Part shown: piece after piece, positions 1 through 64,000 of the stretch | Numbering within the stretch: the stretch's first letter is position 1 | How the letters are laid out: each line of letters begins with the position of its first letter | The notes under the pieces: model-generated | What the model saw: only the letters and a program-made list of their open reading frames with translations | What the model was told of the DNA's origin: nothing | Databases searched by the model: none | Assembly: GCA_947473475.1 (NCBI GenBank) | Contig: CANJBZ010000003.1 | Location: 62,001 to 126,000, forward strand | Origin: Alphaproteobacteria bacterium | GTDB lineage: Bacteria > Pseudomonadota > Alphaproteobacteria > Micropepsales > Micropepsaceae | Reading direction: 5' to 3' | Length of the DNA stretch: 64,000 nucleotides | Position numbers and translations under genes: made by a program

Positions 1-498
1 TGCGGAAGTCTGCTGCTTTTTATTGGTGTTGCGCGTGCGGCGGACAACAAGCCGGAGCTGCTCGACAGCTTCCGGGACTGGCACGTATATCAGACCGGAA
101 CGGGGCCGGACCGGCTCTGCTATGCGCTGTCCCAGCCCAAAGAGCTGACGCCGAAAAACGTCACCCGCGGTTCGGTATACTTTCTGATTTCGACGTGGCC
201 CGGGCGAAAGGTGCGCAACGAGCCCTCCGTGGTGCCCGGCTATCAGTACAAGGACGGCGCCAAGACCGAAGTGCAGATCGGCATGGATAAATTCACCTTC
301 TTTACGAAAAATGACGGCGCGACGGGCGGCGCGTGGATGGAAAACCCCGCCGATGAGCGCAAATTGATCGAGGCCATGAAAAAGGGCTCGGCGATGTCCA
401 TATCCGGGACGTCGACGCGCGGGACGGCCACCAAGGACAATTATTCGCTGGCCGGCATTTCGGCGGCGCTGGATAAGCTCGACCAGGGCTGCAAGTAA
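1..498 (+). CDS. Invasion-associated locus B (IalB)-like exported protein, 5' truncated by window edge
   Basis: The frame is open from base 1, so the start codon lies before the window. The visible part begins inside a hydrophobic export signal (LLLFIGVARAAD) with likely cleavage after ARA. The mature protein of roughly 150 residues has the IalB-like pattern: a W-H-V-Y strand near the N-terminus, a single LCYAL cysteine, a basic turn followed by IGMDKF, a GxAW strand, a late SxxGTxTRG element and a terminal CK, so the two cysteines may form a disulphide. IalB-family proteins are periplasmic or outer-membrane-associated and are widespread in non-pathogenic alphaproteobacteria, so a virulence role should not be assumed. 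It lies 42 bp upstream of rlmN on the same strand. Confidence 0.75.
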   Translation, partial: CGSLLLFIGVARAADNKPELLDSFRDWHVYQTGTGPDRLCYALSQPKELTPKNVTRGSVYFLISTWPGRKVRNEPSVVPGYQYKDGAKTEVQIGMDKFTFFTKNDGATGGAWMENPADERKLIEAMKKGSAMSISGTSTRGTATKDNYSLAGISAALDKLDQGCK

Positions 499-540
499 GG
501 CCGTCCCTATCGCCGCTCGCGTGGGGGCGGGATCAACGGA

Positions 541-1683
541 ATGAATATAAAAGGTCCAATGACGCCACTACCTCTCATCGGTCTTTCCGTCGCGGAGCTG
601 ACGGCGGCTTTGGAGGCAACCGGCCTCGATGCCAAGGCCGCGCGCATGCGCGCGCGCCAGTTGTGGAATTGGGTCTACGTTCACGGGGCGCGCGATTTCG
701 CGGCCATGACCAATCTCGCCAAGGACTTTCGCGCCCGGAGCAGCGAGGCCTTCGGCCTGACGCGCCCGGAGATCGTGACCGAACAAATCTCCGAGGACGG
801 CACGCGCAAATGGCTGCTGCGGACGGGGCCGGGTGTGGAATTCGAGACCGTTTACATACCGGAAGAAGATCGCGGCACGCTTTGCGTTTCCTCGCAGGTC
901 GGCTGCACGCTCAATTGCCGCTTCTGCCACACAGGTACGCAGAAATTCGTCAAGAACCTGACGCCCTTTGAAATCGTGGGTCAGGTGATGGTGGCGCGCG
1001 ATGCGCTGGGCGATTGGCCTTCAACCAAAGAAAACCGCCGCGTCACCAATGTGGTGATGATGGGCATGGGTGAGCCGCTCTACAATTTCGACAATGTGAA
1101 AGCCGCCCTTGCCATTGTCGCCGACGGCGACGGCTTGGCGCTGTCCCGGCGGCGTATCACGCTGTCAACGGCCGGCGTCGTGCCGATGATCGAGCGCGCC
1201 GGAAACGAGATCGGCTCCTCGCTCGCCATTTCGCTCCACGCCGTGCGCGACGAGTTGCGCGACGTGCTTGTGCCGCTGAACAAGAAATACCCCATCGCCG
1301 AGCTGATGGCGGCGTGCCGGTCCTATCCCGGCGTTTCGAACGCGCGCCGGATCACGTTTGAATATGTGATGCTGAAGGGCGTCAACGACTCGCTCGCCGA
1401 TGCGCGCGGACTGGTGAAGCTGCTCGCCGGCATTCCGGCCAAGATCAATCTCATTCCCTTCAATCCGTGGCCCGGCGCACCCTACGAATGTTCGGACTGG
1501 GAGCAGATCGAGACCTTCGCCGAGATCGTCAATCGGGCCGGCTATGCCTCGCCGGTGCGCACGCCGCGCGGACGGGACATCATGGCGGCCTGCGGCCAAC
1601 TGAAAAGCGCCAGCGTCAAAGAGCGCGCCTCCACCCGCATGGCGCAAATGCAATCGGCCGAACTGGCGCGGATGCCGGAATAG
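541..1683 (+). CDS. rlmN: 23S rRNA (adenine(2503)-C(2))-methyltransferase RlmN
   Basis: Radical-SAM methyltransferase of 380 aa, the usual RlmN length, which methylates C2 of A2503 in 23S rRNA and A37 of some tRNAs. The radical-SAM [4Fe-4S] motif C-x3-C-x2-C is at residues 122, 126 and 129 (CTLNCRFC). The conserved C-terminal cysteine that resolves the methyl-transfer intermediate is at about residue 351 (MAACGQL). The N-terminal helical rRNA-recognition region (RQLWNWVY) and the GMGEPLYN motif are present. The ATG at 541 follows a G-rich stretch. No sign of damage. Confidence 0.96.
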
Positions 1684-1798
1684 GCGCAACGGCCGCGACA
1701 TCGTAGCCGCTTGCCGTGACGCGGGTTCATGTCGGACATGCAATCGGTTCGGTGAGTGCCCGCTTGCTGAAGCGGAAAAATGGGTGAACCATACTATC

Positions 1799-2524
1799 AT
1801 GAGCGATGCCGCGCCCGCGATTGCCGACGTACCGCCCGAGCTGAATCCTTTGCTCGACCGGGTGGGGCTCGCGGAAGAATTTCGCCGCCGCGAGCGCATT
1901 CACATCCAGAATATCCTCACCGATCCGGCGGCGCGCCGTCTTTTTCAGGTGCTGCAACAGGAGACGCCCTGGACCGTCACTTTTAACAAGGGCGCCGACT
2001 TTTTCGATGTGGAGCGTGCGACGCTCGTAGAGCGCGCGCGCTTTTCACGCGCCGCGTTCGAACGTGCGCGCAGCGGCTTTGCCTATATCTACGATAATCA
2101 CCGCTTGTCCCGGACGGGCGAGCCGTATGCCAACCCGAACCACTACTTCGCCAAGCTGCACGCTTTCCTGAATTCACCGCAGGTGTTGGCTCTGGTGCGC
2201 AGCGTGACCGGGCTGGACGACATCGAATGGGCCGATGCGCAGGCCACGCTTTACCGGCCTGGAGATTTCCTGACGCTGCACGACGACAGAACGGGCGGGC
2301 ACAAACGCCGTGCAGCCTATGTGTTGAATATGACGCCCAGCTGGCAACCGGACTGGGGTGGCGCGCTCCAATTCTTCGACGAGCGCGGCCACATTGCCGA
2401 AGCCTATCTGCCGCGCTTCAATGCGTTAAACATTTTTCGCGTGCCCGCTCCCCATGCCGTGAGCCAAGTCGCGATCTTTGGCGGATTTCGCTATTCCATC
2501 ACGGGATGGTTTCACGGTCGCTGA
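1799..2524 (+). CDS. 2OG-Fe(II) oxygenase (prolyl 4-hydroxylase-like)
   Basis: A 241-aa 2-oxoglutarate/Fe(II)-dependent dioxygenase by fold. The double-stranded beta-helix core shows the HxD iron ligands (LTLHDD), the downstream WGGALQFFDE segment, the distal histidine (APHAVSQV) and the arginine that would bind 2-oxoglutarate (RYSITGWFH). It resembles the SM-20/EGLN prolyl hydroxylase branch, but the substrate is unknown. The frame also opens with a GTG at 1784; the ATG at 1799 is preferred because it gives the more typical N-terminus. Monocistronic on the plus strand after rlmN. Confidence 0.85.
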   Translation: MSDAAPAIADVPPELNPLLDRVGLAEEFRRRERIHIQNILTDPAARRLFQVLQQETPWTVTFNKGADFFDVERATLVERARFSRAAFERARSGFAYIYDNHRLSRTGEPYANPNHYFAKLHAFLNSPQVLALVRSVTGLDDIEWADAQATLYRPGDFLTLHDDRTGGHKRRAAYVLNMTPSWQPDWGGALQFFDERGHIAEAYLPRFNALNIFRVPAPHAVSQVAIFGGFRYSITGWFHGR

Positions 2525-2647
2525 CGCCGTTGCGTCCGCGCGCACCAGAAACGGAGCGAAAATTGCCAGGAGAAAGCAGCCGATAAACACTGGCGGCAGC
2601 ATGATCCAGAGCGCCAGGATTTGTTTTGCAAGTGGCATCGTCGGCAT
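2426..2647 (-). CDS. Possible small single-pass membrane protein
   Basis: A 73-codon ORF antisense to the last 100 bp of the 2OG oxygenase and extending into the spacer before argG. Residues 8-36 form one convincing transmembrane helix (ALWIMLPPVFIGCFLLAIF) followed by a polar, basic tail. A GGGAGA ribosome-binding site lies 7 bases before the ATG at 2647. No family recognised. The RBS plus a clean helix favour a real gene; the antisense overlap argues against it. Confidence 0.35.
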   Translation of the reverse strand: MPTMPLAKQILALWIMLPPVFIGCFLLAIFAPFLVRADATASATVKPSRDGIAKSAKDRDLAHGMGSGHAKNV

Positions 2648-2803
2648 AACGGCGTCTCCCGAGTTTCATTGGAAACATCATCGCTTGCTTGCCGCCTCAG
2701 GTTTTGATCTGAATCAGATTCCCGCTGCTATTGCTGGCATTTGCACCCGCCCAAGCGATCCTATAGACCGCAGGCCCTGGAACAGTCCTGTGGGGAGAAG
2801 CCG

Positions 2804-4032
<1,229 letters not shown>

Positions 4033-4036
<4 letters not shown>

Positions 4037-4872
4037 GCGCCGGTAACGCCGGACAGATCGCGTATTGGAATGGGCCGATCGGGCAGGTGTGGGCGCGCGA
4101 GCAGGCGAAGCGCGATCGCGACCACGCGCCGCTTTCCAAGGCGCTGCTGGAATTGGCGGCGCCCCAGCCGGGCGAGCACCTTCTTGATGTCGGCTGCGGC
4201 TCGGGCACCACAACGCTTGCCTTGGCGGAGCGTGTTGGACCTCGCGGGACTGTGCTGGGTATCGACGTCTCGGGGCCGATGTTGAATGTCGCGGGCGGAC
4301 GCGCGGCGCAGATCAATAGCATCGCCGCGTTCGCTCAGGCCGATGCCACAGAATATGCGTTTGCGCCGCGGAGCTTCGATCTCGCATTCTCGCAATTGGG
4401 CGTCATGTTCTTCTCCGATCCGGTTGCCGCCTTTCGCAACATCCACGGCGCCCTGAAGCCAAACGCGCGCCTTGTGTTCTGCTGCTGGCGCAGTCCGGTT
4501 GAGCATTTGTGGGCCTTCGTTCCGGAAAGCGCGGCCAAGCCTTTTCTGCCGCCATCGCCACCTGCCGATCCGCATGCGCCGGGCCGTTATGCGTTTCAGA
4601 ATCCGGACCGGGTGAAAAGCGTGTTGTTGCAAGCCGGATTTTCCGCGCCCGAATGGCGCAAGCTTGATTTCCAAACCTTTGCGGGCCGGACGCCCGAGGA
4701 AGCCGCGTCTTCGGCCATCGATGCGGGCCCGCTGCAACGCACGCTGGCCGACGTCGATGAGGGAACCCGCGCCAAGGTGCGAGCTGCGGTGACGGAGCGG
4801 ATGGCGAAGGAAATGGGTCCGGACGGAATCTGGCTCACCTCGGCGGCGTGGCTGGTGCAGGCACACGCCTGA
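4033..4872 (+). CDS. Class I SAM-dependent methyltransferase
   Basis: A 279-aa Rossmann-fold methyltransferase. Motif I is [15 protein letters not shown] near residues 48-62, followed by the acidic motif II ([11 protein letters not shown]), a QADATEYAF motif and the [13 protein letters not shown] segment typical of UbiE/Coq5-like and other small-molecule methyltransferases. The C-terminal half is helical and probably binds the acceptor, which is unknown. Translationally coupled to argG by an ATGA overlap, although no functional link to arginine synthesis is evident. Confidence 0.82.
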
Positions 4873-4917
4873 GCTTTCTGTTAGTATGGCCTCCAGCGTC
4901 CGGTGGAAGAGGCGATC

Positions 4918-5664
4918 ATGCGAAAGTTTGTGAAGGCATCTCTGGCGGCCGCACTGCTGCTTCTGCCGATGGGCGCAGTACATGCCGCCGGTGTCGATGA
5001 CGCCAACGCCGCTGTGAAAGCTGCACGCGAGGGCAAATATGACGATGCCATCCGGCTTTTCACCAGCGCGATCAACAGCGATGAATTGAACCTTTCGGGA
5101 CGGGCGCAGGCCTATGCCTATCGCGGCATCTCCAAAGCGACCCTTGGGGATTATGACGGCGCGTCCGAAGACCTGAATTTTTCCGTCGCGTTGGACAGTC
5201 CTTACAACGCCGACGCCTATGCTTTTCGCGGCTACATCGGTCTGGTGACCGGGGGCGATGCTGCAAAAGCCGCGTCCGATCTGGCGAAAAGCGCGAGCTT
5301 GAAGGTCTGGGGCTACAATGCGCTATGGCTGTCGCTGGCGCGCATGCGGGCGCATGTTCCCGATACGGACAATGTCTCGCTGGCCGCCAACGCGATGAAG
5401 CTGATGGATCAGTGGCCGATGCCGGTGATCCGCTTCCTGCTCGGCCAAGCGGACGTGGCGCAGGTTCGGATGGCGGCCAACGCGGGCGATCCGGCGAAGG
5501 TGAACGAGCGGGTTTGCGATGCGGATTTCTATGTGGCGGAATTCAACTTGGCGCATGGCGACAAGGCGGGCGCCACTCCGCTGCTGCAGCACGCCACGCA
5601 AATATGCCCGTTCGCATCGTTTGAGCGCATGGGCGCCGCGGCCGAATTGATGCGGCTGAAATAG
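4918..5664 (+). CDS. Exported TPR-repeat protein
   Basis: A 248-aa protein with a signal peptide (MRKFVKASLAAALLLLPMG, likely cleavage after VHAAG) and helical repeats of TPR type: AREGKYDDAIRLFTSAI, AYAYRGISKATLGDYDGA and the following AYAFRGYIGL unit each match the TPR A/B helix spacing. It probably acts as a periplasmic scaffold; the partner is unknown. The ATG at 4918 is chosen over an in-frame GTG at 4903 because it begins the signal peptide and is preceded by GGAAGAGG. Confidence 0.75.
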   Translation: MRKFVKASLAAALLLLPMGAVHAAGVDDANAAVKAAREGKYDDAIRLFTSAINSDELNLSGRAQAYAYRGISKATLGDYDGASEDLNFSVALDSPYNADAYAFRGYIGLVTGGDAAKAASDLAKSASLKVWGYNALWLSLARMRAHVPDTDNVSLAANAMKLMDQWPMPVIRFLLGQADVAQVRMAANAGDPAKVNERVCDADFYVAEFNLAHGDKAGATPLLQHATQICPFASFERMGAAAELMRLK

Positions 5665-5700
5665 GCAGAAACCTCGGCTCGGCGTGAGGCGTCCAACAGG

Positions 5701-5958
5701 ATGAATCGCGATGCGCGGCACAGCGGCGTTTTGGTCGTGTCCGAAGGTCCTGCGGACGAGCGCGTGTTCCCGAGCTGGTCGATGGGATTCCGCGCCCTGA
5801 CACCGGATGAGCAAAGGAATTTGGGCGAGATCGAACTTAGCCGGCAGGCGTTGCGCGACAGACTGGGCGCGGATGCGCCGGTTATTCTGAGAACGATGAT
5901 GGCGCGCTTCTACGAAGTCACCCATCCGCTCAGCGGTGAAATGCTGGCTGCCGAGTAA
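5701..5958 (+). pseudogene. 3' remnant of a BLUF-domain photoreceptor gene
   Basis: The 85-aa ORF begins with NRDARHSGVLVV and continues to RVFPSWSMGFR. That is the end of a BLUF flavin domain: the conserved D-x-RH helix, then the F-x-x-WSMGF strand. The first two-thirds of the domain, including the flavin-contacting Tyr and Gln, is absent. Reading upstream in the same frame gives only 13 more codons before the stop of the TPR gene at 5662-5664. The residual 3' part retains about 45 residues of helical C-terminal extension. It cannot bind flavin as it stands, so it is most likely a deletion remnant, though a short translated product is possible. Confidence 0.65.
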
Positions 5959-5971
5959 ACGGCGTCGGGTT

Positions 5972-6580
5972 TTAATCCGTCGTTTTGCCGGCTGCCGGAA
6001 ACCACGCGGGTAGTTCGTAGCCAATCGCATTTTCGATCGCGACGGTCTTCTTCACCGCTTCGCGCTTCAGCATGCGCTCTTCATGGGCGGCAAGGTTCGG
6101 GAACGAGCCCGGCGGTAAATGGAGCGCCCGGCTGAGCCGCCAGTAAAGCCGGAACAGATGAATGTCGGCGATGGAATAGCGCCCGAGCACCCAATCCTTA
6201 TCGCCCAAGCGCTGGTCGGCAATGCCGTACACAAGCTTTGTGTGCTCCTCGCCCTTACTGCGGGCCGGATGCAGCGTGGACGCAATAAACGACATCCAGG
6301 ACACCGCACGCGCTTGACCTTCCACGTCTTCCGGCAGCAGTTGCGCGGCCGGATAGGTCTTCGCGAGATAGAACAGAATACCGGCGACTTCGGTCAGTGG
6401 ACGGCCATCGATGACCAGCGTCGGCACTTTGCCTTCGGGATTGATCGCGAGATAGGCAGGCGATTTCATGTCCTTGTTCCGAAAGGACATGGGCCGGCTT
6501 TCGAATTCGGCTCCCACTTCATGCAGAGCGACGTGCGCCGCAAACGAGCTGGAGCCGGGCGCGAAATAGAGTGTCAGCAC
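5972..6580 (-). CDS. Glutathione S-transferase family protein
   Basis: A 202-aa GST. The N-terminal thioredoxin-like domain starts MLTLYFAPGSSSFAAHVAL and includes NPEGKVPTLVIDG (cis-Pro) and LTEVAGILFYLAKTYP. The helical C-terminal domain contains the N-capping motif SIADIHLFRLYW. The PGSSS segment corresponds to the bacterial beta/theta-type active-site region, with Ser rather than the beta-class Cys. It follows glutathione peroxidase by only 4 bases, so the two form a glutathione-linked detoxification pair at the end of the long minus-strand run behind gyrB. Confidence 0.88.
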   Translation of the reverse strand: MLTLYFAPGSSSFAAHVALHEVGAEFESRPMSFRNKDMKSPAYLAINPEGKVPTLVIDGRPLTEVAGILFYLAKTYPAAQLLPEDVEGQARAVSWMSFIASTLHPARSKGEEHTKLVYGIADQRLGDKDWVLGRYSIADIHLFRLYWRLSRALHLPPGSFPNLAAHEERMLKREAVKKTVAIENAIGYELPAWFPAAGKTTD

Positions 6581-6584
6581 GGGA

Positions 6585-7064
6585 TTACCCCTTCAGTGCG
6601 GCGTCGATGGCTTCCGTAAGCTTCGCGTCTTCGGGCGCTACCTTAGACGGAAAAGCGCCGGCCAGGTTGCCTTTGGTGTCGATCAGAAATTTGTGGAAGT
6701 TCCAGCGCGGCGCGGCGCCTTCACCGGCTTGCGATACGATCCATTTGTAGAACGGGTGGGCGTTGCCCCCGATGACCGTGCTTTTCGACGTCATCGGAAA
6801 GCTGACGTTGAAGCGCGTTTCGCAGAAGTTCTGTATCTGCGTTTCGCTGCCGGGTTCCTGCGCGCCGAAATCGTTGGACGGCACGCCGAGGACCACGAGA
6901 CCCTTGTCGCGATAGTTCCGCCAGAGGTCTTCCAGGCCCTTATATTGCGGCGTAAATCCGCAAGCCGAAGCCGTGTTGACGACCAGCACGGCCTTGCCGG
7001 CAAAGTCCGAAAGCTTCAGCGGTTTGCCGTCGATGGAAGCGAATTCGAAATCATGCGCGGACAT
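6585..7064 (-). CDS. Glutathione peroxidase (Cys type)
   Basis: A 159-aa thioredoxin-fold peroxidase. The peroxidatic cysteine lies in NTASACGFTPQYKGLE. The catalytic Gln/Trp partners are carried by the GAQEPG region and PRWNFHKFL, with Asn in the same WNF motif. It reduces hydroperoxides; bacterial Cys-type members often use thioredoxin. The frame extends to 7118, but the ATG at 7064, preceded by GAGGAAAA, begins the conserved SAHDFEF region and is chosen. It overlaps the upstream hypothetical gene by 14 bases. Confidence 0.92.
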   Translation of the reverse strand: MSAHDFEFASIDGKPLKLSDFAGKAVLVVNTASACGFTPQYKGLEDLWRNYRDKGLVVLGVPSNDFGAQEPGSETQIQNFCETRFNVSFPMTSKSTVIGGNAHPFYKWIVSQAGEGAAPRWNFHKFLIDTKGNLAGAFPSKVAPEDAKLTEAIDAALKG

Positions 7065-7473
7065 GGACGTTTTCCTCTTCGGAAGAACTGGAAGTTCGTT
7101 TGGGGCGATGCAAGCCATCGGCGCTGATGAAGATAAGCCGCCTGCGAAAGGAGAGCGGGCTTTCCGCCAGCAATGTGGCCTTCAGCGATTCCAGGCCGCC
7201 AGCAAAAAAAGGCTCGTCCAAGAACCTCTGCGGGTGCTCTGTCCAGGCGGGGGCTGGAATCCGATCAGAGAGCGCCAGGTACTCCGTAAGCGCAGCTAGA
7301 TACGTGTCACGGAAGCGATCCAAGCCAACGGGTTCGTGCCGCAGCGCAGTCTCGCGCTGGATCCTGTCCATACTCTGCCAAGCATCGAGAAATTCCCGGA
7401 CGGCGCTATCGAATGGCTGAACGCCTTCGTGCGTGCGATGGGCAATCTCAACTATTGTCGTCGGACGGCTCAT
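7051..7473 (-). CDS. Conserved hypothetical, possible partner of a DUF6036-type nucleotidyltransferase
   Basis: A 140-aa soluble protein of unknown function. It has a composition typical of a conserved family: an N-terminal acidic/helical part (AVREFLDAWQ), then IPAPAWTEHPQRFLDEPFFA and SFRRRLIFISADGLHRP. From memory, proteins of this pattern sit beside DUF6036/AbiEii-like nucleotidyltransferases; that association is a recollection, not a search result. The last 15 or so residues (serine- and glutamate-rich) read through the ribosome-binding region of the peroxidase gene. Its start overlaps the short ORF at 7448-7564. Confidence 0.6.
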   Translation of the reverse strand: MSRPTTIVEIAHRTHEGVQPFDSAVREFLDAWQSMDRIQRETALRHEPVGLDRFRDTYLAALTEYLALSDRIPAPAWTEHPQRFLDEPFFAGGLESLKATLLAESPLSFRRRLIFISADGLHRPKRTSSSSEEENVHVRA

Positions 7474-7564
7474 TCCTCAACCGGCTTCGTTGGCGGACCA
7501 AATAACCCAGCCGTTCGAACGCCTCCTCAAGAGTTGTGCGGTCGAACGGTTTGGCGTTGCCCAT
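7448..7564 (-). pseudogene. 38-codon ORF, possible N-terminal remnant of a DUF6036-like nucleotidyltransferase
   Basis: Too short for normal ORF listing. The ATG at 7564 abuts the gyrB stop codon directly and the ORF ends in TGA at 7450-7448. The peptide begins MGNAKPFDRTTLEEAFERLG and then degenerates into a basic stretch (RQRSRLR). The FDRTTLEEAFERLG pattern resembles the first helix of DUF6036-type nucleotidyltransferases, whose catalytic region (GGSAL and following) is absent here. An AGGAGG sequence inside this ORF (in TTGAGGAGG) is too far upstream to serve the next gene directly. It could also be an intact leader peptide. Confidence 0.35.
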
Positions 7565-10643
<3,079 letters not shown>

Positions 10644-10647
<4 letters not shown>

Positions 10648-11852
10648 GCAGCCCCCGCGGCCGTGAAGCGTCCGGCGTCGATGGAAAAGAAATGCGCGCG
10701 CGCCTTCAGCGGAGCGAACAGGCTTGTGTCGGTGCCGGTCAACCAGGCTTGCGCGCCGAGCGCGAGAAACTCGTCGAACAAAGCCGCCCTGCGATTGACG
10801 TCGAGATGCGCGGCGATTTCGTCCAGCAGCAGCAGCGGCGCGACATCGTCATGGCGCTTCTTCTGAAGCCAGGCATTGGCCAGCACGATGGAGATCAGCA
10901 GCGCCTTCTGCTCGCCCGTCGAGCAATCGCGAGCATCGGCGCGCTTGATCGTGTGCCGTACTTCGAGATCGGCATGGTGCGGCCCAATGCTGGTGCGCCC
11001 GGCATCCGCGTCCCGCTGACGGGAAGCCGCCAATGCCGTCTGCAACTGCGCGGCGTCAGTCCCTGTCTCGGTCAGCGCCAGATGGGCGCAGGGAAACGCG
11101 CCATGGGCGCCGCGCGCCGTCAATTCCACGTTCAGCGCCTCGACCACATGAAGCCGCGCGGCGGTTACCGCGACTCCGGCTTCGGCCATCGTTTCCTCAA
11201 GGCCATCCAGCCAGGCGCGATCGCGCACGCCGTTCTTGAGCAGCCGGAGCCGCTCCTGCGTGGCGCGTTCGTAGCGGGCGACGCGCCTTGCATGCGCAGG
11301 GTCCAGTGCAAAAACCAGCCGGTCCAGAAACCGGCGGCGCTCGCTGGCCCCTTCCAGAAACAGCCGGTCCATGGCGGGCGTCAGCCACAGCATCGGCAGC
11401 AATTCTGCGACGTCGGCGCTATCGGCCGCGGCGCCATTGAGGTGCAGCACGCGGCGTGGTTGCGCGGCGCCGCTCACCGGCAAAAGACCGGTTCCGATTT
11501 CCCAGGTGCTGTTCAACCGGCTCACGGTCGCGGAGACCGCCCAAAGCGGGACGGCGCCATCAGGACTGGCTTCCGCGGGGCTCTTGCGCTGAACATTCGC
11601 CAGTTTCGCGCCGCGCAAACCGCGGCCCGGCGACAGCAGCGACACCGCTTCCAGAAGGTTGGTTTTGCCCGTGCCATTGGCGCCGGCCAGCACCACGGGC
11701 GCCGCGCTCACATTCAGCTCGGAGCGCGCATAAGAACGGAAATTGGTCAGCGCAATGCGGGTGACGGAGAGCGCGCAGGGGCGAGCGCCCGCCGCAAACG
11801 GGTCCCCCGGACGCTGCTCCGCGTCATCCATACGCCTGACCAAGTGCTTCAA
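10644..11852 (-). CDS. recF: DNA replication and repair protein RecF
   Basis: A 402-aa SMC-like ATPase that loads RecA at gapped DNA. Walker A is GANGTGKTNLLEAV (about residues 57-70) after the diagnostic TRIALTNFRSY segment. The ABC signature region lies around STGEQKALLIS and Walker B/D-loop is LLLLDEIAAHLD. The N-terminus has an extra ~25 residues before the first conserved strand, so an internal start is possible. It follows dnaN after 9 bases and overlaps the LysE-type gene. Confidence 0.96.
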
Positions 11853-11861
11853 ATCGAATTC

Positions 11862-12983
11862 CTAAACCCGCATCGGCATGAGGACATACAGCGTGCGCTT
11901 GTCCTCGGTATCTTCGATGAGCGTGGGCGACCCGGCATCGGCCAACAAGAACCGCACGTCTTTGCCCGCGATCTGGCCGGTGATGTCCAGGAGATAGCGA
12001 GCGTTGAAGCCGATCTCAATAGGCTCTGCGTTATAATTGGCGCCCACATCTTCGGTCGCCGTTCCCGATTCCGGGTTCACCACCGAAAGGGTTACGCGAT
12101 CCTCATTAAGGTTCAATTTCACAGCGCGCGTTTTGTCGGCGGAGATCGTCGATACGCGGTCGACCGCTTGCGAGAAATCCTTGGCGTCCAGCGTCAGAAC
12201 CTTGTCGTTCCCGGTTGGGATCACGCGCTGATAATCCGGGAATGAACCATCGATCAGTTTGGAGGTCAGTTCGACCGAATTGAAGCTGAACTGAATTTTT
12301 GTGTCGGAAAGGCCGATTTCGATGGCCCCTTCCGAGTCTTCCAGAAGCCGGCGTAACTCCGCAACCGTCTTGCGCGGAACAATCACGCCGGGAATATCCT
12401 TGGCTCCATCCGGCAATTCGAGTTCATAGCGCGCCAGACGGTGGCCGTCGGTCGCCACCGCGCGCAGCACCTCGGCGCCGCCGTCCTTGGCGGCATGCAC
12501 ATAGATGCCGTTCAGATAGAAGCGCGTCTCTTCGGTCGAGATCGCAAAACGTGTCCGCTCGATCATCGAAATCAAATCCGCCGCCAGCAAGCGGAAGCGG
12601 TGCGGCAGCGCGCCCGCCGACATTTGCGGGAAATCTTCCTGCGGCAGGCAGGCCAGCTCGAAGCGGATGCTCCCGGCCGACACCAGCAGCCGCCCGGTGT
12701 CGCCGGCAATCAATTCCGCCTGAACCTGCGAGCCATCGGGCATTTTGCGGACGATGTCGTACAGCATGTGGGCGGGCGCGGTCGCCGCACCGTTGCGCAG
12801 CACATCGGCTGGAATGGACTCCACGATTTCGATATCGAGATCGGTTGCCGTCAGCTTCAGCCGGCCCTTGGCCGCTTCGATCAGCACATTCGACAGAATA
12901 GGGATTGTATTCCGGCGCTCAACGACGCTTTGAACATGCCCAAGTGCCTTCAGAAATGCGCCGCGTTCGACATTGATTTTCAT
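11862..12983 (-). CDS. dnaN: DNA polymerase III subunit beta (sliding clamp)
   Basis: The beta clamp, 373 aa, which tethers DNA polymerase III. The N-terminus MKINVERGAFLKALGHVQSV and the C-terminal VLMPMRV end, where the terminal M-P-M-R-hydrophobic residues help form the peptide-binding pocket, are canonical. Internal motifs include RNTIPILSNVL and the domain III segment YLLDITGQ. The open frame extends to 13067, but the ATG at 12983 starts the conserved protein. It lies about 220 bp downstream of dnaA. Confidence 0.97.
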   Translation of the reverse strand: MKINVERGAFLKALGHVQSVVERRNTIPILSNVLIEAAKGRLKLTATDLDIEIVESIPADVLRNGAATAPAHMLYDIVRKMPDGSQVQAELIAGDTGRLLVSAGSIRFELACLPQEDFPQMSAGALPHRFRLLAADLISMIERTRFAISTEETRFYLNGIYVHAAKDGGAEVLRAVATDGHRLARYELELPDGAKDIPGVIVPRKTVAELRRLLEDSEGAIEIGLSDTKIQFSFNSVELTSKLIDGSFPDYQRVIPTGNDKVLTLDAKDFSQAVDRVSTISADKTRAVKLNLNEDRVTLSVVNPESGTATEDVGANYNAEPIEIGFNARYLLDITGQIAGKDVRFLLADAGSPTLIEDTEDKRTLYVLMPMRV

Positions 12984-13206
12984 GTTATCCCAGGTTCCCG
13001 AAATCCCGCTCGCAACGGTGCGAAGATGGCATGTTTGCCGCCCCGTCCGAGGCCCATGGCGGGCCACGATTCTACGCTTGCGAGCATAGCCACAATTGCC
13101 GGAACAAGCGACTCGGGAAGAGCGCCTTTGGCAGGCCTTCAGGCGTAGAATTTCAAACGGGCGAGCCTCGTCCCGGTGGCCCCAGGACGAGGTGCTCCAA
13201 AGCCCG

Positions 13207-14655
13207 TCAAGCGCGTCCGGAGCGGCCCAGCACTTTGCGGAGGAAATCCACTTCCTGCTGGAACACCGGATCGGTTTTGCACAGCGCCTCGATGCGGCGG
13301 CAGGCGTGCAGGACCGTGGTGTGGTCGCGCCCGCCGAAGCGCCGCCCGATATCGGGCAGAGACCGGCTGGTGAGTTCTCGCGCCAGATACATGGCCACCT
13401 GACGGGGACGGGCTACCCGGCGCGCCCGGCGCGCCGAATGCAGCTCCCTGAGGTCGAGCTTGTAATATTCGGCGGTTTTCTTCTGGATTTCGTCGATGGT
13501 GACGCGATGGTCGCTGCCGGCCGCGCGCGTGCCGCTGCCGATCGCCTCCTCGGCCACTTCGGCGGTGACCGGTTTGCCGGTCAAATCCGCATAGGTGGCC
13601 AGCTTCATCAGGACGCCCAGAAGCTCGCGCGGACTGGCGTCCAGTTCACTCGCGACCTGTTCGAGGATGCTTTCGGGAATGGTGGCGCGCGGCAGCTTCT
13701 TTTCCAGAGCCGCGGCCCTGCTCTTCAGGATCGCAAGACGCGTCACGGCATCGGGCTTTTCCAGCGCAATCGAAACCGCGCCCTGAAGGCGGGAGCGAAT
13801 GTCGTCGGTCAATCCTTCCAGCGCCGAAGGCTGCCGGTCCGCGGCGATGACCACTTTGCGTTTCAAATCGGTGAAGGCGTTCACGGTGTGCAGGAATTCG
13901 CTGATGGTCGCCGTGCGGCCGCAGATGTGCTGCAAATCGTCGATCAGAAGAATGTCCGCGCCGCGCAGTTCTTCCTTGAAGGCGAGCGTCTCCTGGTTGC
14001 GCAGGGCCGCCAAGAAACGCCGCATGAAATCTTCGGCGCGCAGAAACAGCACGCGCGCGCTGCGGGAGCCGCGAGCTTCGAGCGCAATGGCATTCAACAG
14101 ATGCGTCTTGCCGTAGCCGAAGCCCCCATGAATGAACAGCAAGCCCAAATCGGATTCGCCGGTTTCCGCGCAACGCTGCGCCGCCTTATAGGCAAACTCA
14201 TTGGCGGCGCCGGCGACGAAATTGGCAAAGCTCTGGCTCGGATCGGGCTGACGGTCCCACAGCCCCTGCAAGGAAGCGCTGGCGCTTCTGCCGCCCATGC
14301 CGGCAGAAGCGCCCGTCGAGGGCGAGCGCACCGGAAAGGGATTGGGGCTCAGCTTCGCGGGGTTGCCTGGGCGCGCATCGGCCGTAGCAATCACGATCTC
14401 CAGGCTGACGAATTCCTTTGTCAGCCCGGCAAAGGTTCGTTCCAGCCGGGCGGCGTGGTGTGACGTGACATAATCGCGGACCAGCCTGCTCGGTGCGGAC
14501 AGCCTTACATGGCCCTCTTGCGCCGTCATAAGCGACAGCGGCGCAATCCAGGTGTCGAAAATTCCCTGTCCGAAATCGAGGCGGAGACGGTCCCTGGCCG
14601 TGCTCCAAAGATCGGCCCACGCCGGTTCCGGCGTCTGCTGCAACGGGTATCCCAT
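13207..14655 (-). CDS. dnaA: Chromosomal replication initiator protein DnaA
   Basis: The replication initiator, 482 aa from the ATG at 14655; the frame stays open to 14772 but the conserved domain I (AWADLWSTARDRLRLDFG) starts just after 14655, which is preceded by GGGGA repeats. The AAA+ domain III has Walker A GGFGYGKTHLLNA, Walker B ILLIDDLQHI and sensor motifs (ADRQPSALEGL). Domain IV carries the DnaA-box-binding helix-turn-helix SLPDIGRRFGGRDHTTVLHA. Walker A reads F-G-Y where G-x-G-L-G is more common, a mild variation. The rhodanese gene lies immediately upstream. Confidence 0.97.
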   Translation of the reverse strand: MGYPLQQTPEPAWADLWSTARDRLRLDFGQGIFDTWIAPLSLMTAQEGHVRLSAPSRLVRDYVTSHHAARLERTFAGLTKEFVSLEIVIATADARPGNPAKLSPNPFPVRSPSTGASAGMGGRSASASLQGLWDRQPDPSQSFANFVAGAANEFAYKAAQRCAETGESDLGLLFIHGGFGYGKTHLLNAIALEARGSRSARVLFLRAEDFMRRFLAALRNQETLAFKEELRGADILLIDDLQHICGRTATISEFLHTVNAFTDLKRKVVIAADRQPSALEGLTDDIRSRLQGAVSIALEKPDAVTRLAILKSRAAALEKKLPRATIPESILEQVASELDASPRELLGVLMKLATYADLTGKPVTAEVAEEAIGSGTRAAGSDHRVTIDEIQKKTAEYYKLDLRELHSARRARRVARPRQVAMYLARELTSRSLPDIGRRFGGRDHTTVLHACRRIEALCKTDPVFQQEVDFLRKVLGRSGRA

Positions 14656-14756
14656 TTCCCCAAATCCCCTAAATTCCGAATGCCGGTGTTTCCACCCGGT
14701 GTTCGTCAAACTGCGTTTCGTGTCCCGATATTCTTGTGTGTGTGTTGCCAGGTCCC

Positions 14757-15224
14757 TTAGGTCTGCCTCCATGGCAGTCCCGCGGCCTTCCAGCCTCCGG
14801 TTGTGCCCCGGTGGCGCGCCGGATCCAGGTTGCCTTCAAAGCCATCGATAATGTTGAAGCAGGGGCCAAAGCCCGCGCTGGTCATGGCGACCGCCGCGGA
14901 CCGCGAACGGGCCCCTGAGCGGCACAGAAAGAACAACGGCTTGCCCGCCTGGTATGGCGTGCGCTTCAGCTCGTCAGTGGCTTCCTGCACGAAATTCGGG
15001 TTGGCGGACGGCGGGAAGTGCTGCCATTCGCAAAGGAGCGCCTTGCGATTAAGTTCCGCGAGATCGGGAATGCCGACGAAGTTCCATTCGGCCATGGTGC
15101 GGACATCGATCAGTTGCGCGGCATCATCGCCCACGAGGCGTTCCCAGGTTTCCTGAGCGCCGATATCGCCCGCATAGCCTGAGCCTGACGATTGCGTAAT
15201 GTCTCCGTTGCTCATGCCCGACAT
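14757..15224 (-). CDS. Rhodanese-like domain protein
   Basis: A single rhodanese domain of 155 aa. It contains the CH2A-like LIDVRTMAEW strand, VGIPDL, and the active-site loop FLCRSGARSRSAA with the catalytic cysteine, so sulfur transfer or another Cys-based activity is feasible. The loop has six residues after Cys (RSGARS), the sulfurtransferase rather than phosphatase loop length. It lies directly upstream of dnaA, with its stop about 100 bp before the dnaA start, and is probably transcribed with it from the spacer at 15225-15698. Confidence 0.88.
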   Translation of the reverse strand: MSGMSNGDITQSSGSGYAGDIGAQETWERLVGDDAAQLIDVRTMAEWNFVGIPDLAELNRKALLCEWQHFPPSANPNFVQEATDELKRTPYQAGKPLFFLCRSGARSRSAAVAMTSAGFGPCFNIIDGFEGNLDPARHRGTTGGWKAAGLPWRQT

Positions 15225-15698
15225 GCTCCAGACAAAAATACGCCGTCGCGAAAGTGCGTGCGCACTTCCTCTAAGTTGAACTTTTAATGAATACTTGGGT
15301 TTTACTTAGTTGGACTGAGGGTCAGCCCGGAAAACGCCTGAAATGGCTGCTTTTTACCGGTTTTTATATGTGAACTTCGCCGTTTCATGACTGCCGCCCC
15401 GCCGATGGACCGAACTCTAATCAGAGCAGATTAACCAACGCAATACCCCTTTAAGACACAGGATGGGCGACTGTTGCTGAATCTTCACAATGCGAAAAAT
15501 GCTTAATATTGAGGGGTTGCCGTGTACGGACGAACCCCTCTGGGTATACGGATTATTGGAACTCTTGCGATTCAGTCACTTAGGAGCGTCTTCGCGAATC
15601 AAAACCGACAAGAAACGTTCACGGACGGTTAAAATGGTCAGTACTCGGAAATGAAATGTTCTCGATTTATTCGCGAAGGAAAAAAATATTTTACGCAA
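15225..15698. promoter_or_regulatory. AT-rich control spacer between rpsT and the rhodanese-dnaA genes
   Basis: About 475 bp without a credible ORF, visibly more AT-rich than its surroundings. It contains three GANTC sites (15479-15483, 15569-15573, 15596-15600), the CtrA-like half site TTAACC at 15431-15436, the hairpin at 15511-15540, and a widely spaced inverted pair CTTCGCGAAT (15590-15599) and ATTCGCGAAG (15669-15678). No consensus DnaA box TTATCCACA was found on either strand, only weak matches, so calling it oriC is not justified. It most likely holds the promoter and cell-cycle control of the rhodanese-dnaA operon. Confidence 0.55.
15511..15540. repeat. Perfect 8-bp stem hairpin in the dnaA spacer
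   Basis: GAGGGGTT and AACCCCTC are perfect complements separated by 14 bases. The interior CCGT/ACGG can pair further, giving a nested stem. No T-run follows on either strand, so it does not look like an intrinsic terminator. Confidence 0.6.
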
Positions 15699-15729
15699 GA
15701 ACAGGGTGAGAACTCCCGTTCTCACCCGT
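15699..15729 (-). terminator. Intrinsic terminator of rpsT
   Basis: A 9-bp perfect stem (GGGTGAGAA 15704-15712 with TTCTCACCC 15719-15727, loop of 6) lies immediately after the rpsT stop. On the minus strand it is followed by the T-rich stretch complementary to the A-run near 15680-15690. Confidence 0.75.
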
Positions 15730-15996
15730 TCAGCCTTTGAGGGTCTTCAGCCGCTTGTTGAGGCGGGAAACCTTGCGAGAGGCGGTATTCTTGTGGACAA
15801 CGCCTTTGGTGACACCGCGCATGATTGCGGGCTCGGCCTGTTTCAGGGCAGCCGCGGCGGCCGAGGCGTCTCCAGACGCCAGCGCGTCTTCGACCTTACG
15901 GACGGCGGTGCGGATCTGGCTCTTGCGGTTCTTGTTGACGGCAGTACGGCGGGCGGTCTGACGAACGCGCTTTTCCGCGGAAGGATGACTGGGCAT
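15730..15996 (-). CDS. rpsT: 30S ribosomal protein S20
   Basis: The 88-aa lysine/arginine/alanine-rich protein of the 30S subunit. It begins [17 protein letters not shown] and continues as alternating basic helices to [11 protein letters not shown], the S20 profile. An in-frame GTG at 16008 is possible, but the ATG at 15996 follows AAGGTG at normal spacing and matches the family N-terminus. The rpsT-dnaA neighbourhood is common in alphaproteobacteria. Followed by a strong terminator hairpin. Confidence 0.95.
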
Positions 15997-16080
15997 GGAT
16001 TGGCTCACCTTAGGGTTTTAAGGGGGCGACCAATACAGAGGACGCGCCGAAGCGTCAATTAGACCGGGGCTGATCCGAGC

Positions 16081-16290
16081 CTAAACGTGGTGGGCAAGAG
16101 CGATCCGTAGGGGGTCTGCCCCATCCAGCCAGGCGACCCAGCGGTCTTCCTGCCACACATCGATAGCCGTTCCGGGGGACAGCAGCTTCTCGGCCGTGTG
16201 GAAGGCGGTCTCGTCGCTGTCGCATTCGGGCTCGTAACGATCGACCACGTGGCCGGCATGATCGATAACGCACAGACGGTAAAGGGACAT
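16081..16290 (-). CDS. Small conserved hypothetical protein
   Basis: A 69-aa protein (MSLYRLCVIDHAGHVVDRYE at the start, then DVWQEDRWVAWLDG). The pattern of an N-terminal YRL-hydrophobic strand, an acidic middle with alternating D/E and a W-rich C-terminal strand is seen in many short alphaproteobacterial proteins of unknown function. Other frames here are also open, but this one has the most protein-like composition. No function can be assigned. It lies between rpsT and the enoyl-CoA hydratase gene. Confidence 0.55.
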   Translation of the reverse strand: MSLYRLCVIDHAGHVVDRYEPECDSDETAFHTAEKLLSPGTAIDVWQEDRWVAWLDGADPLRIALAHHV

Positions 16291-16381
16291 GGCACAGCTT
16301 CGCCCAGGGTTGCGAAGTCAAGCATCGCACGCGACGTAAAACCGGCTTTGACGCAGGTCAAACCGGCATTTTTGCCGCGGG

Positions 16382-17158
16382 TCAGATGTCCTTAAAGCTG
16401 GGTTTGCGCTTGTCCATGAAGGCGCTCATGCCTTCTTTCTGGTCCTCGGTGGCGAACAAGGCGTGAAAGAGCCGCCGCTCGAAGCGCAAGCCCTCGGCCA
16501 GCGTCGTTTCATCGGCGCGGGCGATGCTTTCTTTGATCATCAGCACGGACGGTACGGACGCGGACGCGATCTTTTGCGCGGCTTTCATGGCTTCCGTCAT
16601 CAGGTCCGCCAGCGGCACGACCCGGGCGACCAGACCCGAACGCTCCGCTTCAACCGCATCGATCATGCGGCCCGTCAGGCACATCTCCATGGCCTTGGCC
16701 TTTCCCACGGCGCGCGTGAGACGCTGGGTGCCGCCCGCGCCGGGGCCGATGCCGAGGTTGATCTCGGGCTGGCCGAATTTGGCGTTGTCGGCCGCAATGA
16801 TGAAATCGCACATCATGGCCAGCTCGCAGCCGCCGCCGAGCGCGAACCCTGCAACCGCCGCGATCACCGGCTTGCGCGCACGCGAGACACGCTCCCAGTT
16901 CTTGGTGATGAAGTCTTCTTTGTAGACCTCGGCAAAGGTCTTGGATTTCATCTCGCCGATGTCGGCGCCGGCGGCGAAGGCCTTTTCCGAGCCGGTGAGG
17001 ATGACGCAGCGAATGGCGGGATCGGCCTCGAAACCGTCGATGGTTTCGGTCAGCTCGTCCATAAGAAGCGAGTTGAGAGCGTTCAGGGCCTGGGGCCGGT
17101 TGAGCGTGACGATGCCAATGGGGCCTTCGGTCCGGACGATAATGTTCTGATAGGCCAT
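16382..17158 (-). CDS. Enoyl-CoA hydratase (crotonase family)
   Basis: A 258-aa crotonase-fold enzyme hydrating 2-enoyl-CoA in beta-oxidation or related pathways. The N-terminus reads [16 protein letters not shown]. The first oxyanion-hole element is [11 protein letters not shown]. Both catalytic glutamates are visible, in [15 protein letters not shown] and [17 protein letters not shown]. The open frame continues upstream to 17581 through repeat DNA, but the ATG at 17158 starts the conserved protein. Substrate chain length cannot be inferred. Confidence 0.92.
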
Positions 17159-17245
17159 GAGCACCCCTCTATGTTGCAGCGCAATATGAGCCCAAGCGAG
17201 GCGGTTGGGCAAGGGAATGGGTCCGATCGCGCGTGAATAAGAACA

Positions 17246-17400
17246 AGGGAAACCACAAAGGGCACGAAGGAGACACGAAGGGCACAAAGAGGCTTGAACG
17301 GGGGGCGGGGTCGGCTGCCCTCGCGATTCACTTGGCGCGCAAAGCGCGCCGTTAGGCTTCGTGACCTTTGTGCCTCCTTCGTGTCCTTTGTGGTTCCCCT
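17246..17400. repeat. Long inverted repeat of CACAAAG/CACGAAG units, copy 1
   Basis: Left arm 17246-17290 and right arm 17355-17400 are inverted copies with about 40 of 46 positions matching. Each arm is built of alternating 10-11 base units of the type CACAAAGG and CACGAAGG. The central 65 bp contain a perfect GGCGCGC/GCGCGCC hairpin (17334-17350). It occupies the spacer between the divergent enoyl-CoA hydratase and secreted hydrolase genes. Copies 2 and 3 are at 35873-35965 and 46664-46769. Confidence 0.85.
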
Positions 17401-17474
17401 TTTTCTCTCTACCCGTCCCCCGCCTCCGCGGCTTCGCGTGATAAAACTTTGCGAACACGCCTCGGGAGGGCCGA

Positions 17475-18632
17475 ATGACGCTCAAACATATACTCCGCGC
17501 TGCCATGCTGGCCGCATGTGCTCTGGCGCTTTCGTCCGCATCGCAGGCGGCCGACGATACGGGACCGCTGGTACTGGCCAAGGACGGCTATTTCTACGTC
17601 AACGGCAAACCCACGACGGCCAACGGCAAAACCTACATCACCGACCAGATGTATGTGGAGGAGCGCGTCCCGGCGCGGAAGACGCACCCCTACCCAATCG
17701 TGATGGTGCATGGCGGCACGATGTCGGGCGTCAATTTCACCGGCACGCCGGACGGGCGCGAAGGCTGGGCGCAATATTTCGTGCGTCAGGGATATTCCGT
17801 GTACGTCGTGGATCAGCCGGGGCGCGGGCGTTCGGGCTATTTGCCTGCCACCTATGGGCCGGCGCGCAATGTGGAGAGCACCAATTCGTTTGCGCGTTTC
17901 GTGTCCCAGGAAAAATCCAAGCTCTGGCCTCAAGCCATCAAGCACACGCAATGGCCAGGCAGCGGCGCGCCGGACGATCCGGCTGCGCAGCAGGTGATGT
18001 TCAGTCAATTGCCCGCCATCGAAAGCTTCGAGAAGCAGCAATTCCTCAACCGCGACACGCTGATTGCCCTGTTCGAGAAAATCGGGCCGGGCATTCTGCT
18101 GGTGCATTCACAGGCTGGCGCGTTTGCTTGGCCGGTGGCGGATTCACGCCCCGATCTCATCAAGGCGATTTTGGCCATCGAACCGAACGGCCCGCCGGTG
18201 CATGGCGTCGATTTCATCGGCGCTCCGAGTTGGTTTAAGGAAGGCCCGGTGTCGCTGCCGTATGGTATCACCGCCGTGCCGCTGAATTACGCGCCAGCTG
18301 TAAAGAGCGCAGCGGAACTGTCGTTCGTGCGCGAAGACAAAGCGGACGCGCCCGATCTGGTGACGTGCTGGAAGCAAAAGGAGCCCGCGCGCACGCTGCC
18401 GAACTTGCAGAAAATGCCGGTGCTCGTTGTGACCTCGGAAGCATCGTACCACGCGCCCTATGATCACTGCACGGTGCGATATTTGAACCAGGCCGGTGTG
18501 AAGCCTACTTGGATCAAACTCGCCGACGCCAACATCCACGGCAACTCCCACGTGATGATGCTGGAAAAAAACAGCAAGGACATCGCCGCAGTGATCGCCG
18601 GCTGGCTGGATAAGACCCTGCCGGGGAAGTGA
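17475..18632 (+). CDS. Exported alpha/beta hydrolase
   Basis: A 385-aa alpha/beta hydrolase with a cleavable signal peptide ([19 protein letters not shown]). The oxyanion segment is [11 protein letters not shown], followed by [12 protein letters not shown]. The nucleophile elbow is [12 protein letters not shown] (H-S-Q-A-G, Ser). A late aspartate lies in the [14 protein letters not shown] region and the catalytic His is probably in [11 protein letters not shown]. Probably a periplasmic esterase or lactonase; the HSQ-G subfamily is common but its substrate is unknown. A GGGAGGG ribosome-binding site precedes the ATG. Confidence 0.83.
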
Positions 18633-18640
18633 GACGGCAA

Positions 18641-19327
18641 CTAGACTGGTCTGACTTCCAGATAGCAGACGTCGGAAAACACTCCCGAGGCCGCAACCGA
18701 GTATGCGTGAATGTTCGCACCGTTGAATGGTTGAGTGCGGACCCGTTGCCTGGCAACACCGTAGATGTGTCCTTGGTACCGAACAAGCCTCTGTGCGTCT
18801 CTGTTACCAAAATCAATCCATTGCTCCACCCGTGGATCCTGATGGATATAGGGCGGGTCTAAAATTTCCGGTATGTCGCGGACTCTCGCTTCAGGTTTGA
18901 GTATCGCAAGAACCGTATGGAATGTTACAAATTTAACGTTTATTCCCTCATCAAGGACGAGCACGGTTCGCAATTTGCCTTCGCCGTAAATGTCCAATTG
19001 ACCTAGAACTTCGAGCCAATGATCCCCAGCATAGCTTACGGGGTGCCAATTGTGCCTGGGGAAGACGAGTTCGATGTCACTTCCGTAAAGTTCGCGCTCG
19101 AACTGGTCTTCAACGTAGCCGATCTCGAAATTTTCTCCGCTGCCGAGATGACGATTATAAAAATTTCGCAACGCCGCGCAGAGCTTAGGTTCTTTGTTCA
19201 ACAGTATCTGATATCGCGATAATTGGCTGCTGTCTGCCGTTGTTGCGGGCCTCGCGATCGACGAAGGAATCACCACCGCGCCAAGCAATGCCGCTGCAAT
19301 TTTGCAAGTCGTGCTAGCAATGCTCAT
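18641..19327 (-). CDS. Exported hypothetical protein, paralog A
   Basis: A 228-aa protein with an N-terminal signal (KIAAALLGAVVIPSSIA) and no recognised family. It shares with its upstream neighbour the segments LCAALRNFYNRHL, RVEQWIDF, LVRYQGHIYGVAR and a C-terminal cysteine strand (SDVCYLEV), so both descend from one ancestor. The mature part alternates acidic loops with beta-like strands. Its start overlaps the paralog B stop by 4 bases. GC content is clearly lower than the flanking genes, suggesting acquisition. Confidence 0.65.
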   Translation of the reverse strand: MSIASTTCKIAAALLGAVVIPSSIARPATTADSSQLSRYQILLNKEPKLCAALRNFYNRHLGSGENFEIGYVEDQFERELYGSDIELVFPRHNWHPVSYAGDHWLEVLGQLDIYGEGKLRTVLVLDEGINVKFVTFHTVLAILKPEARVRDIPEILDPPYIHQDPRVEQWIDFGNRDAQRLVRYQGHIYGVARQRVRTQPFNGANIHAYSVAASGVFSDVCYLEVRPV

Positions 19328-20043
19328 CGCGCACGCGCTCCAGTTTCCGCCTGTGAGTGGAATTCAATTTGGCAGATATTCGTCAGGGTGCCAGACCGGG
19401 CGAGCAGGAACGCAACGATTGTGCTGTCAGTGATCTTGCCGCGGGCGCGTTCATCGGAAGCGAGCGATCTAGCAACGCCATAATTTTTTCCTTCGTATCG
19501 CAGCAAATGGAGACTAGATGCCCCAATTGTTGTGAGAGGGAGGGCTATGGATGATCCGCCAAGAGCGAAATCGATCCACTGTTCAACTCGTTGGTCGATT
19601 TCTGGCCCGAGGCCATTGAGGAGTTGATCAATTCCACGCCTGTCATCTTCAGGTCGCAGGATGACCATTTGATCTGAGAGCGCGAAAGGGTTCCCCGTGA
19701 CAAAAAAGACAAAGCGCCTCGATCCATCGTTGTAAATATCGATTTCCGGCTGTTGCTGGCCAGTCAGAAAGGTGATGCCACTGGAAGTTAGTTCACCCGG
19801 AAACCGCTCTTCGACATTGCTCCCTCCTTCGCTTGCGGCATCAACCAAGTGGCGCGCATAAAAGCTACCAAGTGCGGTGCAAAGGCGATGGTCATTATCA
19901 AGGGGTATTTTGTATTGCGGTGCGTTGGTAGGCATCTTCGGTGCGTTGGAACGTGTGGCAGCTTGGACTCCGGCCGTGCAGATCGCAGCAGCCGTGAATA
20001 CGAAAGCAAGCCACAATGATCTTGGGAAGCGGTGTGCGCGCAT
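19324..20043 (-). CDS. Exported hypothetical protein, paralog B
   Basis: A 239-aa protein with a signal peptide (LWLAFVFTAAAICTAGVQA). Shared motifs with paralog A: LCTALGSFYARHL, RVEQWIDF, LLRYEGKNYGVAR and a terminal NICQIEF cysteine strand. Sequence between these anchors is diverged, so the duplication is old or the two were acquired as a pair. First gene of the two-gene unit; function unknown. Lower GC than neighbours. Confidence 0.65.
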   Translation of the reverse strand: MRAHRFPRSLWLAFVFTAAAICTAGVQAATRSNAPKMPTNAPQYKIPLDNDHRLCTALGSFYARHLVDAASEGGSNVEERFPGELTSSGITFLTGQQQPEIDIYNDGSRRFVFFVTGNPFALSDQMVILRPEDDRRGIDQLLNGLGPEIDQRVEQWIDFALGGSSIALPLTTIGASSLHLLRYEGKNYGVARSLASDERARGKITDSTIVAFLLARSGTLTNICQIEFHSQAETGARAR

Positions 20044-20142
20044 ATCCCCTCTGCCCGATGACTATGCTGGAACAATCGCTGCGAAGTTAGACGAAGTTAC
20101 GGCGCAATGATCCGGTTTTGGAGGCACAAATCATAAAAATTT

Positions 20143-20175
20143 CACCATGGCCGGGCTTGACCCGGCCACCCAGCC
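20143..20175. repeat. 33-bp inverted repeat, left copy, flanking GIY-YIG gene
   Basis: Exact inverted copy of 20544-20576. It contains the internal hairpin GGCCGGG-CTTGA-CCCGGCC and is followed by a second perfect hairpin, CGCGGCGCG-TC-CGCGCCGCG, at 20175-20194. Confidence 0.9.
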
Positions 20176-20201
20176 GCGGCGCGTCCGCGCCGCGAGACGA
20201 C

Positions 20202-20489
20202 TCAGCTATCGGGAGGCATGAGGTCGTCCCAATTGGGATTCGCCTTCTCGATCAGCGCCAGTTTCCATTCGCGCTTCCAGCGTTTGATGCTGGTCTCGCG
20301 TTGGATGGCGTTGGCGTAGAGCGGGTGTTCTTCGAGCCAGACCAAGCGGGTGACATTGTACTTGGTGACGAATTTCGAGCCGTGGCCGTTGCGGTGTTCC
20401 CAGATGCGTTTGGCTAGTTCGGACGTCACGCCGGTATAGAGTGTGCCGTTGCGTTTGCTGGCGAGGATGTAGACGAAGCCGCTGGGCAT
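20202..20489 (-). CDS. GIY-YIG nuclease domain protein
   Basis: A 95-aa single-domain GIY-YIG endonuclease-like protein. The GIY half is FVYILASKRNGTLYTGVTS (Y-I-L ... Y-T-G), followed by the conserved basic residue in LAKRIWEH and the E-H-P segment (LVWLEEHPLY). It ends IEKANPNWDDLMPP, typical of the short UvrC-Slx1-like/YhbQ-like family frequent in alphaproteobacteria. Function of this branch is unknown; DNA cleavage is plausible. The gene fills almost the whole interval between two perfect 33-bp inverted repeats, so it may be mobilised with them. Confidence 0.9.
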   Translation of the reverse strand: MPSGFVYILASKRNGTLYTGVTSELAKRIWEHRNGHGSKFVTKYNVTRLVWLEEHPLYANAIQRETSIKRWKREWKLALIEKANPNWDDLMPPDS

Positions 20490-20543
20490 GGCAGGAGCAT
20501 AATTGCGGGCGGAGACAGAGTCATTCGCGCGCGATTGCGCGCG

Positions 20544-20576
20544 GGCTGGGTGGCCGGGTCAAGCCCGGCCATGGTG
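20544..20576. repeat. 33-bp inverted repeat, right copy, flanking GIY-YIG gene
   Basis: Perfect reverse complement of 20143-20175. It is bordered on the gene side by a CGCGCGCGATTGCGCGCG palindrome at 20526-20543, the counterpart of the GC hairpin at the left end. No target-site duplication is evident outside the pair. Confidence 0.9.
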
Positions 20577-20716
20577 AGGGGGGAGGCAGGCGGCAGGGAG
20601 GCATGGAACTCCGCCCCCACCCTCACTCTCCCGTAGGTCCCGCCGGGGACATGGGGTATATTCCGCGCCTTCACACGCTCGTTACCGCATCCCACCGCCA
20701 CACCCATGAGGGGACA

Positions 20717-22879
20717 ATGACGACAAAGTTTGCCGCCCGCGCCGCGCTTTTGACCACCAGTTTTGCGGCGCTGCTCGCCGCCTCCACCAATGCATCGGCG
20801 CAGGCCGTGCGCATCGATGCCGATGACATCGGCGGCGTGGTGACGAGCACCAAAGGTCCCGAAGCAGGCGTGTGGGTGATCGCGGAAACGCGCGATACGC
20901 CGACGCGCTACACCAAGATCGTCACGACCGACGATCAGGGCCGCTATGTCCTTCCCGATCTGCCGAAGGGCACGTTCGATATTTGGGTGCGCGGCTATGG
21001 GCTGGTGGACTCGCCGAAGGTGAAGTCGCAGCCGGGCAAGAACCTGGACCTGAAAGCAGTGATCGCACCCAACCGCGCGGCGGCGGCTCAGTACTATCCG
21101 GGCATCTACTGGTATTCGATGCTGAACATCCCCGATGCGAAGCTGTTCCCCGGCACCGGCCCGCAAGGCAACGGCATGCCGGCGACTCTGAAAGATCAGG
21201 GCCAGTGGCTGCGCAATGCCAAGACCGATGGCTGCATTCACTGCCATCAGCTCGGTGACCTCGCCACCCGTACGATCCCCGCGTCACTTGGCCATTTTAA
21301 CACCAGCGCCGAAGCCTGGGAGCGCCGCTTGCAATCGGGTCAGGCCGGAAGCGGCATGATGGAAGCCATCGGGCAATTCGATACCGGCCGTCAGCTCGGG
21401 CTGCTGGGCCAATGGACCGACCGCGTCGCCAAAGGCGAACTGCCGAAGAGTGAGCCGGCGCGTCCCGTTGGCATCGAGCGCAATTTCGCCATCACCGAAT
21501 GGGATTGGAACACGCCGAAGGCCTATGTCCATGACGGCATTTCGACTGATAAGCGCGATCCGCGCGTCAATGCGAAGGGGCTGATCTATGGCTCGACCGA
21601 ACAGTCGACCGAGCTGCTTCCCTGGGTCGATCCGATCAACAACAAATCGGGCGTGCTGAAGACCGAATATCGCGATCCGAAAACCCCGACCACGAAATCC
21701 ACACCGAACTTGGCGCCTTCCCCCTATTGGGGCGACGAGCCGATCTGGGACACGCACACCAATGTGCACAATCCCATGTTCGACGAAAAAGGCCGTCTGT
21801 GGCTGACGGCGCGCATTCGCCCGGCCGCCAATCCCGCCTTCTGTAAGGCGGGTTCGAAGCATCCGTCCGCGATGGTCTATCCGAAGGCGACTTCGAACCG
21901 GCAGACCGAAGTGTACGATCCCAAGACGGGGAAGATCAGCATGATCGACCTCTGCTTCAACACCCACCATCTGAACTTCGACGACAACGGCACGCTGTGG
22001 TTCAGCGCCGGCGGACCGTACGATGTAATCGGCTGGCTGGATGTGAAGAAGTGGGACGCCACGCATGACGATGCGGCGAGCCAGGGCTGGTCGCCGTTTG
22101 TCGTCGACACGAACGGCAACGGCAAGCGCGATGTGGGCTGGGTCGGCCTCGACGGCAAAGTCGATCCGACAAAAGACAAGCAGATCATGGGCGCGCCCTA
22201 CGGCATCAACACCGCGCCGGACGGCAGCATCTATGGCTCGATCCTGGGCTTCCCCGGCGGCGTGCTGCGCTTTGATCCGAAAACGCAGCTCACGGAATTT
22301 TATGAGGTGCCTTACAAGAACGCGAAGGCGGCAAAGTCCGGCTTCTCACCGCGCGGCATGGGTATTGCCAGCGATGGCGTCGTGTGGCTGGCTCTCGCGA
22401 GCGGCCAAGCGGCGGCCTTCGACCGCAGGCTCTGCAAGGGCAAGCTGAACGGCCCCATCGCGGCGGACGCGCAGAATGTCTGCCCGGACGGCTGGAAGAT
22501 TTACGACCTGCCGGGACCCGCATTCGAGAACCTGCCCAAAGACACTATCGGCGCTGGTGCGGAAGCGCCCTACGCTATGTGGGTCGATCAGCAGGATACG
22601 CTCGGCTTCGGCAAGAACACGCCGATTGCCACGGCCAGCCAATCCGATGCCCTTGAAGCATTGGTGGACGGCAAGTGGGTCGTGATGCGCGTGCCGTATC
22701 CGATGAGCTACTACGCCAAAGGCATGGACGGCCGCATCGACGATCCGACCACCGGCTGGAAGGGCAAAGGCATCTACTCCACCTATTCCGAACGCAGTGT
22801 GACCCATATCGAAGGCGGTAAGGGCCAGACCAGCAAAGTGGTGCATTTCCAGCTGCGCCCCGATCCCCTGGCGCACTAA
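20717..22879 (+). CDS. Exported carboxypeptidase-regulatory-like / CxxCH / Vgb-type beta-propeller protein
   Basis: A 720-aa periplasmic protein. Signal peptide at residues 1-29 (ending ASTNASAQA). Then a carboxypeptidase-regulatory-like (transthyretin-like) domain (GVWVIAETRDTPTRY through GRYVLPDLPKGTFDI). A single haem c attachment motif CIHCH follows at about residue 175. The rest is a streptogramin-lyase-like propeller with repeated blades of the type MFDEKGRLWLTAR, NFDDNGTLWFSAG, NTAPDGSIYGSILGF and GIASDGVVWLAL. It might be a redox or lyase enzyme; the substrate is unknown. The ATG at 20717 is preceded by GAGGGGAC and starts the signal peptide; an upstream in-frame extension is repeat DNA. 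Confidence 0.82.
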   Translation: MTTKFAARAALLTTSFAALLAASTNASAQAVRIDADDIGGVVTSTKGPEAGVWVIAETRDTPTRYTKIVTTDDQGRYVLPDLPKGTFDIWVRGYGLVDSPKVKSQPGKNLDLKAVIAPNRAAAAQYYPGIYWYSMLNIPDAKLFPGTGPQGNGMPATLKDQGQWLRNAKTDGCIHCHQLGDLATRTIPASLGHFNTSAEAWERRLQSGQAGSGMMEAIGQFDTGRQLGLLGQWTDRVAKGELPKSEPARPVGIERNFAITEWDWNTPKAYVHDGISTDKRDPRVNAKGLIYGSTEQSTELLPWVDPINNKSGVLKTEYRDPKTPTTKSTPNLAPSPYWGDEPIWDTHTNVHNPMFDEKGRLWLTARIRPAANPAFCKAGSKHPSAMVYPKATSNRQTEVYDPKTGKISMIDLCFNTHHLNFDDNGTLWFSAGGPYDVIGWLDVKKWDATHDDAASQGWSPFVVDTNGNGKRDVGWVGLDGKVDPTKDKQIMGAPYGINTAPDGSIYGSILGFPGGVLRFDPKTQLTEFYEVPYKNAKAAKSGFSPRGMGIASDGVVWLALASGQAAAFDRRLCKGKLNGPIAADAQNVCPDGWKIYDLPGPAFENLPKDTIGAGAEAPYAMWVDQQDTLGFGKNTPIATASQSDALEALVDGKWVVMRVPYPMSYYAKGMDGRIDDPTTGWKGKGIYSTYSERSVTHIEGGKGQTSKVVHFQLRPDPLAH

Positions 22880-22883
22880 ATAT

Positions 22884-22904
22884 CCCCCCCCCCCCCCCCC
22901 CCCC
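22884..22904. repeat. Homopolymeric run of 21 cytosines
   Basis: Twenty-one consecutive C bases five bases after the stop of the propeller gene. Other intergenic copies of the adjoining repeat (for example 32761-32782) read ACCCTCCC before the TTGA-GGGAGGG part, whereas here this arm is all C. Confidence 0.85.
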
Positions 22905-22950
22905 TTGAGGGAGGGTCGGAGGCGGCGGTTGCGCCGCCTCCGGGGAGGGG
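22905..22950. repeat. GC-rich palindromic intergenic repeat
   Basis: Contains GGAGGCGGCG (22918-22927) pairing perfectly with CGCCGCCTCC (22932-22941) across a GTTG loop. It belongs to the TTGAGGGAGGGTCG family seen at 32762 and 48460. Confidence 0.7.
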
Positions 22951-22975
22951 ATTTTTATCAGTAGACGGAGAATTT

Positions 22976-23845
22976 ATGAGCGACGATCGAATGAACGATG
23001 AAGGCGTTTCGCGCCGCGATTTCGGCGTGTTGTCTTTGGGGGCGGGCTTGGCCGCTTTTGCGAGCGAAGGCGCCGAAGCCGCGGCCCCGCAGGTGGTGGA
23101 AACCGACGTTTCCATCAAGACTCAAGATGGCATGTGCGATGCCGCCTATGTCCACCCCGCAACGGGCACGCATCCGGGCGTGCTGATCTGGGCCGATGCC
23201 TTCGGTCTGCGTCCGTCGATGCGCGGCTTTGCACGGCGGCTGGCGGCGGAAGGTTATTCGGTGCTGGTTCCCAACCCGTTTTATCGCGTCGCCAAAGCGC
23301 CGGTGATGGAGGATACGACCAAGTTCGATTTCGCGAACCCCGCCGATATGGCGAAACTGACGCCCCTGATGGGCTCCATCAATGCGCCGGGCAATCCCGA
23401 GCGGGATGCGGTCGCCTTCATCGCGTTTCTCGACGCGCAAAAGGAAGTCGACAAGGCCAAGAAGATCGGCACGCAAGGCTACTGCATGGGCGGTCCACTG
23501 GTTGTGCGGACGGCGGCTGTGTCCAACCGCATTGGCGCGGGCGGCTCGTTCCATGGCGGCGGTCTGGTGAATGACACCCCGAACAGCCCGCATCTACTGG
23601 CGTCCAAAATCAACGCCCGGATGTATTTTGGCGTCGCGGCAAATGACGACATGCGTCAGCCCGATCAGAAGGACAAGCTGCGCGCGGCTTTCGGCAACAA
23701 GGCGGAAGTCGAAGTCTATGGCGGCAATCACGGTTGGTGCGTGCCTGATATGCCGGTGCAGGGCGGCAAGCCCATCTACAATATGGCCGACGCCGAACGC
23801 GCCTGGAGCAAGCTCCTGGCTCTGTACAAGGCGGGCTTGGCGTAA
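22976..23845 (+). CDS. Tat-exported dienelactone hydrolase family protein
   Basis: A 289-aa alpha/beta hydrolase of the dienelactone hydrolase family. The N-terminus bears a twin-arginine signal (SRRDFGVLSLGAGLAAFA). The core has VLIWADAFGLRPSMRGFARRLA, the cysteine nucleophile elbow GYCMGG and the catalytic His in NHGWCVPD; the acid is probably in GVAANDDMR. DLH hydrolyses dienelactone in chlorocatechol breakdown, but exported paralogs act on other esters or lactones. A CGGAG ribosome-binding site precedes 22976. It follows the propeller gene after a 96-bp repeat-filled gap. Confidence 0.87.
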   Translation: MSDDRMNDEGVSRRDFGVLSLGAGLAAFASEGAEAAAPQVVETDVSIKTQDGMCDAAYVHPATGTHPGVLIWADAFGLRPSMRGFARRLAAEGYSVLVPNPFYRVAKAPVMEDTTKFDFANPADMAKLTPLMGSINAPGNPERDAVAFIAFLDAQKEVDKAKKIGTQGYCMGGPLVVRTAAVSNRIGAGGSFHGGGLVNDTPNSPHLLASKINARMYFGVAANDDMRQPDQKDKLRAAFGNKAEVEVYGGNHGWCVPDMPVQGGKPIYNMADAERAWSKLLALYKAGLA

Positions 23846-23861
23846 ATTAATGCGCGTGACC

Positions 23862-23893
23862 AAAAAGCCCGGCAGAGACGCCGGGCTTTTTTT
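23862..23893. terminator. Bidirectional intrinsic terminator
   Basis: Stem GCCCGGC (23867-23873) with GCCGGGC (23880-23886), loop AGAGAC, flanked by five A's on the left and seven T's on the right. It would terminate both the dienelactone hydrolase gene and the convergent decarboxylase gene. Confidence 0.9.
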
Positions 23894-23894
23894 G

Positions 23895-25094
23895 CTATTC
23901 GCCGTCGATGATAGCCCAGTCGTTGGGATAAAAGCCGTTGAAGCCGGTGCGCAGCGCGATGGAATAAGCGCCCATCGTTTCGAACACGATGTAATCGTCC
24001 TGCTGGATCGTTTGCGGCAATTGTAGCGGCCGCGGCAGCACATCGAGCGTGTCGCAGGTCGGGCCGAAAATCTTGAACGGTTTCAGTTCACCCCTGCGCT
24101 CGCGCACGCGTCCGTTCGGGCCGAAGCAATAGACACTGCGCGGATAGTCGGCGGTCCAGGCCGGCACCGCCAGCTCATCGAAACTGCCGTAGATGCCGTC
24201 GTTCAGGAAAAGCTGATCGTCGCGGCGCAGGATCACCCGCGCCACCAGCGTGCAGCCTTCCGCGCACAGCGCACGGCCCGGTTCTGCGTATACGTCAGCG
24301 CCCTTCGCCATCGGGAAATCCGCAATCGCTTCGCGCACCGTGTCGAAATACCAATGATAGGGCGGCGCATCGTTGCCGATATAGGTGCTGGGAAATCCGC
24401 CGCCGCAATCCAGCGCGGTGATTTCCACGCCGCCCGCGGTGACCGCGCGGCGCGCCAGTTCGACGGCTTGCGCGTAGGTGAAGGGGCTCAAGCACTGCGA
24501 GCCGACATGGAAGGTGAGCGCCGGCTTTGCACCCGCGCTGGCGATCCGCTTCAGCAGGCGGCCCGCATTGGCAGGCGTGGTGCCGAATTTGCTCGACAGC
24601 TCCAGCATGGCGCCGCCAAGCGGTGTCGCAACGCGGACGAAAATCCGCAAGCCCTTGCCGCCCTCTGTTTCCGATAGCAGCTTGTCGAGTTCCGGATCGC
24701 AATCGACGACGAAATCCGTGATGCCATGTTGCCGTACGGCGGCACCCGCTTCGCCCGGAATACGCACCGGCGCCATGAAATGGCAAACAGCGTCCGGATA
24801 GCGCCCGCGAATAAGCTCGATCTCCGCCAGCGAGGCGGTATCGAAATGACGGATGCCCGCTTGGTAAATCTGGTCGAGCACGTTCAAGGCGGGGTTCGCC
24901 TTGACGGCGTACATGGTCGTTCCCGGAAACATGCCGAGAAACCGCCGTGCGGCCTCGCGAAAACGCGCCGGATGCAGCGCATAATACGGCAATACGGGGC
25001 GTGTCGCTTCGATCAGCGCGGCAAAGGACGGATAATGCTGGAGTCCTTCGCCCGCCATGAAACCGGAGGCTTGAGGGGGCTGCTGGATGTTCAT
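23895..25094 (-). CDS. PLP-dependent fold-III decarboxylase, ornithine/lysine decarboxylase type
   Basis: A 399-aa alanine-racemase-fold decarboxylase of the eukaryotic-type ODC/LysA group. The PLP lysine is in YAVKANP. The glycine-rich phosphate-binding loop is ALDCGGGFPSTY; AEPGRALCAEG follows. The C-terminal active-site cysteine motif is GPTCDTLDVL, and FETMGAYSIA closes the PLP site. The CDTLD form of the specificity region favours ornithine (or lysine) decarboxylation to putrescine (or cadaverine) over diaminopimelate. The frame extends to a TTG at 25151, but the ATG at 25094 is a better start. Confidence 0.9.
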   Translation of the reverse strand: MNIQQPPQASGFMAGEGLQHYPSFAALIEATRPVLPYYALHPARFREAARRFLGMFPGTTMYAVKANPALNVLDQIYQAGIRHFDTASLAEIELIRGRYPDAVCHFMAPVRIPGEAGAAVRQHGITDFVVDCDPELDKLLSETEGGKGLRIFVRVATPLGGAMLELSSKFGTTPANAGRLLKRIASAGAKPALTFHVGSQCLSPFTYAQAVELARRAVTAGGVEITALDCGGGFPSTYIGNDAPPYHWYFDTVREAIADFPMAKGADVYAEPGRALCAEGCTLVARVILRRDDQLFLNDGIYGSFDELAVPAWTADYPRSVYCFGPNGRVRERRGELKPFKIFGPTCDTLDVLPRPLQLPQTIQQDDYIVFETMGAYSIALRTGFNGFYPNDWAIIDGE

Positions 25095-25169
25095 GGACGC
25101 GGACCCCAGAAAGAAGGGGCTCCTATTAGGCGCGCGCGTCCCGGGGGTCAAGGAGCGGGAATTGTGACA

Positions 25170-25589
25170 TCACGAGCTGCAATCGCCCGTCATGGGATCG
25201 CGCTTGATCGTCAGCGTGCCCTGAACCAGCTTTTCATTGTCCGCGGTTGTCATCTTCTCCATCGCCTGCTGCGCGAATTTGAAGTCGTCGGACTTGCAGG
25301 TCTTCAGGCCCGCCAGCGCCCGCTTGATGTTGCTGGTCTCGATGTTGGACAAAATCTTGTTCGGGTCCTGCTTGGCGTTGGACCGGATGAAGGTCTCCAT
25401 GCCCGTCTTCATCCGCTGATAGCGGTCATCACGCTCTTTCGCGAGCGGCACCTTGCAGTAATCCATTTCCGCCTTGTACACGCGCATCAGCATGTACATG
25501 CAGGCCACGGACGTCTCGGCGTGGGCGGATGCGACGGGCACCGCCACCATTGCGGCCGAGAGCAGCCATGCAACCAATGTTTTCCGCAT
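25170..25589 (-). CDS. Exported small hypothetical protein
   Basis: A 139-aa protein with a clear signal peptide (TLVAWLLSAAMVAVPVASAHA). The mature part is helical and charged with four cysteines (VACMYML, DYCKVP, LKTCKS, GDCSS), probably forming two disulphides. The ATG at 25589 has an AAGGAGG ribosome-binding site, so the long upstream extension of the frame is rejected. Not recognised; probably periplasmic. Confidence 0.72.
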   Translation of the reverse strand: MRKTLVAWLLSAAMVAVPVASAHAETSVACMYMLMRVYKAEMDYCKVPLAKERDDRYQRMKTGMETFIRSNAKQDPNKILSNIETSNIKRALAGLKTCKSDDFKFAQQAMEKMTTADNEKLVQGTLTIKRDPMTGDCSS

Positions 25590-25659
25590 GGGAAAACCTC
25601 CTTCAAGAGCCGGCAGCGATTCAACGCTATAGCTAATAGAGGGTTCGCCGCCCGGCGAT

Positions 25660-26172
25660 TCAAGAGGGCGCGAGCGTGGTCTTAGGGAAACGCGCCGCCC
25701 GGAGGTCGCGAATGGTGGGCCGGCCATCCACCGAGGGCTGGTAGACATTGCTGATTTCGGTGAAGGCCGCTCTGACGGCCTCAGCGGGCTGGTTTAGCGG
25801 AAGTTCAAAGGCATCGGCGCCGACCCGTGCGTAAAACGCGATCTGATCCAGCAAGACATGGCCGCTGATCCGTACTTCGCCGCGGTAACCCAGCCGGGTG
25901 CGGAGCAGCCGCGCCCATGAAAAGGCGCGTCCATCCCGGAAATGGTTAACGTGCAGGACGACCAGCGCGAGCGAACGGAGATCCTCGCCCAGAATCTCAG
26001 GGGTGTCCGCGCTTTCCAGTCTGACGCCGAGCGGCGCGCCGCGCGCTAGCAGCGCCGGACTTTCCGCCTGAAACCGCTTCAACGAAACGAGGACCGCGCC
26101 ATCCGGCAACGGGTCGCCATCGGCTACGGCCGTGAACGCGTCTTCGACGATCTTTCCGTTCTTAACGAGCAT
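25660..26172 (-). CDS. DUF934 protein of the sulfite reduction locus
   Basis: A 170-aa DUF934 protein. Members accompany cysI or cysH in alpha- and betaproteobacteria, and the role is unproven. Characteristic segments are LVKNGKIVEDAF at the start and VVLHVNHFRDGRAFSWARLLR through YRGEVRISGHVLLDQ in the middle. Its ATG overlaps the cysI stop by 11 bases, so it is translationally coupled. No cysH follows it in this window, unlike the usual DUF2849-cysI-DUF934-cysH order. Confidence 0.9.
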   Translation of the reverse strand: MLVKNGKIVEDAFTAVADGDPLPDGAVLVSLKRFQAESPALLARGAPLGVRLESADTPEILGEDLRSLALVVLHVNHFRDGRAFSWARLLRTRLGYRGEVRISGHVLLDQIAFYARVGADAFELPLNQPAEAVRAAFTEISNVYQPSVDGRPTIRDLRAARFPKTTLAPS

Positions 26173-27817
26173 AGAGGCGCTCCTTGAAAGGATGCGGACC
26201 GACGCGCCGATAGGTATCCAGGAAGCGCTCGCCGTTCTGACGCAGGGTTGTGTAGGTGCCGATCACGTTCTCGACAGCATCCACGATGCCTTGCTGATCG
26301 AAACCGGGACCGAGGATTTCGCCAAGGGTCGCGTCCTCCGCGCCGGACCCGCCGAGCAGGATTTGGTAGTTCTCCACGCCTTTGCGATCGACGCCCAGAA
26401 TGCCGATGTGGCCGACATGGTGATGGCCGCAGGCATTGATGCAGCCGGAAATCTTGATCTTCAATTCACCAAGATCGTGCTGCCGGTCGAGATCGGAAAA
26501 GCGTTTGGCGATTGCCTGTGCGATCGGAATGGAACGGGCATTGGCAAGGTCGCAATAATCCAGGCCGGGGCAGGCGATGATGTCCGTCACCAGGCCGCAA
26601 TTGGGCGTCGCCAGCTCCAGCGGCACGAGCTTTTGCCACAGCGCGTACAGATCGGCTTTGCGCATATGCGGCAGCACCAGATTCTGCTCATGCGTGACGC
26701 GGACTTCCTGCTGGCCCAACGCGTCCATCGCGTCGGCCAGGCCTTCCATCTGTTCCGATGAGCAATCGCCCGGCGTCTTCCCAATGGGCTTCAGCGAAAT
26801 GGTGACGATGGCGTAGCCCGGCATTTTATGCGGGTGTACATTGGTTTTCGCCCATTGCGCGAAATCGTGGTTCTCGCGCAGATGCTGTTCGTAGGACGGG
26901 CACTCATCCGCCAGTTTCTCGAACGCGGGCGGGGCGAAATAGGCCGCGATCCGCACCATTTCATGCACGGGAACTTCGAGTGTCCCTTGCTTCCTAATCT
27001 CGGAAAATTCCTCTTCGACGCGGCGGCGCATTTCCGGGATACCGATCTGATGCACCAGGATTTTGACCCGCGCCTTGTGGATGTTGTCGCGCCGTCCCGC
27101 CTCGTTGTAGACGCGCATAGTCGCTTCGAGGAATGAGAGGATGTCGTGCTTGTCGATGAACGCGCCGATTTCCTCAGCGAGATAGGGCGTGCGGCCGAGT
27201 CCGCCGCCGACATAGACGCGGTAGCCCGTCTCGCCTTTTTCGTTGCGAATAATTTTAATGGCGATGTCGTGGATCAGCAGCGCGGCGCGGTCTTCCTCCG
27301 TGCCGATGACGCAGATCTTGAATTTGCGCGGCAGGAAGGAAAATTCCGGATGCAGCGTCGACCATTGCCGCAAGATTTCGCAGAGAACGCGCGGGTCTTC
27401 GAGTTCGCCTGCGGCCGCGCCCGCGAACGGATCGGCGCTGATATTGCGCACATTGTTGCCGCTGGTCTGGATGCAGTTCATTTCCACATCGGCGAGTTCA
27501 AGCAGGATATCCGGCACGTCTGGAAGCTGCGACCAATGCAGCTGCAGGTTCTGCCGCGTGGTGAAATGGCCGTAGCCGCGGTCGTAACGCCGCGCGATGT
27601 CGCCGAGCTTGCGCAATTGCCGCGCCGACAGCGTGCCGTAGGGAATCGCAATCCGCAGCATGTAAGAATGCAGCTGCAGATACAGCCCGTTCATCAGGCG
27701 TAAGGGTTTGAATTCTTCCTCGGTCAGTTCACCGGCGAGGCGGCGTGCGACCTGACCACGGAACTGCTCGGCCCGCTCGCGCACGAACTGAAAGTCGAAC
27801 TCGTCATAGCGATACAT
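26162..27817 (-). CDS. cysI: Nitrite/sulfite reductase haemoprotein (sirohaem/4Fe-4S), CysI type
   Basis: A 551-aa reductase with the duplicated ferredoxin-like/sirohaem architecture. The first substrate-binding region is GHFTTRQNLQLHW and TSGNNVRNISADP. The cluster cysteines lie in CPGLDYCDLANARS (C-x5-C) and CINACGHHHVGHIG (C-x3-C). Together with DUF2849 and DUF934 this identifies the assimilatory sulfite reductase used in alphaproteobacteria. The ATG at 27817 (MYRYDEFDFQFVRERAEQF) is preferred to a start at 27835. It overlaps the DUF2849 gene by 14 bases. Confidence 0.93.
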   Translation of the reverse strand: MYRYDEFDFQFVRERAEQFRGQVARRLAGELTEEEFKPLRLMNGLYLQLHSYMLRIAIPYGTLSARQLRKLGDIARRYDRGYGHFTTRQNLQLHWSQLPDVPDILLELADVEMNCIQTSGNNVRNISADPFAGAAAGELEDPRVLCEILRQWSTLHPEFSFLPRKFKICVIGTEEDRAALLIHDIAIKIIRNEKGETGYRVYVGGGLGRTPYLAEEIGAFIDKHDILSFLEATMRVYNEAGRRDNIHKARVKILVHQIGIPEMRRRVEEEFSEIRKQGTLEVPVHEMVRIAAYFAPPAFEKLADECPSYEQHLRENHDFAQWAKTNVHPHKMPGYAIVTISLKPIGKTPGDCSSEQMEGLADAMDALGQQEVRVTHEQNLVLPHMRKADLYALWQKLVPLELATPNCGLVTDIIACPGLDYCDLANARSIPIAQAIAKRFSDLDRQHDLGELKIKISGCINACGHHHVGHIGILGVDRKGVENYQILLGGSGAEDATLGEILGPGFDQQGIVDAVENVIGTYTTLRQNGERFLDTYRRVGPHPFKERLYAR

Positions 27818-28103
27818 TGCGGGCCTGCTTTCCAACGTCGGTCCGGACAGATGGACCGGCGGCGCGGATGGCTTCCCGGACTTTCACCGGGACGATAACG
27901 CCATTGTCCGTGCGTACATCAAAAAGATAGGGCGCTACGACTTCGCCTTTGCGCACCCATTCCGCGGCAGCGGTGAGCGCCGCTTCCGCGTCGGCGGGCG
28001 CCATGATTTCGGCCTCGGCCAGCGTGTCAACCCAGCCGGCCGAGCGGTTCCAATAGGCCACCTCTCCGGCTTTAAGACGATTGGCAGTGAGGACTTGGGG
28101 CAT
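27804..28103 (-). CDS. DUF2849 protein of the sulfite reduction locus
   Basis: A 99-aa DUF2849 protein: PQVLTANRLKAGEVAYWNR, an acidic middle and GKVVAPYLFDVR-like end (here GEVVAPYLFDVRTDNGVIVP). The family almost always sits immediately before cysI; a regulatory or accessory role is inferred from context only. First gene of the three-gene unit. The cysG (sirohaem synthase) gene often found upstream is absent. Confidence 0.9.
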   Translation of the reverse strand: MPQVLTANRLKAGEVAYWNRSAGWVDTLAEAEIMAPADAEAALTAAAEWVRKGEVVAPYLFDVRTDNGVIVPVKVREAIRAAGPSVRTDVGKQARNVSL

Positions 28104-28215
28104 GGAAAGGCAAACCTTCCAGTCAGCAGCGGCGCTTAAATCACATCCCCAGCCGGATAAATCAAGAGATTACAGGGTAAGATTGTGAAATTGAATAATT
28201 CACATGTTTTATGTG

Positions 28216-29010
28216 TTAAATGTCACGAGTGAGCGCGCTTTCATGCCATTTGCGCAGCAGCCAATACTCCAAGAAAGCCAGCGCGAAAAAGATGGCAACG
28301 CCCAGAAGCGCCAGCAGGAACAGAGCAGCGAACATCCTGGCGATTTGCAGACGGTTTCCCGCCTCGACGATACGCCAGGCCAGCCCGGTGGCCGTGCCCG
28401 AGCCGGCGCCATATTCGGCGACCACGGTTCCGATCAGCGCGAGGCCTCCGGAGGTCTTCATGCCATTCAGCAGATTGGGCATGGCAGCAGGCAGCCGAAG
28501 ACGGGTCAGGATCTGCCACGGGGTCGCGCCGTATAGCCGAAACAGGTCCACCAGATTGTGGTCGACGGAACGAAGGCCCATCGTCGTGCTGGAAAGGATA
28601 GGGAAGAACGCGACAATACAGGCCAGGATCAGCAGCGCCAGATTGATGCGCTCAAACCCGACCCAGATGATGATCAGCGGCGCAATGGCCACGATCGGCG
28701 TCACCTGCAGGATTACCGCGTAGGGATACAGCGCCATCTCGACGATGCGGCTTTGCGAGAAGGCGATGGCGAGCGCGATGCCGCTGACCAGCGCCAGCGC
28801 GAAAGCCATCAGTGTGATGCGGAGCGTCGTCCAAAGCGAGGTTACGAGCGAGGGAAAATCGGCGATCAACGCCTGCCAGATCGCGGAGGGCGCGGGCAGA
28901 ACGAAGCGCGGAACTTGATAGATGGCGACGAGCGCTTCCCAGAGCCCTAGCACCGCGATGCCTAACACCGCAGGCAGCAACATGCGTAACGCGCGAAGAG
29001 AGGAAGGCAT
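28216..29010 (-). CDS. ABC transporter permease, NitT/TauT (SsuC-like) family
   Basis: A 264-aa inner-membrane permease with six hydrophobic helices. The EAA loop that contacts the ATPase reads LFRLYGATPWQILTRLRLPAAMP, and the N-terminal periplasmic LPAPSAIWQALI segment is typical of nitrate/taurine/sulfonate permeases. No ATPase or binding-protein gene lies next to it, so its partners must be elsewhere or lost. The frame extends to 29070, but the ATG at 29010 starts just before helix 1. It sits upstream of the sulfite reductase locus on the same strand, which hints at a sulfonate/sulfur role without proving it. Confidence 0.85.
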   Translation of the reverse strand: MPSSLRALRMLLPAVLGIAVLGLWEALVAIYQVPRFVLPAPSAIWQALIADFPSLVTSLWTTLRITLMAFALALVSGIALAIAFSQSRIVEMALYPYAVILQVTPIVAIAPLIIIWVGFERINLALLILACIVAFFPILSSTTMGLRSVDHNLVDLFRLYGATPWQILTRLRLPAAMPNLLNGMKTSGGLALIGTVVAEYGAGSGTATGLAWRIVEAGNRLQIARMFAALFLLALLGVAIFFALAFLEYWLLRKWHESALTRDI

Positions 29011-29134
29011 GCGGTTCGGCCCAAGCCCCTTTGGGTGTTCCTCCTTATGCCCTCGCCAGCGAAGGCGCAAATGCGGATGTTTTGCCTCGGCAAACGAAGC
29101 GCGCTAGCGTCGCGCCAGATTTCGGGAGGATCGT

Positions 29135-29830
29135 ATGAAGCGTCTGGTGTTGTGCGGGTTTGTTGCTATGGCGTTTGGTCTTGGCGTGCCGGCCATTGCT
29201 CAGGAGGAGACGCCGGTGCCGATGACCAAGGCGCCGTTTCATCTGCCGGTGTTCCACAATGAATATGTGACGCTGCTGCATGTGAATGTGCTGCCGGGCA
29301 AGACCACGGGCTACCACATCCATTCCTTCGATCAGGTGTCGGTGAATATCGGCGCGGCCGACATGACGAACCAGGATTTCGGTTCCAACAATGTCAGCAA
29401 GCCGCAGCGCGGTGAACCAGGTCGCGTGACGTATCTGGATTACGTCAAGAACGGACAGAAGACCCATAAGGCGGTGAATGTGGGCAAGACGCCGTTCCAC
29501 AACCTCTCCGTTCTGTTCACGGGCAAGCCGAGCGGCATTGCACCGGCGGCGCGCGGCGGCGCCTATAAGCAGGAACTCGACAACGAGCATGTGCGTTCGT
29601 GGCGGTTGGTTCTGGAGCCGGGCCAGTCCGCGCCGCAGATCGCGCAAAATGCGCCGGGCATCCGCGTCTTCCTGAACGGGGACCAGTTCACCGAAATCGT
29701 GCCGGGACAGCCCGACCGCATGATGGGGCCGTACCAGGGCGATTTCTTCTGGCAGGACGCCGGGGCCACGCGGGCCATCAAGAACACCGGAACGACCCGG
29801 CTGGAGTTTGTGGAATTTGAATTCAAGTGA
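29135..29830 (+). CDS. Exported cupin-type protein
   Basis: A 231-aa protein with a signal peptide (LCGFVAMAFGLGVPAIAQ). Two beta-barrel halves are visible: the first with HVNVLPGKTTGYHIHSFDQVSVNIG, which carries a metal-binding H-x-H and downstream acidic/polar residues; the second with LVLEPGQSAPQIAQNAPGIRVFLNG lacking His. So a bicupin with one possible metal site. Function unknown. First of a run of exported proteins extending to 35868. Confidence 0.7.
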   Translation: MKRLVLCGFVAMAFGLGVPAIAQEETPVPMTKAPFHLPVFHNEYVTLLHVNVLPGKTTGYHIHSFDQVSVNIGAADMTNQDFGSNNVSKPQRGEPGRVTYLDYVKNGQKTHKAVNVGKTPFHNLSVLFTGKPSGIAPAARGGAYKQELDNEHVRSWRLVLEPGQSAPQIAQNAPGIRVFLNGDQFTEIVPGQPDRMMGPYQGDFFWQDAGATRAIKNTGTTRLEFVEFEFK

Positions 29831-29831
29831 G

Positions 29832-29890
29832 GTTGGGGCTTCGTGCGTGCTTCGAGGCTCGTTACGCGAGCTCCTCAGCATGACGGGGTT
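29832..29890. repeat. Palindromic intergenic repeat (CTTCGAGGCTC / CTCAGCATGAC family)
   Basis: Partly palindromic element (CTTCGAGGCTCG, then CGAGCTCCTCAGCATGACGG). It is related to the element at 57063-57153, which carries CTTCGAGGCTC and CACCTCAGGGTGACGGG. Confidence 0.55.
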
Positions 29891-29909
29891 TGGGATTAGG
29901 GAGGATGAT

Positions 29910-30809
29910 ATGATCCGTGCACTGACTGCTGGTTTGCTTTGCAGTTTGTTGGCGTCCACCGCTGCGTTCGCGCAAGCTTGTACGGGCAGTCCGATTGCCG
30001 TGCAGGTGCTTGGCTCAGGCGCGCCGGGGTTTGTGAAGGATCGCGCCAACACCAGCTATCTGCTTTGGGTCGGCGGTCAGGCGAAGATTTTGGTTGATGC
30101 GGGCGGCGGCGCTTATGCGCGGTTCGCGCAATCGGGCGCCAAGTTTCCCGATCTGTCGATGATCCTCGTCAGCCATCTGCATCCGGACCATGCGTCGGAT
30201 ATTCCGGGCATCCTGTGGTCCGGCCGTCAAACGCGCAACGACACGATGCCGATTGTAGGGCCATCGGGCAACGAAGCCGCACCGGCTTTTTCCGTCTTCA
30301 TGGACCGCTTGTTCGACGAAAAGAACGGTTCGTTTGAAATCCTGAATTCGGTGATGCCTTCGTCAAAGGGGCCGGGTTTGAAGCTGGATGTTTCGACCAT
30401 CGATGTGACGAAGACGGAGCCCACCACCGTCTATGACAAGGGCGGCATCAAAGTGACCGCCATGGGCATTCCGCACGGCAATCTGCCGACGCTTGCCTAT
30501 CGCGTGGAGACGCAAGGCAAGACGGTGGTGTTCAGTTCGGACCAGAACGGCACCAATCCGCGCTTTCCCGATTTTGCCAAGAACGCCGATCTGCTGGTGA
30601 TGCATCTCGCCATTGGTGTCGGCGTAAACAATCCCAATCAGGCCTTGCCGGACGTCGTGGGCAAGGTCGCGCAAAGCGCCAATCCGAAGCGGCTGATCCT
30701 GAGCCACATCGCCAATTTCGACCTGGATGCGGCAGTGGCCGATGTGAAGAAAGGCTACACCGGCCCCCTCACCATCGGCGCCGACCTTCAATGCACGCAG
30801 GTGCAATAA
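29910..30809 (+). CDS. Exported metallo-beta-lactamase-fold hydrolase
   Basis: A 299-aa MBL-fold protein with a signal peptide (ALTAGLLCSLLASTAAFAQ). The metal motif H-x-H-x-D-H is LVSHLHPDHASDIPG, with the earlier ILVDAGGGAY aspartate, the later DQNGTNPRF region and a final LILSHIANFD histidine. It resembles RNase Z/arylsulfatase-like exported MBL proteins; the substrate is unknown. The ATG at 29910 has GGAGGATGAT before it. Upstream open frame is repeat DNA. Confidence 0.87.
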   Translation: MIRALTAGLLCSLLASTAAFAQACTGSPIAVQVLGSGAPGFVKDRANTSYLLWVGGQAKILVDAGGGAYARFAQSGAKFPDLSMILVSHLHPDHASDIPGILWSGRQTRNDTMPIVGPSGNEAAPAFSVFMDRLFDEKNGSFEILNSVMPSSKGPGLKLDVSTIDVTKTEPTTVYDKGGIKVTAMGIPHGNLPTLAYRVETQGKTVVFSSDQNGTNPRFPDFAKNADLLVMHLAIGVGVNNPNQALPDVVGKVAQSANPKRLILSHIANFDLDAAVADVKKGYTGPLTIGADLQCTQVQ

Positions 30810-30812
30810 ACT

Positions 30813-30841
30813 GATCCTCCCCCGCTGCGCAGGGGAGGATC
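30813..30841. terminator. Hairpin between convergent genes (repeat-type terminator)
   Basis: GATCCTCCCC (30813-30822) pairs perfectly with GGGGAGGATC (30832-30841). No T-run follows. It may act as a transcription end point between the convergent MBL and VOC genes, or be a REP-like repeat related to 43429-43452. Confidence 0.5.
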
Positions 30842-30845
30842 AAAA

Positions 30846-31667
30846 TCAGCTCTTCACTTCCGGTCCCAGTGGGGCGCGTTGGATGATTTCGATGCGCGTG
30901 CCCCAGGGGTCGGTGATGTAGACGATGGTGCTTCCGTTCGGGACTTTCCGCGGCATGTCGTCGAGTTTGACGCCTTCCGCGGTGATCTTTTGCACGAAAG
31001 CCGCGTGGTCTTTCACGTCAAAGCCGATGTGATCGAGCACGCGTCCCGCGGTCCGGACTTGTGCGGCGTCTGCTTTCAGGAAGCGGATTTGCACGCCGGG
31101 AATATCCACGACAGGCGCGCCGTTCCGCATGGCCGCTTTACCGCCGAAGGTCTTCGCGTACCAGGCTTGTGCCTTGGGAATTTCCGCGTCCGTCATCGAC
31201 AGATGAACATGCTCGTTGCGGATCGGCATGCCCTGGGTTTTGTCTTCTAGAATTTCGATACGCAACCCGTCCGGCGTTTCGACATAGGCTTGGTCGAGCC
31301 GCCCATTACCGCCGGGCAGCACTTTCACGCCGGCCGCTTTCCACTGCGCCACGCGCTGCTGCACGTTGTCGACGATGAAGCCGACATGGTTTGCGACCGA
31401 GCCCTGTGAGCCGCCTTCGCCCGCCATATTGCCCAGGGTCAGATTGATATAGACGCCCGGAAACATGATCAGCGGCGCGCCGCCGGGCATGAACAGCTTG
31501 CCGCCCATGGCCTGGAATATCTTCTTGTTGGCTTCAGGGTCTTTCGACGCGAGATGCCAGTGACCCATGGTGACGCCGGTGTCGTTGAACAGCGCGGGTT
31601 GCGCGGTGGCGGCGGTGGCGCTCAGCGCTGCCGCAAAGGTAAGAGCAACAAATGTTCCGAATTTCAT
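30846..31667 (-). CDS. Exported VOC (glyoxalase/bleomycin-resistance) family protein
   Basis: A 273-aa protein with a signal peptide (VALTFAAALSATAATA) and two VOC modules of about 120 residues each. Module 1 starts GVTMGHWHLASKDPEANKKI and includes NHVGFIVDNV; module 2 starts HVHLSMTDAEIPKAQAWYAK and includes LDHIGFDVKDHAAF and DPWGTRIEIIQ. His/Glu metal ligands appear in both. Exported two-module VOC proteins are common in soil proteobacteria; reaction unknown. It ends about 30 bp from the convergent MBL gene. Confidence 0.8.
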   Translation of the reverse strand: MKFGTFVALTFAAALSATAATAQPALFNDTGVTMGHWHLASKDPEANKKIFQAMGGKLFMPGGAPLIMFPGVYINLTLGNMAGEGGSQGSVANHVGFIVDNVQQRVAQWKAAGVKVLPGGNGRLDQAYVETPDGLRIEILEDKTQGMPIRNEHVHLSMTDAEIPKAQAWYAKTFGGKAAMRNGAPVVDIPGVQIRFLKADAAQVRTAGRVLDHIGFDVKDHAAFVQKITAEGVKLDDMPRKVPNGSTIVYITDPWGTRIEIIQRAPLGPEVKS

Positions 31668-31691
31668 GGAAGTCTCCTTGGCTCGCGTGGT

Positions 31692-32705
31692 TCAGTTCTT
31701 GACCCATTTCACGACGTTATGCTGATCGTCCGATGCGGCGAAAATGTTGCCTTGCCGGTCCACCGCAACGCCGATGGCGGGCTGCCATTTCGGATCGGCG
31801 GGCGGCGGCGGCGGAAGGTAATACATCACTTTGCCGTCCTTGACGCTGCCGGCGCGGATGCCGCGCTTGCAGCCGGGGTTGTAATTGGCAGCGCCTTGAT
31901 TGTCGCTGGATTGGGAATCGATCACGTAGAGCATGTCGTCCCTGACGGCGATGCCGCTGGGGCGGCCGAATTGTTTCCACGCCGCGAGGAACTTACCGTC
32001 CTTATCGAACACATCGATGCGCGAATTGCTGCGGTCGGCGACGTATAGCCGGTCCTGCGAGTCGATGGCGATGGCGTGCGGCGAGCGGATTTGCCCGTCG
32101 CCCGTTCCATAGGTGCCGAAGGTCCTAATGAATTTGCCGTCTTTGGTGAACTTCATGATGCGGGAGAAGTTTTCCTTCTCGCCGTGGCCTTGCGCGACAA
32201 ACACATCGCCATTGCTGGCGATGGCAATGCCCGTCGGGGAGTCGAAACTGTCGAGCGCATTGCTTCCCTGACCCACGCCTGGTTTGCCGAGCTTGAGCAG
32301 CACGCGGCCGTCCGGTGAAAGCTTGGTCACCTGCAGGCCCTTGCCGTCCTTGGGGCTGGCATCAGCAACCCACAGATCGCCCTCATGGTCCACCGCGGCC
32401 TGATGCGGTTCGATGAATAAACCGGCGCCAAAATTCTTCAGCGTCTTTCCGTCTGGGCCGATTTCGAAGACGCCCTTGCAGTCGTCGGTCTCGCAGCGAT
32501 CCACGCCCCAGAAGTTGTTTTTCTCATCGACCGTGATGGCATTGATGGGATTCCAGCCGCGCGGCATCTGCGCCCAGTTCGTCTCCAGACGATAGGGATT
32601 GGGCAGATCGTTCGCACACGGATAACTCGCCTGCGCGCGGGCCGCACCCACGGCCGCCGTGGTGGCAAGCAAGGCAAGCGCAATCGCTTTCAAGCGTGAA
32701 CCCAT
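31692..32705 (-). CDS. Exported NHL-repeat/six-bladed beta-propeller protein
   Basis: A 337-aa protein with a signal peptide (LKAIALALLATTAAVGAARA). It has NHL-type blades of the form DHEGDLWVADASP, GIAIASNGDVFVAQGHG, AIAIDSQDRLYVADRSNSRI and GVAVDRQGNIFAAS, as in peptidyl-alpha-hydroxyglycine amidating lyase-like proteins. Cysteines in DRCETDDCKGV may form a disulphide. Function unknown. It precedes the exported VOC gene by about 25 bases, so the two are probably co-transcribed. Confidence 0.78.
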   Translation of the reverse strand: MGSRLKAIALALLATTAAVGAARAQASYPCANDLPNPYRLETNWAQMPRGWNPINAITVDEKNNFWGVDRCETDDCKGVFEIGPDGKTLKNFGAGLFIEPHQAAVDHEGDLWVADASPKDGKGLQVTKLSPDGRVLLKLGKPGVGQGSNALDSFDSPTGIAIASNGDVFVAQGHGEKENFSRIMKFTKDGKFIRTFGTYGTGDGQIRSPHAIAIDSQDRLYVADRSNSRIDVFDKDGKFLAAWKQFGRPSGIAVRDDMLYVIDSQSSDNQGAANYNPGCKRGIRAGSVKDGKVMYYLPPPPPADPKWQPAIGVAVDRQGNIFAASDDQHNVVKWVKN

Positions 32706-32761
32706 GGCATTCCCTCCCAGTCTGTTTTGCCGCCACTCTATCGGGAAATGTCGCGATTCTC

Positions 32762-32782
32762 ACCCTCCCCTTGAGGGAGGGT
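32762..32782. repeat. Short palindromic repeat (ACCCTCCC-CTTGA-GGGAGGGT)
   Basis: Perfect 8-bp stem with a 5-base loop between two same-strand genes. The identical stem with the loop in the other orientation occurs at 48460-48480, and a degenerate copy beside the poly-C run at 22900. Confidence 0.75.
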
Positions 32783-32795
32783 CGAAGGGGGGCGG

Positions 32796-33551
32796 CTACG
32801 CGCCGGGTTGAAGGCCGGTTTTCTTGAGGATTGGCGCTGCGGCGGATCCCGTCAGGAATTTCAGCAGGTCCTTGGCGGCGCCAGCTTGCGGTGCGTTCTT
32901 ATGGACCCCGCCGGAAAAGATGGTGACCTTTTGAAACTCACCGGGCGCGGGGCCGAGGAATTCGATGCCCTTGATGGCCAGAAATTCGCTCACCTGGGTG
33001 AAGCCGATGTCGGCCTTGCCTTGCGCCATGTACACGCCCGGCGAGGCCCCGGGGGGAAGCTGGGTCAGCCGGTCTTTCACCACGTCGGCGATGCCGGTTT
33101 TGGCGAACAGCTCCCGCAGATACATGCCGCTGGGACCGGCGGAAATAACGATTCTATTCGGCCCCAGCAGATAACGCCGCAAGCTGGTGGCGGATGACAG
33201 ATCGGGCTTAGGCGCGCCAGGGCGGATAGCGACGCCGACCATGGATTTGGCGACATCGATGCGGCCCGCCGCCAGCCGTCCCTGCTTGATCAGCTCATCG
33301 ATGGTGAAGGAGGGCGCAATCACGACATCGGCCACTTCGCCGTCCTTGCCGATCCGCTGCACGATATCCAGCGTGCCCACCCAATCGACCTTTACCTTGT
33401 TGCCGGTCGCTTTTTGGTATTCCGGCAGCAGTTCGAGATAGGTCTCCTTCACCGCATTGGACGCCACCATCTTGATCTCAACCGCCGCGGCGGCGGTGGC
33501 GCTCAGCAGCGCCGTGGACGTGACAAGGCTGTAAATCAGACGGGGCATCAT
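32796..33551 (-). CDS. ModA-like extracellular substrate-binding protein
   Basis: A 251-aa type II periplasmic binding protein with a signal peptide (YSLVTSTALLSATAAAA). It shows ADVVIAPSFTIDELIKQGR and GIADVVKDRLTQLPPGASP, the pattern of ModA/molybdate- or other oxyanion-type binding proteins. No modB or modC gene is adjacent, and the oxyanion-contacting residues differ enough that the ligand is uncertain. It may be an orphan binding protein or have a non-transport role. Confidence 0.75.
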   Translation of the reverse strand: MMPRLIYSLVTSTALLSATAAAAVEIKMVASNAVKETYLELLPEYQKATGNKVKVDWVGTLDIVQRIGKDGEVADVVIAPSFTIDELIKQGRLAAGRIDVAKSMVGVAIRPGAPKPDLSSATSLRRYLLGPNRIVISAGPSGMYLRELFAKTGIADVVKDRLTQLPPGASPGVYMAQGKADIGFTQVSEFLAIKGIEFLGPAPGEFQKVTIFSGGVHKNAPQAGAAKDLLKFLTGSAAAPILKKTGLQPGA

Positions 33552-33677
33552 CGGTGCTCTCCTTGGATGGGGCGATAATGCCCTGGCGGCATACCGGCGA
33601 ACAACGGCTTTCCCGCTCGACGCGGGCGCTTTTTATGCCCTAAAAGCCCGGCACAGAAATATCCGAGGAAGCGCGCC

Positions 33678-34622
33678 ATGGCCGACATGAAACTGACCAC
33701 CGTCACCCGCACGCAGGGCAACAATCAGGCGCTGAAGGACGGCACGGTAAAGCCGAAGACCTTCGATTTCGACTTCATCGAGGTCAATCCGCTGATCGAC
33801 GCCTTCCGCCGCATGGTGCGTGGGCTCGAATTCGACATCTGCGAGATGGCGATCACCACCTATATCTGCGCCCGCGCGCACGGCAAGCGCATGACGGCAG
33901 TGCCGATTTTCCTGGTGCGCGCCTTTCACCATGGCGCGATTCTGGTGAACACCAAGGCCGGGGTCTGCTCGCCGAAGGATTTGGAAGGCAAGCGCGTCGG
34001 CGTCAATCGCGGCTACACGGTGACGACCGGCGTTTGGGCGCGCAGCATTCTGCAGGAAGAATATGGCGTCGATCTGTCCAAGATCACCTGGGTGCTGTCG
34101 GGCGATGAGCACGTCGCCGAATATGTGCCGCCGAGCAATGTCGTCCCCATCGAGAAGGGGAAGAAGATGGCGGACATGCTTGTCTCGGGCGAACTCGCCG
34201 CGGCCATCGGCGTTGAGATCGATCATCCCGACGTAAAGCCGCTGATCGACAATCCCCTGGAAGCGGGCCTCGCGTCGCTGAAGCGCAACGGCCATTACCC
34301 GATCAACCATACCGTCGTTATCAAGGACGATCTGATCGCGGCGCATCCGGGTCTTGCCGCCGAAGTGTTCAACGCCTTTGCCGAATCCAAGCGGCTGTAT
34401 CTGGAGCGCCTGAAAGCCGGGAAGATCGAGAAGCTGACCGAGGTGGACAAGGTCCATCAGCGGGTGATGGAGATCGCCGGCGACCCGCTGCCCTACGGCA
34501 TTGCCCCGAACCGCCGGGTGATCGAGGAACTGATTGGCCACGCGCTAAAGCAGGGCATCATCACCAAGCCGGTGAAAGTGGAAGACCTGTTCGCGCCGGG
34601 AACCCTGGATTTGACGGCGTAA
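33678..34622 (+). CDS. Binding-protein-fold 4,5-dihydroxyphthalate decarboxylase (PhtD)-like protein, copy 1
   Basis: A 314-aa cytosolic protein with the type II binding-protein fold and no signal peptide. The hinge and ligand motifs include FDICEMAITTYICARAHG, KDLEGKRVGVNRGYTVTTGVWAR (as short segments) and FHHGAILVN. This is the family annotated as 4,5-dihydroxyphthalate decarboxylase, in which SBP-like proteins serve as enzymes; the lack of export signal fits a catalytic rather than transport role. A GAGGAAG ribosome-binding site precedes the ATG. A paralog is at 46769-47755. Confidence 0.75.
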   Translation: MADMKLTTVTRTQGNNQALKDGTVKPKTFDFDFIEVNPLIDAFRRMVRGLEFDICEMAITTYICARAHGKRMTAVPIFLVRAFHHGAILVNTKAGVCSPKDLEGKRVGVNRGYTVTTGVWARSILQEEYGVDLSKITWVLSGDEHVAEYVPPSNVVPIEKGKKMADMLVSGELAAAIGVEIDHPDVKPLIDNPLEAGLASLKRNGHYPINHTVVIKDDLIAAHPGLAAEVFNAFAESKRLYLERLKAGKIEKLTEVDKVHQRVMEIAGDPLPYGIAPNRRVIEELIGHALKQGIITKPVKVEDLFAPGTLDLTA

Positions 34623-34632
34623 CTTTCAGATA

Positions 34633-34726
34633 TGTCATCCCGGCCAAGCGAAGCGCGAGCCGGGACCCACCATGCCGCTTGCGCCGTGGGTCCCGGACAG
34701 CCGCTGACGCGGCTTCCGGGATGACA
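34633..34726. repeat. GTCATCCCGG palindromic repeat
   Basis: A complex inverted repeat whose outer arms are TGTCATCCCGG (34633-34643) and CCGGGATGACA (34716-34726), with inner GGGACCCAC/GTGGGTCCC pairing. A type common in alphaproteobacterial intergenic DNA. Confidence 0.8.
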
Positions 34727-34853
34727 GCCTGAGCCGTACTCGCAGAGCGGTGATCGTTTCCTTGGGGGTGTTCCCGCTTACGCGAAACCGGCAAAGTGCT
34801 GTATGAAACGGCCAGCCGCGGAATGAGGCGGCGTCTCAACCCCGGAGGGAACT

Positions 34854-35357
34854 ATGTCTCACATCGCCAAACGCATCGCGGGCATTTCGCTCGGCGCTGC
34901 GGTTTTGTGCGGCCTGTCCATGCAGGCCGATGCCCAGCTCTTGACCCATAAGGATTTGTCCGTCGAAGTCGCGACCCAGATCGCGATGACCGCCGTCGAT
35001 ACGTGCAAGGCAAATGGCTACAACGTCTCGGCCCATGTGCTCGGGCGCGAAGGCCAGGTGGTTGTCGCCATGCGCAATCCCGCGGCCGGCTTTGCCACCT
35101 TCGAAAACTCCATGAAGAAGGCCTACACCGCCCGCACGACGCGTGCGCCGTCCGGCAAGTTCGCCGATGCCGTGAAGGGAAACCCGAACGCGGCGCAGTT
35201 CTTCCTGACCAATTTCGTGGCCGCGCAAGGCGCGCTGCCGATCATGGTCGGTAACGACACAATCGGCGCTATCGGCATTTCCGGCGCCCCCGGCGGCGAC
35301 AAGGACGAAGTCTGCGCCAAGGCCGGCATCGACAAAGTCGCAGCTCAGCTCCGCTAA
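34854..35357 (+). CDS. Exported GlcG/HbpS-family haem-binding-like protein, copy 1
   Basis: A 167-aa GlcG/HbpS protein with a signal peptide (IAGISLGAAVLCGLSMQADA). The family marks are the N-terminal helix TQIAMTAVDTCKANGYNVSAHVLG, the strand GQVVVAMRN, the KKAYTAR helix and the glycine-rich end IGAIGISGAPGGDKDEVCAKAG. HbpS-type proteins bind haem outside the membrane; many GlcG proteins have no known ligand. A GGAGGGAACT site precedes the ATG. Followed after 22 bases by a close paralog. Confidence 0.87.
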   Translation: MSHIAKRIAGISLGAAVLCGLSMQADAQLLTHKDLSVEVATQIAMTAVDTCKANGYNVSAHVLGREGQVVVAMRNPAAGFATFENSMKKAYTARTTRAPSGKFADAVKGNPNAAQFFLTNFVAAQGALPIMVGNDTIGAIGISGAPGGDKDEVCAKAGIDKVAAQLR

Positions 35358-35379
35358 TCCGAGAAACGGGAGAAAACAG

Positions 35380-35868
35380 ATGAAGACGATTGCCATTATT
35401 GCCGGTCTGTCGCTTGCGGGCCTGCTTGCCGGTTCGGCCAATGCACAGCTGATCACGCATAAGGATTTGTCGCTGCCGACCGCGGTCACCATGGCGCAGA
35501 CGGCGCTGCAGACCTGCAAGGCGCAGGGTTACTCCGTGTCCGCGAACGTGCTTGGCCGCAGCGGTGAAGTCATTGTCGCGATGCGCGGCGACGACACCGG
35601 GCCGCACACGCTCGAAAATTCGTTCAAGAAGGCATGGACCTCGCGCGCGCAACGCGCCCCGTCCGTGAACTTCGCCAATACGCTGAAGGACAATCCGACG
35701 GCTGGCGCGCGTAGCCTCAGCAACATGGTGCCGGCGCAAGGCGCGCTGCCCATCATGGTCGGCAATGACGTGATCGGCGCCATCGGCGTTTCGGGCGCGC
35801 CGGGCGGTGACAAGGACGAGGCCTGCGCCAAATCCGGCATCGAGAAGGTTGCCGCCGATCTGAAGTAG
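35380..35868 (+). CDS. Exported GlcG/HbpS-family haem-binding-like protein, copy 2
   Basis: A 162-aa paralog of the preceding gene, with a signal peptide (AIIAGLSLAGLLAGSANA). It shares LITHKDLSLPTAVTMAQTAL, KAQGYSVSANVLGRSGEVIVAM and IGAIGVSGAPGGDKDEACAKSG. A tandem duplication; the two may form hetero-oligomers, as HbpS forms an octamer. A CGGGAG site precedes the ATG. Confidence 0.87.
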   Translation: MKTIAIIAGLSLAGLLAGSANAQLITHKDLSLPTAVTMAQTALQTCKAQGYSVSANVLGRSGEVIVAMRGDDTGPHTLENSFKKAWTSRAQRAPSVNFANTLKDNPTAGARSLSNMVPAQGALPIMVGNDVIGAIGVSGAPGGDKDEACAKSGIEKVAADLK

Positions 35869-35872
35869 CCAA

Positions 35873-35965
35873 AACGGGCAACACGAAGAGCACGAAGCAG
35901 ACACGAAGGGCACTAAGACCCTCGTGTCCTTCGTGCTTTTCTTTGTGTCCTTCGTGTTACCACTT
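35873..35965. repeat. Long inverted repeat of CACAAAG/CACGAAG units, copy 2
   Basis: Left arm about 35873-35918 (AACACGAAGAGCACGAAGC and onward) and right arm 35921-35965 are inverted copies, nearly touching. It lies between convergent genes. Same unit structure as at 17246 and 46664. Confidence 0.8.
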
Positions 35966-35966
35966 G

Positions 35967-36821
35967 TTACGCGCTGCAGCGGTCCAAAAATTCCAGCAGG
36001 CGTGCGGGGACGTTGGCTTCGGTCTGCTCTGCCACCGGAATGTCCCAATATTCCGATTTGGGCAGGCATTCTTCCAGATAGCGCGCGGCCGATGTTGCGT
36101 GGCTGGCGTCGCGGCCCGGCACGATGAAGGCCGGAATATCCAGCCGCAGCAGGTCCTCTGCTTCCGCGCCCGGCGCCGTGTCGCGGTCGAACAGCGTGCG
36201 GCCCATGCTGGCGACGGTCAGCTTGTATTTTTCCACGTCCAGTTTCGTGTACGCGTCCGCGAACGCCGCATCGTTGCGTAGGACGGTCGCCCACGGCCCG
36301 CCGCGCGGATCGGCGCTGAAGCTTTTGCCGGATTCGCGCACGAGCGCCGCTATTTTCTCAAGGCCGTTCTGCTGCACGAAAGCCAAGTGTTCGGCGAATC
36401 GCTGGTTGCAGGTCAGGCGATATTTTGCTCCGCCGACCGGCCAATACAGCACCATGCTGATGACCATCTCCGGATGCATGACGCCAAACTGCATCACTGG
36501 ACAGCAGCCCATGCAGCCGCCGAGCAGATGCGCGCGCTTGATGTTCAGATGCTCCAGCAGCCCTTTGCCCTGCGCGACGAAATCGGCCCAGGTGACGCGC
36601 TCCACGCGCCCGCCGGACTGACCGCATTCGCGCCGGTCGAAGAGTATGCAGGTGTACTTCCTCGGCAGATGCTCCAGCAGTTTGATCTTCGCGTAGACGC
36701 CCTGCGTCGACCACTTGTCGAGGCTCGCATCGAACCCGGCGGGCGCATACATCAGCAGCGGCGGCCCAGAGCCGACGATTTCGTAACGCGTGTTAATTCC
36801 GTCAATGATAGCGTTGGGCAT
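35967..36821 (-). CDS. Alpha/beta hydrolase with a cysteine in the nucleophile position
   Basis: A 284-aa cytosolic alpha/beta hydrolase. The oxyanion region is GPPLLMYAPAGFD, then ILFDRRECGQSGG. The elbow reads LLGGCMGCCPVMQF, i.e. G-G-C-M-G, so the usual catalytic Ser is replaced by Cys, as in dienelactone hydrolases although the overall sequence resembles the ordinary alpha/beta family. A late acid (FIVPGRDASH) with His nearby is present. The open frame runs to 37322, but the ATG at 36821 begins the conserved protein. It follows the preceding gene after 5 bases. Confidence 0.82.
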   Translation of the reverse strand: MPNAIIDGINTRYEIVGSGPPLLMYAPAGFDASLDKWSTQGVYAKIKLLEHLPRKYTCILFDRRECGQSGGRVERVTWADFVAQGKGLLEHLNIKRAHLLGGCMGCCPVMQFGVMHPEMVISMVLYWPVGGAKYRLTCNQRFAEHLAFVQQNGLEKIAALVRESGKSFSADPRGGPWATVLRNDAAFADAYTKLDVEKYKLTVASMGRTLFDRDTAPGAEAEDLLRLDIPAFIVPGRDASHATSAARYLEECLPKSEYWDIPVAEQTEANVPARLLEFLDRCSA

Positions 36822-36826
36822 GATGT

Positions 36827-37504
36827 TTACTTGTAGAACTCCACTTGGGCTTCTCGGAACCAGACCATGTTGGCGGGGGCGACGGAGATGGGGCCGTTGA
36901 TGCCGAAGACGGCGATCTGGAATTTGTCGCCGGGCTTTACCGAATCCGCGATCACCACGCGGTTGGGCATGTTCAGGCCCTGTATGGTCGCTGGGCTCGG
37001 ATAGCCGCTCTGGCGCGCCATTTGGCCGTTCACCCACACTTCCGCATAGTCGTCGACAAGAATTGTCAGAACCGCTTTGGCGCCGGCGGTGTCGAAATTT
37101 CCGACTTTCGCCGGAATGGTCAGATTGGTGCGGTACCACACAAAGGCGACATGCCCGCCGCTGCGGCGAACGGACAAATCCTGCGGCGGAATGGCAGGCC
37201 ATTTGGAATCGTCGAACCCGGCTTCGCCCGCATGGGGCGCGATATCGTAGGTGGTCTTGTATTGCGGGAGCGCGCCTTCGACGGGCTTCGCCTCGACGAT
37301 GCGCGCGTCCATGGTCCGCCATTGCACGCCGAGCGCCGTCGCGTCCTGCTGCGTCATCAAATTGGCGACAAAGGTCGGTGGGAGAGACGGCGGCATGATC
37401 GGGGGAGGGGGCGCGGGAGGCGCTTGCGCGATGGCCACGGAGACCGACAACGCAATCGCCGCAGCGGCCGCTCCGATCAGCGTACGGATTTTCTTGCTGC
37501 CCAT
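36827..37504 (-). CDS. Exported galactose-binding-like (jelly-roll) domain protein
   Basis: A 225-aa protein with a signal peptide (LIGAAAAAIALSVSVAIA) and a proline-rich linker (APPAPPPPIMPP). A jelly-roll domain similar to the sugar-binding module of glycosyl hydrolases follows: GFDDSKWPAIPP, VAFVWYRTNLTIP, LTILVDDYAEVWVNGQMAR. Function unknown; it probably binds ligands in the periplasm. The ATG at 37504 has GGAGGG upstream; the frame beyond is not coding. It is co-oriented with the Cys-nucleophile hydrolase 5 bases downstream. Confidence 0.72.
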   Translation of the reverse strand: MGSKKIRTLIGAAAAAIALSVSVAIAQAPPAPPPPIMPPSLPPTFVANLMTQQDATALGVQWRTMDARIVEAKPVEGALPQYKTTYDIAPHAGEAGFDDSKWPAIPPQDLSVRRSGGHVAFVWYRTNLTIPAKVGNFDTAGAKAVLTILVDDYAEVWVNGQMARQSGYPSPATIQGLNMPNRVVIADSVKPGDKFQIAVFGINGPISVAPANMVWFREAQVEFYK

Positions 37505-37725
37505 GATGCCCTCCCGATTTGCCTGCACTTTAGTCCGGACTGCCCGCGATGAGGAGGCGTTAAGGCCAAGTTCGCGGTTTATCATGCGAATTTTTCTTTT
37601 CCTGCGTGAGCAAACGCAGCATTCGTTCGTTTTCACTCCGATGGGTTCCCAGGAGCTGCCGATGCAGCGGGGTTTTTTGGATCCATGAAAGCCGGGCTTT
37701 GCGCCGGCACGAAGGAGTGAAGACC

Positions 37726-38064
37726 ATGTTGAAAAAGATTGCTGTGGCCGCGCTTTTGGCCGGCATTGCAGGTTTGTCCGGGCAGGCGTCCGCGCAGGAA
37801 GTGCGTGACACGATGAAGATTTACGCCCGCGACGACGGAAGCGCGACATTGGTACGCGAACGGGTTGTCGATGGCCCGACGCAGACCATAGAGCGGACCG
37901 TCATCATTGGACCGGCCTATCGCATTCCGGTCCGTAACACGGGCGTCAGCCGCATTAACGGCGGCGTCGGCGGCGCCATCGGCGGCTATTACATCAATGG
38001 TACGACGCCTGCGACCAACCGCTCGCTTTATGTTCCGTCTTGGGTCGATGCCTACCAGCACTAA
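37726..38064 (+). CDS. Small exported hypothetical protein
   Basis: A 112-aa protein with a signal peptide (AVAALLAGIAGLSGQASA). The mature part is beta-rich (DTMKIYARDDGSATLVRER) and ends in a glycine-rich tract (GGVGGAIGGYY). AAGGAG lies before the ATG. No family recognised. Confidence 0.65.
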   Translation: MLKKIAVAALLAGIAGLSGQASAQEVRDTMKIYARDDGSATLVRERVVDGPTQTIERTVIIGPAYRIPVRNTGVSRINGGVGGAIGGYYINGTTPATNRSLYVPSWVDAYQH

Positions 38065-38080
38065 TTGTTGATGGAACGGA

Positions 38081-38920
38081 TCAAGGGAGCTTGGCGGGAG
38101 CCGCTCCCTTGATTTGCTTGCCGGCGCGGACGTCCTCGGCATAGGCCGAGATGGCATCCAGCGTAATCTTCGCGACATTGGCGTAATTGTCGGCCTTCGA
38201 GTCGATCGCCGCCGCCCCATACCCAATCGCAGCGTGCGCGGCGCGCATGCGCCCGTCCAGCCACGGCCCGCCCCCAAAGCCGCCGATCACAGGAAGGGAT
38301 GTGGCCTTCACCACGGCCTCACCGGCGACGGGCCCGGAATTGGTGAAATCGAGCAGCGCGGCGCCTGCATCTTCCAGCAGCTTTGCCTCTTCCACCATCT
38401 TGTTCGCCATGTCTGCGGCAAGTTCGGCGCCCGGTTTGTTCATCGCGCTGTACTGCATGCCAAAGGCCAGCGCCGTCTGCGGCGTCAATCCGAATTGCGC
38501 AAAGACGGGAATTCCCGTGCGAGCTATGGCCCGTACCGCTTCGGGAAAGTCTGCGGCGCCATCCAACTTAATCATATCGGCGCCGCCTTCCTTCACCAGC
38601 CGGATGGCCGCTCGCACCGCGGAGTCCGCGCCTTCCTGCAGCGGGCCAAAGGGGAAATCGCACGACACCAGCGCGCGCTTGGTGCCGCGGCGTACCGCTT
38701 TGCAGCACACGAGCATCTCTTCCAGCGTGACTTCGAGCGGCGTCGCATGACCCCACAGATTGATGCCGACCGTGTCGCCGACCGAGATGATGTCCACGCC
38801 CGCGCGGTCGATGACCTTCGCGATCTGATAATCCCAGGCCACCACGCCGACGATCTTCTTGCCGTCGCGCTTCATTTGCTGGAGTTGCGGGATGGTGACG
38901 GCAGAGTCGCTCGCGTGCAT
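38081..38920 (-). CDS. PanB-like (ketopantoate hydroxymethyltransferase superfamily) protein, divergent
   Basis: A 279-aa TIM-barrel protein. The PanB landmarks are present: metal-binding SVGDTVGINLWG, LVSCDFPFG and the catalytic lysine in MIKLDGA. But where PanB has the base Glu in LxLE, this reads ALLDFTNSG (Asp), and the following GIGAG loop is replaced by GGFGGGPWLDG. So it is a PEP-mutase/PanB superfamily member that may not make ketopantoate. Last gene of the minus-strand aromatic operon starting at 43205, which suggests a role in that pathway. Confidence 0.7.
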   Translation of the reverse strand: MHASDSAVTIPQLQQMKRDGKKIVGVVAWDYQIAKVIDRAGVDIISVGDTVGINLWGHATPLEVTLEEMLVCCKAVRRGTKRALVSCDFPFGPLQEGADSAVRAAIRLVKEGGADMIKLDGAADFPEAVRAIARTGIPVFAQFGLTPQTALAFGMQYSAMNKPGAELAADMANKMVEEAKLLEDAGAALLDFTNSGPVAGEAVVKATSLPVIGGFGGGPWLDGRMRAAHAAIGYGAAAIDSKADNYANVAKITLDAISAYAEDVRAGKQIKGAAPAKLP

Positions 38921-39043
38921 GGCGGTCTTTCTCGATTAAGGGCGGGTTATTGAGCCGCGGCAGAACATGCAACTGCTCAGGCTCGAAGTGCTCAACGGTT
39001 CTTTGGGAGAGGGCATCGGACGCACCGCCCCCTCACCCTAACC

Positions 39044-39067
39044 CTCTCCCCGAGTGGGGAGAGGGGA
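39044..39067. repeat. Palindromic repeat CCCTCTCCCC/GGGGAGAGGG
   Basis: Perfect 10-bp stem with a GAGT loop, between the PanB-like and RidA genes; a common REP-like motif. Confidence 0.7.
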
Positions 39068-39072
39068 TTCGG

Positions 39073-39465
39073 TTAGCCGAGTTCTTTGGCGACGGCCCAG
39101 GCTTCGATCTGGATCAGATTGGCGCCACGCAGCGGCATGACGAGGGAATCGCGAGTCGGACGGTGCGCTGGGTCGGGGAAGTTTTCGTTCCAGGGCTTGT
39201 TGACGGCGGTGCGATAGGAATCGCTCACCAGATACACCGTCAGCTTCACCACATCGCCGAGGTCCATACCGCCCGCCGCCAGCACGCGCTTCAAATTTTC
39301 GAAGCACAGCACCGCTTGGGCTTCCGGGTCGGCCGGCATGAGGCCGGTTTCCGGGTCCTTACCCATGATGCGGGAGGTGACGAGGATCGGGCCGACCCGG
39401 CAGGCGGTCGGAATGGGGGCCCCGTGATGGGACAAGCCAGGAACTTCGATGCTCTTCTGTCTCAT
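39073..39465 (-). CDS. RidA/YjgF-family protein (enamine/imine deaminase-like)
   Basis: A 130-aa RidA-fold protein. Segments VPGLSHHGAPIPTACRVG, QAVLCFENLKRVLAAGGM and VVKLTVYLVSDSYRTAVN follow the family pattern. The conserved late arginine/glutamate region is PTRDSLVMPLRGANLIQIEA. The ATG at 39465 with GGAGAACC before it replaces the longer frame to 39552. In an aromatic operon the protein may act on reactive enol or imine intermediates, or be a specific hydrolase. Confidence 0.84.
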   Translation of the reverse strand: MRQKSIEVPGLSHHGAPIPTACRVGPILVTSRIMGKDPETGLMPADPEAQAVLCFENLKRVLAAGGMDLGDVVKLTVYLVSDSYRTAVNKPWNENFPDPAHRPTRDSLVMPLRGANLIQIEAWAVAKELG

Positions 39466-39476
39466 AGGTTCTCCAA

Positions 39477-40463
39477 TCACGCCCAGCGGGCAAAGGCGAG
39501 GCCTGTGCCCGTTAGCGCCGGTGTACGATAGGCGGGAATATACTCGCTCCACACGAGATTAAGATCGGTTGCGGCGGCGCCGGTCGCGATCCAGCTGCGG
39601 ATTTCCGAGCTACCGGCCTGAAGCCGCTTCGGATCCAGACTGGCCAGATAGCCGAGGTTCTTTTCGCGTAGCGCCTTCAGCACGCCGTGGTCGAGCTCTT
39701 CGTCCACAACGAAATGCGACAGGCCGCCCGATGCGATCACGCCCACGCGGAGGTCCTCGGGGAATTCTTCGATCAGCACCTTCAATGTCTGGCCAAACTT
39801 CACGCAACGGAGCGGTGTGACGGGGTTGGGTGGGTAATAGGTGTTCAGGAGGATCGGAACAACCGGAAGCGTGCGGCCGGAAAGATAGGTACGGTGAATG
39901 TAGGAATAGGCGTGGCCTTCATACTGGTCGGGCCCGATTTCGCGCAGCGCGCAGATGTCGAACTCCCGCCGCGTCAGGCCCTCAATCAGATGCAGAGCAA
40001 GGCTGCTGTTGACGGGGTAATGGACGTCACCTTCCGGTTCCAGTCGCTGGTCTTGCGCGCGCTTGTACCAGTCGGCGTTCGCCACCTGCCGTTGTTTGGC
40101 GTTGCGAATCGTCTCGCCGTAATAGACGGCGAGGGATGGCATCATCGCATCCTGAAACAGCTCGTGCTGATCATCGCCAATGACGATCAGGCAATCGAGT
40201 GCCACCTCATCCATTTGCCGCTTCAACTCGGCGACGGCCGCAAAGGTGCGGTCATAGGCAGCGCTGAGGTTTTCCGGCGTCACCATGGCTTCGGAATCGC
40301 CGAGCGCGGCGGCCAGCAGCGCGTCATAGCTGATGGCCTCGCCCGTCGCGTCGAACAGCGGCATACGCCGATCGGAGTCGCGGAACGCGCGTTGCCAGTC
40401 CGCGCACGGCGCCGCCAGCATGATGCTGTGCGAGGAACCGAAAGCCGCAACCAGCCGCGCCAT
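39477..40463 (-). CDS. Class III extradiol ring-cleavage dioxygenase, LigB family
   Basis: A 328-aa non-haem Fe(II) dioxygenase subunit of the LigB type. The expected iron ligand His is in AFGSSHSIML, followed by VIGDDQHELF. The catalytic His lies in ASGGLSHFVVDEELD and a late acidic segment (LVWSEYIPAY) closes the site. No small LigA-type subunit gene is adjacent, unlike protocatechuate 4,5-dioxygenase, so it may act alone, as MhpB does, or have a different substrate. It is 11 bases from the RidA gene, in the pcaGH operon. Confidence 0.85.
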   Translation of the reverse strand: MARLVAAFGSSHSIMLAAPCADWQRAFRDSDRRMPLFDATGEAISYDALLAAALGDSEAMVTPENLSAAYDRTFAAVAELKRQMDEVALDCLIVIGDDQHELFQDAMMPSLAVYYGETIRNAKQRQVANADWYKRAQDQRLEPEGDVHYPVNSSLALHLIEGLTRREFDICALREIGPDQYEGHAYSYIHRTYLSGRTLPVVPILLNTYYPPNPVTPLRCVKFGQTLKVLIEEFPEDLRVGVIASGGLSHFVVDEELDHGVLKALREKNLGYLASLDPKRLQAGSSEIRSWIATGAAATDLNLVWSEYIPAYRTPALTGTGLAFARWA

Positions 40464-40475
40464 ACGCTCTAGCCT

Positions 40476-41816
40476 TTACCCGCGGGGTGTCGAGACGCGG
40501 CAGATTTCGGCCGCGTCTTTCAACCCTTCGATGGCCCAGGCGAGCGCCAGCAACTCCGCGCTCTGCTTCGCGCCCAGAACGTCGTCCACCATGTCGCGGA
40601 ATTTGGCTTCAAGCTGTTCGTTGGACATGGGCACTTCACGGCTGCCGATGGCGTTCTTGATATATTTCTCAAGCTTGCGGCCGTCCTTCAGCGTGACGCG
40701 AACATAGACTTCGTCGTCGCGCAAGGACTTGTCGATGGTCGCGTCCACGCGGTCGCGCAGGGCGATCACCTTGGGATCGCGCACCATGGCGTCGGAATAT
40801 TCCTTCTCGCCGGCTGCGCCATACAGCAGCGCCACCGCGCAGGAGTGGAACACGCTGAACTTGCCTTCCAGGCCGACTTGCGGCGTGCGCTTGCCGGTCA
40901 ATTCCAGCACCAGCGGCGCTACGGTCAGCTCGACCTTCTCCACTTCGGCGCCGGTGAGGCCATTTTCTTTCTTCAGCTGTACGCAGCCGTCGATGGAGGG
41001 GTGAATGACGATGCCGCAGGCGAACGGCTTGTAGGAATTGAGCGTCACTTCGAAGGTTTCGCCGAGGCCGTCGACGATGCGTGAATAGTCCTGCTTCGTG
41101 GACATCACATTGGCAAAGCCGCGCTTGGCTTCCAGCACCTGGTTGGAGCTGGTGAAGTTCTTCTGTGCGAGAAGCGCGGAAGCCAAGCCGTTCTGCGCCG
41201 CGCGTCCCGGATGGAAGCTCTTGCAGTGCGTGCCGAACATTTCGCGGAAGCCCGACGATTGCGTGCCGGCGATGCCGAGCGCCCAAATCATCTGCTGTTC
41301 GTTCAGGCCGAGCAGCTTGCCGGCGGCGGCGGCCGCACCAAACACGCCAGTCGTTCCGGTGATGTGCCAGCCGACATCATAATGGTTGGGATAAACCGCG
41401 TTGCCGATGCGGCATTCCACTTCGACGCCCAGGATAAAGGCGTGCAGCAGGTCGGCTCCGCTCACCGGCATATATTCGGCAAGCGCGAAGATCGCGGATG
41501 CGACCGGACCAGACGGGTGAATGATGGTCGGCAGATGCGTGTCGTCGAAATCGAAGACGTGGCTGGTGATGCCGTTCATCAGCGCGGCGTGGAGAATATC
41601 GGTCTTCTCCTTGCGGCCGAGCACGGAGGCTTGCGGCTTTCCGGCGAAGGGCAGCAACGCTTCCAAGGCGCAGACGACGGCTTCATGCTCTGCCGCGCCG
41701 ACGGCGCAGCCGAGCCAGTTGAGGATGGACCGCACGCCTTCGCGTTTGACGCCTTCCGGCACATCGGACGGTTTTGCGTTGACCACATAGCGCGCCAGCG
41801 TACGCGTAACTTCCAT
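40476..41816 (-). CDS. MmgE/PrpD family protein
   Basis: A 446-aa member of the MmgE/PrpD fold (2-methylcitrate dehydratase, cis-aconitate decarboxylase, iminodisuccinate epimerase). The diagnostic segments are FDFDDTHLPTIIHPSGPV, then HITGTTGVFGAAAAAGK and SFHPGRAAQNGL. It usually acts on branched di- or tricarboxylates, which fits the open-chain products of aromatic ring cleavage. It lies 12 bases upstream of the dioxygenase gene. Confidence 0.9.
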   Translation of the reverse strand: MEVTRTLARYVVNAKPSDVPEGVKREGVRSILNWLGCAVGAAEHEAVVCALEALLPFAGKPQASVLGRKEKTDILHAALMNGITSHVFDFDDTHLPTIIHPSGPVASAIFALAEYMPVSGADLLHAFILGVEVECRIGNAVYPNHYDVGWHITGTTGVFGAAAAAGKLLGLNEQQMIWALGIAGTQSSGFREMFGTHCKSFHPGRAAQNGLASALLAQKNFTSSNQVLEAKRGFANVMSTKQDYSRIVDGLGETFEVTLNSYKPFACGIVIHPSIDGCVQLKKENGLTGAEVEKVELTVAPLVLELTGKRTPQVGLEGKFSVFHSCAVALLYGAAGEKEYSDAMVRDPKVIALRDRVDATIDKSLRDDEVYVRVTLKDGRKLEKYIKNAIGSREVPMSNEQLEAKFRDMVDDVLGAKQSAELLALAWAIEGLKDAAEICRVSTPRG

Positions 41817-41841
41817 GAGACAGGCTCCCTAAGAGAAGAAT

Positions 41842-42492
41842 TCAGATGTCGAAGAAAACGGTTTCGGCATCGCCACCCAGGCGGATGTCGAACCGGTAGA
41901 GATTGCTTTGCGCTGGGTCTTTCACCGCAACCAACGTCGAACGGCGGTTGTCGGGAACGATGCCGAGGATCGGATCTTCCGCATTCTCGGCACGGGCTTC
42001 CGGGAAATAAATGCGCGTGACAAGCCGCTTCAGAAACCCCGGCCCGACAAGGCCGAACGCGATATGCGGCGCCTGCAGCGTGTTGCCGGGACCCGGCACG
42101 GGACCGGGCTTGATGGTGCGGAAATGGAAGCCGCCGGTTTGGTCCAGCGCGCAGCGGCCAAAGCCGATAAAATGCGGATCGAGCGCGATGTCTTTGCGGG
42201 CATCTTCGGGATGGGCGTAGCGGCCGGCTGCGTTTGCCTGCCAAATTTCGATCAATCCGTCGATGATCGGCGCGCCTTTGTTGTCCCAGACATGTCCGGC
42301 AATTTCGATGCGCGTGCCGGACACCGCGTTGCGTCCCGTCGGGTTTTCCGTGACGCCGTAGCCGTGTCCCGGCTGCACGAGGTCGGGCCGCGCGCCAAGG
42401 GTCGTGTCACCCGTCAGATCGGCGCAGCCGCTCCAGGGCAGGCCGAAATGGAAGAACGGCCCGGTGGTTTGCCAGGGTGTTTGGCCGCCCAT
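41842..42492 (-). CDS. pcaG: Protocatechuate 3,4-dioxygenase alpha subunit-like protein
   Basis: A 216-aa intradiol dioxygenase subunit. It opens with TPWQTTGPFFHFGLPW, the PcaG signature, and has GLIEIWQANAAGRYAHPED, GFHFRTIKPGPVP and LQAPHIAFGLVGPGFLKRL. As in other alpha subunits it retains the fold but only parts of the iron site. The ATG at 42492 overlaps nothing and lies 2 bases after the pcaH stop, so it is coupled. The open frame beyond 42492 is pcaH in another frame. Confidence 0.93.
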   Translation of the reverse strand: MGGQTPWQTTGPFFHFGLPWSGCADLTGDTTLGARPDLVQPGHGYGVTENPTGRNAVSGTRIEIAGHVWDNKGAPIIDGLIEIWQANAAGRYAHPEDARKDIALDPHFIGFGRCALDQTGGFHFRTIKPGPVPGPGNTLQAPHIAFGLVGPGFLKRLVTRIYFPEARAENAEDPILGIVPDNRRSTLVAVKDPAQSNLYRFDIRLGGDAETVFFDI

Positions 42493-42494
42493 GC

Positions 42495-43205
42495 TTAGTT
42501 CTCCACCGGCGTCGCGTTGCGGCCGCGCAGCACGAAGTCGAAACGATAGCCCAGCGCCCAGAACGGTTCGGCGGTTTCCATGTCGAAGCGCGCGACGAGG
42601 CGGTCGCGGTAGGCTTGCGGCACCGCATTGGCGATAGCGTCCAGCGGAAACAGCGGATCGCCAGGGAAGTACATCTGCGTCACCAGCCGATTGGCGAACG
42701 CTGAACCCGTCAGCGAAAAATGGATATGCGCCGGGCGCCAAGCATTGCGCTGATTGTACCAAGGGTAGGGGGCGGGCTTGATGGTGATGATGCGATAATT
42801 TCCGTTCGCATCGGTGACCACGCGCCCGGCGCCCGTGAAGTTCGGATCGAGCGGCGCCTGATGCTGATCGTATTGATGCACATAACGGCCCGCGGCATTG
42901 GCCTGCAGGATTTCCAGCATCACGCCGGGAACGGGGCGGTCGTTTTCGTCGACGACGCGGCCCGACACAACGATGCGTTCGCCGATCGGCGTCCCGCTGT
43001 GCTGCCGCGTGAGGTCGATGACCGCGCCGCCCATCAGCTTTTCCCAGACGCCTTCGCCGGACGGGCCGGTGACTTCGGTCAGCGTGTGGGGAACCCGGAT
43101 CAGCGGCTTGGTGGGCGCTCGCACCACGGAGGCCTTAAAGTCGGCGAAGGACAGGGGTGGCTGGACTGCGTCGTCTTCCCGCGAGTAGGGCGCCGGGTCG
43201 GCCAT
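42495..43205 (-). CDS. pcaH: Protocatechuate 3,4-dioxygenase beta subunit-like protein
   Basis: A 236-aa intradiol dioxygenase beta subunit that cleaves protocatechuate to 3-carboxy-cis,cis-muconate. The iron ligands are visible: tyrosines in RYVHQYDQHQ and PYPWYNQRNAW and the histidines in RPAHIHFSL. The first gene of the minus-strand operon; its ATG at 43205 follows GGGAGAGTTCC. PcaB, PcaC and PcaD for the downstream beta-ketoadipate steps are not in the operon. Confidence 0.94.
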   Translation of the reverse strand: MADPAPYSREDDAVQPPLSFADFKASVVRAPTKPLIRVPHTLTEVTGPSGEGVWEKLMGGAVIDLTRQHSGTPIGERIVVSGRVVDENDRPVPGVMLEILQANAAGRYVHQYDQHQAPLDPNFTGAGRVVTDANGNYRIITIKPAPYPWYNQRNAWRPAHIHFSLTGSAFANRLVTQMYFPGDPLFPLDAIANAVPQAYRDRLVARFDMETAEPFWALGYRFDFVLRGRNATPVEN

Positions 43206-43272
43206 GGAACTCTCCCGCCAATTCTCGGCCATGGCGATACCCAATGCGGTTCCCCTATGCAAGCCAAGGCTC

Positions 43273-43457
43273 CTCCCCCGCGAAGCAAGGCGTAGCGGGG
43301 GAGGGGAACCATGCGCAGCATGGTGGAGGGGGCGGGGCGCGCGTGATGGCTACAGTTTAAGAACAGACTGCGGATATTATTTTCGTATGCCTGTGCGGCG
43401 GCCGCCCCCGCCACCGCTTCGCGGTCCCCCTCCCCCGTAACAACGGGGGAGGATCTT
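43273..43457. repeat. Cluster of GC-rich palindromes between pcaH and the MFS gene
   Basis: Two separate hairpins, CTCCCCCGC/GCGGGGGAG (43273-43303) and CCTCCCCCGT-AACA-ACGGGGGAGG (43429-43452), lie in the roughly 300-bp spacer with no ORF. They are of the same palindromic family as at 30813. Confidence 0.7.
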
Positions 43458-43514
43458 TTGGGCGCGGCGAAAGGCGCATGGAACGGCGGCGATATTGCTA
43501 CTACGACGGATGGA

Positions 43515-44897
43515 ATGACCAAGCCCGTCCCGCATGACGGCCTGATAGGCCTGCAGCGATACCTTGCCGTGACCGTGGTTTCGCTCGGCACCATCCTGAC
43601 GGCGATGGACAGCTCGCTGATGAACATCGCGCTGCCCACGATCAGCCGGGACTTGGGCATCGACGCCGCCTCGTCCGTCCTTATCGTTAACGCCTCGCAG
43701 ATGGCGATGCTGACGTTCCTGATGCCGCTGGCGGCCCTTGGCGCGCGCATCGGCTACCGCCGGGTTTATCTGGCCGGGATGATCACGTTTTTTGCCGGTG
43801 CGCTGGCGGGCTCATTCTCGCAAACGCTCACCGAGGTCGTGGCCTCGCGTGTGCTGCAGGGATTGGGCGGAGCGGGCATCATCGGGATGCAGCATGCGCT
43901 CATCCGCTCGATCTATCCGGCGCGGCTGCTCGGCCGGGGCATGGGCATCAATTCCATGTTCGTCGCCAGTTCCTCAACGATGGGACCGACGGTAGCCGGT
44001 GCGGTCCTGGCGGTCGCCTCCTGGCCATGGTTGTTTGTGATCAATCTGCCCCTCGGGGCGATAGCGTTGCTGCTCGGCTATTATGTTCTGCCGTGGAATG
44101 AGCGCGCCGAGGAAAAATTGGATGTGCGAGCCGCCGTGATGACGGCTTTGACGCTGGGTTTTTTCATCCTCGCCATCGACTCGTTCAGCCATGGCGGTAA
44201 CCCGTTGATCGCCGCGGGGGAGTTTGCGGTCGCGTTTGTGCTGGCGCCCATCCTCATCAAGAACCAGTTGGAACATCCCGCGCCGTTCTTGCCGCTCGAT
44301 CTCTTCCGCAACCGCATCATGCCGCTGTCGCTGATTGCCGGTCAGTGCGGGTTCATCGCGCAATTGCTCACCTTCGTGACGCTGCCCTTCGTGCTGCACA
44401 ATGCGGGGTTTAGTCAGGTGCAGATCGGTTTGGCCATGACGCCCTGGCCTCTCACTATCGCGGTAACTGCGCCGATTGCCGGAATCTTGTGCGACCGTTT
44501 TCCGCCTGGTTTGGTCGGGGGCATCGGCATGGGATTGCTGGCGCTTGGCCTGCTGTTGATCGCGTTTTTACCGGAAGGGTTCCAGGCCGGCGACATTGCT
44601 TGGCGCATGGCGCTGGCTGGCCTTGGCTACGGTCTGTTCTCGCCGCCAAATTCGCGGCAGATCATGCATGCCGCTCCCAAAAGCCGCAGCGGTATAGTAT
44701 CTGGCATGATCGGCACCAACCGGCTGACTGGCCAGAGCATCGGCGCGGCGATTGGCGCGCTCGTGCTCACGGTGGCCAGCGGAAACGCCAAACTTGTGGC
44801 GCTGTCTGTTGGCGCCGGTGTCGCCCTGATCGGCGGCGCCTTCAGCCTGATGCGCGCACCCGCACAGACTGGCGGAAAAACTCAGACGCACCCGTAA
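43515..44897 (+). CDS. MFS transporter, DHA2 (14-TMS) family
   Basis: An integral membrane transporter of about 460 aa with around 14 hydrophobic segments. The N-terminal TM1 motif LTAMDSSLMNIALPTISRDLG and motif C-type glycine pattern GAGIIGMQHALIRSIYPARLLGRG identify the DHA2/EmrB drug-efflux branch. The frame opens at 43458 (non-ATG start); the ATG at 43515 (MTKPVPHDG) is preferred. It is divergent from the pca operon and could export toxic intermediates. Confidence 0.85.
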   Translation: MTKPVPHDGLIGLQRYLAVTVVSLGTILTAMDSSLMNIALPTISRDLGIDAASSVLIVNASQMAMLTFLMPLAALGARIGYRRVYLAGMITFFAGALAGSFSQTLTEVVASRVLQGLGGAGIIGMQHALIRSIYPARLLGRGMGINSMFVASSSTMGPTVAGAVLAVASWPWLFVINLPLGAIALLLGYYVLPWNERAEEKLDVRAAVMTALTLGFFILAIDSFSHGGNPLIAAGEFAVAFVLAPILIKNQLEHPAPFLPLDLFRNRIMPLSLIAGQCGFIAQLLTFVTLPFVLHNAGFSQVQIGLAMTPWPLTIAVTAPIAGILCDRFPPGLVGGIGMGLLALGLLLIAFLPEGFQAGDIAWRMALAGLGYGLFSPPNSRQIMHAAPKSRSGIVSGMIGTNRLTGQSIGAAIGALVLTVASGNAKLVALSVGAGVALIGGAFSLMRAPAQTGGKTQTHP

Positions 44898-44924
44898 TAC
44901 GACTGCATGGGAAGTATCTGCGCG

Positions 44925-45284
44925 TCACTCGTCATTCTGCGGTGAAAGGTGAAGTGCTGGATCCATCCGCTCGTGAAGGATGCGAACTATCTCGATCAAT
45001 TCAGGTGCCAGGGGCCGATAGAAGACCAGATGCACGGGACGTTGGACCTTGTCGTCTGGTGCTTCCGCTTTGATATGCCGGAGGTGAATGCTTCTAAGCC
45101 CCCGCCAAAGCTGCGACCTATTTTGGGAAGGCATGCACTCGGGTTCGTTTGCCACTTTTCGAAAGGCGTCGGCGAGGAGTTTGCCATAGCGGCGACGGCC
45201 TTGCGGTCCCCAGAGGGCTGCGCTCCTGGCGAGAATATGGGAGATGTCGGTTTGGGCTGGGCCCGAAAGGCGATAGCGCGCCAT
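44925..45284 (-). CDS. ParE-family toxin
   Basis: A 119-aa RelE/ParE-superfamily toxin. Its helical hairpin (AQTDISHILARSAALWG, GRRRYGKLLADAF) and C-terminal strands (LVFYRPLAPELIEIVRILHERMDP) follow the ParE pattern; ParE poisons DNA gyrase. Downstream of its parD antitoxin gene by 7 bases on the same strand. Confidence 0.86.
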   Translation of the reverse strand: MARYRLSGPAQTDISHILARSAALWGPQGRRRYGKLLADAFRKVANEPECMPSQNRSQLWRGLRSIHLRHIKAEAPDDKVQRPVHLVFYRPLAPELIEIVRILHERMDPALHLSPQNDE

Positions 45285-45291
45285 GGGGTAA

Positions 45292-45555
45292 TTAAGGTTT
45301 CTTCACACTCTCGAAATAAGCGTCGAGTTTAGCATCGTCGATCTCAATGAAATCGCCGCGCTCAAGCGCCTCGATGCCCAATTTCACTTGAGACCGCAAC
45401 AGCTTGAGACGCAAAGCGTCTTCCTGCCGTCGTTGCTGTAGAGCCCGCAAGGCATCGCGAACGGCTTCGCTGGCGTTTTGATATTCTCCCGCCCGAACTA
45501 TCTTCTCGACGAATTCGTCCTGTTCAGATGTCAGACTGATGTTTCGTGTGGGCAT
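45292..45555 (-). CDS. ParD-like antitoxin
   Basis: An 87-aa antitoxin. A ribbon-helix-helix N-terminus (MPTRNISLTSEQDEFVEKIV) with GEYQNASEAVRDALRAL, then a charged C-terminal tail that would wrap the toxin (GIEALERGDFIEIDD). The start at 45555 is chosen by match to ParD; the longer frame reads through non-conserved sequence. Forms a TA module with the ParE gene. Confidence 0.88.
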   Translation of the reverse strand: MPTRNISLTSEQDEFVEKIVRAGEYQNASEAVRDALRALQQRRQEDALRLKLLRSQVKLGIEALERGDFIEIDDAKLDAYFESVKKP

Positions 45556-45619
45556 CGCCAAATTCCAGAAGTGCGCAAGAAAAATAGCTTTATTGGCAAA
45601 CTTTGCCAAGGTGTCAAAT

Positions 45620-46600
45620 TCATTTGGCGTAGATATCGTCAACACCGAGGCGGACGATGCGGCGGTAGCCGATGCTTTGCATGTAATCGGGAATTTGCGG
45701 GGCGTTGCGGTTGTTTTCCACCGACAGGGATTTCACCTTGAACCGTGCAACATCGAACGTTTTCAGGATCGCAAGTTCCGAGCCTTCGGTATCGATGGAG
45801 AGATAGTCGATCTCTTCGATCTTGTGTTGCCGCAACACGGTTTCGAGGCGGGCGGTCGGCAGTTCGACAATGCGGGTTTTGGAACGCTCGCTGACAGCTT
45901 TCAAATCCTGCGGCTCGTAGAAATCCACAAGACCGCCCATCATGGTCAGGCCATCCGCGACGTTCAAAAAACGGGCCGTGCCTTCCTTGTCGGCGATGCA
46001 GGTCTGAACGCGGTCACAGGAGCGGTATTCCGCGAGCTTTGCGAATTGCGCGGGATCGGGTTCGATGCACAGGCCCGTCCAGCCCATGAACTTCTCGAAG
46101 AACAGCGTGTTGTTGCCGGAAAATCCGTCATAGGCGCCGACATCGACGAAAACGCCGCCGCGTTTGTTCGCGAACAGGTGCTGATGAAGATACCGGTCTT
46201 GGCCGAACTGCGAAAAATATTGCCGGAAATTCCCGAGGTGATGGCCGATAAGAAAACCCGTGCCTTGCACATCGGGTAGCGAGGCGTCCGTGCTCAGCGC
46301 CCGTTCGATGGCGCTTGCGGCTTCCTGGAGAATGCGTAACGCGTCAGCAAGCTGCGCCTGCGCGACGGCAAGCTGAGTCGCCGCGTTCGTATTGCGGTAA
46401 ACCTGCTCCAATTGCTGCTGCGCGGTGCGAATCGTAGCCGGATTACCGCTCGCCATTGCCGCGCGCAGATATCCAAACAAAGCATCCGAGTTGGAGGGAT
46501 GGCGGTCCAGCACCTGGCGATACAGGTCAAGCGCCGCCCGCGGATCGCCCGCGGCCAAGCGTTCCTGAGCTACACGAAGAACATCGGTAAGCGTAACCAA
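45620..46600 (-). CDS. FkbM-family methyltransferase with N-terminal TPR-like region
   Basis: A 326-aa protein. Residues 1-100 form helical TPR-type repeats (RVAQERLAAGDPRAALDLYR). Then a FkbM methyltransferase domain: FSQFGQDRYLHQHLF, the SAM-binding VFVDVGAYDGFSGNNTLFFE, LCIEPDPAQFAKL, and the acceptor-side IDYLSIDTEGSELAILKTF. FkbM proteins O-methylate sugars or other hydroxyls. The start is a TTG and may be elsewhere. It sits between the ParDE module and the PhtD-like gene with no clear link to either. Confidence 0.85.
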   Translation of the reverse strand: MVTLTDVLRVAQERLAAGDPRAALDLYRQVLDRHPSNSDALFGYLRAAMASGNPATIRTAQQQLEQVYRNTNAATQLAVAQAQLADALRILQEAASAIERALSTDASLPDVQGTGFLIGHHLGNFRQYFSQFGQDRYLHQHLFANKRGGVFVDVGAYDGFSGNNTLFFEKFMGWTGLCIEPDPAQFAKLAEYRSCDRVQTCIADKEGTARFLNVADGLTMMGGLVDFYEPQDLKAVSERSKTRIVELPTARLETVLRQHKIEEIDYLSIDTEGSELAILKTFDVARFKVKSLSVENNRNAPQIPDYMQSIGYRRIVRLGVDDIYAK

Positions 46601-46663
46601 GGGAGCATGATCTCAAAAATCGATCGGATGATGCTCTAGATTCTGGCGCTTGTCGCCAAAAAG

Positions 46664-46769
46664 AAGGCGAACCACAAAGAACACCAAGAGACACAAAGGA
46701 CACAAAGAAAACGCCGAATAGCTTGGTGTACTTCGTGTCTTCTTCGTGCCCTTTGTGGTTTCCCTTTTT
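46664..46769. repeat. Long inverted repeat of CACAAAG/CACGAAG units, copy 3
   Basis: Left arm 46664-46711 and right arm about 46722-46769 are inverted, again of alternating ACACAAAGGA/ACACGAAG units. It runs almost to the stop of the PhtD-like gene at 46769, in a tandem-gene spacer. Confidence 0.8.
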
Positions 46770-47755
46770 TAGATGATCACCTTCGTCATGATGCCGGCGG
46801 GGAAGATTTCTTCCGGCTTGAACTGACGGTGCGCGATGCCCTGCTGATGGGTGTAGAGCGCCATCTGCTCCCACGTCGGGCGGTTTTCCTCGATGCCATA
46901 GGGGAAGAGATCGCCGAAGCGGTCGCGCATCTTGCGGGCATAGGTGGTCAGCCACGGGATCGGATAGCGCGAAACGGCCGGATCGAGAATCCGCTCAAGC
47001 GAGCGCTTACGCGATTCCTGGAAAGCGTTGAACAGATTGCGCGGCACCCAGGGAAATTCGTCCACGATGGATTTCTTCATCGCGATGATGTGCATGATCG
47101 GCCACACTTTGGTGCGCTCGTAATATTCCTCCTCCATCTCCAGGAAGTCCGGGAACAGGCGCACGATGTCCGGGTGCCCTTCCAGGAAGCAGGTCGGCGG
47201 ACGCGCGATGATGGCGCAGTCGATTTCGCCGGCGGCCAGAAGTTCGCTCAACGACTTGTCGGAAACCCGCGTGAGCTTCAGGCCTTCGGGAAGGTTCAAC
47301 TCCACCTTTTCCTCGCGGCCCGGCGAATTGGCGCCGGCTTGATACCAATGCACGTCGGTGAGCTTCACGCCCATTTCATTGTGCAGCCAGCCGCGCATAT
47401 AGACGGCGGCGGAATGCGCCCATTCCGGCGAGCCGATTTTCTTGCCCTTCAGGTCCGCGGCCGTTTTGATGCCGCTCTTCTTGTTCACATAGAAGGACGA
47501 GAAGCGGAACAGGCGCGAGCAGATGACGGGCAGGCCGATGATGTCGCTGTCCACGCGCGTCACCTGCGTCGAGAATTTCGCGAATGAAAGTTCGGAGACA
47601 TCGAATTCGCGGTTCGCGGTGAAGCGGGCAAAGCATTCGTGATGGCCGAGATTGAGCCAGTTGTGATCAATGCCTTCCGCCTTGACCAATCCCATACGGA
47701 AATCGCGGAAATGATCGTAGTCGGTGGTGGCAATGGAAAGTTTCAGTTGCGACAT
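46769..47755 (-). CDS. Binding-protein-fold 4,5-dihydroxyphthalate decarboxylase (PhtD)-like protein, copy 2
   Basis: A 328-aa cytosolic SBP-fold protein without a signal peptide. It carries FDVSELSFAKFSTQVTR (family hinge), KTAADLKGKKIGSPEWAHS, WYQAGANSPGREEKVEL and DCAIIARPPTCFLEG. The closest named members are 4,5-dihydroxyphthalate decarboxylases, which would yield protocatechuate. Copy 1 lies at 33678-34622. Downstream of an RraA-type aldolase and a PDR-type reductase on the same strand. Confidence 0.78.
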   Translation of the reverse strand: MSQLKLSIATTDYDHFRDFRMGLVKAEGIDHNWLNLGHHECFARFTANREFDVSELSFAKFSTQVTRVDSDIIGLPVICSRLFRFSSFYVNKKSGIKTAADLKGKKIGSPEWAHSAAVYMRGWLHNEMGVKLTDVHWYQAGANSPGREEKVELNLPEGLKLTRVSDKSLSELLAAGEIDCAIIARPPTCFLEGHPDIVRLFPDFLEMEEEYYERTKVWPIMHIIAMKKSIVDEFPWVPRNLFNAFQESRKRSLERILDPAVSRYPIPWLTTYARKMRDRFGDLFPYGIEENRPTWEQMALYTHQQGIAHRQFKPEEIFPAGIMTKVII

Positions 47756-47792
47756 GTCTCCCCCCTCTAAGGTTCGTTGGATGTAGAATTGG

Positions 47793-48455
47793 TCAGCGCT
47801 TTAGCATGTGTTCGTAATTTCCGGCCATCACTTCGCTGATGCGCTCGCCGGCGCGCAAGCGATCGGCCATGGCGCTTTCTTTAGCGGCAATCATCTCGGC
47901 CTTTTCGAGCACGCGGGCGATGTCGGCAGCGGCAATGAAAATGACGGCACTGCGGTCTGCGATCACGTAATCGCCGGGTGTGACGGTCACCGTTTCAAAC
48001 AGTACCGGCACATTCGTGCCCAGTTCGACAACCCGGCCGCGTCCGGTTTTGGACGTCAGTTTGCGCGTGAAAATCGGAAAATTCAGAGCGCGCGCTTCGT
48101 CAATGTCGCGCACGGGGCCATCGCAAACGACCCCGGCAATATCGCGAAGCTGAGCGCCAAGGCTGAGCAGCCCGCCCCAACTGCCGCAATCGATGCCGGT
48201 ACGCTGCTCGACCACGATGACGTTATCCGCACCAGCTGCTTCGATGGCTGCCGTGCCGAGATGGCGCGGCGGACCCGGCGGCGGCTCGCCGACACCCAGC
48301 TTCATTGTCACGGCGCGGCCGGCAATCCGTCCCTCACCGGAGGTTTGCGGGACGCCGCTGACCACGCCGGTGAGTCCAAGACTGTCGAGCGCATCCGAAA
48401 CCGCACAGGCATCGACGCGGCGAAGGCGGACGACGTAGTCGTGGGAATTATCCAA
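47793..48455 (-). CDS. RraA-like / 4-hydroxy-4-methyl-2-oxoglutarate aldolase-type protein
   Basis: A 220-aa RraA-fold protein. The catalytic motif GVVCDGPVRDIDEA (Arg-Asp) matches HMG/CHA aldolase, the last enzyme of the protocatechuate 4,5-cleavage pathway, rather than the RNase E inhibitor RraA. GSWGGLLSLGAQ and GTNVPVLF follow the family. Fits the LigB-type dioxygenase of the neighbouring operon. Same strand as the PhtD-like gene. Confidence 0.82.
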   Translation of the reverse strand: MDNSHDYVVRLRRVDACAVSDALDSLGLTGVVSGVPQTSGEGRIAGRAVTMKLGVGEPPPGPPRHLGTAAIEAAGADNVIVVEQRTGIDCGSWGGLLSLGAQLRDIAGVVCDGPVRDIDEARALNFPIFTRKLTSKTGRGRVVELGTNVPVLFETVTVTPGDYVIADRSAVIFIAAADIARVLEKAEMIAAKESAMADRLRAGERISEVMAGNYEHMLKR

Positions 48456-48459
48456 TCCT

Positions 48460-48480
48460 ACCCTCCCTCAAGGGGAGGGT
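48460..48480. repeat. Short palindromic repeat (ACCCTCCC-TCAAG-GGGAGGGT)
   Basis: Perfect 8-bp stem. Same stem as 32762-32782 with the loop inverted. Confidence 0.75.
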
Positions 48481-48509
48481 GGGGACGATGGCGAAGCGGA
48501 ACGGGCTCA

Positions 48510-49478
48510 TCAAATATCCAGAACCAGGCGGGGCGATTTGGAGCCGGAGCAGCAGATCATCATGGTGGCGCTTTCCTTGCGCTCCTGCTCGGTCAGGATG
48601 GTGTCGCGATGATCGGGCTGGCCGGAAATCACGCGCGTTTCGCAGGCGCCGCAGACGCCCTCTTCGCAGGAATGCGGCACCTGAATGCCCGCCTCGCGCA
48701 CGCATTGCAGGATGGATTTTCCCGTGGGAACGGTCAGCTCGCGCTTCGAGCGCGCCAGTTCGACGACAAACCCGCCTTCCTGAGCCGCCGCGAATTTCGG
48801 CGTGAAATATTCGACATGCACTTGCTCGGGTTTCCAGTGCGCGGTCGCCGCCTCAAACGCGGCCAGCATCGGCGCGGGACCGCAGCAATACAGATGCGCA
48901 TTCTTCGGCAGTTTCTCGACAATGCCGGCGATGTTGAGGAAGCGCCCGGCTTCTTCGTCGTCGAAATGGAAATGCACTTGGCTGTAGCGTGACAATACGT
49001 CGAGGAAGGCGGCATCCATCCGCGAGCGGCAGGAATAATACAATTCCCAGCTCCGCCCCTTTTCGATCAGCCTCTGGATCATGCAGTAGATCGGGGTGAT
49101 GCCGATGCCGCCGGCAACCAGGACGACATGGTCCGCATTTTCCGTCAGCGGAAAATTGTTGCGCGGCGGGACGATCTTCAAGCTGGACCCGACGCGAAGC
49201 TGATCGTGCATGAACAGCGAGCCGCCGCGGCTGTTGGCGTCGCGCTTCACGCCCACCGTGTACTCGGTGAGTTCGGACCCGGCTTGAACCAGGGAATATT
49301 GCCGCTCGATCCCGTTCGGCAGGATCACGCCGATGTGCGAGCCAGGCTCGCCTGCGGGAAGGGCCCCGCGGTCCGCGCGGGCGAAGGTGTAAAGATTGGT
49401 GTCGCGCGCCGCCATCCGGATGCAGGTAAGCAGCAGATCCAGCGTGCCGGCATCGGAGGGGGGGATGTTTTCGGTCAA
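48510..49478 (-). CDS. PDR/VanB-family oxidoreductase (FMN, NAD(P)H, [2Fe-2S])
   Basis: A 322-aa phthalate-dioxygenase-reductase-type flavoprotein. The FMN-binding RQYSL motif, the NAD-binding VLVAGGIGITPIYCM, CCGPAPMLAAF, and a C-terminal [2Fe-2S] ferredoxin with CEEGVCGACET (C-x4-C-x2-C) and the last cysteine in MMICCSGSK are all present. It would pass electrons from NADH to a Rieske-type oxygenase, but no oxygenase gene is found in this window. Confidence 0.9.
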   Translation of the reverse strand: MTENIPPSDAGTLDLLLTCIRMAARDTNLYTFARADRGALPAGEPGSHIGVILPNGIERQYSLVQAGSELTEYTVGVKRDANSRGGSLFMHDQLRVGSSLKIVPPRNNFPLTENADHVVLVAGGIGITPIYCMIQRLIEKGRSWELYYSCRSRMDAAFLDVLSRYSQVHFHFDDEEAGRFLNIAGIVEKLPKNAHLYCCGPAPMLAAFEAATAHWKPEQVHVEYFTPKFAAAQEGGFVVELARSKRELTVPTGKSILQCVREAGIQVPHSCEEGVCGACETRVISGQPDHRDTILTEQERKESATMMICCSGSKSPRLVLDI

Positions 49479-49528
49479 GAAGGTCGTCCTGGAGCGATAG
49501 GTGTAGGCTTGTTCTGCCGCGCGCGCCC

Positions 49529-49548
49529 GCCGGGTTCAAGTCCCGGGC
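49529..49548. repeat. Small hairpin GCCGGGTTCAAGTCCCGGGC
   Basis: CCGGG and CCCGG pair across a TTCAAGT loop. It resembles a tRNA T-arm but no other tRNA part is present. Related to the CCGGG-CTTGA-CCCGG core of the 20149 repeat. Confidence 0.5.
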
Positions 49549-49614
49549 ATGCACTGCTTGACGCGAAAGCGTTACCGCCGCATAGACGGACCACGCCAAT
49601 TGGTTAAGTGAAAG

Positions 49615-51027
49615 TTGGAAGCAGTCAGTCCCGAACAGCCCAAATTCGTCTCCCGGATCGTTCCGTTGGTCGTCGCCGGGGCGTTTTTCATGGACGGGCT
49701 GGATTCGTCGATCATTTCCACCTCGCTGCCCCAGATGGCGAACAGCTTCGGCGTTTCGCCGCCGCAGATGAGCGCGGCGATTACCTCCTACCTCATCAGC
49801 CTCGCCATCTTTATCCCGATCAGCGGCTGGATTGCCGACCGCTTCGGCGCCCGGCAGGTGTTCTGCGCGGCCATCGTCTTTTTCACACTGGGATCGGTGT
49901 TGTGCGGGTTGTCCAACACGCTTTCCGCACTGGTTTTGAGCCGGATCGTCCAGGGTTTTGGCGGGGCGATGATGACGCCGGTCGGAAGGCTGATCCTGAC
50001 GCGGACCTTCCCCAAGGATCAGCTCATGAAGGCCATGGGCTATTACATGCTGCCGGGGATGATCGGTCCGACCATGGGACCGCTGGTGGGCGGCTTCATC
50101 ACCACCAATTTCACCTGGCACTGGAATTTCTTCATTAACGTGCCGATTGGGGCGCTGGGCATAATTCTGGGGCTGCGTTACATCCCCGAAATCCGGCTGG
50201 CCCAATCCACCAAGTTCGATCTGCCGGGCTTCCTGATCGTGGCCTGCGGCATGGGCACGGCGCAGTTTGCCATCGAAAATCTGGGGCGGCACACGCTCGA
50301 CAATTCCATCGAGGCAGGCCTCATCGGCCTCGCGGTCGCCATTCTGGTGGCCTATGGCATCTATGCCCGGACACGCCCCAATCCCGTGCTGGAGCTGAAG
50401 ATGTTCCAGAGCCGGACATTTTCGGTGGCGGTGCTCGCGGGTAGCGTCATCCGCGCCGGAATCGCGACTATTCCGTTTCTGATGCCTCTGCTGCTGCAGG
50501 TCGGTTTCGGCCTGAACCCGTTCCAGTCCGGGCTGATTACCTTCCTCAACACGGCGGGCGCCATGAGCATGCGGGCTTGGGTCCGCCATCTGGTGCGGCG
50601 ATTCGGCTTCCGTGCGGTGTTCGTCAGCGGGGTTTTCCTGCTCTCCGGCCTGATGGCGGGATTTGCGCTGTTTGAGCCCTCTACCCCGCGGGTGTTGATA
50701 GCCGCTTACCTCTTCTGCTTCGGCGTTCTGCGCTCGGCGCAGATGATCGGCATGAGCGCCTTGGCCTATTCCGATGTCAGGGACGAGGATATGTCCAAGG
50801 CGACCAGCATTTTCGCGCTGGCGCAGCGGCTATCCCAAAGCCTGGGGGTCGGAATCAGCGCAACGCTGCTCACGCTTCTGTCCGGAGACGGCCCCATCGC
50901 GCTCGTCGATTTCAAAATCGTGTTCGTGGCAATCGCTTTGCTAATGGCCTCGTCAGCGATAGGGTTCCGCCGCCTGAAGCCCGAAGATGGCTGGCAGGTC
51001 TCGGGATATAAAAGCGCAGCCGGCTAA
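49615..51027 (+). CDS. MFS transporter, DHA2/EmrB family
   Basis: A 470-aa integral membrane protein with about 14 TM helices. TM1 is FMDGLDSSIISTSLPQMANSF, then GWIADRFGARQVF (motif A) and VQGFGGAMMTPVGRLILTR (motif C). Upstream in frame there is a stop a few codons before, so the start at 49615 is a TTG with only a weak GTGAAAG site. It is divergent from the PDR gene. Probably exports aromatic acids or toxic by-products. Confidence 0.85.
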   Translation: MEAVSPEQPKFVSRIVPLVVAGAFFMDGLDSSIISTSLPQMANSFGVSPPQMSAAITSYLISLAIFIPISGWIADRFGARQVFCAAIVFFTLGSVLCGLSNTLSALVLSRIVQGFGGAMMTPVGRLILTRTFPKDQLMKAMGYYMLPGMIGPTMGPLVGGFITTNFTWHWNFFINVPIGALGIILGLRYIPEIRLAQSTKFDLPGFLIVACGMGTAQFAIENLGRHTLDNSIEAGLIGLAVAILVAYGIYARTRPNPVLELKMFQSRTFSVAVLAGSVIRAGIATIPFLMPLLLQVGFGLNPFQSGLITFLNTAGAMSMRAWVRHLVRRFGFRAVFVSGVFLLSGLMAGFALFEPSTPRVLIAAYLFCFGVLRSAQMIGMSALAYSDVRDEDMSKATSIFALAQRLSQSLGVGISATLLTLLSGDGPIALVDFKIVFVAIALLMASSAIGFRRLKPEDGWQVSGYKSAAG

Positions 51028-51050
51028 GAACGGCTGCCGGGGGAGAGCCG

Positions 51051-52292
51051 ATGTCCACGATAGCCGAAGTGTCAGCCGTGGCAGCGAAGCCCAAGGCGGC
51101 GCTGGCCTTCTCTTGGCTGGCGGTGGTGCTTTGCGCTGCGACCATGTTCGTCGAAGGCTATGACGCGCAACTGATGGGCTATGTCGTGCCCGGCATCGCG
51201 CGCGACTGGGGCGTCGCACCGCCTTCGCTGACGCCTGCTATCGCCTCGGGCTTGGTCGGCATGGCGCTGGGCGCCTTCTTCATCGCGCCGCTGGCCGATT
51301 CCTATGGGCGGCGGAAGCTGGTGCTTTATTCGGTGATCGTCTTTGCCATTCTCACGGTGGCAACCGCGTATGCGACGACGCTTCCGGTTCTGGTGATTCT
51401 GCGCTTCCTAACCGGGGTTGGCCTCGGTGGAGCGATGCCGAACGCCATAGCGATCACTGCCGAATTCAGCCCGGCGAGATGGCGCGCCTGGATTGTCGCG
51501 GTGATGTTCTGCTTCTACTCGCTTGGGGCCGGCTTCGGTGGCTTGATCGCCGCCTGGCTGGTGCCGATGTACACCTGGAAAGCCGTGCTTATTTTCTGCG
51601 GCGGGATGGCGTTGATCCTGTGGCCGATTCTCGTGTTTGCGATGCCGGAATCCTATGTCCCCGACGGCCAGCCCAAACCCAAGCTGCCGGTCCGCCGGCT
51701 GTTCGAGAACGGACGCGGACGCGTCACGATTTTTCTTTGGATCATCTTCTTCGCAAATCTGATGGAGATTTTCTTCCTGACCAGCTGGCTGCCGCTGACT
51801 TTGTCGCAGCAAGGTCTGACGGAGGCCAATTCGGCTTACGCCACCTCGCTGGTGCAATTTGCCGGCGTGGGTGCGGCGCTGTTCATGGGATTGCTGGTTG
51901 ACCGTTTCGGTCCGCAGCGGGTGCTGCCGCCCGCATTTGTGTTGACCGCGCTTTGCGTCGCGGGAATTGGCCTCGCAGGTTCGGCCGTACCGTTAACCAT
52001 GCTGATGGCTGCCGGCATCGGAATTGGCACGGTCGGCGCTCAGAACTGCAACAATGGCGTAGCAGCGAAGCTGTATCCCACATCTATCCGCGCGACCGGT
52101 GTTGGCTGGGCGCTGGCAGTCGGCCGGATCGGCTCGATTCTTGGCCCGGTTATCGGCGCAATTTTGCTGTCCACGATGGTGGATATACGCACCATTTTTC
52201 TGGTTGCGGCCGTTCCGCCGCTTGTCGCGGCTGGTGCGTATATCGCCATGGGGCGCACGCCTGCGCTGGAGCCCGCCGCGAACGAAGTTTAA
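51051..52292 (+). CDS. MFS aromatic acid:H+ symporter (AAHS) family transporter
   Basis: A 413-aa 12-TM carrier. The AAHS signature is FVEGYDAQLMGYVVPGIARDWG (as short segments) and ADSYGRRKLVLYS, with GLGGAMPNAIAITAEFSP. The nearest characterised members are PcaK (4-hydroxybenzoate/protocatechuate) and BenK. It fits uptake of substrates for the pca operon. 23 bases after the preceding MFS gene; GGGGGAGAG precedes the start. Confidence 0.9.
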   Translation: MSTIAEVSAVAAKPKAALAFSWLAVVLCAATMFVEGYDAQLMGYVVPGIARDWGVAPPSLTPAIASGLVGMALGAFFIAPLADSYGRRKLVLYSVIVFAILTVATAYATTLPVLVILRFLTGVGLGGAMPNAIAITAEFSPARWRAWIVAVMFCFYSLGAGFGGLIAAWLVPMYTWKAVLIFCGGMALILWPILVFAMPESYVPDGQPKPKLPVRRLFENGRGRVTIFLWIIFFANLMEIFFLTSWLPLTLSQQGLTEANSAYATSLVQFAGVGAALFMGLLVDRFGPQRVLPPAFVLTALCVAGIGLAGSAVPLTMLMAAGIGIGTVGAQNCNNGVAAKLYPTSIRATGVGWALAVGRIGSILGPVIGAILLSTMVDIRTIFLVAAVPPLVAAGAYIAMGRTPALEPAANEV

Positions 52293-52418
52293 GCAGTCTG
52301 CTGCTTATTTCGGCGCTTGCTTCCTGAGCAAAGTTGTTGCATTGCGGAACGTTGACGGGCCTGCTACTCGCGAGAGTAGGATGGCTGTTTGCGGCCTTCG
52401 GGCAATTAGGATTTAGCG

Positions 52419-55400
52419 ATGAGTTTGCCGCCGAAACAGGGTCTTTACGACCCGCGGAATGAGCATGACGCCTGCGGCGTCGGGTTTGTGGTCAACATCA
52501 AGGGCCGCAAGTCGAATACGCTCATCGGCGACGCGCTCCAGATCCTGTTGAATCTGGATCACCGTGGCGCCGTCGGCGCCGATCCGCTGGTCGGCGACGG
52601 TGTAGGCTGCCTTATCCAGACGCCCGACAAACTCCTGCGCGATTGGGCCGGCAAGAACGGGATCAATTTGCCGGAGCCGGGCCATTACGCGGTGGCGATG
52701 TGCTTCCTGCCGCAGGATGCGAAGGCGCGCGATTTTGCCGTCCGCCGCTTTGGCCACTTCGTTAAGGTCGAAGGCCAGTCGTTGCTAGGCTGGCGCGACG
52801 TGCCGACCGATATCGAGGGCCTCGGCAAAACAGTCCTTGAGCAGATGCCGGTCATCCGGCAGGCGATCGTCGCACGCGGCGCGCAGATCAAGGATCAGGA
52901 TGCGTTTGAGCGCAAGCTGCTTGCCATCCGCAAGCAGACGCAGAATCCCCTGGCGGAGCTTGCCAAGAAGCACAAGCTGCCGGGCTTGACGCAGTTTTAT
53001 ATTCCGTCCTTCTCGACGCGGACCGTCGTCTACAAAGGCTTGCTGCTCGCCGGACAGCTTGGAAGCTTCTACTGCGACTTGGTTGACCCGCTGACGGAAT
53101 CGGCGCTGGCGCTCGTCCACCAGAGGTTCTCGACGAACACGTTCCCGTCGTGGCGGTTGGCCCACCCGTACCGCTACATCGCGCACAATGGCGAAATCAA
53201 CACGGTGCGCGGCAACGTCAATTGGATGAATGCGCGCCGCCGCACGATGGAATCGGACCTGCTGGGTCCCGATCTCGACAAGATGTGGCCGCTGATCCCG
53301 CACGGGCAATCCGATACGGCCTGCGTGGACAACGCGCTGGAGATGCTGGTGATGGGCGGCTATCCGCTGGCCCATGCGATGATGATGCTCATCCCGGAAG
53401 CCTGGGCGGGCAATCCGCTGATGGATTCCAAGCGCAAGGCTTTCTACGAATATCACGCCGCGCTGATGGAGCCGTGGGACGGACCGGCCGACATCGCGTT
53501 TACCGATGGACGGCAGATTGGCGCGACGCTCGACCGCAACGGTCTGCGCCCCGCGCGCTTCATCGTCACCGACGACGATCACGTCATCATGGCGTCGGAA
53601 TGCGGCGTGCTGCCAATTCCCGAAGAAAAGATCATCCGCAAGTGGCGGCTGCAACCCGGCAAGATGCTGCTCATCGACACCGAGGAAGGCCGCATCATCG
53701 AGGATGAGGAAATCAAGCGTAAGCTTGCCGAAGCCGAGCCGTATGAAGAGTGGCTGAAGAACACGCAGTTCAAGCTGCATGAAGTGCCTGAGCTGCCGGA
53801 AGCGCCGATCGTTGCCGGAACGAACCAGCCTTCGGCGTTGCTCGACCGCCAGCAGGCGTTTGGCTACACGCAGGAAGATCTCCAATTTTTCCTGGAGCCG
53901 ATGGCGCGCGACGCCGACGATCCGATCGGCTCCATGGGCGCGGACAAGCCGATTGCAGTGCTCTCCAGGCGCCCGCAGCTTCTGTACAATTACTTCCACC
54001 AGAATTTCGCGCAGGTGACGAATCCGCCGCTGGATGCTATCCGCGAAGAGCTGGTGACCTCGCTTGTCTCCATCATCGGGCCGCGGCCGAACCTGTTCGG
54101 GCGCGATGCGGGAAGCCACAAGCGGCTCGAAGTGCAGCAGCCCGTGCTGACCAACGTGGATCTGGAGAAAATCCGCTCCATTTCCGAACTTCTCGACGGC
54201 GCGTTCCGTACCGCCACGATCGATTGCACGTGGCCGGCGGAAGAAGGTGCAGCCGGTTTGGAGAAAGCCGTCGAACGCATCTGCCGCGAGGCGACCGATG
54301 CGGTGCTGTTCGACAACAACATTCTCATTCTGTCGGACCGCGCAGTTTCGGCCGATCGTATTCCGATACCGGCGCTGCTTTCGACGGCGGCTGTGCATCA
54401 CCATTTGATCCGGCAGGGTCTGCGCATGCAGACCGGCCTTGTGGTGGAAACCGGCGAAGCGCGCGAGGTGCATCATTTCTGCGCGTTGGCCGGTTATGGC
54501 GCCGAAGCGATCAATCCGTATCTCGCGTTCGAAACGCTGGAGCAGCTGCGCACGCAAATGGGGCTGCCCGCGAAGCCCTATGAGATGCAGAAGAACTACA
54601 TAAAGGCGGTGGACAAGGGACTGCTGAAGGTGATGTCCAAGATGGGCATCTCCACCTACCAGTCCTATTGTGGCGCGCAGATTTTCGATGCGGTCGGTTT
54701 GGCCTCGGAGTTCGTCGACAAATATTTCACCGGCACGGCGACGCCCATTGAAGGCGTTGGCCTCAAGGAAGTCGCCGAGGAATGCGTGCGGCGGCACCGC
54801 GATGCGTACAGCAACGCGCTGATCTATCGCAGCATGCTGGATGTCGGCGGCGATTATCAATTCCGTATCCGGGGCGAGGATCACGCCTGGACGCCGGAAA
54901 CGGTGTCCAAATTGCAGCACGCAGTGCGCGGCAATCTGCCGTCCGAATACAAGGCGTTTTCGGACAACATCAACGAGCAGAGCGAGCGGCTGCTGACTAT
55001 TCGCGGCCTGATGCAGTTCAAATGGGCGGACCAGCCGATCCCGTTGGACGAGGTTGAGCCCGCATCTGAAATCGTGAAACGCTTCGCCACGGGCGCGATG
55101 AGCTTCGGCTCGATTTCGCGCGAGGCGCACACCACGCTGGCCGTTGCCATGAACCGCATCGGCGGCCGTTCCAACACGGGTGAAGGCGGCGAAGAATCCG
55201 ACCGCTTCAAGCCGATGCCGAACGGCGATTCCATGCGTTCGGCGATTAAGCAGGTGGCGTCGGGCCGTTTTGGCGTAACCATCGAATATCTCGTCAATGC
55301 CGACGATCTGCAGATCAAGATTGCGCAAGGCGCCAAGCCCGGCGAAGGCGGACAATTGCCCGGCGACAAGGTCAGCAAGGACATCGCCAAGGTGCGGCAT

Positions 55401-57050
55401 TCGACGCCGGGCGTGGGCCTCATCTCACCGCCGCCACATCACGACATTTATTCCATCGAGGATCTGGCGCAGCTTATCCACGATCTAAAGAACGCCAATC
55501 CGCGTGCGCGCATTTCAGTGAAGCTGGTGTCCGAAGTGGGCGTCGGTACGGTTGCCGCCGGCGTTTCCAAGGCGCGGTCGGATCATGTGACGATTTCCGG
55601 CTTTGAGGGTGGCACGGGGGCATCGCCCCTGACCTCACTGACGCATGCCGGATCGCCATGGGAAATTGGCTTGGCCGAAACGCAGCAGACGCTGGTGCTG
55701 AATGGCTTGCGCGGACGCATCGCGGTTCAGGTCGATGGCGGTTTGCGGACAGGCCGGGACGTTGCTATCGGCGCGCTTCTGGGCGCGGATGAGTTCGGCT
55801 TTGCCACCGCGCCGCTGATCGCGCTGGGTTGCATCATGATGCGCAAATGCCATCTGAACACCTGCCCCGTGGGCGTGGCGACGCAAGACCCGTTGCTGCG
55901 CAAAAAGTTTACCGGCACGCCGGAGGCAGCGATCAACTACTTCTTCTTCGTGGCCGAGGAAGTGCGCGAGATCATGGCGAAGCTCGGCTTCCGCACGTTC
56001 CAGGAAATGATCGGCCGGGTGGATCGCATCGATCCGCAGCGCGCCATCTCGCATTGGAAGACTGGCGGAATCGATCTGTCCAAGGTGCTGTACCAGATGC
56101 CGGCAAAGCCGGGCGTCGCCGTGTACAATTCCGAACGGCAGAACCACGGTCTCGAGAAGGCGCTGGACCACCAGCTGATCGCCGAAGCGAAGGCCGCGCT
56201 GGAGAACGGTACGCCGGTGCGTATCGAGAAGACGATTCGCAACGTCAACCGCACGGTCGGCGCAATGCTGTCGGGTGAAATTGCCAAACGCTACGGTCAT
56301 GCCGGTCTGCCGGACGATACGGTTGCGGTAAGGCTCACGGGCACGGCGGGACAAAGCTTCGGCGCGTTCCTGTCGCGCGGCGTCAGCCTGGAGCTGGTTG
56401 GCGATGCCAACGACTATGTCGGCAAGGGCCTGTCCGGCGGCCGTGTGGTTGTGCGTCAGCCCAAGGAAGCCCGCCGCGATCCGACGGAAAACATCATCAT
56501 CGGCAACACCGTCCTATATGGCGCGATTGCTGGCGAGGCTTATTTCGAAGGTGTCGCGGGCGAGCGTTTTGCCGTCCGCAATTCCGGCGCGGTGACCGTG
56601 GTGGAAGGCACCGGCGATCACGCGTGCGAATACATGACGGGCGGTGTCGTTGCGGTGCTGGGCGAAACGGGGCGCAATTTCGCCGCCGGCATGTCCGGCG
56701 GTATTGCCTATGTCTACGACCCCAAGGGCCGCTTCCGCGATCTGTGCAATCTGTCGATGGTGAAGCTGGAAACAGTGGCCCCGGCGGAAGGTGGCGCGGA
56801 CGATCCGCAGCGTCCGCGGCAACGCTCGCTGTCGGCGTTCGATTCCGGGATGGGCGACATGCTGCGCTTCGACGCAGAACGGCTGCTGATCCTGGTGGAG
56901 CGGCATTTGCTGTATACCGGCAGCGCGCGGGCGAGGTTCATCCTCGAAAACTGGGATGAGGCGCTGAAGCATTTCGTCAAAGTTATGCCGAACGATTTCC
57001 GCCGCGCTTTGCAGGACCTTTCCGCCGAAAAGCGCGACGCGGCGGAATAA
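52419..57050 (+). CDS. gltB: Glutamate synthase large subunit
   Basis: A 1543-aa glutamate synthase alpha subunit that makes glutamate from glutamine and 2-oxoglutarate. The class II glutamine amidotransferase domain begins with Cys19 ([12 protein letters not shown]), exposed after removal of a short propeptide. The FMN-binding barrel domain has [20 protein letters not shown] and [10 protein letters not shown]. The [3Fe-4S] cluster motif is [15 protein letters not shown]. The C-terminal beta-helix (GXXG) domain is [14 protein letters not shown] and onward. Followed by gltD after a repeat. Confidence 0.97.
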
Positions 57051-57062
57051 TAAGGCGGCCGG

Positions 57063-57153
57063 CATGCGTGCGCCCTTCGAGGCTCCGCGCGCGTCATGCC
57101 GAGGTGCGAATGAAGTGAGACTCGAAGCGCGCGGAGCACCTCAGGGTGACGGG
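57063..57153. repeat. Palindromic repeat of the GCACCTCAGGGTGACGGG family
   Basis: Within the 131-bp gltB-gltD spacer, CTTCGAGGCTCCGCGCGC has an inverted counterpart GCGCGCGGAGCACCTCAG, and the element is related to 29832-29890. Confidence 0.6.
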
Positions 57154-57181
57154 CGATTTTGTTGACTGATCGAGGGTAATA

Positions 57182-58633
57182 ATGGGCAAGCCCACCGGAT
57201 TCATGGAGATCGAGCGTCGCGAGCGTGGCTATGAAAAGCCCGATGCGCGTAAGAAGACGTGGACGGAATTCCTTAAGCCGTTGCCCTATCCGGAAGTCGC
57301 CAGCCAGGCGGCGCGCTGCATGGATTGCGGCATTCCGTTCTGTCACCAGGGCTGCCCGGTCAACAATCAGATTCCCGATTGGAACAATCTCGTTTATCGC
57401 GACCAGTGGAAGCTCGCGCTCGACAATCTGCACTCCACCAACAATTTCCCGGAATTCACGGGACGCGTTTGCCCGGCCCCGTGCGAGGCATCCTGCACGC
57501 TGAACATCGACGAGAATCCGGTCACCATTAAAACGATCGAATGCGAGATCGTGGACCGCGGTTGGGAAGAGGGATGGATTCATCCCTATCTCGCGCCGAA
57601 GAAAACCGGCAAACGCGTCGCGGTGATCGGTTCGGGCCCGGCGGGTCTCGCCTGCTCGCAGCAATTGGCGCGCGCGGGTCATGCGGTGACGTTGTTCGAA
57701 AAGAGCGACCGCATCGGCGGGCTGCTCCGTTACGGCATTCCCGACTTCAAGATGGAAAAGCGCCTCATCGACCGGCGCATGCGGCAGATGGAAGCCGAAG
57801 GTGTGGAATTCCGCCCCGGCGTGGAAGTCGGCGTGACGATTTCCGTGAAGTCGCTGATGGAAACTTATGACGCCGTCGTGCTCTCCGGCGGCGCCGAACA
57901 TCCGCGCGATCTGGAAGTGCCGGGCCGTGAGCTATCCGGCATCCACTACGCGATGGATTTCCTGACTCAGCAGAACAAGCGCGTTGCGGGCGACGATGAA
58001 GAACGCGCCGCGGCGCGCGGGACGATCAGCGCGAAAGACAAGCACGTCGTCGTCATCGGCGGCGGCGACACAGGCTCGGACTGTATCGGCACGTCCAACC
58101 GCCAGGGCGCGGTGTCGGTCACCCAGCTTGAGATCATGCCGCAGCCGCCGGAACACGAAAACAAAGCGCTGACCTGGCCCGATTGGCCGCTGAAGATGCG
58201 TACCTCTTCCTCGCAGGAAGAAGGCTGTGCGCGCGATTGGGCGGTGCTGACGAAGCGCGCCGTTGGCGCCAATGGCCGCATTGAGTCGCTCGAATGCGTG
58301 CGCGTGGAATGGGTCAAAGATGCTTCGGGCCGCTTCCAGATGAAGGAAATGGAGGGCAGCCAATTCCACCTGAAAGCCGATCTGGTTCTTCTGGCCATGG
58401 GCTTCATTGGGCCGCGCAAGCGCGGGCTGGTGGAAGACGCCGGTGTCGAACTCGATCCGCGCGGCAATGTGAAAGCCAACATGGCGGACTACCGCACGTC
58501 CCAGGAAAAGGTTTTCTCCTGCGGCGACATGCGGCGCGGCCAATCGCTCGTGGTGTGGGCCATCCGCGAAGGCCGCCAAACCGCGCGCTCGGTCGATCAA
58601 TTCCTCATGGGAAGCTCCGACCTCCCGCGTTGA
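57182..58633 (+). CDS. gltD: Glutamate synthase small subunit
   Basis: A 483-aa NADPH-dependent beta subunit. The N-terminal [4Fe-4S]-binding [20 protein letters not shown], the second group CPAPCEASC, the FAD-binding [20 protein letters not shown], and the NADP-binding [16 protein letters not shown] are intact. It feeds electrons to GltB. RBS region has GAGGG before the ATG at 57182. Confidence 0.97.
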
Positions 58634-58688
58634 GAGGCGCTCTATATCGGTTAGTTTTTGTGCGGAACCCGCTTCGGAGCCGATGCTT

Positions 58689-59870
58689 TCATTTTAAATT
58701 TATAGACACAACGTCTTCATTTCGTTTGAAGACCTCTGGGTTGATACCGCAGAATGCTGCGATATGCGCACGGTTCAGGTTGATCCCAGACGCGATGTCC
58801 TCCGGATTTGCGCCGCCCTCATTCACAGCCGTAGTGAAGCATTTATTCAGCAAAGTAGGCTGCTCAACCTTAAGCTCATCATCTAACGGCTCGTTTGTCT
58901 TCCAGCGATTTTTGCTGATCGACTTTCGCATATTTAGAATTTGCACTTCTGAGAAAATGCCAAGGTCTTCACAGCGAAAGATTTGCGCTTGAATTGAGAC
59001 CTTCCAACGTCGCTTTAATTCTTTGAATCCCTCTAGCCTGGAGGTAAGCACCTCGTGTGGATACGTTGCCTCTGGCAACAAGAACGCAGCCGCAAAGCGG
59101 TCGGCTTCTCGCTCGATCCTGCGCAGTATCGTCGGGTTCTCCAATTCTCTGGAAGCAATATCCCGATGGAGAATTAGATGGCCCAATTCATGAGCGGAAT
59201 CGAAGCGTGCGCGAGCGCATGATTTGGTATCAGAACTTAGGAAAATAAATGGCTTGTCACCATTCCAATAGGAAAATGCGTTCACATCTTCAGCGCCAAA
59301 GTGAACGCGAGTCATAACGATCCCCCTGCTTTCAAGCAGGGAAACCATGTTAGCAATAGGGCCGTCCCCCAATCCCCACGCTCTGCGAGCGGCGCGCGCT
59401 GCTTCTTCCAACTCGTCCGTTGTATACGAGCCATCTTGCGATTTGGATTCCCAGTCCATGATCTGAGGCGCGGGTAGACGGACTGCCGTCGAAAAGAATG
59501 CGGCGGTCCGCACTAGCCATTCTTTCCATACGCTGCACTGGTCGTTCCGCTTCTGCGTTTTAGGTCCGAATGCACGGTAAAAAGCCGTACTACTTTCCCC
59601 AAACGGTGCAGGTTGCGCGCCTGAGAAAAAAGACAGCGGTTGATCTAGTTCGGCAACAATTCGCGCGAGCGACGCCCCATCTGGTCGCTTCGCCCCCAAT
59701 TCCCACTGCGACACGCTTTGTCTGGTGACACCGAGGTGATCAGCTAACTCGCGTTGGTTATATCCCTTTGCCATGCGCGCCTCGCGCAAACGATCAGGGC
59801 TAAAGCGCCGCACAGGTTCGGCGACACCAGCGCGAGCGAAGAGATCGACAACATTAGTCTTCGTTGTCAC
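58689..59870 (-). CDS. XRE-type regulator with ImmA/IrrE metallopeptidase domain
   Basis: A 393-aa protein from a GTG start at 59870; the frame continues to 59933, overlapping the upstream gene. The helix-turn-helix is MAKGYNQRELADHLGVTRQ and SVSQWELGAKRP. The zinc-peptidase motif is FDSAHELGHLILHRD (HExxH as HELGH) with a downstream EREADRFAAAFLLPE. IrrE/ImmA proteins cleave repressors or regulate stress and mobile-element genes. Its gene overlaps the upstream unknown gene by 17 bases. GC lower than in the flanking gltD and amidohydrolase genes. Confidence 0.85.
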   Translation of the reverse strand: MTTKTNVVDLFARAGVAEPVRRFSPDRLREARMAKGYNQRELADHLGVTRQSVSQWELGAKRPDGASLARIVAELDQPLSFFSGAQPAPFGESSTAFYRAFGPKTQKRNDQCSVWKEWLVRTAAFFSTAVRLPAPQIMDWESKSQDGSYTTDELEEAARAARRAWGLGDGPIANMVSLLESRGIVMTRVHFGAEDVNAFSYWNGDKPFIFLSSDTKSCARARFDSAHELGHLILHRDIASRELENPTILRRIEREADRFAAAFLLPEATYPHEVLTSRLEGFKELKRRWKVSIQAQIFRCEDLGIFSEVQILNMRKSISKNRWKTNEPLDDELKVEQPTLLNKCFTTAVNEGGANPEDIASGINLNRAHIAAFCGINPEVFKRNEDVVSINLK

Positions 59871-60507
59871 GGCGCCACTTCTTAAGTTCTTCTTTGAGCA
59901 ATTCGACCTCAGGATTCGCATCCGGCGCTTCAACTCCCGGTAAGTCAGCTTTCACCAGATGCGGCATCAGCAACAAATTCGGCGTCTGGTAAATATATCC
60001 CGACCGGCCGCTGGGATGTGGAAGTCCCACATGAATAAAGTCGAGGCCGTGATAGCCGTGAACGAGCACAAGATGAGGTAACCCGCGAAGTTCGCTCTCG
60101 CGTTCGAAGCTCTCATCCAACAGAAGGAATGGGCTATTGTTTAGTATGTTGTTGGCGCGATAAAGCGCTGGACGTGGCACCTTCTTTGGACGTTTGATTT
60201 GGCAAACGCTGAGGGTGGAATCAGACAATGAGACACGCAGATACTTGCCGGTGGGGCGTGCAAAACTATGCCATTCGAACTCAGCCCGCCACTGACCGCT
60301 AGTAATCAGGCGCTCGATACTGGTCTCGACAGCCCATGTTCTGAGGTGCCCGCGATTTATCCTCGCGCTTGTTACCTGCAGGATCGCCTCGTCCTTCACC
60401 AATGCCTCGACGGCGGCATAAGCGTTCTTCAAGCATTGGGGAAGCAGCGCAAGGTCTCTGGAGGGTAGTTGGTCGTTGAGGAAAGCTTCGGCGTCGGCAG
60501 TTCGCAT
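59854..60507 (-). CDS. Hypothetical protein paired with the XRE-ImmA regulator
   Basis: A 217-aa soluble protein from the ATG at 60507 (the frame extends to 60540). No family recognised. Visible features: an N-terminal helix with RTADAEAFLNDQL, a middle LYRANNILNNSPFLLLDES, HLVLVHGYHGLDFIHVGLP, then a charged, Glu/Lys-rich C-terminal helix ending KEELKKWRRDNED. Overlap with the regulator indicates a functional pair, possibly a toxin or effector controlled by ImmA-type proteolysis, which is inference from the arrangement. Confidence 0.6.
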   Translation of the reverse strand: MRTADAEAFLNDQLPSRDLALLPQCLKNAYAAVEALVKDEAILQVTSARINRGHLRTWAVETSIERLITSGQWRAEFEWHSFARPTGKYLRVSLSDSTLSVCQIKRPKKVPRPALYRANNILNNSPFLLLDESFERESELRGLPHLVLVHGYHGLDFIHVGLPHPSGRSGYIYQTPNLLLMPHLVKADLPGVEAPDANPEVELLKEELKKWRRDNED

Positions 60508-60651
60508 TACGTCTCCAAGGTTGCCCCGATCTGAAGGCAACTAAATACGAAAAATGACTCACTTTGTCAACCGACTGCTCGCATGCTGTCCCGGGAAGGC
60601 TTTCGGCCTGCGCCTTGCTCCTCGCGGTACTATTTTTCGTGCTGTTCTCCG

Positions 60652-62607
60652 TCAATATTCGTTGTGCGACCACGCTGTTGTGAAAGCGAACGGCACGAGG
60701 ATGTGTGCCGTGTTTGATGTGTCGCCCCAAATGGCCGAGCCGACGGTCATCGGCAGAGGGTTTTTCACGACGACATGAACCTTTCCAGCTTCCGCCAACT
60801 CGTTCGCGGTCAGCCGGAAGGTCAGTTTCGTGCCGCCGGTCACCGTCGTGGGCACGGCCTTGCCGTTTGCGTAGACAATTGAGCGCTTGACGAAGTTGAC
60901 GCCGGTCAGCGTGAACTCCGTATCCGGCGCGCCCTGGATAATCGTGTGCGGGAAAAGAATTTCGATTCCGGGCGTCGGCGACAATGTCGGATTCGGCACC
61001 GGCCCCAAGCCGGGACCGCGGCGCATGTCGCCGAGTCCTTCTTCGACTTCGACCTTGCCGCCGGACGGCGCCGTCACAACGGCAAGAACCTTCGCCTTTT
61101 CCGGTGTTGTCGTGCGCTTCATGGCAGCGACCCAGGCGGGATCGCTTACGACAACCGAATCGTAAGACGTCTTGTCGTTCGAAAACATGTAGCCGCGATA
61201 CCAGGGATGATAGGAGCGATCGACGATCTTGCCGTCCTTAATGACGGTGTCGATCTGGCGCATGGCGAGGATGTCCTTGGTCGGATCGGCATTGACGATA
61301 TCGATGTCGGCAAGTTTTCCCACCTCAACGGTACCGATGTCCTTGATGCGGAAATGCTGCGCGACCCACTTCGTGGTGGCCTGCAAAATCTTCATCGGCT
61401 CGACGTGTGCGTCTTCCTGAAAGACGGCCATCTCCTGATGCACGCCGAGGCCGGGCGCCGACTGTGTGATGTCGCTGCCGACAACCGCGTGGCCGCCCGC
61501 GGCAAGAAGATCGCCGACGAATTTGGCGTGGTTCTTGAAGCCGCACGCCCGCAGGGACAGCCGGTCGGGCTTCATGTAGTCCTCTGCCGTCTGCACGTTG
61601 TCCTGAAGGTCCTGGATCGCGAACTCCGGGTAATAGGCCCGCAGATTCGGATCGGCGAAGACGTCGCGGTCCTCTTGCTGCACGCGTTTCCAATTCACGG
61701 GCATGCTGCGGTCCATCGCCATGAAGTCGGGTTCGACCGCCGTGTTGTGCTGCAGAAGAAACGCGATCATGTCCTTTTCCTTCGCAGGGTCCATGTCGCA
61801 ATACGGGTCGGACGGTTCGCCGACGTAATCCTTCCAGACGTCGGGATTCTTCGAGATGACATTGCCGATGGCGCCTGTGTGAATCATCACATCGGCGCCG
61901 GCGAGCACGCATTCCTTGGCGCGCGTCTGCGGCCCCAGGCAGCGGAACACAACGCCCTTTCCGGCCTTGTGCGCTTCCTCGGCATAAGCGGCCCACATCT
62001 CCGGCGGTCCGTCGCCATCATTGCTGCCGAGGAAATCGGCGCCGCCCGCAAGATTGGATTTCGCCAAGGCGCGCGCCTGGTCAATGTTGTAGATCCATCT
62101 TTGCCCGCCGCCGGGTACATAGCGGTCTCTGTTCTGCCCTCTGGCGCCGCCGCCCTTGGCGTTCGTGACTCCCTGGAACAGCCGTGGTCCCGGATATATT
62201 CCGTGATTGATGGCGTCGCGCTCTGCGATGCCTTGATCGTTGCGCGCGCCCGTCACCATGGCCGACGTTACGCCCCAGTGGAGGAATGCTTCGCCATACA
62301 TCCAACTCCAATTTGCTTTGGCGTCGATCAGCCCCGGCGTCACCCATTTTCCGGTCGCGTCGATGATCTTGGCGCCGGCAGGCACTTGCACCTGGCCTGC
62401 GCGGCCGACGCCGGTAATATGGTTTCCCTCGATCACGATAACGGAATTGGCGAGCGGAACGCCCCCGTTGCCGTCCACCAGGGTCCCGCCCTGTATCACC
62501 AGGACCTGCTGGCCCTGAGCGGCAGCGTCTTTGTCGCCCAGAAGGGCGAGCCCGCACGCAAGAGCTATTCCAGACAGCAATACGCCGCGATTGACGATCG
62601 ACTTCAA
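60652..62607 (-). CDS. Exported amidohydrolase-family protein lacking HxH, with C-terminal IPT/TIG-like domain
   Basis: A 651-aa protein from a TTG at 62607, chosen because GGGAGGG precedes it and it starts a signal peptide (VNRGVLLSGIALACGLALL). The amidohydrolase fold is shown by GGTLVDGNGGVPL, VTPGLIDAKANWSWM, GGHAVVGSDITQSAPG and VEVGKLADIDIVNADP. The usual metal-binding H-x-H after PGLID is replaced by K-A-N. The last ~75 residues (PGIEILFPHTIIQGAPDTEF, LTGVNFVKRS) form an IPT/TIG-like beta-sandwich. An altered metal site or non-catalytic role is possible. Confidence 0.75.
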   Translation of the reverse strand: MKSIVNRGVLLSGIALACGLALLGDKDAAAQGQQVLVIQGGTLVDGNGGVPLANSVIVIEGNHITGVGRAGQVQVPAGAKIIDATGKWVTPGLIDAKANWSWMYGEAFLHWGVTSAMVTGARNDQGIAERDAINHGIYPGPRLFQGVTNAKGGGARGQNRDRYVPGGGQRWIYNIDQARALAKSNLAGGADFLGSNDGDGPPEMWAAYAEEAHKAGKGVVFRCLGPQTRAKECVLAGADVMIHTGAIGNVISKNPDVWKDYVGEPSDPYCDMDPAKEKDMIAFLLQHNTAVEPDFMAMDRSMPVNWKRVQQEDRDVFADPNLRAYYPEFAIQDLQDNVQTAEDYMKPDRLSLRACGFKNHAKFVGDLLAAGGHAVVGSDITQSAPGLGVHQEMAVFQEDAHVEPMKILQATTKWVAQHFRIKDIGTVEVGKLADIDIVNADPTKDILAMRQIDTVIKDGKIVDRSYHPWYRGYMFSNDKTSYDSVVVSDPAWVAAMKRTTTPEKAKVLAVVTAPSGGKVEVEEGLGDMRRGPGLGPVPNPTLSPTPGIEILFPHTIIQGAPDTEFTLTGVNFVKRSIVYANGKAVPTTVTGGTKLTFRLTANELAEAGKVHVVVKNPLPMTVGSAIWGDTSNTAHILVPFAFTTAWSHNEY

Positions 62608-62680
62608 TCTACCCTCCCTAAACTGCGCTGCATTTGGCCTGCTCATACCATACCAGCGGCCCAGATCACCGACTCTTCGT

Positions 62681-62777
62681 GTCATGGCCCGCAAAAGCGG
62701 GCCATCCAGGAGAACGTAGGGCTCATCAGCGCGCAGACGCGCGCTTGCTGGATGGCCCTGTCAAGCAGGGCCATGAC
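62681..62777. repeat. Palindromic repeat with GTCATGGCCC arms
   Basis: Outer arms GTCATGGCCC (62681-62690) and GGGCCATGAC (62768-62777) pair, with internal GGGCCATCCAG and CTGGATGGCCC pairing. It fills most of the 312-bp spacer upstream of the VOC gene; no ORF is seen in the rest of it. Confidence 0.75.
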
Positions 62778-62919
62778 AAAAGAGGGCTGGATCAAAGGCC
62801 GTTGGTATCACACCAAAGTCGTCCGTCACACGAAAGCCCGTCATGGTATCGTTGCGAAGAGGTGAAACGATCCTCTGGCGCGAGCCGTTCTGCTCTCAAC
62901 ACCCTACATGGAGGCCGCC

Positions 62920-63285
62920 ATGGCAAACCCCTTCGTCCATATTGAGCTCAACACCACCGATCCCGCCAAGGCGAAAGCGTTCTACGGCGCGCTGCTCGAT
63001 TGGAAGCTTGAGGACATGGATATGGGCGGCGGCATGATCTACACGATGATCGGCGTCGGCGAGGGCACCGGCGGTGGGATGATGAAACACCCGATGCCGG
63101 GCGCACCGTCGCTCTGGATTCCCTACGTACTGGTCAGCGATGTGGCCGTCTCCACCCAGAAGGCGAAGGACGCCGGCGGCACGATCATCAAGGATGTTTC
63201 GGAAGTCCCGAACATGGGTTCGTTCTCCATCATCCAAGACCCCACCGGCGGCGTAATTGGGCTGTGGCAGGCGAAGGCGAAGTAG
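62920..63285 (+). CDS. VOC family protein
   Basis: A 121-aa single-module VOC protein. The expected metal-ligand His is in FVHIELNTTDPAKAKAFY; DPTGGVIGLWQ closes the module. The ATG at 62920 has GGAGG seven bases upstream; a start at 62908 is less likely. Related proteins act in antibiotic resistance or lyase reactions; the function here is unknown. Confidence 0.85.
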   Translation: MANPFVHIELNTTDPAKAKAFYGALLDWKLEDMDMGGGMIYTMIGVGEGTGGGMMKHPMPGAPSLWIPYVLVSDVAVSTQKAKDAGGTIIKDVSEVPNMGSFSIIQDPTGGVIGLWQAKAK

Positions 63286-63290
63286 TCACG

Positions 63291-63647
63291 TTACGGCGCT
63301 TCTTCTTCTGGCAAGTGCTTCACGATATCCATGGAATCGTGGAGGATTCTGATCACTTCGATTTCACGCCGTTCGGCGCTGATCACACGGAATATGAGGA
63401 AGTGGCGTCCTGGGCGTCCTGAGCGCGCAACATGGAGGCGCAGCAACGCTTCTGAGGTGTTGTTTATTGGACGAATGCCGACAGCATTGGGACCATCTCT
63501 AAGCAGCTTGAAAGCGTCCGCGATCAGTTGTGCGTATCGGGTTTCCTGTTCGAGGCCAAACCTTTCAGCGGTCCAAGAGCCGATATCCTCCAAATCGAAT
63601 GCGGCGGCGTCAGTGAGCCTCACGCTCCAGCCCCTTTCGGAGCTCAT
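63291..63647 (-). CDS. ParE-family toxin, second module
   Basis: A 118-aa ParE toxin: VRLTDAAAFDLEDIGSWTAE, RYAQLIADAFKLL, and the C-terminal FLIFRVISAERREIEVIRIL strand pair. It overlaps the antitoxin stop by 4 bases. It shows only moderate resemblance to the ParE at 44925, so this is a separate module, not a copy. Confidence 0.88.
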   Translation of the reverse strand: MSSERGWSVRLTDAAAFDLEDIGSWTAERFGLEQETRYAQLIADAFKLLRDGPNAVGIRPINNTSEALLRLHVARSGRPGRHFLIFRVISAERREIEVIRILHDSMDIVKHLPEEEAP

Positions 63648-63940
63648 TTGCGCCGCCGTGCCGCCGCCGATTTGGCGCGCGAAGAGCCTTTTGCAATCTG
63701 CGACTTTACGAACGCATCTAGTTCCTCCTCCGTCTCGAAGGTCCGATATCGCCCACTCGCCGAATCCGCTAATCCGACATTTATCGCGTCGCGCAGCGCT
63801 TCAAGCTTTGCGTGCTCATCTTCCACTAGTCTCAGCCCCGCCCGCATGACTTCGCTGGCATTCTGATAGCGGCCCTCGGTAACCAGCCGGTCAATCAGAT
63901 CCGCTTGATGTTGGGTCAGAACGACATTGCGTGTGGGCAT
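63644..63940 (-). CDS. ParD-like antitoxin, second module
   Basis: A 98-aa antitoxin with a ribbon-helix-helix N-terminus (MPTRNVVLTQHQADLIDRLV, GRYQNASEVMRAGLRL) and an acidic/charged tail (YRTFETEEELDAFV) ending in an Arg/Lys-rich extension (AAARRRK). Paired with the ParE gene downstream. About 60 bp remain to the window edge. Confidence 0.9.
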   Translation of the reverse strand: MPTRNVVLTQHQADLIDRLVTEGRYQNASEVMRAGLRLVEDEHAKLEALRDAINVGLADSASGRYRTFETEEELDAFVKSQIAKGSSRAKSAAARRRK

Positions 63941-64000
63941 AGCGGCACTCTTAGGACGGCCATGGCATATTATGCCAATGGTGTCTGAGCGGCAAATTCT

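Follow-up and report, generated by a model that had tools for sequence, protein, structure and literature searches.

A GIY-YIG nuclease gene framed by inverted copies of a dispersed REP-family repeat in an alphaproteobacterial genome

A close described counterpart of the locus reported here is the Ssn system of Neisseria. Ssn proteins are site-specific single-strand nucleases, reportedly defined by Chenal et al. in Nature Communications in 2025 on a meningococcal homologue and the NTS repeat, and thousands of homologues and cognate sequences are said to be described in the same work; in Neisseria, Ssn modulates transformation. A Neisseria gonorrhoeae homologue of the protein studied here, which we take to be a member of the Ssn family, sits among dRS3 repeats, dispersed palindromes of the form ATTCCC-N8-GGGAAT. 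Because the Ssn family comes with cognate repeats, a nuclease-repeat pairing as such is probably already known. Among the papers searched, none linked GIY-YIG genes with REPs. New here are the connection to CGTC REPs, with family-wide controls, the gene-bearing and gene-less forms that have common ends, and the cassette-like movement.

REPs tagged with CGTC are mainly alphaproteobacterial and have short stems of 8-9 bp, loops of 4-5 nt, a CCA tail and an arrangement as inverted dimers (Di Nocera et al. 2013, PMC3733652). The CGTC-1 type of Neisseria is dRS3, and the class as a whole was described as being without a dedicated transposase, with GIY-YIG genes unmentioned (PMC3733652).

The locus analysed here, a small gene between two inverted repeat arms, lies in a 64,000-nucleotide stretch of alphaproteobacterial DNA, hereafter the window. 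Like CGTC REPs, its repeat had an 8-bp stem, a 5-nt loop, the tail ACCCAG, 117-bp inverted dimers and an alphaproteobacterial host. The outward tag was a variant, CCTC in the right arm and TTTC in the left, each followed by ACC before the stem, whereas most relatives had CGTC or TGTC, with exact CGTCAT or TGTCAT tags in relatives of the same genus and family. One difference was that a specific nuclease gene was paired here with each repeat type, where PMC3733652 names no enzyme. The likeness to Ssn and NTS lay in a single-domain GIY-YIG protein with intact catalytic residues, 53-56% identical to the gonococcal homologue over ~90 residues, and in a dispersed repeat that matches the gene and has two of its copies framing it. 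Unlike that system, the window repeat was of another subtype, each arm of which carries a second hairpin, the gene was central in a dimer that also occurs gene-less, and cleavage is here a prediction. REPIN/RAYT systems similarly have a gene between inverted REPs and gene-less REP dimers spread through the genome, but the window gene encoded a GIY-YIG nuclease rather than a Y1 (HUH) tyrosine transposase, and there was no GTAG tag. GIY-YIG homing endonucleases share the catalytic fold; the window protein differed from them in having no added DNA-binding domain, and its gene was intergenic and repeat-framed rather than lodged in an intron, an intein or a gene that serves as target.

Architecture of the locus and the GIY-YIG protein

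The window ORF listing and sequence confirmed the 95-aa GIY-YIG gene of the preliminary description, on the minus strand at 20202-20489, and its product matched the Pfam GIY-YIG family at 63.7 bits. The 33-bp perfect inverted repeats described on either side were indeed exact reverse complements, but each was one base longer (34 bp, 20142-20175 and 20544-20577), and the inverted match extended to 49 nt at 88%. A further GC-rich palindrome beside each repeat, likewise proposed, was present at ~20175-20194 and ~20526-20543, and both arms folded as single-stranded DNA with z-scores of -3.7 and -4.9. A 19-bp core of the repeat, for which chance would give 0.06 occurrences per 64 kb at up to 3 mismatches, was observed twice in the window, both times at the GIY-YIG gene. 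Because the exact inverted arms fold and the core was so rarely expected by chance, the window observation holds. The features were as follows.

20142..20175, plus strand: left outer repeat TCACCATGGCCGGGCTTGACCCGGCCACCCAGCC, identical to the right copy when reverse-complemented, folding as single-stranded DNA, with dispersed copies in the genome
20148-20168: left outer hairpin, with an 8-bp stem, the 5-nt loop CTTGA and the tail CCCAG facing the gene
20175..20194, plus strand: left inner hairpin CGCGGCGCG-TC-CGCGCCGCG, from sequence and fold
20202..20489, minus strand: single-domain GIY-YIG nuclease gene, 95 aa, with a Pfam match and intact catalytic-type residues
20504..20543, minus strand: inner sequence from the gene start to the right outer repeat; it contains the right inner hairpin (~20526-20543) and has its homologue in the gene-less unit, where it corresponds to spacer and inner hairpin
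20544..20577, minus strand: right outer repeat, by sequence comparison an exact inverted copy of the left one

The catalytic-type residues Y7, Y18, R28, H32, E65 and N84 were all present in the protein and were 99-100% conserved among 101 homologues. Structure prediction gave a confident single-domain GIY-YIG model (pLDDT 90.7), to which the nearest solved folds were UPF0213 1zg2 and Slx1. The protein thus shares its fold with UPF0213 (1zg2, 1ywl) and Slx1, although no UPF0213 GIY-YIG protein or Slx1 is known to be framed by repeats. A match to a PHROG homing-endonuclease family was weak (E 0.0099), and PADLOC returned no anti-phage defence family for the window gene. Because of the kinship with the gonococcal homologue and the cognate pairing described below, the window nuclease is predicted, with good probability, to cut its own flanking repeat. 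The function of this small family had earlier been called unsettled; it is less so than stated if the protein belongs to the Ssn family.

Two adjoining paralogous proteins of ~230 aa (28% identity, E 1.5e-21) were encoded next to the cassette on the minus strand, at 18641-19327 and 19324-20043; both had signal-like N-termini, and neither matched Pfam or NCBIfam. On the other side, the product of 20720-22879 was large, its N-terminus was carboxypeptidase-regulatory-like at a score under the Pfam cut-off, and it had eight matches in its own genome, counting itself.

A dispersed repeat family with gene-less units

The genome to which the window belongs (3.87 Mb, 66 contigs, 99% complete) contained 21 exact copies of the 19-bp core, and 31 with up to 2 mismatches, on both strands; a reversed-pattern control gave none. 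Many of these copies were parts of 117-bp gene-less units, of which ~16 were near-complete, consisting of an outer hairpin, an inner hairpin, a spacer of ~15 nt, a further inner hairpin and an inverted outer hairpin. The second hairpin of these units stood at the position equivalent to the left inner hairpin of the window. In BLAST comparisons the left end of the locus (20142-20189) matched bases 1-48 of the 117-bp unit at 92% and the right end (20504-20577) matched bases 45-117 at 82%. The right inner part, with the spacer, aligned with the gene-less unit better than 300 of 300 shuffles, and the left inner flank alone aligned no better than shuffles (25 of 300 were as good). As both ends match the 117-bp unit, the gene-bearing unit looks like a gene-less unit with ~314 bp, including the gene, placed centrally.

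Rather than a solitary element, the locus is the form with the gene in a dispersed REP family, many copies of which lack it. The preliminary description had proposed a 434-bp element with no transposase; the solitary element did not stand, whereas the absence of a transposase from the unit, and of Y1 from the genome, did. The Y1/RAYT transposase family (PF01797) had no match in the own genome, and therefore none in the cassette. Copies of the repeat far from GIY-YIG genes, and no co-occurrence of the two across genomes, had been named as evidence against the proposed mobile unit. The former were, formally, common in the own genome, but they do not refute it, because dispersed gene-less copies typify a REP-type family; across genomes, repeat and gene did co-occur. 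Rfam contained no known RNA family at the repeat, with matches elsewhere below the gathering scores.

The own genome held 59 palindromes of the form CTCCCCCG-loop-CGGGGGAG, two of which had the GGCCGGGCTTGACCCGGCC hairpin of the repeat in the loop without its tag; the others listed had shorter loops of different sequence. Examples lay at G000:C3:35373-35415 and C12:76907-76955 (G000 being the own genome). At G000:C24:18386 (L023), one outer hairpin was seemingly nested within the inner hairpin of another 117-bp unit. In genome G019, 366 bp without the gene lay between two inverted repeats, the gap sequence being Ns.

Bracketing and repeat type across the bacterial family

Relatives of the window protein were found in 82 of 96 genomes of the same family, at 0 to 9 per genome. 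For each homologous gene, the upstream 250 bp was compared with the downstream 250 bp in reverse complement, and an inverted repeat was counted at a score of at least 14. Among the 94 loci with enough flank, which include three entered twice and are not phylogenetically independent, 72% were bracketed by inverted repeats. The same score was reached by no neighbouring ORF (0 of 82), by 0.4% of sliding windows (n = 926) and by 8% of pairs made up of flanks from different loci. A clear bracketing repeat was absent at ~28% of the homologues. A solitary chance arrangement was ruled out by these controls. The motif was almost always [C/T]GTCAT-palindrome-[A/G]YCCAG, and its tag pointed away from the gene in 43 of 65 cases under the strict pattern and inward in five, the pattern leaving 17 unresolved (mostly outward by eye). 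The median unit length across the family loci was 422 bp.

The own genome had three genes of the window type, each beside a different CGTC-type repeat, and only the window copy was intact. The copy on contig C1 was broken by an in-frame stop and had one repeat upstream, with the contig end near downstream; the copy on C20 had a frameshifted start and repeats on both sides. The other GIY-YIG genes of this genome (UvrC and two beside tRNA genes) were without window-type repeats. The latter two, on contigs C17 (L003) and C24 (L005), belonged to a different subfamily and lay directly downstream of tRNA-Val and tRNA-Met genes. A small inverted repeat, AGCCTTCGCTCGC, occurred on both sides of L003, which may represent a second, tRNA-linked pairing of GIY-YIG gene and palindrome.

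Repeat type tracked protein subtype, not genome. The repeat was shared in 65-100% of gene pairs at protein identities of at least 65% and in ~5% of those below 55%, and a Mantel test gave r 0.51 (0 of 2000 permutations). Paralogues in the same genome with less than 60% identity shared their repeat in only 2% of 53 pairs, compared with 71% of 301 pairs of genes from different genomes at 65% identity or more. This covariation could partly reflect inheritance of the cassette as a single piece. We consider it nearly certain that nuclease and repeat form a cognate unit, or cassette. Repeat abundance correlated only modestly with gene presence: at least three copies of the window repeat were found in 78% of genomes with the window's protein subtype and in 34-35% of others (p = 0.002, kinship ignored). 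In some genomes, such as G020 and G068, many repeat copies were present and no cognate gene was detected; repeats can therefore persist in the absence of the gene.

Movement of the cassette and the enzyme behind it

In genome G044, two cassettes ~30 kb apart were 85% identical over ~560 bp, and the homology ended at the repeats on both sides. In Azospirillum lipoferum 4B, a gene of this kind was framed by repeat dimers between sufB and sufC, whereas A. ramasamyi, A. oryzae and strain B510, with flanks 95-97% identical, had neither gene nor repeats between sufB and sufC. Shinella sp. PSBB067 carried a different GIY-YIG subtype with a different repeat in the same gap. The cassette of G034 was reversed between the same neighbours relative to G032, G073 and G075, an arrangement that either inverted repeats at the borders of the unit or an independent insertion would explain. 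Through duplication, inversion and presence or absence in relatives, gene and repeats appear to behave as a mobile cassette, although ordinary recombination between repeats might also account for the duplication and the inversion. To this extent the possible minimal mobile unit of the preliminary description was upheld, both as a recurring unit and in its cassette behaviour.

Neither a base-precise empty site nor a target-site duplication was found across the compared loci. The nearest relatives had no syntenic empty site for the window locus; G002 and G003 carried orthologues of the right-hand neighbour without the GIY-YIG gene, and their left-hand side was not syntenic. Between Sphingobium plasmids, a repeat dimer was present in two and absent from a third, with the intergenic DNA otherwise rewritten. 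Flanks in the Shinella and Novosphingobium comparison were too diverged to yield a clean empty site.

The best explanation overall, which we regard as likely, is an Ssn-type GIY-YIG nuclease encoded between inverted copies of its own cognate CGTC-class repeat, so that the locus is a REP-type mobile repeat in its gene-bearing form. In a single-stranded region, on the lagging strand or in DNA taken up from outside, the palindromes would fold into hairpins, and the nuclease would recognize its own repeat type and nick near the tagged end. The freed ends would then allow the cassette, or a gene-less dimer in trans, to be copied or re-inserted at intergenic sites elsewhere, and host repair or recombination would complete the process; the gene-less 117-bp units may be internally deleted, MITE-like derivatives. 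That the nuclease actively drives the spread is slightly less likely than not. We offer only tentatively the broader proposal of a class of mobile DNA without a transposase, in which the 95-aa nuclease would cut its own hairpins and so mobilize its cassette and, in trans, the REP dimers that lack the gene. Such nucleases would then be the missing mobilizing enzymes throughout the CGTC-REP superfamily, the counterpart of RAYTs for GTAG REPs.

It is also conceivable, though we would not call it probable, that the protein is a site-specific nuclease useful to the host, with the repeats as recognition marks that spread passively by recombination and gene conversion; cutting them in single strands would modulate how foreign DNA is taken up or recombined. 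The position of the gonococcal homologue among dRS3 repeats agrees with this, as does the conservation of the catalytic core in the 101 homologues despite their sporadic copies; dRS3, of which meningococcal genomes have ~700 copies, is involved in recombination and in the integration of phages (PMC3898611). A selfish element is suggested instead by the breakage of two of the three own-genome genes, by the multi-copy and patchy presence of the gene, and by a cassette duplication with its borders at the repeats. It is unlikely that the repeats are moved in trans by an unrelated transposase, RAYT/Y1 or other, and that the nuclease gene is a passenger between ordinary REPs. RAYTs are presumed to mobilize GTAG REPs elsewhere (PMC3733652) and Y1 proteins do exist in some genomes of the family, but repeat numbers were not higher there, and no Y1/RAYT transposase was found in the own genome or in G048, G065, G066 and G067, which are among the repeat-richest (G048 had 289 copies of two repeat types). 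A RAYT acting in trans was rejected on the absence of a Y1 gene from the own genome and several of the repeat-richest relatives. A passenger gene also fits poorly with a repeat that tracks GIY-YIG subtype and with neighbouring genes that were never bracketed, and in the study of Di Nocera et al. CGTC repeats were not seen to flank any transposase gene (PMC3733652). REPs favour intergenic sites (PMC3733652), as a hot spot of terminator-like palindromes around small intergenic genes would require, but the bracketing of 72% of homologues and none of the neighbouring ORFs, and a sequence-specific pairing with protein subtype, make such a structural coincidence highly improbable.

The pairing of an Ssn-type nuclease with its own repeat names a small, specific candidate enzyme for each CGTC repeat type, in a class left without a dedicated enzyme in 2013. 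If the nuclease cuts its own repeat, and the repeat moves only in its presence, this would be a mobile system in which a nuclease takes the place of the transposase. If it only polices DNA uptake, the pairs would be many natural single-strand cutters with predictable targets.

A different gene was observed between sufB and sufC on a plasmid of Sphingomonas parapaucimobilis (L202, 791-1276), where a DUF559 gene was framed by inverted palindromes of the CCCCTCCCCT...AGGGGAGGGG type. It may be a parallel case, with another nuclease-like family paired in a similar way at the gap that GIY-YIG cassettes occupy in Azospirillum and Shinella.
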